34,407 nucleotides of DNA, from positions 1-34,407 of the IMG/VR virus record IMGVR_UViG_3300020439_000034; one strand, written 5' to 3'. Of this stretch, positions 1 to 34,407 are shown one piece after another. Numbering within the stretch: position 1 is the first letter of the stretch; each line of letters begins with the position of its first letter. The translations under genes and the position numbers were made by a program. Below the pieces are notes generated by a model that ran no database searches, was not told the origin of the DNA, and worked only from the letters and a program-made list of their open reading frames with translations. The stretch is from a virus.

Positions 1-85
1 TACTAACTATACCCAGGAACTATACTCATTAACTAGAATTTGTCTGATAATATCTATTTAGGATATATTGTTTAGGGATAATAAT

Positions 86-718
86 TTAGGTTATATCTCT
101 ATCCAAAGGATTATCTATTTCATTCCAATCTCTTGCTTTTTTCTGTTTACTTAAGAATTTATCTAATAAAGGTTTATTATCTAATTTATCTACCACTTCA
201 TCCCAAAGATACAGTTGCATAACGCTTTTAAACCAAATAGGCATTCTGTCATAACGCACTGGAATACCTTCAGACCAGTATTCTTTGTTATTAGCCTTTT
301 TCTTAGTCAATCCTAAAGTTTCAGCTTTAGCTTCTAACAATTTCATTTCTAATAAAAACCCTAAACCAGTTCCCATTAAAATACCTAAAGGATTTATCCA
401 AAAAATTATCTTATCTCCTTGTGATAAAGAATAATCCAAAGCCCAACCATCTTTACTCCACTCTAATGGGCCACTATAAGCTTCTTGATATGTCTCAAGA
501 AAGCAATTTGGATACAATTCAACCTTGAGCTGGACTTGCTGCTTTTGACTTGCGTTTCTCAAGTATCCATCAATTCCAGCCCTATCGGTTTCTTCAGATA
601 CATCATCGTCATAAAGGTCATACTTTGTAGAACAATTCTTAATGACATCTTTAAAAATCAAAGAACCAAGCTTTTCAACATCCTTGGCCTCATCCCAGCT
701 ATGTATCTTGTCACTCAT
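86..718 (-). CDS. PD-(D/E)XK nuclease-like protein
   Basis: This 210-residue soluble protein has no signal or membrane segment. Residues about 47-66 read T-D-R-A-G-I-D-G-Y-L followed some ten residues later by Q-V-Q-L-K-V-E. A conserved Asp after Gly-Ile, then a (E/Q)-x-K strand, is the usual core of PD-(D/E)XK nucleases, with Gln in the Glu position as in several members. The later D-G-W-A-L-D-Y stretch and a hydrophobic strand (K-I-I-F-W-I) suit the rest of that fold. A phage role could be recombination, DNA degradation or replication. Its ATG overlaps the TAA of the upstream minus-strand gene by one base, and no Shine-Dalgarno is visible, so translation is probably coupled. The fold call rests on a short motif; a non-nuclease unknown remains possible. 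Confidence 0.45.
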   Translation of the reverse strand: MSDKIHSWDEAKDVEKLGSLIFKDVIKNCSTKYDLYDDDVSEETDRAGIDGYLRNASQKQQVQLKVELYPNCFLETYQEAYSGPLEWSKDGWALDYSLSQGDKIIFWINPLGILMGTGLGFLLEMKLLEAKAETLGLTKKKANNKEYWSEGIPVRYDRMPIWFKSVMQLYLWDEVVDKLDNKPLLDKFLSKQKKARDWNEIDNPLDRDIT

Positions 719-1116
719 TAGAAAGGAGGCTCGTCGTTTTCAACAAAATCTTTATGAATTTGTCTTTGTCTTGCTTTTTCTTTTTCATCAAACTTACTTC
801 TATAAGTCCAAACATCTGAAACAAACTTGTCTTCAAGCTCTAATATCTCTGCATCTATTTTTTTTAGCCAGTAACGATAAGCTTCATCAATTGACGAATA
901 CATAGCATCAAGCTCTTGTATTGCATAAGGGTCTTCTTGATAATGTTCTTTATTAAGTTCAACAATTCTATCTCTACGATTAGATAAAGAACCTTTTTGG
1001 TCAACCATTGTTTCTTGTTTGTTGATAAGTACCACCATTTTGTCAACTGTGTGTTTAATTGAAAAGTATAAGTCACTTTCTTCAGAGACTTGATACTCTT
1101 TTTCTATTTTTGGCAT
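718..1116 (-). CDS. Coiled-coil hypothetical protein
   Basis: I do not recognise the family. About 132 residues, rich in Glu, Lys and Asp, with heptad-like helices in the middle and end (I-D-E-A-Y-R-Y-W-L-K-K-I-D-A-E-I-L-E-L-E) and a C-terminal D-E-P-P-F. It has no transmembrane or signal segment. I place the start at the ATG at 1116 because GGAG lies five bases upstream. An in-frame ATG at 1149 adds eleven residues, has no Shine-Dalgarno, and would sit seven bases after a weak -10, so a leaderless longer form cannot be excluded. It is the first gene of a two-gene minus-strand unit with the nuclease-like gene. The small acidic/basic helical composition is typical of phage early accessory proteins, but nothing in the sequence gives a function. 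Confidence 0.6.
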   Translation of the reverse strand: MPKIEKEYQVSEESDLYFSIKHTVDKMVVLINKQETMVDQKGSLSNRRDRIVELNKEHYQEDPYAIQELDAMYSSIDEAYRYWLKKIDAEILELEDKFVSDVWTYRSKFDEKEKARQRQIHKDFVENDEPPF

Positions 1117-1156
1117 TATTACTCCAATGTCACGATGAGATTTTCCCATCTGTTAT

Positions 1157-1184
1157 TTTCTATATTAACTATGAAGTGTGACAA
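1157..1184 (-). promoter_or_regulatory. Candidate promoter for the minus-strand pair
   Basis: On the minus strand TTGTCA (1184-1179) is followed by 16 bases and TAGAAA (1162-1157). It is placed correctly to transcribe the two leftward genes. The -10 is weak and the element lacks the spacer GTCA of the shared phage promoter. Confidence 0.35.
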
Positions 1185-1196
1185 AAAAAACATTTA

Positions 1197-1212
1197 TAGA
1201 ACATTTGTTCTA
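1197..1212. promoter_or_regulatory. LexA-like operator palindrome
   Basis: TAGAACATTTGTTCTA is a perfect 7-base inverted repeat with a 2-base centre, and contains GAAC-N4-GTTC. This is the core of Gram-positive and actinobacterial LexA (SOS) boxes, whose consensus is CGAAC-N4-GTTCG; the outer C/G is replaced here by A/T. It lies between divergent transcription units and about 15 bases upstream of an extended -10 element, so a bound repressor would cover that promoter's -35 region. Binding by host LexA or by a phage repressor is inference. Confidence 0.5.
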
Positions 1213-1226
1213 ATTTTTATGGTATG

Positions 1227-1235
1227 TGATATAGT
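1227..1235 (+). promoter_or_regulatory. Extended -10 promoter next to LexA-like box
   Basis: TGATATAGT is an extended -10 (TG-N-TATAGT, five of six to consensus). It has no good -35, as is usual for extended -10 promoters. It would start transcription near 1242, upstream of two hairpins and of the main rightward promoter. Confidence 0.4.
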
Positions 1236-1246
1236 AAATCCTATAT

Positions 1247-1296
1247 GAGACTTCTGTCTCTATGCAATTACCCAATCGACGAGAGCAATCTCGTCG
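1247..1296 (+). other. Tandem hairpins in the control region
   Basis: Two perfect inverted repeats follow each other: GAGAC (1247-1251)/GTCTC (1256-1260) with a 4-base loop, and CGACGAG (1277-1283)/CTCGTCG (1290-1296) with a 6-base loop. The second is GC-rich in an AT-rich setting. No T-tract follows, so it is not a standard intrinsic terminator. It could be an RNA structure in a leader starting near 1242, or a protein site. Confidence 0.45.
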
Positions 1297-1306
1297 GAGT
1301 AAATGC

Positions 1307-1335
1307 TTGACAAGATAGACTTCGTCATTTAATGT
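1307..1335 (+). promoter_or_regulatory. Shared-motif promoter, early rightward operon
   Basis: TTGACA (1307-1312), a 17-base spacer, then TAATGT (1330-1335). The spacer carries CGTCA with GTCA at 1324-1327, and GAATGACA follows at 1338-1345. The 17 bases from the -10 onward match those of the 16156-16184 promoter at 14 positions. The first gene starts at 1369, giving a leader of about 27 bases with a GAGG ribosome site. Confidence 0.7.
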
Positions 1336-1368
1336 AGAGAATGACAGCAAAATAATATTGAGGTAATT

Positions 1369-1491
1369 ATGAATAGAGCGCAAAGAAGAGCCGCATCTTC
1401 TAAAAAAGGCGGGCAGTATCGAGGACTAAGAAAAGTCAGTAGCGAATCTGCTATTACTAGCAGAAAAGTAAAAACTGGGAAAAAGCAGTAA
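1369..1491 (+). CDS. Small basic protein, 40 aa
   Basis: First gene of the rightward operon. It encodes 40 residues beginning M-N-R-A-Q-R-R-A-A, with 13 Lys or Arg and only one acidic residue, so it is likely to bind nucleic acid or an acidic partner. The ATG follows GAGG by five bases and lies about 34 bases after the shared-motif promoter, the best initiation signal in this part of the window. The TAA overlaps the next ATG (TAATG). No family is recognised. The opening recalls short basic peptides found at the head of some phage operons, but that resemblance is too slight to assign a function. Confidence 0.6.
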   Translation: MNRAQRRAASSKKGGQYRGLRKVSSESAITSRKVKTGKKQ

Positions 1492-1907
1492 TGTTAGAAA
1501 AAAAATTTTTTTTGTCTTTGGCAAAGTTAACACACGGAAACTACTGGTTTAATAGAGATAAACATTCTTGTTTCCCTTATCAGTTATGGGTAACAATTGA
1601 CAATCAAAAATATTCTTTTGATTTTCGGTTTCAGTGGTTTAGATACTTATTGTGGACTTGGGCATTAGCATCAAATAATATTGTTGCTGGAGGACAAGGC
1701 ATTGTTTATTCCAATAAAGTTTGGAGAGCTTGGAAGTTGCGACATAATATTTTGTATCGTCTTCATTACAAGTATGACAGGCCTTATGGAATGGGTATAC
1801 ACGTAGTTATTCCTTACAGATGGACAATGAACTTAAAACACTATGACAAAGTTCAATATAAAGAAGACCAACCAAAAGATAAAACTGCTGTAGGATGGCA
1901 CGTATGA
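1491..1907 (+). CDS. Hypothetical aromatic-rich protein
   Basis: This 138-residue protein is unusually rich in Trp, Tyr, Phe and His (for example F-R-F-Q-W-F-R-Y-L-L-W-T-W-A-L). It has alternating hydrophobic and basic stretches that look like beta strands rather than membrane helices. It starts at the ATG overlapping the stop of the small basic gene and ends in an ATGA overlap with the next gene, so it belongs to a coupled operon. No Shine-Dalgarno is evident. I do not recognise a family; a nucleic-acid-binding or inhibitor role in early infection is possible but unsupported. Confidence 0.6.
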   Translation: MLEKKFFLSLAKLTHGNYWFNRDKHSCFPYQLWVTIDNQKYSFDFRFQWFRYLLWTWALASNNIVAGGQGIVYSNKVWRAWKLRHNILYRLHYKYDRPYGMGIHVVIPYRWTMNLKHYDKVQYKEDQPKDKTAVGWHV

Positions 1908-2059
1908 GAAAAAAATACAAAGTAACATTTAGAGGCCATAGAGTAATTTTTGCCGAATCTTTCGATAAAGCAAAAAAATCAGCAGAAGAAGATTTAAAAT
2001 TTATTCATCCAAATATGAATATGAAATTTGAATCAGTATCGGAGGTAAATGATGGGTGA
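1904..2059 (+). CDS. Small hypothetical protein, 51 aa
   Basis: This 51-residue ORF begins M-R-K-K-Y-K-V-T-F-R-G and continues with F-A-E-S-F-D-K-A-K-K-S-A. The pattern of a short beta strand followed by an amphipathic helix suits a small alpha/beta phage protein. Its ATG overlaps the stop of the previous gene as ATGA. Its 3' end contains the GGAGG that serves the following gene, which starts inside it. No function is assigned. Confidence 0.55.
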   Translation: MRKKYKVTFRGHRVIFAESFDKAKKSAEEDLKFIHPNMNMKFESVSEVNDG

Positions 2060-2195
2060 TGTAATCAACCATATAAAAAATGAAGTAATGAGATTAATTG
2101 ATGAACACGATTTGTCTCACGCAAGATATCAAGAGCTTATTAACAGATTAACTTTAGAGTTAATGGTTGATATTACTGAAAAGAGTAAAAAGTAA
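2052..2195 (+). CDS. Small helical hypothetical protein, 47 aa
   Basis: A 47-residue protein predicted to be almost entirely helical (M-G-D-V-I-N-H-I-K-N-E-V-M-R-L-I). An in-frame ATG at 2049 is also possible, but 2052 has the better spacing from GGAGG at 2041-2045. It overlaps the upstream gene by eight bases, and its TAA overlaps the next ATG. The length and helix pattern would allow a dimeric coiled coil. Family unknown. Confidence 0.6.
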   Translation: MGDVINHIKNEVMRLIDEHDLSHARYQELINRLTLELMVDITEKSKK

Positions 2196-2242
2196 TGTAT
2201 GACGAAGATTACGGCTGGGACGATTTAGACGAGGAGTTATGA
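2195..2242 (+). CDS. Possible 15-aa acidic peptide
   Basis: A very short ORF (M-Y-D-E-D-Y-G-W-D-D-L-D-E-E-L) linked by TAATG to the gene before and overlapping the ATG of the gene after. Eight of 15 residues are acidic. It may only serve to carry ribosomes to the next gene, whose GAGGAG lies inside it; a functional peptide is unproven. Confidence 0.25.
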   Translation: MYDEDYGWDDLDEEL

Positions 2243-2334
2243 AGAAAAGAAGATTTAGAAAAGAGTTACACGAGTGGACTTATGAAATAAATTGGAATCA
2301 CAGTCTTCCAGTTTATGGGGAGAAGAAAAAATGA
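2239..2334 (+). CDS. Small basic hypothetical protein, 31 aa
   Basis: A 31-residue protein starting M-K-K-R-R-F-R-K and ending G-E-K-K-K. GAGGAG at 2231-2236 is close upstream of the ATG. The TGA overlaps the ATG at 2331 of the following gene (ATGA), continuing the chain of coupled genes. The highly basic N-terminus suggests nucleic-acid contact; family unknown. Confidence 0.45.
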   Translation: MKKRRFRKELHEWTYEINWNHSLPVYGEKKK

Positions 2335-2852
2335 GAGACTTAATTTGGGAAATTGCAAAATCTGGAGAAGAAGATTTAAGCAATACAGAACTACAAGCTA
2401 TTGGTGACCCTCAAGATATTTATATCGCTAGAGGATTATCGGGAGAAGCAAAGAGAAATACTACAAACATTTCTAGTTTTGTTGACAACAAGATGGCACA
2501 GAACGTAGAAGAGAACGGTGCAATAAGAATTGGTAAAACTGTTTTTAATTATTCAAAAGGTTCAAGAACAGTTATACAAGATGCTAGAGCGCTTCTCAAT
2601 TGGGCAACAAATAAAGAATTGTCAGATGAGGCAATGGACCAGCTTATTGCTGTTGTTGGAAACAACTTCAGTCCTAAGCTTCGTGGTATAGATGCAGTAG
2701 CTGATAAAAAAGGTATGGATAAGCAAACAGCTAGAGATACCTTTACAGATAAAATTTGGGATGCTGAACCAAAACTGCAAGCTATCGATATTGAATTAGG
2801 TAATGCACCTAAGTGGGCTAAAGAGTTGGAAGATGGAAAACGAAGAACCTAG
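2331..2852 (+). CDS. Hypothetical early protein
   Basis: 173 residues from the ATG at 2331, chosen because GGGGAG lies eight bases upstream and the ATGA overlap fits the operon. An upstream in-frame TTG at 2292 lacks support. The sequence is mostly helical with a G-K-T-V-F-N-Y strand in the middle and a basic C-terminus (E-D-G-K-R-R-T). It has no Walker, zinc or membrane motif. It overlaps the next gene by 20 bases. I do not recognise the family. Its position in the early operon next to a possible replication gene suggests DNA metabolism or host takeover, without direct evidence. Confidence 0.6.
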   Translation: MRDLIWEIAKSGEEDLSNTELQAIGDPQDIYIARGLSGEAKRNTTNISSFVDNKMAQNVEENGAIRIGKTVFNYSKGSRTVIQDARALLNWATNKELSDEAMDQLIAVVGNNFSPKLRGIDAVADKKGMDKQTARDTFTDKIWDAEPKLQAIDIELGNAPKWAKELEDGKRRT

Positions 2853-3333
2853 ATTTAATTGGTCTGAAGAGTCTACAGATGCTTTATTGTATTTTGTAGA
2901 AAACGTTTCGGGTCCTTGGCATCCTTCACAGTGGGCTGTAGTTATAGAACTTGTCAGCCAAATAAAAGGATGGGAAGGTCAGCAAATGCCAGCGGTATCA
3001 CCAAACAGAGCTAAAAGAATACATTTGAATGTATCTCCAATGATGAGAGGTTTTATTATGGCCTTGAATGAAGCAGATTATTTTTTAAACATAGATGAGT
3101 TTTATGATTTTTTAAATAATGTTCAGTCAGATGAAGTATTTTCAATGTATAGATTTTGGATGAGGTTGGACTGTCCTTTAAATAAAAAAGATGAATATTT
3201 TTCTGAGTTTCAACAACAGCTAGTTGAATACAAAGATAATCTAACAAATTTAAATGACGCAGTTACTAGTTTTTCTGATGAAGAAATTGCAAAAGAACTA
3301 GAGATGCTAAAACTTGCTATGGAGGAGGAGTAA
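2833..3333 (+). CDS. Hypothetical early protein
   Basis: 166 residues from the ATG at 2833 (M-E-N-E-E-P-R-F-N-W-S), inside the end of the previous gene. Earlier in-frame starts would read further back into that gene and have no ribosome site. The protein is acidic, with W-H-P-S-Q-W-A, a central helical region and an acidic C-terminal helix. The last codons contain GGAGGAGGAG, which is the ribosome site for the following TTG-start gene. No recognisable domain or transmembrane segment. Confidence 0.6.
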   Translation: MENEEPRFNWSEESTDALLYFVENVSGPWHPSQWAVVIELVSQIKGWEGQQMPAVSPNRAKRIHLNVSPMMRGFIMALNEADYFLNIDEFYDFLNNVQSDEVFSMYRFWMRLDCPLNKKDEYFSEFQQQLVEYKDNLTNLNDAVTSFSDEEIAKELEMLKLAMEEE

Positions 3334-3362
3334 TTGACAAACAAAGAACTGTCACTTAGGAT
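3334..3362 (+). promoter_or_regulatory. Possible internal shared-motif promoter
   Basis: TTGACA (3334-3339), 17 bases, TAGGAT (3357-3362), with GTCA at 3351-3354, the same offset as in the other copies. It lies inside a small gene and could drive the genes from 3519 on. Coincidence is possible because the site is coding. Confidence 0.4.
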
Positions 3363-3468
3363 AAAAGAAATTGGTCAAGATATTGCAAAACTTAGTAAGT
3401 CTTATGACCAATTTATTAAAGACTACATAATGGGAGAACTAAATGAAAACAGTAGAGAAAACAAGTAA
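3334..3468 (+). CDS. Small helical protein, TTG start, 44 aa
   Basis: A 44-residue ORF starting at TTG directly after the upstream TAA, with GGAGGAGGAG ending three bases before it. The product is one amphipathic helix (L-S-L-R-I-K-E-I-G-Q-D-I-A-K-L), likely a coiled coil. The TTG is the first three bases of a TTGACA that fits the shared phage promoter pattern (3334-3362), so the site may be both start codon and -35. Confidence 0.5.
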   Translation: MTNKELSLRIKEIGQDIAKLSKSYDQFIKDYIMGELNENSRENK

Positions 3469-3634
3469 GACACTTTTCTCTAGTAAATTACTAGGTAAAT
3501 TTTTAGGAGGAGGTGTTTATGCGTTGGTTATTGAAAAAAATTACACTATGGATGAGTCGATTGAAAACGGCGAAATTACGAACAAAGTACTTGAACGAGC
3601 ATCCATTGGAATTAGACGTAAACTCTGGAGCTAA
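3443..3634 (+). CDS. Possible overlapping small ORF, 63 aa
   Basis: This ORF starts at an ATG seven bases after GGGAG and reads M-K-T-V-E-K-T-S-K-T-L. It overlaps the gene starting at 3519 by about 116 bases in another frame. The first 25 residues lie in otherwise unused sequence, and the rest is shared with the larger gene. Either it is a genuine overlapping gene, or its beginning couples ribosomes into the 3519 start. I rate the larger gene as certain and this one as doubtful. Confidence 0.3.
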   Translation: MKTVEKTSKTLFSSKLLGKFLGGGVYALVIEKNYTMDESIENGEITNKVLERASIGIRRKLWS

Positions 3635-4184
3635 ATTAACTCTTAGAGACAAAGAATATATTGATGAAGTTTTCAATCAAGCTATGTCTTATGTCGATGA
3701 TGGTACATATGAAGAAGAACTAGCTAATGTCAAACAAGTTGATGTTTTAAGATTTGTTGCTCACGCGTATCCAAATAAAGATGTTTACATTGACGAAACA
3801 CTTATGGCATTACGTGAAATTGAAGAGTATATTAAAAACAATCACGGTTCTTTTTTAAATTGGGCTTTGCTACCTCAATATGATATGGAGATGGACACAA
3901 CAAATATTGTGTTAGTTTTTATTGGATATGAATTGCAACTTGAAAAATATAGACAAGCTCGTCAAGCAATGATGCCTAGCATTATAAAAAGTATGACTAA
4001 ATATTATGATATGTCTCAAATGTCAAAATATTATTATGAAGAAAAACGAGATGAACTTGTTGAAAAGAGTGCAATGTTGGCGGCCTTACTTTCAAAAAGA
4101 AGGTTTATTGATGCATTAGAGTTGAAATCACAAATGGTAAAAGAAAGATTAGATTACATTGGCTACGATATGGAGGAAGAATGA
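3519..4184 (+). CDS. Hypothetical early protein
   Basis: 221 residues from the ATG at 3519, which follows GGAGGAGG with good spacing; a GTG six bases earlier falls inside that ribosome site. The N-terminus is basic and hydrophobic (M-R-W-L-L-K-K-I-T-L-W-M), which could be a short amphipathic membrane-binding helix. The remainder is helical and acidic, with repeated Tyr-rich segments (S-K-Y-Y-Y-E-E-K-R). It has no catalytic motif that I recognise. Its TGA overlaps the ATG of the possible helicase-loader gene, so the two are translated together. That link hints at a replication role but no more. Confidence 0.65.
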   Translation: MRWLLKKITLWMSRLKTAKLRTKYLNEHPLELDVNSGAKLTLRDKEYIDEVFNQAMSYVDDGTYEEELANVKQVDVLRFVAHAYPNKDVYIDETLMALREIEEYIKNNHGSFLNWALLPQYDMEMDTTNIVLVFIGYELQLEKYRQARQAMMPSIIKSMTKYYDMSQMSKYYYEEKRDELVEKSAMLAALLSKRRFIDALELKSQMVKERLDYIGYDMEEE

Positions 4185-4978
4185 CAGACAATATAGATAA
4201 AGTACAAACTAATAATTTAATGCCGTTTGAGGAGATGACTAAAGATAAAGATTTATTATCGGATAGAAAAACATCTCGACCAAGCGAAGTTGATGATGTA
4301 GGTATAAGTTCTGAATATTGGATGACAGAATTTAGACAAATGTGGAATACAGAGTATCCACGTTCAGCAGAAAAGTGGGGAGATGATTTTTGGGCAAGTT
4401 GGTACAAGAACTTTTCATCATTTACTAGACAAGATTTGGAATGGTCTTTTAATGAGGTAAGGAAGATAAAAAGAGATATGCCGCCTAACTTAAGTCACTT
4501 GTATGATTTCTGTACAAAGAATGCACAGAAAAGAATACGACTTGATGATGTAGGTTCTCAAGAGCAGAGATGCCAAGATATAGAAGTTGGTAAATGCATA
4601 TTTGGAGACCCATATTGGCAATTGACAAAGTATGGTACACACGAATTTAGAAATATGTGTATTAATCTTTGCGACAATTACGAAGTTGGGTATCCCGATG
4701 AGTATCAATTAAATCAAAGGCCCGAACCACAAACAAAAGGCAAGTGGTTTGAAACTGTTGCTATGTATTTAAGCAACACAGATGAGAAGATAGCTGATTC
4801 TGAAAAAACTCAGAAAGACAGAAAGTTTGAAACTTATCAGTTTGCAGAGTTGTTTCCCGATGGAAACATAAAAGAAGTTCTTAAGTATCACAAACTTGAT
4901 GAAAATTTAAGTTTTATTGAGCAGTGTCAACGCATTGCTGAGATGCCTAAGACAAAAACTTTATTGGATGGTATCTAA
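4181..4978 (+). CDS. Putative replication protein (helicase-loader-like)
   Basis: 265 residues. Residues about 45-112 (W-M-T-E-F-R-Q-M-W ... W-A-S-W-Y-K-N-F ... M-P-P-N-L-S-H-L-Y-D-F-C) resemble the helical domain of phage helicase loaders and replication protein P families, in which Trp-spaced helices lead to a P-P-x-L-x-x-F-x-x-x-C segment. Scattered Cys residues follow (R-C-Q-D, G-K-C-I-F, N-M-C-I-N-L-C) and could bind metal. There is no Walker motif. It is the last gene of the early operon, coupled by ATGA to the gene before, and is followed by a noncoding region with structured RNA signals that could include an origin. No helicase or polymerase is in the window to support the call. Confidence 0.4.
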   Translation: MTDNIDKVQTNNLMPFEEMTKDKDLLSDRKTSRPSEVDDVGISSEYWMTEFRQMWNTEYPRSAEKWGDDFWASWYKNFSSFTRQDLEWSFNEVRKIKRDMPPNLSHLYDFCTKNAQKRIRLDDVGSQEQRCQDIEVGKCIFGDPYWQLTKYGTHEFRNMCINLCDNYEVGYPDEYQLNQRPEPQTKGKWFETVAMYLSNTDEKIADSEKTQKDRKFETYQFAELFPDGNIKEVLKYHKLDENLSFIEQCQRIAEMPKTKTLLDGI

Positions 4979-4998
4979 AAAAGTGGCATATTTAAAGA

Positions 4999-5007
4999 TG
5001 GTACAAT
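4999..5007 (+). promoter_or_regulatory. Extended -10 promoter of small RNA
   Basis: TGGTACAAT is an extended -10 (TG-N-TACAAT). With six bases to the start, transcription would begin at G5014, exactly the first base of the outer helix of the predicted RNA at 5014-5098. Confidence 0.5.
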
Positions 5008-5013
5008 AGGTAT

Positions 5014-5098
5014 GTCGGCTTCCCTAGAAGTGGAGACACTTCGAGCTGACTGCCCTCCCATCAACAGCTTTGCCTTCGGGCAGAGCTGTATTTTTTTT
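5014..5098 (+). ncRNA. Predicted 85-nt structured small RNA
   Basis: The segment has its own promoter and terminator and no ORF. Helix 1 pairs GTCGGC (5014-5019) with GCTGAC (5045-5050, one G-U). Nested inside is GAAGTG (5027-5032)/CACTTC (5037-5042) closed by a GAGA (GNRA) tetraloop. A CU-rich linker (5051-5063) leads to the 11-pair terminator stem with a UUCG loop. CTGCCC (5050-5055) is an exact complement of GGGCAG (5078-5083) in the terminator's 3' arm, so an alternative, anti-terminating fold can be drawn. I recognise no known RNA class. It could be a regulatory RNA, an attenuator or a decoy. Confidence 0.6.
5064..5098 (+). terminator. Intrinsic terminator, UUCG loop
   Basis: Eleven pairs (5064-5074 with 5079-5089, one G-U) close a UUCG tetraloop and are followed by A and eight T (5091-5098). 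This is the strongest intrinsic terminator in the window. It ends both the early operon and the predicted small RNA. Confidence 0.9.
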
Positions 5099-5122
5099 GA
5101 CAAAGATTTTTTTTAAATAAGC

Positions 5123-5151
5123 TTGACTTTTAAAACACCGTCACATATTGT
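5123..5151 (+). promoter_or_regulatory. Shared-motif promoter of structured RNA
   Basis: TTGACT (5123-5128), 17 bases, TATTGT (5146-5151), with CGTCA in the spacer (GTCA 5140-5143) and AAGAAT after the -10. The predicted start near 5158 coincides with the base of a 23-position stem. Confidence 0.65.
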
Positions 5152-5157
5152 AAGAAT

Positions 5158-5643
5158 ATACAGACAGAAAGGGAGTTAGGTCCTCCTTTCTGAGTTAGTG
5201 CTGGTTATATATACAGGTTCTAACTCCCTTTGTGTTTGTATACACAGGATGAAGAGTATGAAACAATTAAATAAAGCTAATCGACTGTCTTAAAAAAGGC
5301 CATAAAACGGGAAGCAGGATACTTAGGGTGGGTAGCCCAAAAAGGCCTGTGGACTTAATTAAATATCCTAGAATAAGGGCAAAATCGCTGGCTATTCAAC
5401 AAAACAGCATAAGAACCATTTCGATGTGTCATCGGTGGGGAAGGTAGGTTATCGAAACTGACTTTGCGTTGTTGATGTGTCGTTTGTCTAAATCGAAATA
5501 CTAGGGGGGTGGCAGTTTAAAATTGTAGCGTTGCGTTGGGAGCAATTGATAAAAAAGGCTTAGGCCTCGACCCTTGTTAGTCACTAAAAGCATTTAGTTG
5601 TTTTAAAAGTTGGATTGGTCCAGTAGAAATACTGGGCCATCCA
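5158..5643 (+). ncRNA. Predicted long structured RNA or leader
   Basis: This 490-base stretch has a promoter, no ORF longer than a 14-codon peptide, and many helices. Bases 5157-5179 pair with 5220-5242 over 23 positions with one mismatch and one G-U. Within this, CAGAAAGG (5163-5170 region) could instead pair with CCTTTCTG just downstream, so two folds compete. TTTCGAT (5419-5425) can pair with ATCGAAA at 5451-5457 or with the second copy near 5492. ACTAAA/TTTAGT form a hairpin at 5583-5598. TGGA and ten further pairs (5611-5643) close a GAAA tetraloop. GATGTGTC occurs twice. No terminator follows, and the RNA runs into the ribosome site of the gene at 5675. It is either a long regulatory leader or a stand-alone RNA of the ornate large type known in phages; I cannot match a class. 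Confidence 0.5.
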
Positions 5644-5674
5644 TACAAAGAATTAAATAACCGAAAGGACAGAA

Positions 5675-6355
5675 ATGTCAAAAAATACAAACACAGATTG
5701 GACTATGCAATGTGCAGTCTCTAGTTGTGGCTGGACAAAGTCTATGCCAAACAACGAGGGCGCATTAGAAGTAATGGTCCACGGTGGATACGGCGACTTC
5801 ATTGATTGCTTCACTGAAGAAGACGCTCCACAATTCACATTATGCCACAAGCACGCTCACAGGTTTGCTAACTGGCTAAATAACCCAGCAGTATTGCACC
5901 CAGCTTGGGGTCATTCGCACAATGGTGCCGAAAATGGCTTTTGGTATGGTCATATTGGTTGGGACCAAAAAACTTGGTTGGCACACCTACGTACTTTTAC
6001 GTGGTGGTTGTTCAAGCAACGTAACCTTAAAAAAGCTTGGTCAGAATTAGTTGAATCAGTTAGAAGTCACATCAAGTGGACTCGTGCTGATATCAACGAT
6101 TCAAGCACACCAGTTGTTTGGCCACAATTCTTTTTTCAGCTATTTTTCTTAGATAATGCTTATCGTGGAACTGTTGCACAGTGGAAACGTAAGTACGTAT
6201 CTTGGAAAGTAAGTAAAGCTAAAAAAATATATCGTTCTTATAAATCTTTTTATTCAGAAATGTGGGAAAGCGCTGTAAAAGGCGAACTCACAGATTCTCA
6301 AAAAAGGCTAATTATCGATATAGGCAAAGCTTTAGAACAGCAAGAAGAAGAGTAA
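5675..6355 (+). CDS. Cys/His-rich hypothetical protein
   Basis: 226 residues; the ATG follows AAAGGAC. The N-terminal half looks zinc-binding: C-A-V-S-S-C-G-W near residues 13-20, then H-G-G-Y-G-D-F-I-D-C and L-C-H-K-H-A-H-R. A G-G-Y-G-(S/D)-x-x-D followed by a Cys/His cluster recurs in phage hypothetical proteins, from memory. The middle is very rich in Trp and Phe (F-T-W-W-L-F-K-Q, W-P-Q-F-F-F-Q-L-F-F), and the C-terminus is basic, helical and acidic-tipped. It stands alone between the long RNA and the terminase, so its mRNA may begin at 5158 with a leader of about 515 bases. Function unknown. It is not a small terminase by any motif I can see. Confidence 0.6.
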   Translation: MSKNTNTDWTMQCAVSSCGWTKSMPNNEGALEVMVHGGYGDFIDCFTEEDAPQFTLCHKHAHRFANWLNNPAVLHPAWGHSHNGAENGFWYGHIGWDQKTWLAHLRTFTWWLFKQRNLKKAWSELVESVRSHIKWTRADINDSSTPVVWPQFFFQLFFLDNAYRGTVAQWKRKYVSWKVSKAKKIYRSYKSFYSEMWESAVKGELTDSQKRLIIDIGKALEQQEEE

Positions 6356-6367
6356 TCTTTTTCTAAA

Positions 6368-6392
6368 AGGGGGTTTTTTAATAAGACCCCCT
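6368..6392. other. GC-rich hairpin before terminase
   Basis: AGGGGGT (6368-6374) pairs perfectly with ACCCCCT (6386-6392) around an 11-base loop. No T-tract follows on the plus strand, while the reverse strand gives TTTT after the stem. It may block read-through from the upstream gene or be a protein site overlapping the terminase promoter. Confidence 0.5.
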
Positions 6393-6403
6393 CAAAAGCT
6401 GTT

Positions 6404-6409
6404 TATAAT
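6404..6409 (+). promoter_or_regulatory. -10 element of leaderless terminase mRNA
   Basis: A perfect TATAAT is followed by six bases (AAGCTT) and the GTG of the terminase. The expected transcription start coincides with the start codon. No convincing -35 is present 17 bases upstream, so an activator or the adjacent hairpin may matter. Confidence 0.6.
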
Positions 6410-6415
6410 AAGCTT

Positions 6416-7678
6416 GTGCCTAAAGATATATTAGAAACTGTACAAAAGACAAAGCAAAAGGTATATAACGTAAGCTTTCCTCCACTTCACGACGCTCAAA
6501 AACAAGTTCACGATTCTGAAGCTCGTTGGAAAATACTTTGTGCAGGCCGTCGTTTTGGTAAATCAAGACTTGGAGTACAAATGTGTCTTGAAGTAGCTTT
6601 GTCTGGTGGTAGAGCTTGGTGGGTAGCACCTACGTTTGCCATATCAAGAGTTGGCTGGAGAGATATTCAAGCTGCCGCTGCATCTTTTCCAAAAGAAATG
6701 GGTGTGAATATAAAAGTCGGTGATATGCAAGTTGACTTTGGTAATGGTGGTTTCATTGGTGTTCGTTCCGCAGATAATCCACAAAGACTTAGAGGTGAAG
6801 GTCTTGACTTTTTAGTTATGGATGAGGCAGCTTTCGTAAAAGAAGAAACTTGGACTGAAGTATTACGTCCTACTCTTACTGAAAGAAAAGGTTCTGCATT
6901 ATTTATCAGCACTCCAAAAGGTATGGACAATTGGTTTTATAGATTATTTGAAAGAGCAGAAACACAACCAGACTGGGAAAGATTTCAATTTCCATCAACA
7001 TCTAATCCATTAGTAGAAGAATCCGAAGTAGAAGCAGCTAAAGGAGAAGTTGGCTCTCTTGTATTTGCGCAAGAGTATATGGCCCAATTTATATCTGAGG
7101 GTTCTCAGATGTTCAAACAAGATTGGTTTAAATACTACAAAGAAGGTGTAGGGCAAGTATTTGCTGATGGAGAGACTTACGATTTAAATGATTTAACTTT
7201 ATTCGGTTCTGTTGACCTTGCTACATCAACAAGAGAATCAGCTGACTATACAGTTATTGGAAGTTTTGGACTTCATCAACCAACAAAAAAATTATTTCTT
7301 TTAGATATGACTATTAGAAGAATGGAAGCACCAGACATTATTCCAGAAATAAAAAGACACGTTGTTAAAAATAATCTTGAATGGGTAGGAATAGAGAAAG
7401 CAGGATTTCAGTTAGCTTTAGTACAGTTCGCAAGAAGAGAAGGTTTACCAGTTATTGAATTAAAGGCTGATAGAGACAAGCGCCAAAGAGCCCTTCCTTT
7501 ATCTGCTAAGATGGAAGCAGGATTAGTTTATCTTCCTAAGAATGAAGAGTACTCTTGGGTAGCTGATGTCGAACGTGAATTACTTACGTTCCCCGTTGGA
7601 GCCCACGACGATATTGTTGACTGCTTAGCTTATGCAGTTGTACAAGAACGTAGACAAAGGAAATGGGAAGCTTATTAA
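6416..7678 (+). CDS. terL: Terminase large subunit
   Basis: 420 residues. This is the ATPase and nuclease that cuts concatemeric DNA and pumps it into the prohead. The ATPase domain has Walker A G-R-R-F-G-K-S (residues 44-50), Walker B F-L-V-M-D-E (132-137) and the coupling motif S-T-P-K-G (165-169). The nuclease domain shows acidic residues D267 (S-V-D-L-A-T), E327 (G-I-E-K-A-G) and D398/D399 (H-D-D-I-V-D), as in RNase H-fold terminase nucleases. Length is normal. I keep the GTG at 6416 because no Shine-Dalgarno is present but TATAAT ends six bases upstream, pointing to a leaderless mRNA. The next gene starts within its stop codon. No small terminase is recognisable here. Confidence 0.97.
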   Translation: MPKDILETVQKTKQKVYNVSFPPLHDAQKQVHDSEARWKILCAGRRFGKSRLGVQMCLEVALSGGRAWWVAPTFAISRVGWRDIQAAAASFPKEMGVNIKVGDMQVDFGNGGFIGVRSADNPQRLRGEGLDFLVMDEAAFVKEETWTEVLRPTLTERKGSALFISTPKGMDNWFYRLFERAETQPDWERFQFPSTSNPLVEESEVEAAKGEVGSLVFAQEYMAQFISEGSQMFKQDWFKYYKEGVGQVFADGETYDLNDLTLFGSVDLATSTRESADYTVIGSFGLHQPTKKLFLLDMTIRRMEAPDIIPEIKRHVVKNNLEWVGIEKAGFQLALVQFARREGLPVIELKADRDKRQRALPLSAKMEAGLVYLPKNEEYSWVADVERELLTFPVGAHDDIVDCLAYAVVQERRQRKWEAY

Positions 7679-10302
7679 TGGCTGAAGAGAAGAAAAGTTT
7701 TTACAGAAGAGCGGTTGACTATTTACAAGCACCGCCAGAAAGACAAGTTAAAGGTTATACATACAACCAAAGCACTAACTCTGCTTTGGATTCTGCTGTA
7801 TTTGGATACAACACATCGTCTGGTGCATTCCCACAAAAACTACTTGAAGACATTGGTGAAGGAACAGGAAACTCTGCAGTTGTTGCTTGTCTAAATGTCT
7901 TAGCTACAGCATTCGCAGAACCTACCTTAAAAGTTTTATCTAAAAGTACTGAAGGAGATGAGGAGCAATTAGCTCATCCAGTATCTAAATTATTAGCTAG
8001 ACCAAATCCTTTTACATCTGGTCCATTACTTTCTCACTATATTGTTACAGCTTTAAACGCAAGTGGTGATGCATATTTACTTAAAATTAGAAATTCATCT
8101 GGCAGAGTCATTCAACTAATCCCTATGATGCCAGACAGAGTTACTCCTAGAGGTAACGAAGATGAACTTATAACTCATTATGAATACTACGGTTCAAGCA
8201 AAACAATGGGTGAGTTTGTAGTTATTAAAAAGAACGATTTAGTGCATATCCGACAAGGAATAGACCCTAACAATCACAGAAGAGGTTTTGCTCCTCTCAA
8301 ATCTGTTTTAAGAGAACTTCTTGGTGATGAAGCTGCTGGTCAGTACGCAACAGCTCTTCTTCACAATATGGCCGTGCCTGGCGTTATATTAAGTCCTAAA
8401 GATGATGCAACTGGCGGTCCTTCAAGAGAAGAAGCTGAAGCTATTGCAAAAATGTACAAATCAAAGTTTGGTGGTTCAAACAGAGGAGCTCCTATGGTTC
8501 TTACAGGACCAATGGATGTAAAGCCAGTATCTTTTTCTCCAGACCAAATGGATTTAAAAGAATTAAGAAGACTTCCAGAAGAAAGAGTTTCTGCAGTTTT
8601 AGGAGTTCCAGCTATTCTTGCAGGTCTTGGAGCTGGTTTAGATGCAGCTACATACAACAACACAAAAGAATTAAGAGAGTTTTTTACAGAACAAAAATTA
8701 ATACCTTTATGGAAAACTGTTGCTAATGAGCTAACACATCAATTGTTATTAGAAGATTATACAAATGATGATTCTACTTACTGTGCTTATGACTTAAACG
8801 AAGTAAGAGCTTTAGCAAGCGACAAAGATGATACCTACAAGAGAATGAATATGGGTGTAGCAGGTGGCTGGATTACTATATCTGAAGCAAGAAAAGCCGC
8901 AAACTTAGATACAGATGACACTCACGATATTTATCTAAGACCACTCAATATGGTTGCAGTTCCTATAGAGCTAGGTAATCAACCATATCAAATGAATACT
9001 GAAACTGAAAAACAATTAAATTTTAAAGAAACATTATCAACCGTAACTATGCCTGTTGAATCTGAAAGACAAGGTGGAGTTCAAATGGTTGCAGAACCAA
9101 GGAATGAAGAAAAGTATATTGCAGAAATGCCAAATGGTGCTTTCTGTATTATTGACCACGATACTGAAAAAGTTGTTGAATGTTTTAAAACAGAAGCCGC
9201 AGCTGAAAGAGCATTAGCTGATATGAAAAAATCACTTGCTGAAGAGAAAGCTGCAATATCTGCAAAAGTCAAAAAAACTTTACAGAAAAAAGTGAAAGAC
9301 CATAATGCTAAAAATCCTAAATACAGAACTAGCTACAGAACTTTAGCTGCAGTATTTAGAAGAGGTGTTGGTGCTTATAGAACATCGCCTGGCTCAGTTA
9401 GAGGTAACGTAACTTCAGCAACCCAGTGGGGAATAGCCCGTGTCAACGCTTGGTTAAAAGGTCTTAAAGGAAGATTCCCTAGAAAACCATTTGATAGAGA
9501 TTTGTTACCAGCGGGTCATCCACTATCTTCAAAGAAAAGCGCAGAATCTCATATTGACGAACTAAAAGTATCAACAGAGGAAGCAGAAGCTTTGCTTTAC
9601 GCAGAAAGAATCAAAAATGAATCTAATGAAAAAGCAGCATCTGTAAAAGTTGGAGATACTGTTAGTTGGTCAATAAACAAAGACCCAGACCCACCATCAA
9701 CAGTTCACGGTGTTGTTAAGTCTGTAAATAGCTCTAAGAAAGAAGCAACAATGAATGTATGGGCTATCTTAGAAAATGGTAATCATAAAAAAACTGATAG
9801 AGACGTAACAATGCCAATATCTAAATTACAAAAAATTAAAGATTGGCGAGATTCAGAAAAATCAAAAGATATAACTAATTTTCCTAAGAGTGGAGATAAT
9901 CAAAAAATATCTCTCTCTAATTCACAATATAAACAATTTCCAGATTTCAAGTACGTACAAGACTTGAAAGACAACTATCCAACTATTTGGCGTAGAGCTG
10001 GCACTGGTGGTAACCCACCAACTTCTTTTACAGGAAATGATGCATTTAACAGATGGTCAAAGTACAAAAAAGGTGATAGAAGTCCAGCAGTTCTCTCTTG
10101 GGTAAAAAGAAGAGAACGATTTATGAATCGTCACAAAAACAACAATAGGCTAAATGGTGCTATTGCTGTTATGAAGTGGGGAGGAGTAACTACTGGTGGA
10201 GTTTCTCAGATGAAAAAACTTGTTAATGAACAAAAGAAAAAAGTTGATGCTAGAAAGAAAAAAGCTCGTCTTTTGTTATCTGAGAAAACCGACGAAAAAT
10301 AG
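7678..10302 (+). CDS. Portal protein with long C-terminal fusion
   Basis: 874 residues, about twice the usual length. Residues 1-about 440 are an HK97-type portal, which forms the dodecameric ring for DNA entry and tail joining (S-A-V-V-A-C-L-N-V-L-A, L-I-P-M-M-P-D-R-V-T-P, P-A-I-L-A-G-L-G). The extension holds separate modules. Residues 537-615 carry K-V-K-D-H-N, R-G-V-G-A-Y-R-T-S-P-G-S-V-R and D-L-L-P-A-G-H, a motif set I recall from phage and giant-virus proteins (possibly DUF5824). Residues 655-725 start V-K-V-G-D-T-V-S-W and end in S-K-L-Q-K-I, like a DUF2945/Tudor barrel. Residues 745-850 contain F-N-R-W, V-K-R-R-E-R-F-M-N-R-H and A-V-M-K-W-G, another recurrent phage module. The tail ends in a Lys-rich helix. 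It starts at the ATG overlapping the terminase stop; the in-frame ATG at 7663 is inside terL. Confidence 0.93.
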   Translation: MAEEKKSFYRRAVDYLQAPPERQVKGYTYNQSTNSALDSAVFGYNTSSGAFPQKLLEDIGEGTGNSAVVACLNVLATAFAEPTLKVLSKSTEGDEEQLAHPVSKLLARPNPFTSGPLLSHYIVTALNASGDAYLLKIRNSSGRVIQLIPMMPDRVTPRGNEDELITHYEYYGSSKTMGEFVVIKKNDLVHIRQGIDPNNHRRGFAPLKSVLRELLGDEAAGQYATALLHNMAVPGVILSPKDDATGGPSREEAEAIAKMYKSKFGGSNRGAPMVLTGPMDVKPVSFSPDQMDLKELRRLPEERVSAVLGVPAILAGLGAGLDAATYNNTKELREFFTEQKLIPLWKTVANELTHQLLLEDYTNDDSTYCAYDLNEVRALASDKDDTYKRMNMGVAGGWITISEARKAANLDTDDTHDIYLRPLNMVAVPIELGNQPYQMNTETEKQLNFKETLSTVTMPVESERQGGVQMVAEPRNEEKYIAEMPNGAFCIIDHDTEKVVECFKTEAAAERALADMKKSLAEEKAAISAKVKKTLQKKVKDHNAKNPKYRTSYRTLAAVFRRGVGAYRTSPGSVRGNVTSATQWGIARVNAWLKGLKGRFPRKPFDRDLLPAGHPLSSKKSAESHIDELKVSTEEAEALLYAERIKNESNEKAASVKVGDTVSWSINKDPDPPSTVHGVVKSVNSSKKEATMNVWAILENGNHKKTDRDVTMPISKLQKIKDWRDSEKSKDITNFPKSGDNQKISLSNSQYKQFPDFKYVQDLKDNYPTIWRRAGTGGNPPTSFTGNDAFNRWSKYKKGDRSPAVLSWVKRRERFMNRHKNNNRLNGAIAVMKWGGVTTGGVSQMKKLVNEQKKKVDARKKKARLLLSEKTDEK

Positions 10303-10345
10303 ATGTTAAAATAAGATTTAGAGAAAGAGATTTAGGGGAAATAAA

Positions 10346-11602
10346 TTGAATAAAGAATCTAAAAATTTTGAATTTAAAGCAATTGATGATGAGAAGGGTT
10401 CAGTGGAAGCTGTCTTTTCAGTATTTAATAAACTAGATACTGATGGTGACATTGTGTTACCAAGCGCTATAAAATCTGGTTTCAAAGATGACCAAGTGCC
10501 TATGGTGTTCGCACATAAGTGGGACCAGCCAATAGGAAAAGGCGTTATCACTTCTGATGACGAAAAGGCTACGTTTAGAGGTAACTTTTTTATGGATACC
10601 GAGGCTGGCAAAGAGGCTTATCATCTCGCTAAAGCTATGGCTGACTTACAAGAGTGGTCGTTTGGATTTAGAATAAATGACTCTGAAGTCAAAGAATACA
10701 AAAGCGAAGACGGTGATGAAATTAGCGCAAGATTTTTAAAAGACCTAACAGTGTACGAAGTTTCCCCCGTACTTGTTGGTGCTAACAGAGAAACTTATAC
10801 ACTAGCAATTAAATCTGGTGAAGAAGCAGTATACGAAGACTCACAAAAAGCTGCTCCTAAAGATATGTTTCAAACTCAAGAAGAAGCAGAGAAAAGAGCT
10901 GAACAATTAGGATGCTCTGGTTTTCATAAAGAAATGTACGAAGGCGATGAATATTTTATGCCTTGTAAAGACCACGCTTCTTATCTTGCATCATTAGAAA
11001 AAAGTTTGAGGAATGACGTTGAAGAAAAAGACGCTTCCGAAGATTCTGAATCTGATACTAGCTTGACAGGTGTCCGATTTTCAGACGAGGTAAAGGATGT
11101 GCTTGCTGCATTAGAGAGCCTCATTGTAAGAGCAACTAGCATAAGCGAGTTGCGTAAGGGAGAGGGCAGAAAGTTGTCAGAACAAGCAACTTCCGCACTC
11201 AGAGCTGTTCGAGAAGACTTGAACGATGCTTGGGCCGAAATTGACCAACTCATTGAGGACGTCAGTATCGAACCCGAATCTAATATTGAAGATGAAAAAG
11301 AAGAAGAATCATCTGAAACCGAGACTGCTGAAGCTGAGGAGATAGTTTCAGAAGTTGAAGCTCCTGCTGAGGAGATAGCAGAAGAGGTTGAAGAAGAGGA
11401 ATCATCTGAAGAATCTGAAGTAGTAGAAGAAGAAGTATCTGAAGAATCTTCTGAAGATGAGCCAGAAATAGCTGAAGCAGAAGCTCCAGTTGAAGAGGTT
11501 CAAGAAGCTCAAGAGATGATGGAAGATGACTCTGAATTGTTTGCAGAAACTCAGCAATTACTTGCTGATGCTGCTGTTGCGGAACTCGACGAAGAAGTAT
11601 AA
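10346..11602 (+). CDS. Prohead protease with acidic scaffold-like tail
   Basis: 418 residues from TTG, eight bases after AGGGG. Residues 1-about 155 are an HK97-family prohead serine protease (fold shared with herpesvirus assemblin), with His57 (A-H-K-W-D-Q), Ser105 (E-W-S-F-G-F) and Glu138 (V-Y-E-V-S-P-V) as the likely catalytic residues. It trims capsid and scaffold during maturation. Residues about 172-212 form a small Cys/His module (L-G-C-S-G-F-H-K, F-M-P-C-K-D-H). Helical sequence follows to about 310. The last 100 residues are almost only Glu, Ser, Ala and Val, an acidic, probably disordered tail that could act as scaffold, as the capsid protein has a delta-domain of its own. It stands 29 bases before the capsid gene. 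Confidence 0.93.
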   Translation: MNKESKNFEFKAIDDEKGSVEAVFSVFNKLDTDGDIVLPSAIKSGFKDDQVPMVFAHKWDQPIGKGVITSDDEKATFRGNFFMDTEAGKEAYHLAKAMADLQEWSFGFRINDSEVKEYKSEDGDEISARFLKDLTVYEVSPVLVGANRETYTLAIKSGEEAVYEDSQKAAPKDMFQTQEEAEKRAEQLGCSGFHKEMYEGDEYFMPCKDHASYLASLEKSLRNDVEEKDASEDSESDTSLTGVRFSDEVKDVLAALESLIVRATSISELRKGEGRKLSEQATSALRAVREDLNDAWAEIDQLIEDVSIEPESNIEDEKEEESSETETAEAEEIVSEVEAPAEEIAEEVEEEESSEESEVVEEEVSEESSEDEPEIAEAEAPVEEVQEAQEMMEDDSELFAETQQLLADAAVAELDEEV

Positions 11603-11630
11603 GCAATAACAAATAAGGAGACATTTTCAA

Positions 11631-12878
11631 ATGGCTGATATAAAAGAGCTAAGAGAAAAAGTCGCTGCTAAAAGGGCTGAATTAAAAGACCTTTTCGAAG
11701 CACAAGAAGACGGCAAGTACTCAGCCGAGCAAAAAGGAGAAATCCAATCTCGTAATGAAGAGCTTGCAAGTCTAGTAGAAGAAGTAAATATTCTTTCTGC
11801 AAAAAATGCTAACGAAAAAGCAATGTCTGAAGATTCAGAGCCAGTTAGCGGTGGATACGCCGAAGAATCAGATAATCCTGTTTCTTTAGGTGAAAGCTTT
11901 GTTAATTCAAAGTCTTACACATCCTACATTGAAAATGGACAAAGTGGTGTTGACACTACAGTTCCATTTTCTCCAATGGGATATAAAGCAACTTTAGGTG
12001 CTGGTACAACCAACAACTATCCACCAGAAGTCTTAAGACAACCTGGCGTGTTAGAAAAAGCACTTAGAGACCCAAATGCTGTTATTGGACTTTTCGACCA
12101 AATCGAAACAGACCAAAATGCATTTCAATATCTCGAGGAAACCACATTCACAAATAACGCTGCTGAAGCTGCTGAAGAAGGAGCTGCTGGTGAAGCTGCT
12201 CTTGATTTCACAGAGCAAACTGCTGCAATCAGAAAGATTGCTGTTTTCTTGCCAGTGACAGAAGAGTTACTTGCTGATGTATCTGGTATCCAAGGATATA
12301 TAAATTCCCGTTTATCAACAATGATGAGACTACGTTTAGATGGTCAACTTCTTGCTGGTGACGGTACAGCACCAAACCTTGAAGGTTTATTAGATGCTGG
12401 TAAAAGCAGTGTAAATTCACTTGACTATTCTTCTGAGTTCAATGGTAACTTAGGTAGAATCGGTGCAATTTATAAAGCAATCACTGATATTAGAACAAAC
12501 GCATTCGTAGAACCAGATGCTATCGTTATGCATCCTGGCGACTGGAATGAAGTTGTTACATCTGTATCAAGTGTCGAAACAAGCGGTTCTAAGAACCCTA
12601 TTTTCGTCGCTGCAGGTGGATTCGGTGCAGGACCAGCTGCTTCAATTTGGGGATTAAAAGTAGTCCCTTCAACAGCGATTTCAGAAGGAACCGTACTTGT
12701 TGGACGATTTGGTGGCGGTGAAGCTGCTCACGTCGTAATGAAGCAAGGTATTGATATTGCAGTATCTGACTCACACTCTGACTTCTTTACCAAAGGTAAA
12801 GTTGCAATTAGAGCAACAATGAGAGTTGGATTCCCTGTCTACAGACAAGGTGCATTTACCAAAATCACAAACTTCTAA
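11631..12878 (+). CDS. Major capsid protein, HK97 fold
   Basis: 415 residues; the ATG follows AAGGAG. Residues 1-about 65 are a Glu/Lys-rich coiled coil (I-K-E-L-R-E-K-V-A-A-K-R), the delta-domain that serves as internal scaffold and is removed by the protease. The rest fits HK97-type capsid proteins: T-N-N-Y-P-P-E-V-L-R, the Glu-rich E-loop region A-A-E-G-A-A-G-E-A-A, A-V-F-L-P-V-T-E-E-L-L-A-D, M-H-P-G-D-W-N-E-V, and a C-terminal F-F-T-K-G-K-V-A-I-R-A. The codons are the least AT-biased of the block, as expected for a highly expressed gene. Two strong hairpins follow the stop codon. Confidence 0.96.
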   Translation: MADIKELREKVAAKRAELKDLFEAQEDGKYSAEQKGEIQSRNEELASLVEEVNILSAKNANEKAMSEDSEPVSGGYAEESDNPVSLGESFVNSKSYTSYIENGQSGVDTTVPFSPMGYKATLGAGTTNNYPPEVLRQPGVLEKALRDPNAVIGLFDQIETDQNAFQYLEETTFTNNAAEAAEEGAAGEAALDFTEQTAAIRKIAVFLPVTEELLADVSGIQGYINSRLSTMMRLRLDGQLLAGDGTAPNLEGLLDAGKSSVNSLDYSSEFNGNLGRIGAIYKAITDIRTNAFVEPDAIVMHPGDWNEVVTSVSSVETSGSKNPIFVAAGGFGAGPAASIWGLKVVPSTAISEGTVLVGRFGGGEAAHVVMKQGIDIAVSDSHSDFFTKGKVAIRATMRVGFPVYRQGAFTKITNF

Positions 12879-12923
12879 TTAGAAGTTAAAAATTAGTAAT
12901 GGGGGATTAATTTCCCCCATTAC
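12871..12923 (+). other. Two strong hairpins after the capsid gene
   Basis: ACTTCTAATTAGAAGT (12871-12886) is a perfect 16-base palindrome containing the capsid stop codon. Bases 12896-12906 pair perfectly with 12913-12923 over 11 positions around TTAATT. The second stem is followed by ATTAAAAAAA rather than T. It therefore probably protects the capsid mRNA end or causes partial termination, not full intrinsic termination. Confidence 0.65.
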
Positions 12924-12941
12924 ATTAAAAAAAGGAATTAA

Positions 12942-13193
12942 ATGGATTACATAAAAGTAGAAACAGATATCTGGAAACTTCAAGATGGAAGTATTTTTGA
13001 AGGTTCAGCTAATGACTTACCTAAATCAAATGCGTCTAAAATCGCTAAAAAAGGTATGGAATATAAAGTTGAATATTTAGAAGCACAAGGTTGGGGTAAG
13101 AAAAAAGCTGCTCCAAAGAAAGCTGCTCCTAAAAAAGCTGCTCCTAAAGCAGAAAACAAAGCTGTTAAGCCAGAAGACGTAGAAGACAAGTAG
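12942..13193 (+). CDS. Small protein with Ala-Pro-Lys repeat tail
   Basis: 83 residues; AGGAA lies six bases before the ATG. The N-terminal half (M-D-Y-I-K-V-E-T-D-I-W-K-L-Q-D-G) looks like a small beta domain. Residues 53-69 repeat A-A-P-K-K three times, encoded by near-identical 15-base units at 13104-13153, a composition like histone H1 tails and known to bind DNA. The C-terminus returns to acidic. Its position between the capsid and the first head-tail connector suggests a minor head protein, a capsid decoration or DNA-contacting factor. The repeat makes length variation between relatives likely. Confidence 0.65.
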   Translation: MDYIKVETDIWKLQDGSIFEGSANDLPKSNASKIAKKGMEYKVEYLEAQGWGKKKAAPKKAAPKKAAPKAENKAVKPEDVEDK

Positions 13194-13200
13194 GCTTTAA

Positions 13201-13887
13201 ATGGCTCTAAGTACTGTTTCTGACGTAGAAAAAGTTCTTGGTGTCGACTTATCATCTAACGATGAAAGTAACGTAACTAGCGTATTTATAAAAGCAGCAG
13301 ATGCTGCCATTGAAAACTATGTTGGATACGGATTGGACTATCAAGCGTCTATAACAGAAAAATTTGATGGAAACGATGATGATTCGATTTATCTTAAACA
13401 CATCCCAGTTGTTAGTGTCACTTCAATTGTTGAAGATGGCGTTACTCTAACCGAGGGTAATGATGAAGATTATGTCGTTTATACAAAACAAGGCCTCGTA
13501 AAAAGAACTGGATTACAATATTGGTCAGCTCAAAGGCTACAAAATATTGTAGTTACATACTCTGCTGGTTACTCAGATAGTGAAGGTACTGCTGAGGACA
13601 TCCCAAGTGACCTTAAATTCGTCTCTGCGAGGGTGGCTGGTCGTTTGTGGGCATCATCAGCCAATTTATCAACACAACAGTCTACAGGGACTGTATCAAC
13701 CAATATTGCTGACAATACAACAGATTCTAAGTTTCAAATGGTTAAATCTGAAAGTATTGGCGATTATAGTGTTGATTATGAGTCAGTTTTAGACCAAATT
13801 AATCAAGAATTGTTAAATCCAGCAGATAAACAGATATTATCTAAATATAAAAAGCAATACTTCACAAGCGCTTCAATTTTAGACTAA
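13201..13887 (+). CDS. Head-tail connector (adaptor), HK97 gp6-like
   Basis: 228 residues. The start M-A-L-S-T-V-S-D-V-E-K-V-L-G, then D-A-A-I-E-N-Y-V-G-Y, K-H-I-P-V-V-S-V-T-S-I, V-V-T-Y-S-A-G-Y and I-P-S-D-L-K-F-V-S-A-R-V-A, are the typical order of gp6/gp15-type adaptors. These form the ring directly under the portal. Other family members are usually 100-200 residues, so this one has a C-terminal extension (S-E-S-I-G-D-Y-S-V-D-Y then a helix). It lies seven bases after the previous stop, with no clear ribosome site. The rest of the connector genes resume only at 18460. Confidence 0.85.
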   Translation: MALSTVSDVEKVLGVDLSSNDESNVTSVFIKAADAAIENYVGYGLDYQASITEKFDGNDDDSIYLKHIPVVSVTSIVEDGVTLTEGNDEDYVVYTKQGLVKRTGLQYWSAQRLQNIVVTYSAGYSDSEGTAEDIPSDLKFVSARVAGRLWASSANLSTQQSTGTVSTNIADNTTDSKFQMVKSESIGDYSVDYESVLDQINQELLNPADKQILSKYKKQYFTSASILD

Positions 13888-13890
13888 ACT
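13885..13890 (+). promoter_or_regulatory. Weak -10 with leaderless spacing
   Basis: TAAACT (four of six to TATAAT) overlaps the previous stop and ends six bases before the ATG at 13897, the same spacing as at 6404 and 18448. The gene has no Shine-Dalgarno. Weak by itself. Confidence 0.3.
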
Positions 13891-13896
13891 AGTTAT

Positions 13897-14082
13897 ATGG
13901 ATATTGAAGTAAATAAAGCAAAAAGAAAACAATACTTTCAAGATATCGAAATAGAAGATTTTATGGAAGTTGTTATAAGTCAAATGAATGCATTAAGAAT
14001 GAAGGGTAATAACTTAGTTCAAGATATGGATGATTTAGTAAATGACTATCTCGCTGTATGTAAAAAGTACCCTATCAAGTAA
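13897..14082 (+). CDS. Small helical hypothetical protein, 61 aa
   Basis: 61 residues, predicted all-helical (I-E-I-E-D-F-M-E-V-V-I-S-Q-M-N-A-L-R), ending K-K-Y-P-I-K. It has no Shine-Dalgarno, and a -10-like TAAACT sits six bases before the ATG. The stop codon is directly followed by the ATG of the zinc-ribbon gene. The position among connector genes would suit a small neck or packaging protein, but I do not recognise it. Confidence 0.6.
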   Translation: MDIEVNKAKRKQYFQDIEIEDFMEVVISQMNALRMKGNNLVQDMDDLVNDYLAVCKKYPIK

Positions 14083-14322
14083 ATGGCACGTTATGACTAT
14101 AAGTGTTCTAAATGTGAGCACTTATTTGAGGTGCAGCATTCAATACACGAAGACCCAGTAATTAATTGTGAAAAATGTAAAGCAATATCTAATAGACAAA
14201 TTAGCTCTAAAGTTCATTTATATGGAACTGTTGGTATTGATTGGAACACTGACCCTAATAAAGCTTCTAAGTCTATGACAGATAGAGCAAAGAAATCTTC
14301 AAAACGTAAAGTTAAGTTCTAA
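14083..14322 (+). CDS. FmdB-type zinc-ribbon protein
   Basis: 79 residues. The start M-A-R-Y-D-Y-K-C-S-K-C-E-H-L-F-E-V-Q-H-S followed by C-E-K-C and a short I-S-S-K-V strand is the FmdB/putative regulatory zinc-ribbon pattern: two Cys-x2-Cys pairs, the second with a Lys-rich tail. These small proteins are common in bacteria and phages and have no settled role; transcriptional regulation is often proposed. The C-terminus is strongly basic (K-K-S-S-K-R-K-V-K-F). The ATG abuts the previous TAA, so it is coupled. Its stop overlaps the stop of the converging minus-strand operon. Confidence 0.85.
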   Translation: MARYDYKCSKCEHLFEVQHSIHEDPVINCEKCKAISNRQISSKVHLYGTVGIDWNTDPNKASKSMTDRAKKSSKRKVKF

Positions 14323-14492
14323 TCGTCTCCAGCCCAATTAGGATTACCTCTATATGTATCAAGTATTTTTGCTTGATATAAATCATCCATAGTTAAGTAT
14401 ATTTTTTTAGCTGCAATATAACCTTTAGTGATTAACCACTTATAGGGTGCAGTAAAGACTCTATCCTCCCAATATAAAAATTTATCTTTCAA
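14319..14492 (-). CDS. Small hypothetical protein, TTG start, 57 aa
   Basis: Last gene of the leftward operon. The only likely start in the open frame is TTG at 14492, which overlaps the end of the previous gene by 11 bases. The product has F-L-Y-W-E-D-R-V-F, I-A-A-K-K-I-Y-L and a C-terminal G-N-P-N-W-A-G-D-D. The latter end is also seen in phage proteins that carry a short Trp motif, but no family can be assigned. It converges on the zinc-ribbon gene with a two-base stop overlap. Confidence 0.5.
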   Translation of the reverse strand: MKDKFLYWEDRVFTAPYKWLITKGYIAAKKIYLTMDDLYQAKILDTYRGNPNWAGDD

Positions 14493-14583
14493 GAGTAGAG
14501 CTTTCTCTTAAATTTTCGCATATTGCACATAAAATCTTGCCTTCGGGACAAGGCCTTCCACAATCTAAACATTCATACATCAT
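14482..14583 (-). CDS. Zinc-finger-like microprotein, 33 aa
   Basis: 33 residues starting M-M-Y-E-C-L-D-C-G-R-P-C and continuing I-L-C-A-I-C-E. Two Cys-x2-Cys knuckles with a further Cys form a complete treble-type zinc site in a peptide this short. It begins inside the end of the SET-domain gene (11-base overlap) and shares 11 bases with the gene after it, which argues that it is translated. Function unknown; a protein-interaction or metal-site partner is possible. Confidence 0.6.
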   Translation of the reverse strand: MMYECLDCGRPCPEGKILCAICENLRESSTLER

Positions 14584-14878
14584 AAAACGTATACCTCAGT
14601 GTTAATTCTTCGTTTGGCATTATATCTTTTATTGTAGTTAAAAATAATCTAGGTCCTATTGATATCAATTCACAGTTTGGGTCTTTACTATGGTTTATAA
14701 ATCCACCAAGCGGTGTTCTTAGATAACCGTGTAAAGCTTCGGGGTCTTTTTTATGTGTCAAACCTAAATTAGTTCCAGCCACAATAATTTGTGTTGAAAA
14801 CAATCCTAACCCTTCTATTACAGAACCACCTATTGTAACTGAATCGGGTAAGGGTCTATAAGGTTTATCTTTTTCCAT
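14573..14878 (-). CDS. Minimal SET-domain protein (lysine methyltransferase-like)
   Basis: 101 residues, nearly all SET domain. G-x-G-L-F-S (residues 23-28) matches the N-terminal cofactor-binding strand. N-H-S-K-D-P-N-C (62-69) is the hallmark N-H-S-x-x-P-N-C of SET enzymes. I-M-P-N-E-E-L-T-L-R-Y (86-96) matches the final G-E-E-L-x-x-x-Y, with Tyr96 as the expected catalytic tyrosine and Asn replacing Gly. There is no pre-SET or post-SET region. The size is similar to the chlorella-virus vSET protein (about 119 residues). It would transfer methyl from S-adenosylmethionine to protein lysine. It lies between two zinc-finger microproteins, overlapping both, in the lysis operon. Substrate unknown; a structural, non-enzymatic use is possible. 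Confidence 0.8.
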   Translation of the reverse strand: MEKDKPYRPLPDSVTIGGSVIEGLGLFSTQIIVAGTNLGLTHKKDPEALHGYLRTPLGGFINHSKDPNCELISIGPRLFLTTIKDIMPNEELTLRYTFYDV

Positions 14879-14975
14879 TTTCTCTCTCAGCTAACTTGAA
14901 GTAACAAGGGTCGCATATTATAAGAGAGTCTTTTGTATCTAAGGGATTTTTACAAGTACGACAAATGTAACTCAT
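14865..14975 (-). CDS. Zinc-ribbon microprotein, 36 aa
   Basis: 36 residues with M-S-Y-I-C-R-T-C-K-N and I-C-D-P-C-Y-F-K, a Cys-x2-Cys pair on each side of a short loop, enough for one zinc ribbon. Its ATG overlaps the TGA of the previous gene, and its end overlaps the SET gene start by 14 bases, so expression is coupled to the SET protein. It could supply in trans the zinc-binding element that the SET domain lacks; that is speculation. Confidence 0.6.
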   Translation of the reverse strand: MSYICRTCKNPLDTKDSLIICDPCYFKLAERENGKR

Positions 14976-15094
14976 CGTAATTGTTGTCCACAAGGCTTAC
15001 AATAAACTCCATCATTGTCTTTTACTGTTGTGTTAGTTGTTCTATAAACAAATCCATCGTGTTGACAAGGGTCATTTTTATTCGAACCATTCAC
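14972..15094 (-). CDS. Cys/His microprotein, GTG start, 40 aa
   Basis: 40 residues from GTG, nine bases after GGAGG. D-P-C-Q-H-D-G and V-Y-C-K-P-C-G give a Cys-x-His plus Cys-x2-Cys arrangement around a Thr/Asn-rich hairpin, a plausible zinc site. It begins within the previous gene and ends in an ATGA overlap with the next. No homologue recognised. Confidence 0.55.
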   Translation of the reverse strand: MNGSNKNDPCQHDGFVYRTTNTTVKDNDGVYCKPCGQQLR

Positions 15095-15227
15095 TTGGAA
15101 AACCCTCCTTTCTTTTTTCTAGCTCCCATATCCTCATTTCGTCATAGTATTCTAATCTTCCAGCCATTTCATCAAAAAACTGACTTAATGATTCAAAAAT
15201 ACTTATTAGTATTCTTCTGAACGCCAT
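15078..15227 (-). CDS. Small hypothetical protein after lysozyme, 49 aa
   Basis: 49 residues; the ATG follows GGGAGAAAAG inside the end of the lysozyme gene. The first 18 residues are hydrophobic and amphipathic (A-F-R-R-I-L-I-S-I-F-E-S-L). The rest is charged, with E-K-R-K-E-G. It is too short and polar for a classic holin with two membrane helices, but an N-terminal membrane-bound helix next to an endolysin makes a lysis role worth testing. Confidence 0.5.
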   Translation of the reverse strand: MAFRRILISIFESLSQFFDEMAGRLEYYDEMRIWELEKRKEGFPSEWFE

Positions 15228-15745
15228 CTTTTCTCCCATTTCTTTGCATCACCCCAGCACCATTTGCTAGAATTCCAATCTCTCCAAGTAAGTTTACTAT
15301 ATGTATCTTCAGCAAGCAACGATGCCATCTTGATATTGTAATAAGGAACAAACTGGACACGACGAGCTGACATACCCTCATCCTCTACTTTGATGAGTGA
15401 ACCGAAATACGGTTGCCCGTATCTCAGTATTATCCACTCATCCCACCTAGGCATATCGTGCTTTTCAGCAATCCAATTCCACGTCGAAGGTATAAACTGC
15501 ATAACTCCCGAATCATCTGCAGATTTTCTATATGCAGTTGATTTACCTCGACTTTCACACCAGCCAATTCTGACCGCAGTGTATAAATTTTCTTCATCAA
15601 AATGTTCAACGTAATGAGGTAAATGTTGAACCATAGTAGTAGGAACTTTGTCCAAGCAACCTTTTATTTCACTCATATTGCTTGAAGAGGGTAAAACATC
15701 CCCACTGCTAAAACTAGCTAAAAATATTAAACAACTTGTAATCAT
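15206..15745 (-). CDS. Lysozyme/transglycosylase-like endolysin with signal sequence
   Basis: 179 residues. Residues 1-14 are a hydrophobic secretion signal (M-I-T-S-C-L-I-F-L-A-S). The enzyme region has the SLT/goose-lysozyme pattern: R-I-G-W-C-E64-S-R-G with the probable catalytic Glu64, D-D-S-G-V-M-Q-F-I-P-S-T-W (about 77-89), and a later Tyr-rich helix. It would cut peptidoglycan glycan strands. The signal suggests export by the host Sec pathway instead of a holin. It could also act from the virion, since the gene lies inside the connector block, but its strand and promoter are separate. It is probably leaderless: a shared-motif promoter ends six bases before its ATG. Confidence 0.8.
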   Translation of the reverse strand: MITSCLIFLASFSSGDVLPSSSNMSEIKGCLDKVPTTMVQHLPHYVEHFDEENLYTAVRIGWCESRGKSTAYRKSADDSGVMQFIPSTWNWIAEKHDMPRWDEWIILRYGQPYFGSLIKVEDEGMSARRVQFVPYYNIKMASLLAEDTYSKLTWRDWNSSKWCWGDAKKWEKRWRSEEY

Positions 15746-15751
15746 ACTGCT

Positions 15752-15780
15752 AACTTATATGACAGATACGATTAAGTCAA
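15752..15780 (-). promoter_or_regulatory. Shared-motif promoter of lysozyme operon
   Basis: On the minus strand TTGACT (15780-15775), 17 bases, then TAAGTT (15757-15752), with TGTCATA just before the -10 (GTCA 15763-15760). The ATG follows after exactly six bases, so the mRNA should be leaderless. It is the only minus-strand copy of the shared element. Confidence 0.65.
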
Positions 15781-16007
15781 TTACTCAATTTTTTTTCTGC
15801 ATCAGCAATAGCAGATTCTTTAGTATGGCCAACTCCGTAAGCAATTTGGGACATCCCTATGTTGCCTCTTTCATTGGTATACTTTTTAAATATCTGCGCA
15901 TCAAAGCTAAGCATAAATTCGTTGTAGTCAACGTTATACACATAGCCATCCTTTTCGAACTGGTCGCTCAAAAGGGCTGGTGCATCATCTTGTCTAATGT
16001 CTACCAT
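15777..16007 (-). CDS. Hypothetical protein, 76 aa
   Basis: 76 residues. Beta-like N-terminal half (K-D-G-Y-V-Y-N-V-D-Y-N-E-F) and a C-terminal helix (T-K-E-S-A-I-A-D-A-E-K-K-L). The pattern H-T-K-E-S-A-I-A-D-A resembles the small double-stranded-RNA-binding-like fold seen in various short phage proteins, but this is only shape. No signal or metal site. It precedes the lysozyme by 31 bases and has its own extended -10 promoter, with an mRNA leader of about two bases. Confidence 0.6.
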   Translation of the reverse strand: MVDIRQDDAPALLSDQFEKDGYVYNVDYNEFMLSFDAQIFKKYTNERGNIGMSQIAYGVGHTKESAIADAEKKLSN

Positions 16008-16016
16008 TATGTGTTA

Positions 16017-16025
16017 ATTATACCA
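16017..16025 (-). promoter_or_regulatory. Extended -10 promoter, consensus TATAAT
   Basis: Minus-strand TGGTATAAT, with a perfect -10 and the TG-N extension, nine bases before the ATG at 16007. No Shine-Dalgarno lies between, so the message is almost leaderless. Confidence 0.6.
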
Positions 16026-16155
16026 TAAATCGTTATTTGAAATCACAAAATAGTAAAATTTAGAAAAAAAAATTTAAAATTTTTTATTAGGCCTATAAAC
16101 ATTGAGCTTTTTGGCAGAAAATAAGTAAATATTGCTGTTTTTAGACTTTTGGTAT

Positions 16156-16184
16156 TTGACAAATATCTATCCGTCAGTTATTCT
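16156..16184 (+). promoter_or_regulatory. Shared-motif promoter, regulator operon
   Basis: TTGACA (16156-16161), 17 bases, TATTCT (16179-16184), spacer CGTCA (GTCA 16173-16176), downstream GAATGACA. The -35 sits inside an inverted repeat (GGTATT/AATATC). The gene at 16216 follows with a good AAGGAG. Confidence 0.7.
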
Positions 16185-16215
16185 ATAGAATGACACTACA
16201 AAATAAGGAGATATT

Positions 16216-16476
16216 ATGAATGAAGATAAACTCAAAATTGAGTACTACGTTCTTGAAAGTTCAGTTGCAAGACAAGCATCTTGGCCTTACAACCCACTTT
16301 CTACAATTTTAAAAGACGAGGGTATAGTCTATGTTGATAAAAAACCTCAACAAGACATTGTGACCATTGCTGAGTGGATTAGTAATGAAACCCGAATCTA
16401 CAACAAAAATAAAACTGACAAATCTATCACTTACAGCGTAAGACTTGGTTCTTATGCTGGTGGTGAAGAAGAATAA
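16216..16476 (+). CDS. Hypothetical protein, 86 aa
   Basis: 86 residues; AAGGAG lies seven bases before the ATG. Alternating strands (K-I-E-Y-Y-V-L-E-S-S-V, G-I-V-Y-V-D) and an acidic C-terminus (G-G-E-E-E). First gene behind a strong promoter, so probably made early and in quantity. The family is unknown; small acidic early proteins of phages often bind and inhibit host enzymes, but nothing here shows that. Confidence 0.65.
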   Translation: MNEDKLKIEYYVLESSVARQASWPYNPLSTILKDEGIVYVDKKPQQDIVTIAEWISNETRIYNKNKTDKSITYSVRLGSYAGGEEE

Positions 16477-16487
16477 GGAGATACAAT

Positions 16488-17102
16488 ATGAATAAAAAAT
16501 CAACTTGGAGTAATGGCGAAAGCCCTCTTTCTACACAAGCTACAAGACTTGGTAGAGAGAGACAGCCAGAGTCAATTACAAATATGGAAAGATTTGGTAA
16601 TGTTCCAGATTATTCTGTTAATCAATTAAAAAGGAATGCTTTTGATGTGAAGTCTTTTGGACTTTATAGTCAAGATATTCCCGAAGTAAAAGACCTAGCT
16701 ATAGGTGATACATTTAAAGTGCCACACTTCGTGTACACACCTTATAGTGACCGTACAAGACGTTACGATGTTTGTGATGCTGAGTTTGTAGTCTTAGATA
16801 AGAAAACTATCAAAAAAGTGATAGAGGTTCTTAACGGAGACAAAACTAGATTCGGTAAAAGAACTATCGAAACTTCTTACGTTAAGCTTGAGTGTACTCA
16901 AGATAGGTATGACGGACCAGACACTTGGTTCGAAAGATGCTCACACTTTAGTGCACGCAAAGAGGGTGGAGGTTATTACTATCCTCTTAAAAAGAAGAAA
17001 CAACTATGGGTTTCTCAAAAAGAAATCTTTATGATGTTTCTTAAAGATGGAGGGCTATGTCCTCTAGTACGTAAAGGCGAGGATTGTAGAATCTGTGCCT
17101 AG
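16488..17102 (+). CDS. Hypothetical protein with Cys-rich C-terminus
   Basis: 204 residues; AAGGAG precedes the ATG. The N-terminal 60 residues are polar and probably disordered. The middle is beta-rich (D-A-E-F-V-V-L-D) with a basic segment (R-F-G-K-R-T-I-E). The C-terminal region has Cys at V-K-L-E-C-T, E-R-C-S-H-F, G-G-L-C-P-L and E-D-C-R-I-C-A, which could form a zinc site. It follows the 86-aa gene by 11 bases in one operon. A nucleic-acid-binding or nuclease-associated role is possible; I cannot name a family. Confidence 0.65.
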   Translation: MNKKSTWSNGESPLSTQATRLGRERQPESITNMERFGNVPDYSVNQLKRNAFDVKSFGLYSQDIPEVKDLAIGDTFKVPHFVYTPYSDRTRRYDVCDAEFVVLDKKTIKKVIEVLNGDKTRFGKRTIETSYVKLECTQDRYDGPDTWFERCSHFSARKEGGGYYYPLKKKKQLWVSQKEIFMMFLKDGGLCPLVRKGEDCRICA

Positions 17103-17126
17103 TGTATACGTATTTTGCATATGGCG

Positions 17127-17148
17127 AGCGGAGTTGACAAGCTCCGCT
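17127..17148 (+). other. Hairpin with -35 hexamer in its loop
   Basis: AGCGGAG (17127-17133) pairs perfectly with CTCCGCT (17142-17148). The 8-base loop is TTGACAAG, which holds the -35 of the following promoter. T-rich sequence after it could allow weak termination of the upstream operon. Confidence 0.6.
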
Positions 17149-17162
17149 TTGTCATATAGTTT
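17134..17162 (+). promoter_or_regulatory. Shared-motif promoter (weak -10)
   Basis: TTGACA (17134-17139), 17 bases, TAGTTT, with TGTCATA before the -10 (GTCA 17151-17154), identical there to the lysozyme promoter. The -10 matches only three of six, so it may need an activator. Confidence 0.5.
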
Positions 17163-17186
17163 TTTATTATTGGAAAGGAATTAAAT

Positions 17187-17576
17187 ATGAATGGAAACAA
17201 AGACGCAATGGGTAAAGTGTACGAAAAGTACCAAATGGCTAAAGAATTAACTGACTTGCTTACTGTTGGCTCAGCTATGAATAAAGAGACTGGTAGGAGA
17301 GAAGTAGTTCTTTGTATAAAGAAGGGAGACCAAACTATACCTTTAGGTAATCTTTGGTCTGCTAAAGACTTTGCTCTTAGAGACTATGATTTAGTAGATT
17401 CAATTATTGTTGATAGAGTTTTTAAACATTATTCTGAAAATGACAATAGAACAACTTTAGATGAATTCAATAATGGATATCATCCTAAAGATAAATATTA
17501 TTCTCAAATTTGGGATTATATTGACAAAGCTAGAGCAGGAGCTCAAGAAGTGTTGGAAGAAGAGGGGTTGACATAA
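17187..17576 (+). CDS. Hypothetical protein, 129 aa
   Basis: 129 residues; AAAGGAA precedes the ATG. Amphipathic N-terminal helix (M-G-K-V-Y-E-K-Y-Q-M-A-K-E-L), a beta segment (R-E-V-V-L-C-I-K-K-G), and an acidic C-terminal helix. No recognised family. Its last two codons and stop are the -35 of the next promoter (L-T-stop is TTGACATAA), so its end and the control of the regulator gene are tied together. Confidence 0.65.
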   Translation: MNGNKDAMGKVYEKYQMAKELTDLLTVGSAMNKETGRREVVLCIKKGDQTIPLGNLWSAKDFALRDYDLVDSIIVDRVFKHYSENDNRTTLDEFNNGYHPKDKYYSQIWDYIDKARAGAQEVLEEEGLT

Positions 17577-17596
17577 CCTCACTTCTTCCATATAAT
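17568..17596 (+). promoter_or_regulatory. Full-consensus sigma-70-type promoter
   Basis: TTGACA (17568-17573), 17 bases, TATAAT (17591-17596): a perfect primary-sigma promoter. It lacks the spacer GTCA of the other copies (the bases there are TTCC). GGTT/AACC flank the -35 as a small inverted repeat. Confidence 0.85.
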
Positions 17597-17621
17597 TAAT
17601 TTATATTGGGAGGTATAAAAT

Positions 17622-18368
17622 ATGGCAAGAACTTATTCCTTTGATGTTAAAGGACTAGTAAAAAACATCGTTGAAATTCCTTGGACTAGCAATGTAGAGT
17701 TAGCTCAGAGATATGGTATTTCAAGAGAAAGAGTAAGACAAATAAGAGAAGAGTTTGCTTTACCGTCTGTTATGGATGCAAAAGAACAATGGTTAATAGA
17801 TAACTTCGATATAGCACTGGAAGGCGCTAGAAGAGGAAAGTTTCTTACTAACTATAGTTTTATAAAAGAGTTTCCATTAAGTGCAAAACTTATTAAACAA
17901 GTTTTAGATAATAGACCCGACTTACAAGCATTGTACGATACAGCAGTAGCACAGTGGGAGTATGCAGTTACATATCCGACAGAAAAAGTATGTCTTAGAT
18001 GTAAAGTTACAAAACCAATTCGTGAATATTATCAATCTAAATCAGATAGAACTAGAGATGGTTATGCAAGAATTTGCAAAGATTGCAATATAAAAGCTGT
18101 AAAACATTACTACGAGATTAGAAAAACAAAAGAAAAAATTGTTCCTAATCAAAAAATGTGTTCTGCAGTTCCAGAGGTTGGTTATTTACCAAAAGAACAT
18201 TTTAGAAAAATGATTGGCGCTAACAATGGACTGCAACCACAGTGCAATGTTTATCAAGACTTTTATAGAAGGTTTAGAAAACAAGACACTGTAGATAGAA
18301 GTAGAGAATTAGCAAGATTAGCTACGATATCATATTACGAAAATTTCAGTTCAGTCACTGCAAATTAA
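17622..18368 (+). CDS. Probable DNA-binding regulator, HTH plus zinc repeats
   Basis: 248 residues; GGGAGG lies seven bases before the ATG. Residues about 24-44 (N-V-E-L-A-Q-R-Y-G-I-S-R-E-R-V-R-Q-I-R-E-E-F) are a helix-turn-helix very like sigma-factor region 4, the part that reads the -35 element. Residues 120-160 hold C-L-R-C-K-V-T-K-P and Y-A-R-I-C-K-D-C-N, a Cys-x2-Cys ribbon of a type common in phages. Residues about 179-210 repeat that layout with only one Cys left at each end (M-C-S-A-V-P-E, L-Q-P-Q-C-N), so a degenerate copy. There are no sigma regions 2 or 3, so it is not a complete sigma factor. It sits behind the strongest promoter in the window and may control the shared TTGAC/GTCA promoters; that is inference. 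Confidence 0.7.
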   Translation: MARTYSFDVKGLVKNIVEIPWTSNVELAQRYGISRERVRQIREEFALPSVMDAKEQWLIDNFDIALEGARRGKFLTNYSFIKEFPLSAKLIKQVLDNRPDLQALYDTAVAQWEYAVTYPTEKVCLRCKVTKPIREYYQSKSDRTRDGYARICKDCNIKAVKHYYEIRKTKEKIVPNQKMCSAVPEVGYLPKEHFRKMIGANNGLQPQCNVYQDFYRRFRKQDTVDRSRELARLATISYYENFSSVTAN

Positions 18369-18372
18369 TTTA

Positions 18373-18381
18373 TGATATACT
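18373..18381 (+). promoter_or_regulatory. Possible extended -10 upstream of terminator
   Basis: TGATATACT fits an extended -10 just after the regulator gene. A transcript from about 18388 would end at the terminator after some 43 bases, repeating on a smaller scale the promoter-terminator arrangement at 4999-5098. Support is weak. Confidence 0.3.
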
Positions 18382-18405
18382 AGAAGTTCATCTTGTTTAA
18401 TGTTG

Positions 18406-18430
18406 AAGCCGACCAGCGATGGTCGGTTTT
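18406..18430 (+). terminator. Intrinsic terminator after regulator gene
   Basis: CCGACC (18409-18414) pairs with GGTCGG (18421-18426) around AGCGAT, extended by A-T and G-U pairs, followed by TTTT and, after GGCA, TTTTT. It separates the regulator operon from the tail operon. Confidence 0.8.
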
Positions 18431-18447
18431 GGCATTTTTGGGACTGC

Positions 18448-18453
18448 TAGAAT
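18448..18453 (+). promoter_or_regulatory. -10 element of leaderless tail operon
   Basis: TAGAAT (five of six) is followed by six bases (AAGTAT) and GTG, the same layout as before the terminase: hexamer, AAG, three bases, GTGCC. No Shine-Dalgarno and no clear -35. Confidence 0.55.
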
Positions 18454-18459
18454 AAGTAT

Positions 18460-18801
18460 GTGCCAAACATATCAACATCATTATTAAACGAAAGCGTCAC
18501 AATCCAGCGATTGTCTGGTTCATCAGTTGATGACCGAGGATTAAGCACAGCTACATTTGCTGATACATCAACAGTACAAGCAAGAATAATTAGAAATAAC
18601 TCTATATCAGAAAGCAGAAGTGGTTTTGCTGTTTCAAACAATACAGAGTTTGCAGTAATAGTTCAAGGAAGTGTAGATGTAACAGTAAAAGACAGAATCA
18701 AAATTGGTAGCGAATATTACGAAATAGAATCAGTCAATGAGACTAAAGATAGATTTGGTAATACTTTCTATCAAGAATTAAGAATACAAAGCGGTTTCTA
18801 A
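18460..18801 (+). CDS. Head-tail joining protein (stopper)
   Basis: 113 residues from GTG. L-L-N-E-S-V-T-I-Q-R-L, T-V-Q-A-R-I-I-R-N-N, then V-K-D-R-I-K-I-G-S-E-Y-Y-E-I-E-S-V-N-E and a final beta strand are the order and size of SPP1 gp16-type joining proteins. These close the head and join the tail. It starts the tail operon behind a leaderless-type -10 and overlaps the next gene by TAATG. An ATG two bases earlier is in another frame. Confidence 0.85.
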   Translation: MPNISTSLLNESVTIQRLSGSSVDDRGLSTATFADTSTVQARIIRNNSISESRSGFAVSNNTEFAVIVQGSVDVTVKDRIKIGSEYYEIESVNETKDRFGNTFYQELRIQSGF

Positions 18802-19772
18802 TGGCAGTCGATAAGTTATTTGGAAACATAATTGTAAAAGCTGTAGGTGAAAGAAGATTACCTATGCGTAGATTTACTGGTGGTGGTGGACAAGTACCTC
18901 GTTATATGAATGTCCCTCGAAATGTAAACGAAATATCTAAACTCAGAAGTTCTCTTTATACATTTTCTGTTGCTGCTGGTGACATTACTTCTTTAGTGCC
19001 AGGCAAGTTTTTACCAAATGTTCGTAATAATTCACTTTCTTTAGCAAGAGCACTTGGAGATATAAACGCTATCAATAAAACTGTAATGAAATTAAGTGGA
19101 GCTCAAACTGGTGGAGCAGTAGGAGAAAGGTTTGCAAGAAGGCTTACTGGTAGAGCTGCTGGTTCTGTTGTTAGAACAATACCAGGCGATAACCCAGCTT
19201 CACGTTTACTTCGTTCAAGAATGGGTGCTGAATTTCAAAAGCAACAAAATAAATTGTTCAGACAAGGAAGTAAAGCGGTCCAAGTTAAGGGAAGAGGTAA
19301 AATTAATGCCCCTATAGCTAATCAATATATGCAATCAAGATATGATGACTTTCTTTTTAAATTTGCAAAAGACTTTATGACATCTGTACAAAAGTACACA
19401 CCAATTGATACTGGAGCATTAATTCGTTCTATCCAAGTAAGTAATAGAAGTATTTCTGGTAATGAAAACGAAGTTGCAGTCACAATGGGTGATAATAATG
19501 AAGTTTATTATGCACCAGCCGTTGAGTACGGTCGTGGTGCTGGTTATCAACCTGTAGTCGGAGGATTAGATGCTAAAGTTGCGCCTCCTCCACAAGGTGG
19601 TTCTCGTTTACAAAACTATAAAGGTTTTCAGCCTGCAAGAGCTCCAATGCGTAAAGGTGCTATTGCTGTAACTGCTAAATATAGAGGAATATTAAAAGAA
19701 ACAAGTGGTGGTGTCGACGCATCAAGGATACCTTCATTTTTAAGAAGTAGTATCAAAGGAGTATTCGGATAA
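18801..19772 (+). CDS. HK97 gp10-like neck/tail completion protein
   Basis: 323 residues. The C-terminal half fits the gp10 family: F-M-T-S-V-Q-K-Y-T-P-I-D-T-G-A-L-I-R-S-I (residues about 192-211), then Y-Y-A-P-A-V-E-Y-G-R-G (about 235-245) and F-Q-P-A-R-A-P-M-R-K-G-A (about 274-285). Family members are usually 120-180 residues, so the first 170 or so, basic and Gly/Arg-rich (R-F-T-G-G-G-G-Q-V-P-R), are an extra N-terminal domain of unknown role. It is overlapped at both ends by neighbours (TAATG). It likely sits at the head-tail interface. Confidence 0.8.
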   Translation: MAVDKLFGNIIVKAVGERRLPMRRFTGGGGQVPRYMNVPRNVNEISKLRSSLYTFSVAAGDITSLVPGKFLPNVRNNSLSLARALGDINAINKTVMKLSGAQTGGAVGERFARRLTGRAAGSVVRTIPGDNPASRLLRSRMGAEFQKQQNKLFRQGSKAVQVKGRGKINAPIANQYMQSRYDDFLFKFAKDFMTSVQKYTPIDTGALIRSIQVSNRSISGNENEVAVTMGDNNEVYYAPAVEYGRGAGYQPVVGGLDAKVAPPPQGGSRLQNYKGFQPARAPMRKGAIAVTAKYRGILKETSGGVDASRIPSFLRSSIKGVFG

Positions 19773-20224
19773 TGCCAAACACATTACCAGACGCAGAAAT
19801 ATTAGCCAGAACTTGGGCCTTAAGTAAAACAAGTATCACTAACTTAGTTAGCACAAGAGTTGCTACTAGATTACCTCAAGATGGTGATATGCCATTCTTA
19901 GTTATAACTAGATTAGGTGGAACACCTTTGTCTGGTGAAGCTTTAATTGACGAAGCCTTGTTACAACTAGATTGTTATGCAGGTAAATATGCTACAAACA
20001 GCACAAAAGGACAGCCAGATTATGGCTCAGCTTATGATTTAGCCTCAGCTGTTTACACAGAAGCTTTTGACCAATCTCCCATAATTTTAACTTCAGATGG
20101 TGGAGTTACTGGAAAAATAAGTGGATTTACAATTACAAACGGGCCACAAAGGGTCGACGAGCCAACGCTCGGATTAGCACGCTATACTATAGATATAGTA
20201 ATGATTTACGGAGCAAAAGAATGA
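19772..20224 (+). CDS. Tail terminator protein
   Basis: 150 residues. M-P-F-L-V-I-T-R-L-G-G, L-Q-L-D-C-Y-A-G, a helix with Y-D-L-A-S-A-V-Y, and R-Y-T-I-D-I-V-M-I-Y at the end are the layout of tail terminators/tail completion proteins (lambda gpU and HK97 gp10-neighbour type). These cap the tail tube and bind the head. Position directly before the tail tube gene supports this. The last bases overlap the next ATG. Confidence 0.75.
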   Translation: MPNTLPDAEILARTWALSKTSITNLVSTRVATRLPQDGDMPFLVITRLGGTPLSGEALIDEALLQLDCYAGKYATNSTKGQPDYGSAYDLASAVYTEAFDQSPIILTSDGGVTGKISGFTITNGPQRVDEPTLGLARYTIDIVMIYGAKE

Positions 20225-20505
20225 AGAACGTAAAATTAAATCCTGTGCTGAAAAGCCTAGATTTAGCGAGAGACGAAAAGCTCGACGTTTTCTTTTCCCA
20301 TACTGATTGGGTGGAAGTCAACGAAGAAGAGTGGAAGCGACTCAAGCAAATGACGCATAAGTTAGGTGAAATGAAAGTTTCTCTACTTATTGCAGATGGT
20401 GAGGACTGGGGCGAATTCAAAGAAGTTATTTCTGAAAAAGAAGAACTTGTTGAAGAAGCCGAGGAAGTTTTTTGGGAAGAAGACGAAGTAGCAGAAGAAG
20501 AGTGA
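20221..20505 (+). CDS. Small acidic hypothetical protein, 94 aa
   Basis: 94 residues; starts ATGA over the previous stop. N-terminal part has V-F-F-S-H-T-D-W-V-E-V and a helix with W-K-R-L-K-Q-M-T. The last 30 residues are nearly all Glu (E-E-A-E-E-V-F-W-E-E-D-E). Located between tail terminator and tail tube, it may be a tail assembly helper or minor protein. Family not recognised. Confidence 0.65.
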   Translation: MKNVKLNPVLKSLDLARDEKLDVFFSHTDWVEVNEEEWKRLKQMTHKLGEMKVSLLIADGEDWGEFKEVISEKEELVEEAEEVFWEEDEVAEEE

Positions 20506-20538
20506 CAAGCTCTTCCGTTTTAAAAGTAGGAGACAAGA

Positions 20539-21120
20539 ATGGCTAAAAGTATTAGCGAGGTAATGTTAGGAACAGGTGAACTGTACATAGCTGCAGAAGC
20601 AACTGCATTCCCAACAGACCCAACAACCACACCATCAAGTTCTGATTGGACAGACATTGGTTACTCAGAAAGCGGTTGGACTCTTGACTATGACAAAACT
20701 TTCGAAGATGTTATGGTTGCAGAAGAGATTGACCCAGTTTTCACAATCAAAACTGCCCAAGAAATTAGAATTTCTGGTGAACTAGCTCAAGTTTCTTTAG
20801 CAAACCTAAAAGAAGCTATGGGTGGTGGAACAATTACAACTGGTTCACCTTCAACTGGATTCTCAGAGTTAAAACCACCTGCAACAGATGCTTTCTTAGA
20901 GAAATCATTGTTGTTAAGAGTGGACGCTCCAGATTCAACATTAGGTGGAACTCTTAAGAAGAGAGACGTATTAGTTCCTAGAGCAGTAAATGTCGGAGCT
21001 TTCTCAATGACTCACGCAAAAGCACCTCAAAAAGTGTTAGTAGCTGTTGAGTATAAAGTGTTAAAGCCAGGCAGCGGTGCTCAATTTGCGGAATTATTTA
21101 GAATAGTCGACGAAGTATAG
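20539..21120 (+). CDS. Major tail (tube) protein
   Basis: 193 residues; GGAG lies seven bases before the ATG. L-G-T-G-E-L-Y-I-A, W-T-D-I-G-Y-S-E-S-G-W-T-L-D-Y and Q-E-I-R-I-S-G-E-L-A are typical of siphovirus tube proteins. The C-terminus K-V-L-V-A-V-E-Y-K-V-L has the expected beta pattern. Size and position just before the frameshifted chaperone pair confirm the assignment. It polymerises as the tube around the tape measure. Confidence 0.85.
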   Translation: MAKSISEVMLGTGELYIAAEATAFPTDPTTTPSSSDWTDIGYSESGWTLDYDKTFEDVMVAEEIDPVFTIKTAQEIRISGELAQVSLANLKEAMGGGTITTGSPSTGFSELKPPATDAFLEKSLLLRVDAPDSTLGGTLKKRDVLVPRAVNVGAFSMTHAKAPQKVLVAVEYKVLKPGSGAQFAELFRIVDEV

Positions 21121-21141
21121 TCGATAGAGTAGGAGGGCAGA

Positions 21142-21474
21142 ATGCCAAAATTTGATTTTGACGAGGCCGTCAAAGAGAATGAGAATGAGCCTTTGCAGAT
21201 TGTGCTGAATGGTAGAGAGTATGTTCTACCTCCACAATTACCTGCAAAGGTGGTTCTCACACAAATTGCATTAATGGATGAGACTGGGGGTCTTGCAAAC
21301 AATGACATCCCAACTTGGCTAGGTGCATTAGTAGGTGAAGAGAACCTAAAACAAATGCTGGATGATGGAGCAACTTGGGAACAGTTAGAGGCTGTCACAA
21401 TGAAGCTTCTAAAGTTTTACAAGATTATTCCAGAAGAAGAAATAGAGACGGGACTAGAAGACGCCCCAAAATAA
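21142..21474 (+). CDS. Tail assembly chaperone (G-type)
   Basis: 110 residues; AGGAGG precedes the ATG. Acidic protein with Q-I-V-L-N-G-R-E-Y-V-L-P, L-P-A-K-V-V-L-T-Q-I-A-L and a helix K-L-L-K-F-Y-K-I-I-P. By position and the overlapping -1 frame it is the G-type chaperone that helps to build the tail on the tape measure. It ends A-P-K-stop within a slippery heptamer (21465-21471), so part of the product is extended into the next frame. Confidence 0.9.
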   Translation: MPKFDFDEAVKENENEPLQIVLNGREYVLPPQLPAKVVLTQIALMDETGGLANNDIPTWLGALVGEENLKQMLDDGATWEQLEAVTMKLLKFYKIIPEEEIETGLEDAPK

Positions 21475-21509
21475 CACTGTCCCTCAATGATTTAGTGGAT
21501 AGTTGGGGG
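21465..21509 (+). promoter_or_regulatory. Programmed -1 frameshift site
   Basis: C-CCA-AAA (21465-21471) is a canonical X-XXY-YYZ slippery heptamer in the frame of the first chaperone, directly before its TAA. Nine bases later CCCTCAA (21481-21487) can pair with TTGGGGG (21503-21509), one G-U, a plausible stimulating hairpin. The new frame runs to 21755. Confidence 0.9.
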
Positions 21510-21755
21510 GCGATAGAGTCTGACTTTCAAAGATTCTATAAAGTAGACAATCCACTCGAAATTTCTTGGCGTAGATTCAACATTCTTTTATTCAATCTCA
21601 TATCTCAAGAATCAGCTTTTTTTGCACCTTTCTTAGCAGAAGCTAGAGAAGAAGCAGAAATGGAAGCTGAGTGGGAAAAGAAGAAACGTGGTGATAGAGC
21701 TGATATCCCTAGAGATTCAGTATCACTAGACGAAGCTTTAGGCGAAATATTTTAA
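21471..21755 (+). CDS. Frameshift extension of tail chaperone (GT-type)
   Basis: After a -1 shift at 21471 the ribosome reads I-T-L-S-L-N-D-L for 94 further residues, giving a 204-residue fusion with the upstream 110. The region has F-Q-R-F-Y-K-V-D-N-P-L, S-W-R-R-F-N-I-L-L-F-N-L-I, a Glu-rich helix and a C-terminal S-L-D-E-A-L-G-E-I-F, as in T-domains of lambda-type GT chaperones. These bind the tail tube protein while the G part holds the tape measure. No Shine-Dalgarno-supported start lies in this frame. The tape measure gene follows after nine bases. Confidence 0.9.
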   Translation: MTLSLNDLVDSWGAIESDFQRFYKVDNPLEISWRRFNILLFNLISQESAFFAPFLAEAREEAEMEAEWEKKKRGDRADIPRDSVSLDEALGEIF

Positions 21756-21764
21756 AGGAAAGAA

Positions 21765-24700
21765 TTGGAAAATAACGCAAGCGTAATCGGTAGGCTGGCC
21801 TTTCTGGCCAACATTGTAGGCGACGGAGCCGTTCAAGGTATTCAACAAATGGCCAGAGGCACTGGTGCTGCAATGACAAAATTAGCATCTGCAGTTCCAG
21901 CTGCAGCATTTGCTGTATCAGCCTCATCTTTAGCAGCAGTAGGTGCTGCTCTAGTAGGTGGTGTAAAAGCAGCTGCAGATTTTGAAGAATCTTTTGCTTT
22001 AGTTAGAAAAGTTCTTGCTAGAGCTAGTGAAGAAGAACTAGGTGCAATTCGTGATTCTATATTAGAATTATCTACAGAAATACCAGTTGCTGCTGGTCAA
22101 TTAGCTACTTTAGGTTCTATTGCTGGTCAGTTAGGTGTTGAAGTACAAAACATTCCACAATTTATAGACACAGTTGCTAAGTTAGGTGTAGCAACAAATA
22201 TGACAGCAGAACAAGCTGCTTTCTCAGTTGCAAGGCTTGCAAACGTAACAGGAATTGGAGCTGAGAATGCAGACCAATTAGCAAACGTATTAGTTAGACT
22301 AGGTAACAATACTGCAGCTACAGAGTCTGAAATAACTTTACTTGCAACACGATTTGGTGCTGTTGGTAAGATTGCTGGATTAACAGCAGATGAAACACTT
22401 GCTTTCTCAGCATCAGTTAGAGCAACTGGTACTGAGGCCCAAGCTGGTGCTACTGCTTTACAGAAATTCTTTTTGGCCTTACAACAGGCTGCATCACAAG
22501 GTGGTGCAAAACTAGATGCCTTTGCTTCTGCAGTAGGTATGTCTGGTGATGAGTTTAGAAAACTTGCACAAGAAGATATATCTGAAGCAGCTGTCCAATT
22601 CGTAGAAGGATTAGACAGAATAGGTGCATCTGGTGGAGATGTTACAAGAGTATTACAAGACGTAGGATTAGGTTCAGTTCGTGTATCTAAGGTTATGCTT
22701 TCTTTATCTTCTGATACAGAAGAATTAAGAAGCAATTTATTTTTAGCTAATGATGAAATGGAAAGACAATCTGCGTTAAATAACGAAGCTGAAAAAAGAT
22801 TCGGAACACTAGTACAACAGATTCAAAGATTTAGAAATGTTATAAGAGTAGTAATGATTGACATAGGTGAAGGCCTTGTTCCAGTTATTGCAAATTTTGT
22901 AGGTAACTTAGCAGATGCTATTGCTGGTGTAAGAGAACTTAGTGATGTTTTTAATACTGATAGTTTTGTAAACGCTGCAAAATCTTTGGGACTAATTACT
23001 GCAGCTTTAGCTGCAATGAGATTAACAGCAGTTAAATCAGCTGTTGATACTGTTGCTTTATCATTTATGTTTATGTCTGAAGGTTCATTTATGGCAGCTG
23101 GCGGAGTAAAAGCATTAACCGTAGCTTTTAAACCTTTCCTTATTGCTGGTGCTATTGGTTTAGCAATAACAGGAATTGTAAAACTATTTTCAAATATGGC
23201 TATGGAAATTGCTATAGCTAAAAGAAATTTAGAAGATTTTGAAAAAGTTATGGAAAATATATCAATGAATAAAGATGATATTGATATTTCTGATGAATTG
23301 GCAGAAGGACTTTTTGATAACTTAGAAGAAGAGACTCAAGAAGCTTTTAAATCTGCTTTTGGAAGAAATACCACAGAAGTATTAAAAGAAATATTAGGAA
23401 ATACAAGTAGAGAAGTTTTAAGTTCTGTACAAGGAGTAATAGGTGGGGTGGTACAAACTGTTATTGGTAGCACAAATAAACTAACTACAAATGAACAAGC
23501 CGAACAAATGTTAGAAAATCAACTATCAATATCTAAAGAAAATTTAAAAGTTATTGAAGAAGAATTTGGAAAAGAATCAGAAATATTTAAACTTTCAAAC
23601 AAAGTAGTGAGTGTTTTAGAAAAAAGAGTATCTTTGGGAGGAAAACTTACCACTGCTGAATCAACATCATTAGTAAATATTACAAGGCAAATTGATGCTT
23701 ATGAAGACATTTTAAAATTACAACACGAAAGTTTAGATATTAAATATGAAGAACTAGAAGCTTTAGTTACAGAACAACTAGAACAAGATGGAAGAAGATT
23801 TAGAAGGGCAGAAATACTTGATACAGATGAAAAAATTCTTGCTCTAGCAATACAATTAGCTCCTAGAAATAAAGAAATAGCAGACCTCATTGGTTTTCAA
23901 GCAGAAAGCAGCGAAGAAGTAGCTGAAAATATGACAGTCTTTGGAAATGTACTACAAAAAGCTACAGACTTTGCTGCAGAGTTAAATAAACAATTAGCCC
24001 CACTAGAGGCTTTACAAGATTTAGAAGATGCTCAAGATACTTTATCCGATGCTAAAAAAGACATTGTAGATTTAGGAAAAGAAGAAGTTGAAGTTCAAGA
24101 AGAGCTTGCTGCTATAGAACGTGAACTATCTGACTTAATGGAAGACAATAAGTTTTTAGCTGATGACCTTTTAGCAATTAAAGAAGAAGAATTAGAACTT
24201 GCTGAAATGATAGCAATGGCTAATGGAGATATAGAACTATCTTATCAAGAACAACTAAAACTTTTAAAACTTCAGAGAGAAAGAGAAATACTTGTTAAGG
24301 CTGCGTCTCAAGGAACATTAAGTAATGCTGAAGTCCAAATAGGAGCAATAGATGAACAGATTGCTGCTATTGAAACTAGAGGTGTTACTGAGGAAGATGT
24401 TTTAAAACAAACTCAAAAAGTTCAAGATGCTAAGGACCAAGCAAAAATTAATGCCCAAGACAGAATCAACCAATTGATGGACGAAGCAATAGAAAAAGGT
24501 GACCGTTTAGTTGAGATTGATGATGAGATAGAAGATGCTAAAAGAGAAGTAGAACGAGCTCAAATAGATGTAATGAAGGCTACTAATAATTCTATAATTG
24601 CATTTGCAAAACTAGGTGATGAATCAGTTGAAGATGTTTTAAGACTTGGCAGAGAACTTGGATATCCAGAAGAACAGTTACAAAAAATTGTCGGTCATAT

Positions 24701-25076
24701 TAGAACAGCTAAATTAGAACTTGGAACAATGCCATCATTTACTACATCTTTTGATGGTGGTATGTCATCTGAAGACGCTGCCGCTCTACAAGGTTCTTTT
24801 GGAAACAATGCAGTTCCAAGACAAGGTGGAGGTATGGTAAGACTTGGACAAACAGGTCTTGTTGGTGAAGCAGGTATGGAACTTATAAAGCCAATGCCTC
24901 ACGGAGTTATGGTTACACCAATACAAGGTGGTGGAGGTCAAGCCATAAATCAGTATGTAAGTCTTAATGTTACAGGTCTTCCTACTGACCCAATTGCTGC
25001 TAGAAAAATTGCACAGAACATTCAAAGAGAACTTAACAAACTTAAGGGAGATGGAAGGAGCGGAATAGTACGATGA
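21765..25076 (+). CDS. Tail tape measure protein
   Basis: 1103 residues from TTG, four bases after AAGGAAAG. It fixes tail length and helps DNA entry. Residues about 72-260 are the TP901-type tape-measure domain (F-E-E-S-F-A-L-V-R-K-V, L-S-T-E-I-P-V-A, I-A-G-Q-L-G-V, M-T-A-E-Q-A-A-F). Hydrophobic segments are at about 30-55, 405-430 and 455-475. Residues about 745-950 are long coiled coil, rich in Glu, Gln and Lys. The C-terminus is Gly-rich (G-G-G-M-V-R-L-G-Q-T-G-L-V-G-E-A-G-M-E), a common end in the family. No lysozyme domain is visible. At roughly 0.15 nm per residue the tail would be near 165 nm. Its TGA overlaps the next ATG. Confidence 0.95.
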   Translation: MENNASVIGRLAFLANIVGDGAVQGIQQMARGTGAAMTKLASAVPAAAFAVSASSLAAVGAALVGGVKAAADFEESFALVRKVLARASEEELGAIRDSILELSTEIPVAAGQLATLGSIAGQLGVEVQNIPQFIDTVAKLGVATNMTAEQAAFSVARLANVTGIGAENADQLANVLVRLGNNTAATESEITLLATRFGAVGKIAGLTADETLAFSASVRATGTEAQAGATALQKFFLALQQAASQGGAKLDAFASAVGMSGDEFRKLAQEDISEAAVQFVEGLDRIGASGGDVTRVLQDVGLGSVRVSKVMLSLSSDTEELRSNLFLANDEMERQSALNNEAEKRFGTLVQQIQRFRNVIRVVMIDIGEGLVPVIANFVGNLADAIAGVRELSDVFNTDSFVNAAKSLGLITAALAAMRLTAVKSAVDTVALSFMFMSEGSFMAAGGVKALTVAFKPFLIAGAIGLAITGIVKLFSNMAMEIAIAKRNLEDFEKVMENISMNKDDIDISDELAEGLFDNLEEETQEAFKSAFGRNTTEVLKEILGNTSREVLSSVQGVIGGVVQTVIGSTNKLTTNEQAEQMLENQLSISKENLKVIEEEFGKESEIFKLSNKVVSVLEKRVSLGGKLTTAESTSLVNITRQIDAYEDILKLQHESLDIKYEELEALVTEQLEQDGRRFRRAEILDTDEKILALAIQLAPRNKEIADLIGFQAESSEEVAENMTVFGNVLQKATDFAAELNKQLAPLEALQDLEDAQDTLSDAKKDIVDLGKEEVEVQEELAAIERELSDLMEDNKFLADDLLAIKEEELELAEMIAMANGDIELSYQEQLKLLKLQREREILVKAASQGTLSNAEVQIGAIDEQIAAIETRGVTEEDVLKQTQKVQDAKDQAKINAQDRINQLMDEAIEKGDRLVEIDDEIEDAKREVERAQIDVMKATNNSIIAFAKLGDESVEDVLRLGRELGYPEEQLQKIVGHIRTAKLELGTMPSFTTSFDGGMSSEDAAALQGSFGNNAVPRQGGGMVRLGQTGLVGEAGMELIKPMPHGVMVTPIQGGGGQAINQYVSLNVTGLPTDPIAARKIAQNIQRELNKLKGDGRSGIVR

Positions 25077-25213
25077 ACACTCGAAAATTGAAAAGGTATA
25101 TTGTTGCTAAAATAAGAGAAGGAGAAGATATGCATCAGCTTATCGCACCTCTTTCACCCAAACTTAAATTAGCTGTTATGGAATATGTAGAAAAAAAAGA
25201 TGGTGTTAAATAA
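25073..25213 (+). CDS. Small basic protein, 46 aa
   Basis: 46 residues overlapping the tape measure stop as ATGA. Begins M-N-T-R-K-L-K-R-Y-I-V-A-K-I-R-E-G and continues with a helix (L-K-L-A-V-M-E-Y-V-E-K-K). The K/R-rich helix and position suggest a small tail-assembly or regulatory protein. The TAA overlaps the ATG of the next small gene. Confidence 0.55.
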   Translation: MNTRKLKRYIVAKIREGEDMHQLIAPLSPKLKLAVMEYVEKKDGVK

Positions 25214-25293
25214 TGATTTATTCACACGCTAACTTTCACATTCACAAAGCAACTCACGATAACGAATGGGTTGAGTGGGAAGAAGAAGAATGA
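25213..25293 (+). CDS. Possible 26-aa His/Glu-rich peptide
   Basis: M-I-Y-S-H-A-N-F-H-I-H-K-A-T-H then an acidic end (E-W-E-E-E-E). It is joined by TAATG at the start and by ATGA at the end, so ribosomes would pass through it. Four His in the first half could bind metal. Its existence as a stable product is uncertain. Confidence 0.35.
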   Translation: MIYSHANFHIHKATHDNEWVEWEEEE

Positions 25294-25412
25294 TAGATAA
25301 TAAAGATAAAAGTATTTTGAAAGCTTGTGAGTCAGATTTTGCTTGTGGTAATTATTTCTATCACAGTAAATACAGATATTGCGAAGTATGTAGAGCAAAG
25401 GATATGTGCTAA
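25290..25412 (+). CDS. Zinc-finger-like microprotein, 40 aa
   Basis: 40 residues with five Cys: K-A-C-E-S-D-F-A-C-G-N-Y-F-Y-H then Y-C-E-V-C-R and a final Cys. The Cys-x5-Cys and Cys-x2-Cys pairs with His make a zinc site plausible. Its TAA overlaps the ATG of the distal tail gene. It resembles in size and composition the minus-strand microproteins at 14482-15094. Confidence 0.5.
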   Translation: MIDNKDKSILKACESDFACGNYFYHSKYRYCEVCRAKDMC

Positions 25413-26650
25413 TGGCCAACACAATAACAATAGGAAGAATAAGTTTTACTTCTCCAAGAGCTTTAGCTGAAAGCTCTATGCCAGCTGATGGTAAAAACTC
25501 TTTAGAAAGAAATGTTGCAATTAACGGAATACTTCACGCAACAACAATTGCAGAAGCAAAGTACTTAAGAGATGAACTCATATCTATGTCTAACTCTAAT
25601 CTTATTGTTCCTTTTACTTATGAAGGTGACACAACATTTGAAGGTTATTGTCAATTAGATTCTGCAGATATAAATACAGCTCAACTTTTTGGGAAAGGTT
25701 TATTTAGATATTCTTTAAATATGCTGATAAAAGGTAGAGCAGGAGAAACAAGTTTTGAATCAAATATGACTGGAAGTATGCTTACAAATGCACATTCATA
25801 TTCAGCAACTAACGGCCCAATTCACTTTTTACCAGTAAATGCATACAATTATTCTCACTCAGAAGCCCCTACATCACACGTCAGAGCAACTTCTGGCGGT
25901 AATGTTTATGGTTTCTATGATACAAACTTAAGAAATGCAAATGCAAAATGGTTAGTAAATCCATCAGAATATTACAAAGGTGCAGGAAAAATCACTATAG
26001 ACTCTCGTGTCAGAACTGGTTACCTTACCCAAAACAATCCACAATCGGTTGTGTTGGATAATGGAATCATTGAAATAACTTCGGGTGCAGTCACAGACCA
26101 ATCAAGATTTACATTAAAGTTTTATGACAATGGTGAATTTGTATCACAAAGAGAAATATCAATATCAAGTGGTAGTAGTTTTACAGAATGGAATGTTTGG
26201 AAGTCAGTACAGATATTAAGAAATGATGCAGAAGAAGCTTCAGTAAGATTTGAAACATATTCTGAAACTGCTGGAGATGGTAAGTTAACAGTTGATGTAT
26301 CTGTAAGAAGAGGAATGCATCACGCATCATTTGTTGCAACACAAAGCGCTACAAGCACTAGAGCAGCAGCATCCAGAATAAATGCAAAGTTAGTTACAGC
26401 AAATACTGTCACTGCAGGCACTTATGACATAACTGAAACCACAGTTGATAGTGACGGACAAAAATTCTTTATATATTCTCCTATGGGAGTGACAACAAGT
26501 GCATCTAATAGAAATGTACATATTACATCAGCACAATATAAATTTATGTGTGGCTACGAAATAGGTTCTAACAGTTTAGACACAGGAGCGAGTGTATTTG
26601 ATAATTATATGAACTCCGTGTATGAAAAAGTTCGTTTAGTGAGGAGCTAA
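25412..26650 (+). CDS. Distal tail-like protein
   Basis: 412 residues from the ATG at 25412 (an earlier in-frame GTG lies within the small upstream gene). Residues 1-about 110 fit Dit-like proteins (I-T-I-G-R-I-S-F-T-S-P, L-E-R-N-V-A-I-N-G-I-L, F-T-Y-E-G-D-T-T-F-E-G-Y). The rest is beta-rich with S-T, G and N runs and could be a carbohydrate-binding or jelly-roll region. It follows the tape measure and precedes the tip protein, the usual place of the distal tail protein that joins tube to tip. No enzyme motif is seen. Confidence 0.65.
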   Translation: MANTITIGRISFTSPRALAESSMPADGKNSLERNVAINGILHATTIAEAKYLRDELISMSNSNLIVPFTYEGDTTFEGYCQLDSADINTAQLFGKGLFRYSLNMLIKGRAGETSFESNMTGSMLTNAHSYSATNGPIHFLPVNAYNYSHSEAPTSHVRATSGGNVYGFYDTNLRNANAKWLVNPSEYYKGAGKITIDSRVRTGYLTQNNPQSVVLDNGIIEITSGAVTDQSRFTLKFYDNGEFVSQREISISSGSSFTEWNVWKSVQILRNDAEEASVRFETYSETAGDGKLTVDVSVRRGMHHASFVATQSATSTRAAASRINAKLVTANTVTAGTYDITETTVDSDGQKFFIYSPMGVTTSASNRNVHITSAQYKFMCGYEIGSNSLDTGASVFDNYMNSVYEKVRLVRS

Positions 26651-29600
26651 TGGCTATTACCGAAAGGCTGATGGGTGCTGGTAGCTTTGGAGTTACTTTC
26701 CTTCAAGACCAAACACCTTCAGAGATAATTGACGCAATAAATGAGTGGGGACACATAGTTGTAACCCCTCAAGAGATGAATCCCGATTTATTCGATGATG
26801 CTTCTATGCTCGCTGCTGCACGATACACAGGAATAGTTTTAGCTAAAACCCTTGAAGAAGGCGTAGTAACAGTAGCAGGTCAAGGCCTACAACTTTACTT
26901 AGGTGATGACAGAGGTAAAGGTATGGTTATTGCAGAGAATAAAAATATCGGAAGCAAGAGAGATTACTCTGGACTTCCTTTATCTAGTGTTTTATTTCAA
27001 TCAAGCACTCCTTACGGAATAATGAGAGATGCCTCTGGAAACCTACAAGCAATAACTCAAGGAACAATACACGATGGTTCAAGTACATATACAGGAAGTC
27101 ATTTCGTAGAAACAGCACTTCACGCATTAAAACATATATGTGAAACTCTTAGTTATGAGTTCAGAGTAAACCCAGATGCTACTTTAGATGCAGGTCCAGC
27201 AGCAAATTTATTTACAGGTGTCAATACAGACCCTACTACTGTTGTTGTAAAAACTGGTTACGGAGATGACCCTACATATCAAGGTATAAGTCCAGTAGGA
27301 GCTAGAACTGAGTTTGATGCTAGAGATTATGTAACAAAAGTTGATTTTATTGCTGAAGTAGGTGCATTTAACGAACCTACAGACTTTGAAGGAGAAGCTG
27401 CTTTATCTGCAGGCTCTATCCCTTATTACGATATTCACGGTAACAAATTATCGAGAACAGGCCTTGTAACTGTTCCAGATATGGATTCTGACAAATTAAA
27501 TGACCAAGCAACTTTGATGTTGAATGAATTATCAAGAGTAAAGAAAACACTTAACCTTGATTTAGAACAATACGAAGTTACTGGAGATTTAAAAGTTGGA
27601 GACTTCATATTTGCTTTTGACCCTATCTTGGGATTCAATGATGATGCAACACAAGCTGCTGCAGAATCAAGAGATATTTATGAGATAGCTTTTAGAGGTC
27701 AACAAATAAATCCAATCAAGGTAAGAGTTGTTGGCTTAAGCTTTCCTATTCAAACAGGAATGGGTGTTTATTTCAGAAGTTACAATGGCTCAACGGCTAC
27801 ATATACAGACTTAACTCCTTTTGTTTCATTTGAAACTGGAGACACACAAGTAGAACTAGGTGATGTTCTAAGAGACGTATCGGATGATATGAGATTTAAT
27901 GAATTTTCGATTGCTGCTAGAACAGCATCAGCCAAGTCTATACCAGATATACCAAGTACTCCTACTTTACAATCTGGAACCTACTTAGACGGTACAGGTG
28001 AATCTAAAGGATTTATACGTATCGTTTTTTCCAAACCATCAAATATCGATGGCTCATCTATAACTGACGGAAGTCACTACAGAGTGAGGTATCGTGTTTC
28101 TGATGGACTTTCCACAAGCGGAGGTGCCTCTGCTAATGAATATACCTTTTTGGATTTTCCATTTACAGGGGCATCAACCGAAACATTAATGATTACAGAT
28201 TTAACTGTAGGAAAGTCCTACAGAGTTGGTGTTGCAACAGTAGACACTTCTGGATTTAGAAGAAAAACAGATTATACAGCTACAGGAACAGATATTTACA
28301 CAGACACAGCATCTATCAACTCTAACTTTGCGACTAATGCAGTAATAGAAATAGCTAGAGATGGACAGGCCCCTAGTAAACCAAAACAAGCAACATCTAT
28401 ATCTGCAGGGCCTTTAAGGGTACAAGTTACTCATTATTTAGGAAAAGCAGGAACAGATGGAAACGGTAACCCTTTTGGTGACTTTACTTTAGAAGGTGAC
28501 GTTGACCACTTAGATGTACACGCAGTTACACAATCTGGAAATACAGCAAACTTTACAGTAAATACAGCTAACAAGATAGGTGAGTTACGAGTTACTTCTG
28601 GAAATATACTTCAACAAATTCCAGTGATAGGAACAATGGAGTTAGAAGACTCTCAAGATTATTATTTTAGAATTGTTGCTGTAGATAAGTCTGGTAACGA
28701 ATCTGATGCTTCAGATGGTCAATCTGCCGTAGCCAACTTAATTCAAGAAGCAAATATATCGGATTTAACTGTAACTGATGCAAAAATTGCTACTGCAGCA
28801 ATTACAGAGGCCAAGATTGCAAACTTAGCAGTAACAGATGCAAAGATTGCTTCTTTAACTGCAGATAAACTTACTGCTGGAACTATAGATGCTTCTGTTA
28901 TTACAGTATCTAATTTAAATGCCTCAAACATAACTTCTGGAACAATATCAGCAGATAGAATATCTGGTGGCTCTATTTCTGCAGATTTAATATCTGGTGG
29001 CTCTATTTCTGCAGATTTAATTTCTGGTGGTTCTTTATCTGGAGATGTAATTAGTGGTGGAACTATTCAAGGTACAACAATTAATGCTGGAAACTTAACT
29101 ATAAGTGGACAGTTTTCTTTTGGAGATGTAAATATATCTTCAAATGATATTGTCGGAACAATAAACTCTAATGCTCTTGATGGAGGAAAAATAACTGATG
29201 GAACAGTGTCTAATGCAAAAGTAGGAAATTTAAGTGCAGATAAAATTACAACAGGTTCAATGTCCGCAGCTCGAATCACTTCTGGAACAATGTCTGCTAA
29301 CAGAATAGAATCAAATGCTGGATTTACTGGTTCTGTAACAGCTTCATTAAGTTTAAACGCACCGTCAGTATCTGGTACTACTGCAACATTTAGTACTGTT
29401 GATGCTTACACACATAGAATTAGAGGTACTTCTTCTACTATTACTGGTGGTAGTTTTATTGCCTTAAATCCTCTCGGAAGCATTGCTTTCAAAGCAACAA
29501 CTTCAGAAAATCAAACTTATGAGCATTTAAAACCAAATAGTGATAATACAACTGACTTAGGTGATTCTAACCAAAGGTATAGAAGAGTTTATAGATTATT

Positions 29601-30024
29601 TGAATCTAGTGCATCTGACCAGAGATTAAAAGAGAATATAGCTGAACTTACTTATGGTTTAGATTTTATTAATAATTTAGAGCCTAAAGAATTTACTTGG
29701 AAACAATGGTCTCTTGGTTTTTCTTGTAATCTATGTAATGAATTTTATACAACAGACGATGAATGCACAACAGAAAATTGCGAGGGAACACTTGAAGAAA
29801 TATTTACAGATGCTGGTGACAACACTGTTTTCGGTTTCCTTGCTCAAGATATGGAAAATTATATAGATGATTCAAAAGTTTATGAGATACTTAATTACGA
29901 TGAAGAAAAAGATACTTACAATTATTCATCATCCAATATGATTGCACCATTAGTAAAAGCAATACAAGAGCTCTCAGCAAAAGTCGATTCGCTGACTGCT
30001 AGAATAGAAGTATTGGAAGGATAA
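26650..30024 (+). CDS. Tail tip/fibre protein with S74 chaperone
   Basis: 1124 residues, starting TAATG over the previous stop. Residues 1-about 420 look like a tail-tip hub region. About 430-690 are two beta-rich, fibronectin-III-like units (G-K-S-Y-R-V-G-V-A-T-V-D, Y-Y-F-R-I-V-A-V-D-K-S-G). About 700-900 are short repeats (D-A-K-I-A; I-S-G-G-S) typical of a fibre shaft. From Ser989 comes a peptidase S74 intramolecular chaperone, S-D-Q-R-L-K-E-N-I (Ser989, Lys994 the self-cleavage pair), F-G-F-L-A-Q-D-M and a C-terminal coiled coil. Cys1026, 1029, 1039 and 1044 form an extra knuckle inside that domain. It likely binds the host surface. Confidence 0.85.
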   Translation: MAITERLMGAGSFGVTFLQDQTPSEIIDAINEWGHIVVTPQEMNPDLFDDASMLAAARYTGIVLAKTLEEGVVTVAGQGLQLYLGDDRGKGMVIAENKNIGSKRDYSGLPLSSVLFQSSTPYGIMRDASGNLQAITQGTIHDGSSTYTGSHFVETALHALKHICETLSYEFRVNPDATLDAGPAANLFTGVNTDPTTVVVKTGYGDDPTYQGISPVGARTEFDARDYVTKVDFIAEVGAFNEPTDFEGEAALSAGSIPYYDIHGNKLSRTGLVTVPDMDSDKLNDQATLMLNELSRVKKTLNLDLEQYEVTGDLKVGDFIFAFDPILGFNDDATQAAAESRDIYEIAFRGQQINPIKVRVVGLSFPIQTGMGVYFRSYNGSTATYTDLTPFVSFETGDTQVELGDVLRDVSDDMRFNEFSIAARTASAKSIPDIPSTPTLQSGTYLDGTGESKGFIRIVFSKPSNIDGSSITDGSHYRVRYRVSDGLSTSGGASANEYTFLDFPFTGASTETLMITDLTVGKSYRVGVATVDTSGFRRKTDYTATGTDIYTDTASINSNFATNAVIEIARDGQAPSKPKQATSISAGPLRVQVTHYLGKAGTDGNGNPFGDFTLEGDVDHLDVHAVTQSGNTANFTVNTANKIGELRVTSGNILQQIPVIGTMELEDSQDYYFRIVAVDKSGNESDASDGQSAVANLIQEANISDLTVTDAKIATAAITEAKIANLAVTDAKIASLTADKLTAGTIDASVITVSNLNASNITSGTISADRISGGSISADLISGGSISADLISGGSLSGDVISGGTIQGTTINAGNLTISGQFSFGDVNISSNDIVGTINSNALDGGKITDGTVSNAKVGNLSADKITTGSMSAARITSGTMSANRIESNAGFTGSVTASLSLNAPSVSGTTATFSTVDAYTHRIRGTSSTITGGSFIALNPLGSIAFKATTSENQTYEHLKPNSDNTTDLGDSNQRYRRVYRLFESSASDQRLKENIAELTYGLDFINNLEPKEFTWKQWSLGFSCNLCNEFYTTDDECTTENCEGTLEEIFTDAGDNTVFGFLAQDMENYIDDSKVYEILNYDEEKDTYNYSSSNMIAPLVKAIQELSAKVDSLTARIEVLEG
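28961..29020 (+). repeat. Two exact 30-bp tandem repeats in fibre gene
   Basis: Bases 28961-28990 and 28991-29020 are identical, each encoding I-S-G-G-S-I-S-A-D-L. Weaker copies flank them. Recombination between them would change shaft length by ten residues. Confidence 0.9.
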
Positions 30025-30025
30025 G

Positions 30026-31267
30026 ATGGCTGATATCATCAACGAAGGAAATTCCAAGGTAGAGGTAATCGATTCCTCTACAGACGCTCTAGCCAAAATA
30101 ATTGCAGAACTCAATGGAACTCTCCGTGTAGAACAATCAAATACGTTATTAAATTTTTATAACCCTAATGACCAGATGGAAACTGGGGATGCAACTGATA
30201 ACAATCAAGGTGCAGCTTCTACTTTTAATGGATTTCAAAACCTAGATGCTACAGTAAGAATACAATCTGGTGATGGCTCTTCTGTTCCACAGTCCAATTT
30301 ATTTCTTGATGGTAAATCTATTATTTCTGATAAAACATTATCTATAGGTACAACAGGCCAAAAAGAATTACATTTAGGTACAAATGGTACTCAATGGGTA
30401 AAAATTACAGAAAGTGGTTATTTAGACTTTAGCAAGCTTACTATCAATGGTTCTCAAGGAACTGCAGGCCAACAAATAAGAAATGCAGGAAATGGAACTA
30501 TTGAATGGTTTACTCCAGATAATAGAAACAGTTTCGGTACAGTAACTATTGGTGGTGTAAATGTAGAGTCTGGTGCCGTTGGTGCATCACTTAATCTAGT
30601 AGCAGGTGATAATGTATCACTTGGAGCTGATAACTCAACGAATACAGTCACAATAAACGCAACTCAACCCAATGTTTTTCAAAATTTAGCAGTATCTGGT
30701 CAGTCAACAATAGCTGCAGATGCTACAACTGATACTTTAAATATTGCAGCTGGAACTGGTATTCAAATAACTACAAATGCTGCAACTGACACTTTAACTA
30801 TTACCAACACGGTAACTGCTCAATCTGCTGCAGATGCAGTCTTTAAAACTTTGGCAGTTTCTGGTCAATCCAATGTTGTTGCCGCTTCTGCTACAGATAC
30901 TTTAACTCTACAAGAGGGTTCTGGTATAGAAATAACAACTGATGATGCCTCATCACAAATACAATTTAGAAATGAGGCTTTAGAAAGATTATCTAAAGAA
31001 GGATTCTTAACTTATACAAAATCTGATGGAACTACAGACAAAATGCCTCTTAGAAACTTTTTTGTTAACAATTCAACTACTTTACCCGTCAATGGAGGTG
31101 GTAGTAACGTCGGTCTCTCAACCCGTGCAATGCGTCTGCTACAATCAGATGGTAACACTTTTAAATTTATGGTGATGCCAGCAAATTCCAACGGAGAAAG
31201 CTTGGTATTTACTTTTACGAAAGCAGATGGAACAACAGTGACTAAAGATATAACAATGGCGGCATAA
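30026..31267 (+). CDS. Beta-rich fibre or tip-associated protein
   Basis: 413 residues; GGAAGGA precedes the ATG. The first 60 residues are polar. The rest is made of Gly/Thr/Asn-rich beta repeats (G-T-G-I-Q-I-T-T-N-A-A-T-D-T-L-T-I-T), with the unit L-A-V-S-G-Q-S appearing twice (30690 and 30850 regions). Such sequences fold as trimeric beta-helices or shafts. It has no chaperone or enzyme domain. It lies between two fibre genes and is linked to the following gene by TAATG, so it is probably part of the same tip assembly. Confidence 0.7.
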   Translation: MADIINEGNSKVEVIDSSTDALAKIIAELNGTLRVEQSNTLLNFYNPNDQMETGDATDNNQGAASTFNGFQNLDATVRIQSGDGSSVPQSNLFLDGKSIISDKTLSIGTTGQKELHLGTNGTQWVKITESGYLDFSKLTINGSQGTAGQQIRNAGNGTIEWFTPDNRNSFGTVTIGGVNVESGAVGASLNLVAGDNVSLGADNSTNTVTINATQPNVFQNLAVSGQSTIAADATTDTLNIAAGTGIQITTNAATDTLTITNTVTAQSAADAVFKTLAVSGQSNVVAASATDTLTLQEGSGIEITTDDASSQIQFRNEALERLSKEGFLTYTKSDGTTDKMPLRNFFVNNSTTLPVNGGGSNVGLSTRAMRLLQSDGNTFKFMVMPANSNGESLVFTFTKADGTTVTKDITMAA

Positions 31268-34200
31268 TGTCAGCAAAGACCCCTTTAAGAGGAGATTTTG
31301 ATAGTAACGGTGATTTAACTGGTCTGTCCGAGTTTTTAGCTTCAGAATTCGTAGACATTTCTGATGGTGGTACAGGTGCGGTTACAGCAGCAGGAGCGAG
31401 AACTGCTCTCGGTGTTTCAATTGGTTCAAACGTACAAGCTTATGATGCACAATTAGACGATATAGCAGGCCTATCTGTTACAGATGGTGGCTTTATTGTT
31501 GGTGATGGTTCAAACTTTGTACTTGAAACAGGTGATACAGCTAGAGGTTCTTTAGGCCTAGCAACTTCCGATTCTCCTACTTTCGGCGGTTTAACAGTTA
31601 CAGGTAACTTAACTGTTCAAGGTACAACTACTACTTTATCTACAGAAACAATTACTTTAGATGACAACATTATTCTTCTAAACAGCAACGCTACAGGTTC
31701 AGCTACGCAAGATGCTGGTATTGAAATTGAACGAGGCGATGATGCTAATAAAACTTTAATCTGGGATGAAAGTAATGATTATTGGTCTGTTGGTTCAGAA
31801 TCATTCGTTGCTTCAACATTTATTGGTAATTTAACAGGTAATGTTACTGGTACAGTTTCAAGTTTATCTGGCTTAGACACTGGTGACTTAACAGAAGGAA
31901 GTAATCTTTATTTTACTGATGAAAGAGTAGATGATAGAGTAGCTGCCTTAATTATTGGTGGAGCTGGTGTTGATACAGCCTATGATGATGCTGCGGGAAC
32001 ATTGACTCTTACAGCAGATTTATCAGAAATTACGACAGACTTAAATGAAAGAATAGACGACCAAGTAGCAGCATTACTTGTTGATTCCAACACTTCTGGA
32101 ATAGATATTAGCTATGATGATGCTAATGGTCAGCTAACAATAAGTTCAGACCTTTCTGAAGTTGTAGAAGCTTTACAAGATAACGTTCAAGGATTATTTG
32201 TCGGTGGCACAGGTGTTACTACTTCTTATGACGATGCAAGTAACTCTTTAACATTATCTATAGACTTTAGTGAGTTCGACTCAGATAGTATAGTAGAGGG
32301 TTCTACAAATTTATTCGTTACAGACGAAAGAATAGATGACAGAGTAAACGCTTTACTTACTGATGCAACTACATCTGGTATAGATATATCTTACGATGAC
32401 GCAGGTAATGCATTAACTCTTAGTGTTGATTTATCAGAGATAGTAGAAAGCTTACAAGATAATGTACAAGGACTATTTAGTGGTGGTACAGGAATTACAA
32501 CTTCATATGATGACAATGCTAATTCACTATCTCTTTCTATAGATTTTTCAGAGTTTGATACTGATAACCTAACTGAAGGAAGCACAAATCTTTTTTATAC
32601 AGAAGCTAGATTTGATTCTAGTTTATCTGGTAAGACTACTGCAAACTTAACAGAAGGTTCAAATCTTTACTTCACAGATGAAAGAGCACAAGATGCAGTT
32701 GGAGGAATGCTTACTGGTAATACAGAAACATTAATAACTGCAACATATGATGATACAAATGCAAAGATAAACTTAGTTGTAGATAATGATTTAGCTAACT
32801 ATGACAACAGTACATCTGGATTTATAACAGCAACTTTAACACAAGAACAGGTAGAAGACTTTGTAGGAGGTATGGTCAGTGGTAATACCGAAACACTTAT
32901 AGGTGTTACTTATGACGATACAAACGGTAAATTAGATTTTGTTGTTGATAACGATTTAGCCAATTACTCTAACACAAACTCTGCATTTATTACTCTTTCA
33001 AGTTTATCTGGTTCTACAGGGGTAACTTACGACAACTCTACTGGTGCTATATCAATTGGACAGGCAGTAGGAACTACTGACAATGTAACTTTTAATAATG
33101 TTACTGTTGATGGAACTCTTACATCAGATGACATAACATCAACAAATATTAGTGTTGCGGGTAATGCAACTATAACTGGTAATTTAGAAGTCCAAGGCAC
33201 TACAACTACTTTAGATTCTGTAACTGTTTCTGTTGGAGAGAATATGCTAAAACTTGCTCAAGACAATACAGGCAATGGAACAGACATAGGTATATATGGA
33301 AAAATTGTTCAATCATCAACTACAAAGTATGTAGGTTTGCACTGGGATGCTAGTGGTGTTAACAAATTTAAATTATTTGAAGGTTTAACTGTTGAGCCAA
33401 CAGGATTAGCCGTAGATACAGGTGATGCTTCTTATACAATAGCAACTTTAGTAGCAGATATAGAAGGTGATGTAACTGGTAACTTAACTGGAAATGTAAC
33501 AGGTAATGTAACAGGAAATCTTACTGGTAATGTAACTGGTAATACTTCTGGAACAGCAGGCTCTTTAGCTTCAGCACAAAACTTTTCTTTAACTGGGGAT
33601 GTAACTGCAAGTGCAATAAGCTTTGATGGTACTGGAGCAGTTGCATTGTCTACAACTGTTACAGAAAGTGCAGTCACACAACACCAAGCTGCTTTATCTA
33701 TAACAGAAAGCCAAATATCTGACTTACAAACTTATCTAACTGCTGAAACAAACGATTTAAGTTCTGTTGTAACTTGGGCAAATGTTCCAGATGCAAACAT
33801 AACTCAAAGCTCTGTAACACAACATCAAGCAGCATTAAGTATTACTGAATCACAAATAAGTGATTTAGGTAGCTACATAACTGCTAGCTCTACAGATACA
33901 CTTACAAACAAAACAATAAACTTTGAAAACAATACTGTAATAGTTGAATATGCAGTAACAGTATCTGGTGGAAACTTCTTAATTGATGGAGAAGCAAATG
34001 CAACTATATCATTTAGGCCAGGCGTAGTACATAGATTTGATTTATCAGATAACTCTACTTCGGGTCATCCTTTTAAATTATCTACAACAAGTGATGGTTC
34101 ACATAACTCTGGTTCAGAATATACAACTGGTAAAACAACTAACGGTTCTCAAGGTAGTTCTGGAGCATATGTGGAGTATACAGTCAATGCTGCTACTCCA

Positions 34201-34407
34201 GATATTCTTTATTACTATTGTTCATCACACTCTGGAATGGGTGGAACAATTACAGTATTTGGTTCGTCTTATGGTGATTCAGATGTACAATCTTATTTAT
34301 CAGCAGGAGCTGGTATATCAATAAGTGGTACTGGACAAATATCTTCAACAATAACTCAATATTCAGATAGTGATGCTCAAGCAGTATCTATAAACAATGT
34401 TGTTGAA
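31267..34407 (+). CDS. Large tail fibre protein (runs off window)
   Basis: An open frame of 1047 codons continues to the last base, so the protein is longer than shown. It begins M-S-A-K-T-P-L-R-G-D-F-D. Residues about 210-580 hold some seven related units of 45-55 residues: S-N-L-Y-F-T-D-E-R, G-I-D-I-S-Y-D-D-A, L-T-L-S-x-D-L-S-E. G-N-L-T-G-N-V-T-G runs are near residues 195 and 740. Residues about 895-1000 look like a cupredoxin-type domain (H-P-F-K-L, Y-Y-Y-C-S-S-H-S-G-M-G-G), a module I know from marine phage fibres; the Cys, His and Met of the copper site are present. The start overlaps the previous stop (TAATG). Host attachment is the likely role. Confidence 0.8.
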   Translation, partial: MSAKTPLRGDFDSNGDLTGLSEFLASEFVDISDGGTGAVTAAGARTALGVSIGSNVQAYDAQLDDIAGLSVTDGGFIVGDGSNFVLETGDTARGSLGLATSDSPTFGGLTVTGNLTVQGTTTTLSTETITLDDNIILLNSNATGSATQDAGIEIERGDDANKTLIWDESNDYWSVGSESFVASTFIGNLTGNVTGTVSSLSGLDTGDLTEGSNLYFTDERVDDRVAALIIGGAGVDTAYDDAAGTLTLTADLSEITTDLNERIDDQVAALLVDSNTSGIDISYDDANGQLTISSDLSEVVEALQDNVQGLFVGGTGVTTSYDDASNSLTLSIDFSEFDSDSIVEGSTNLFVTDERIDDRVNALLTDATTSGIDISYDDAGNALTLSVDLSEIVESLQDNVQGLFSGGTGITTSYDDNANSLSLSIDFSEFDTDNLTEGSTNLFYTEARFDSSLSGKTTANLTEGSNLYFTDERAQDAVGGMLTGNTETLITATYDDTNAKINLVVDNDLANYDNSTSGFITATLTQEQVEDFVGGMVSGNTETLIGVTYDDTNGKLDFVVDNDLANYSNTNSAFITLSSLSGSTGVTYDNSTGAISIGQAVGTTDNVTFNNVTVDGTLTSDDITSTNISVAGNATITGNLEVQGTTTTLDSVTVSVGENMLKLAQDNTGNGTDIGIYGKIVQSSTTKYVGLHWDASGVNKFKLFEGLTVEPTGLAVDTGDASYTIATLVADIEGDVTGNLTGNVTGNVTGNLTGNVTGNTSGTAGSLASAQNFSLTGDVTASAISFDGTGAVALSTTVTESAVTQHQAALSITESQISDLQTYLTAETNDLSSVVTWANVPDANITQSSVTQHQAALSITESQISDLGSYITASSTDTLTNKTINFENNTVIVEYAVTVSGGNFLIDGEANATISFRPGVVHRFDLSDNSTSGHPFKLSTTSDGSHNSGSEYTTGKTTNGSQGSSGAYVEYTVNAATPDILYYYCSSHSGMGGTITVFGSSYGDSDVQSYLSAGAGISISGTGQISSTITQYSDSDAQAVSINNVVE

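Follow-up and report, generated by a model that had tools for sequence, protein, structure and literature searches.

A leftward operon lies among the rightward head-tail connector genes of a siphophage-like marine genome, the IMG/VR record IMGVR_UViG_3300020439_000034, whose 34,407 nucleotides are referred to here as the window. The question raised by this locus is whether its lysozyme, SET protein and zinc microproteins form one translationally coupled machine, as the initial annotation had proposed. The operon occupies the minus strand from 14319 to 16007 and comprises eight open reading frames (ORFs), all of which lie where that annotation had placed them and have exactly the lengths it gave (Table 1). 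The combination of a SET protein and a lysozyme-like enzyme in one overlapping operon is likewise borne out by the SET fold and motifs and by the SLT profile. From the lysozyme through g8 there is no non-coding base, with overlaps of 22 bases for lysozyme/g3, 17 for g3/g4, 4 for g4/g5, 14 for g5/SET and 11 each for SET/g7 and g7/g8. The chain of overlaps and its upper bound of 22 bases were therefore described correctly, while the shortest overlap is 4 bases and not 2. A gap of 31 bases, with no overlap, separates g1 from the lysozyme gene, and g8 and the convergent ZnR gene overlap at their stops by 4 bases.

Table 1. Features of the operon and its boundaries, with positions in the window.
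Feature	Position	Strand	Evidence and occurrence
ZnR, convergent boundary gene, FmdB-family zinc ribbon, 79 aa	14083..14322	+	TIGR02605 1.9e-12, PF09723 7.8e-11
g8, 57 aa, TTG start, last gene	14319..14492	-	11 IMG/VR loci
g7, 33 aa, two CxxC	14482..14583	-	in 8/34 relatives; dN well under dS
mini-SET, 101 aa, predicted protein-lysine methyltransferase	14573..14878	-	PF00856 1.6e-10
g5, 36 aa, two CxxC	14865..14975	-	in 5/34 relatives
g4, 40 aa, GTG start behind AAAGGAGGG, CxH...CxxC	14972..15094	-	window and L098 only
g3, 49 aa	15078..15227	-	profile matches at locus in 22/34 relatives
SLT-type lysozyme, probable endolysin, 179 aa	15206..15745	-	Pfam PF01464 above cutoff; in 33/34 relatives
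g1, 76 aa, first operon gene	15777..16007	-	in 33/34 relatives; dN < dS
Promoter-like element 5' of g1, extended -10 TGGTATAAT	16008..16035	-	ends 9 bases before g1 ATG

That the small frames are genes follows from their ORF coverage, their substitution patterns and the presence of g8 relatives elsewhere. ORFs of at least 33 aa cover a fraction of 0.98 of the minus strand and 0.28 of the opposite strand, and none of 2000 first-order Markov shuffles matched the observed 0.98 (mean 0.29, maximum 0.68). In pairwise comparisons dS exceeds dN several-fold to more than tenfold in g1, g4, g5, SET and g7; g3 evolves faster, its dN still being lower than dS. These values indicate that purifying selection acts on all six genes. 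Among the g8 relatives 9 of 11 are full or nearly full length, with 75-84% identity, differing contexts and mostly ATG starts.

The 5' part of the operon is led by g1, for which AlphaFold2 (AF2) predicts a beta-beta-beta-beta-alpha fold (pLDDT 83). Comparison of g1 with the PDB gave no significant match, and assignment to a known fold was set aside, as the best, Pur-alpha-like matches were weak (E 0.066). Upstream of g1 an extended -10 element of the type TGnTATAAT is recognisable in nearly all of 14 sequences compared, from which we predict that the operon has its own conserved promoter. In the window g1 is leaderless or nearly so, and in the outer clade it is preceded by a short 5'UTR with AGGAGG. 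A classical -35/-10 scan missed the g1 promoter and gave fewer promoter-like sites than shuffled sequence. At the g8/ZnR end (14319) no terminator site was seen.

All 14 aligned members of the lysozyme family match the SLT profile PF01464, and the catalytic Glu64 is invariant among them. An Rpf-type assignment (PF06737) was rejected, since just one of the 14 matched, weakly (E 0.02). The window enzyme has the catalytic Glu and the Q-F...TW core motifs in common with SLT/transglycosylase endolysins, and differs from them by invariant cysteines of its own at positions 5, 30, 63 and 163, one of which lies within a weakly hydrophobic N-terminus (KD 1.4 over 19 residues) and one beside the catalytic Glu. 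Searching the PDB with the lysozyme profile yielded no useful match and no close relative. A holin was sought in the window cassette by hydropathy and none was recognised, so it is the lysozyme alone that gives the operon its lysis label. In the relative L135 a strongly hydrophobic 50-aa protein is encoded directly 3' of the lysozyme.

We then compared the locus with its relatives. A capsid search gave 58 loci, of which 34, not all of them independent lineages, had enough sequence to be counted. In these 34 the cassette occupies the same place and orientation, adjoining the ZnR gene and preceding the Phage_HCP (head completion) gene. Of these, 33 have g1 and 33 have the lysozyme, and the one relative without lysozyme (L115) ends before the lysozyme position. 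Further downstream the counts drop to 22 for g3, 17 for SET, 8 for g7 and 5 for g5; a different Cys/His microprotein is found in 14. Neither g4 nor a true g8 was counted in any of the 34: the g4 relative L098 is a truncated locus, and the single g8 profile match, in L127, covers the common tail only. Several SET-less relatives carry MT-A70 and C5 DNA methyltransferases in the slot. This distribution marks g1 and the lysozyme as the fixed core of the cassette and its 3' half as a cargo slot.

The manner in which this slot is exchanged can be seen in two relatives, L142 and L096, which are 95-100% identical over the left flank and about 92-100% identical over the stretch that begins at the end of g5, takes in g3, lysozyme and g1 and continues past them. 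Across ZnR, g7 and SET their identity is just about 42-88%, and it is at the g5/SET overlap that the similarity breaks; the two also differ by a 0.7-kb DUF6065-like insertion. Between the window and L098 the block g4-g5-SET-g7 is 85-93% identical and the flanks mostly 63-88%. In about ten distinct clade members SET starts 14 bases inside the preceding gene, and this 14-base overlap gives the gene before SET an ENGKR-like tail even though the upstream genes differ. Together, the L142/L096 break and the recurring SET start overlap indicate exchange at the overlap junction, which argues against one obligate machine.

The idea that lysozyme, SET and zinc microproteins work as a single, translationally coupled machine draws on the unbroken overlaps behind one promoter and on g7, which in its own clade always occurs with SET. 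It is nevertheless highly improbable, since relatives that keep both the lysozyme and SET often lack g3, g4, g5, g7 or g8, since ZnR-g7-SET has been swapped as a block between near-identical phages, since searches of other phages did not find the g3, g4, g5 and g7 families beside SET, and since some other phages carry g8 and g5 but no SET. The overlaps mark compact packing and probably coupled translation, and not a fixed complex.

As first described, three of the microproteins have paired cysteines, g4 with one CxxC and a CxH, and g5 and g7 with two CxxC each. Between the window and L098 g4 is 87% identical (dS 0.30, dN 0.05), and g8 is absent from L098, the closest cassette relative. The start of g5 is an ATG inside a longer TTG ORF, and g5 adjoins g8 in the WhiB-carrying phages L213 and L214. 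An alternative ATG four codons upstream would extend g3 to 53 aa; its C-terminal motif WExxKRxEGFPxEWFE is conserved. SET is present in all eight relatives having g7. The Cys-pair microproteins are most likely zinc-ribbon or zinc-knuckle regulators that travel independently, zinc binding being suggested by the cysteine patterns.

The 101-aa protein belongs genuinely to the SET-domain family. It matches the C-terminal part of PF00856 with 41.8 bits (cutoff 22.4), and in alignments of 32-84 sequences G25, G39, R54, N62, H63, N68, E91 and Y96 are invariant and G23 is 96% conserved. The SAM-binding GxG, the NHS motif and the catalytic Tyr are all intact. This is further supported by the AF2 model (pLDDT 90.7), whose nearest solved fold is vSET with a TM score of 0.72. 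The vSET protein, PBCV-1 A612L, is an H3K27 methyltransferase of a chlorella virus. Like the mini-SET it is a short viral stand-alone SET protein with intact core motifs (PDB 3kma/1n3j; profile E 4.8e-7); the two differ in length (101 and 119 aa) and share 24% identity, and the mini-SET, unlike vSET, is encoded by phages, whose bacterial hosts lack canonical histones. Most likely the mini-SET is a catalytically active protein-lysine methyltransferase. SET domains are also found in bacteria; the bacterial SET proteins tabulated in a review modify eukaryotic chromatin, and phages go unmentioned in its text (PMC3980110). In the literature that was searched, phage SET enzymes are touched on only briefly, in a paper on a Stenotrophomonas phage.

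To what extent, then, does SET belong with the lysozyme? A related four-cysteine SLT lysozyme precedes SET on the same strand, at a distance of 0.07-1.3 kb, in several other lineages, and with that lysozyme family as query 28 of 36 deduplicated loci have SET no more than 2.5 kb downstream. Grouping these loci by average linkage on shared genes (single linkage was uninformative) separates one large group with essentially no flanking genes common to the window and two further contexts (L008/L010/L052 and L070) with just a few. Three or four distinct phage groups thus have lysozyme-then-SET on one strand within 0.07-1.6 kb, and the two are the recurrent part of the cassette. The initial annotation had suggested looking for the same gene order in other marine phages; the zinc microproteins do not accompany SET outside the window's own group. 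The proximity is suggestive of an association and falls short of proof of a common function, as linkage inside each group may be plain inheritance.

A functional pair, in which SET would methylate the lysozyme, a holin-like protein or a wall-synthesis target and so set lysis timing, with the microproteins as dispensable helpers, would account for the recurring order, strand and spacing, for the 28 of 36 loci and for SET in 17 of 34 members of the window group. We consider it quite unlikely. Half of the window group is without SET, and the linkage within each group may reflect vertical descent. In 26 sampled SET loci of other phages this lysozyme is absent and the neighbours are mixed. PHROG 28741 and the cyanophage and pelagiphage homologues P-SSM7 PSSM7_204, P-RSM6 CPXG_00131 and Kolga gp27 belong to the same mini-SET family; these homologues are annotated only as 'hypothetical protein', and they differ in gene neighbourhood: the P-SSM7 gene adjoins nrdB and that of P-RSM6 adjoins baseplate genes. 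Altogether the mini-SET family is present in at least 600 viral stretches (IMG/VR) and in 49 loci from genomes (MAGs and single cells), including copies that look chromosomal, from marine Flavobacteriaceae, a SAR92-type bacterium and SAR86. No lysis genes were found near SET in the marine bacterial contigs, and no histone-like neighbours in the five bacterial loci read.

The neighbourhoods of SET also bear on a role in counter-defence or host takeover, in which SET would stand in the place of the DNA methyltransferases of sister phages and its nearness to the lysozyme would be incidental. This is consistent with the MT-A70 and C5 enzymes in the slot of SET-less relatives and with DNA methyltransferases ranking among the commonest SET neighbours in other phages. 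SET enzymes, however, act on protein lysines and not on DNA, and SET has no defence-library match: PADLOC profiles, a library of defence and not anti-defence models, matched none of the eight proteins. We regard such a role as unlikely, though a real possibility.

The host of the window phage is probably an actinobacterium (Actinomycetota), as judged from related genomes. Phages having g8 and g5 in common with the window carry WhiB, which has been described as restricted to Actinobacteria, apart from mycobacteriophages, and was used to assign the host of an Actinomarina phage fragment (PMC3861242). In the window itself, no ORF resembling WhiB was noticed. Apart from 184 Salinibacter records, the capsid matches among annotated phages are for the most part actinophages. 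Capsid searches of two actinobacterial-MAG class samples, which drew the same genomes, and of Pelagibacteraceae gave just distant matches (28-39%).

The reading that we favour, and consider fairly probable, is a late lysis operon whose accessory genes are exchangeable. Its anatomy, the selection on its frames, the conservation of the promoter, the split into core and cargo, the block exchange, the SET motifs and fold and the recurrent nearness of lysozyme and SET are observed; we infer the late timing, the coupled translation, the enzymatic activity, the zinc binding and the host. The extended -10 promoter would drive g1 and a putatively exported SLT lysozyme, whose fixed job would be lysis. 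Behind this core, very short overlapping genes, the mini-SET or DNA methyltransferases are exchanged between phages, with at least one exchange breakpoint at a gene-overlap junction, and coupled translation across the overlaps would keep the occupants of the slot expressed. SET would act late in infection, in the cytosol of the host, with a host or phage protein as its substrate. Phage morons and accessory-gene hot spots resemble the window cassette in having their own promoter (here predicted), opposite orientation and exchangeable content. The window slot differs from them in being built onto the conserved g1-lysozyme core, in its organisation by overlapping start-stop junctions and in that no terminator was seen. 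Some observations do not sit easily with a lysis operon carrying accessory genes: the lysozyme-SET link across groups with few other common genes (28 of 36 loci in one) exceeds the expectation for random cargo, all eight of the eight occurrences of g7 are together with SET, and the cassette has neither a recognised holin nor a recognised terminator at the g8/ZnR end.

A more specific proposal, which we put forward as very unlikely, is that the mini-SET and the four-cysteine SLT endolysin form a conserved lysis-control pair. Cytosolic methylation of lysines or of wall-precursor amino groups would set the timing or efficiency of wall cutting, and g7 would serve in this clade as an in-trans zinc cofactor of SET.

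The centre of interest is an abundant, unstudied phage SET enzyme that accompanies one type of endolysin, rather than the microproteins. Protein-lysine methylation by SET domains has mainly been studied in eukaryotes and in the effectors that bacteria direct at them; here a minimal, apparently intact SET domain is present in very many marine phages and in some marine bacterial genomes. The locus also illustrates how micro-genes are swapped at overlapping start-stop junctions in compact phage genomes. The substrate of the SET enzyme, once found, would show a new way in which phages modify their hosts.

The slot, i.e. the 3′ half of the cassette with its exchangeable genes, contains in several relatives a Cys/His microprotein that either adjoins or replaces SET, depending on the relative; a comparison with Pfam gave no match for it. 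Some relatives have an inserted gene, whose product is about 245 aa long and weakly matches DUF6065, separating the 61-aa connector-region gene from the convergent FmdB-family zinc ribbon gene (ZnR). In L142 this gene falls inside the ZnR-g7-SET block that is exchanged relative to L096. In two phages of a WhiB-carrying type, four genes lie consecutively ahead of the terminase: the last cassette gene (g8), one for a predicted g5-like zinc microprotein, one that is HNH-like and one for a zinc ribbon of the FmdB type.

Locations of compared features
Feature	Location	Detail
DUF6065-like gene	L142:10471-11199; L105:8724-9464; L092:9164-9907	
Cys/His microprotein	L127, L128, L136-L139, L141, L143-L145, L151	RxCxxxxCxxxLSKYNxxxxCxxHAP...RxRG
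g8, g5-like zinc microprotein, HNH-like gene, FmdB-type zinc ribbon	L213:2501-3394; also L214	
Longer mini-SET genes	L173, L181, L183 and similar Flavobacteriaceae/Bacteroidetes loci	~122-125 aa
SLT lysozyme	window 15206-15745; also L014, L010, L021, L052, L072, L077	cysteine pattern compared

Longer relatives of the 101-aa mini-SET protein appear to be chromosomally encoded in marine flavobacteria, and no phage genes were linked to them in the loci read.

Immediately upstream of the -10 element of g1, the first cassette gene, the near relatives L103 and L110 carry the palindrome TTTGTTA-N7-TAACAAA, a possible operator; the copy in the window is degenerate.

Two cysteines recur in the SLT lysozymes of separate phage groups: an invariant one within a weakly hydrophobic N-terminus and a second one immediately N-terminal to the catalytic Glu. 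In L135 the lysozyme is followed by a 50-aa ORF, which overlaps its stop by 22 bases, as g3 does in the window; the strongly hydrophobic product is a candidate holin. The phage P1 endolysin is a disulfide-switched SAR endolysin, and the lysozyme Cys placement in the separate phage groups would be reminiscent of it.
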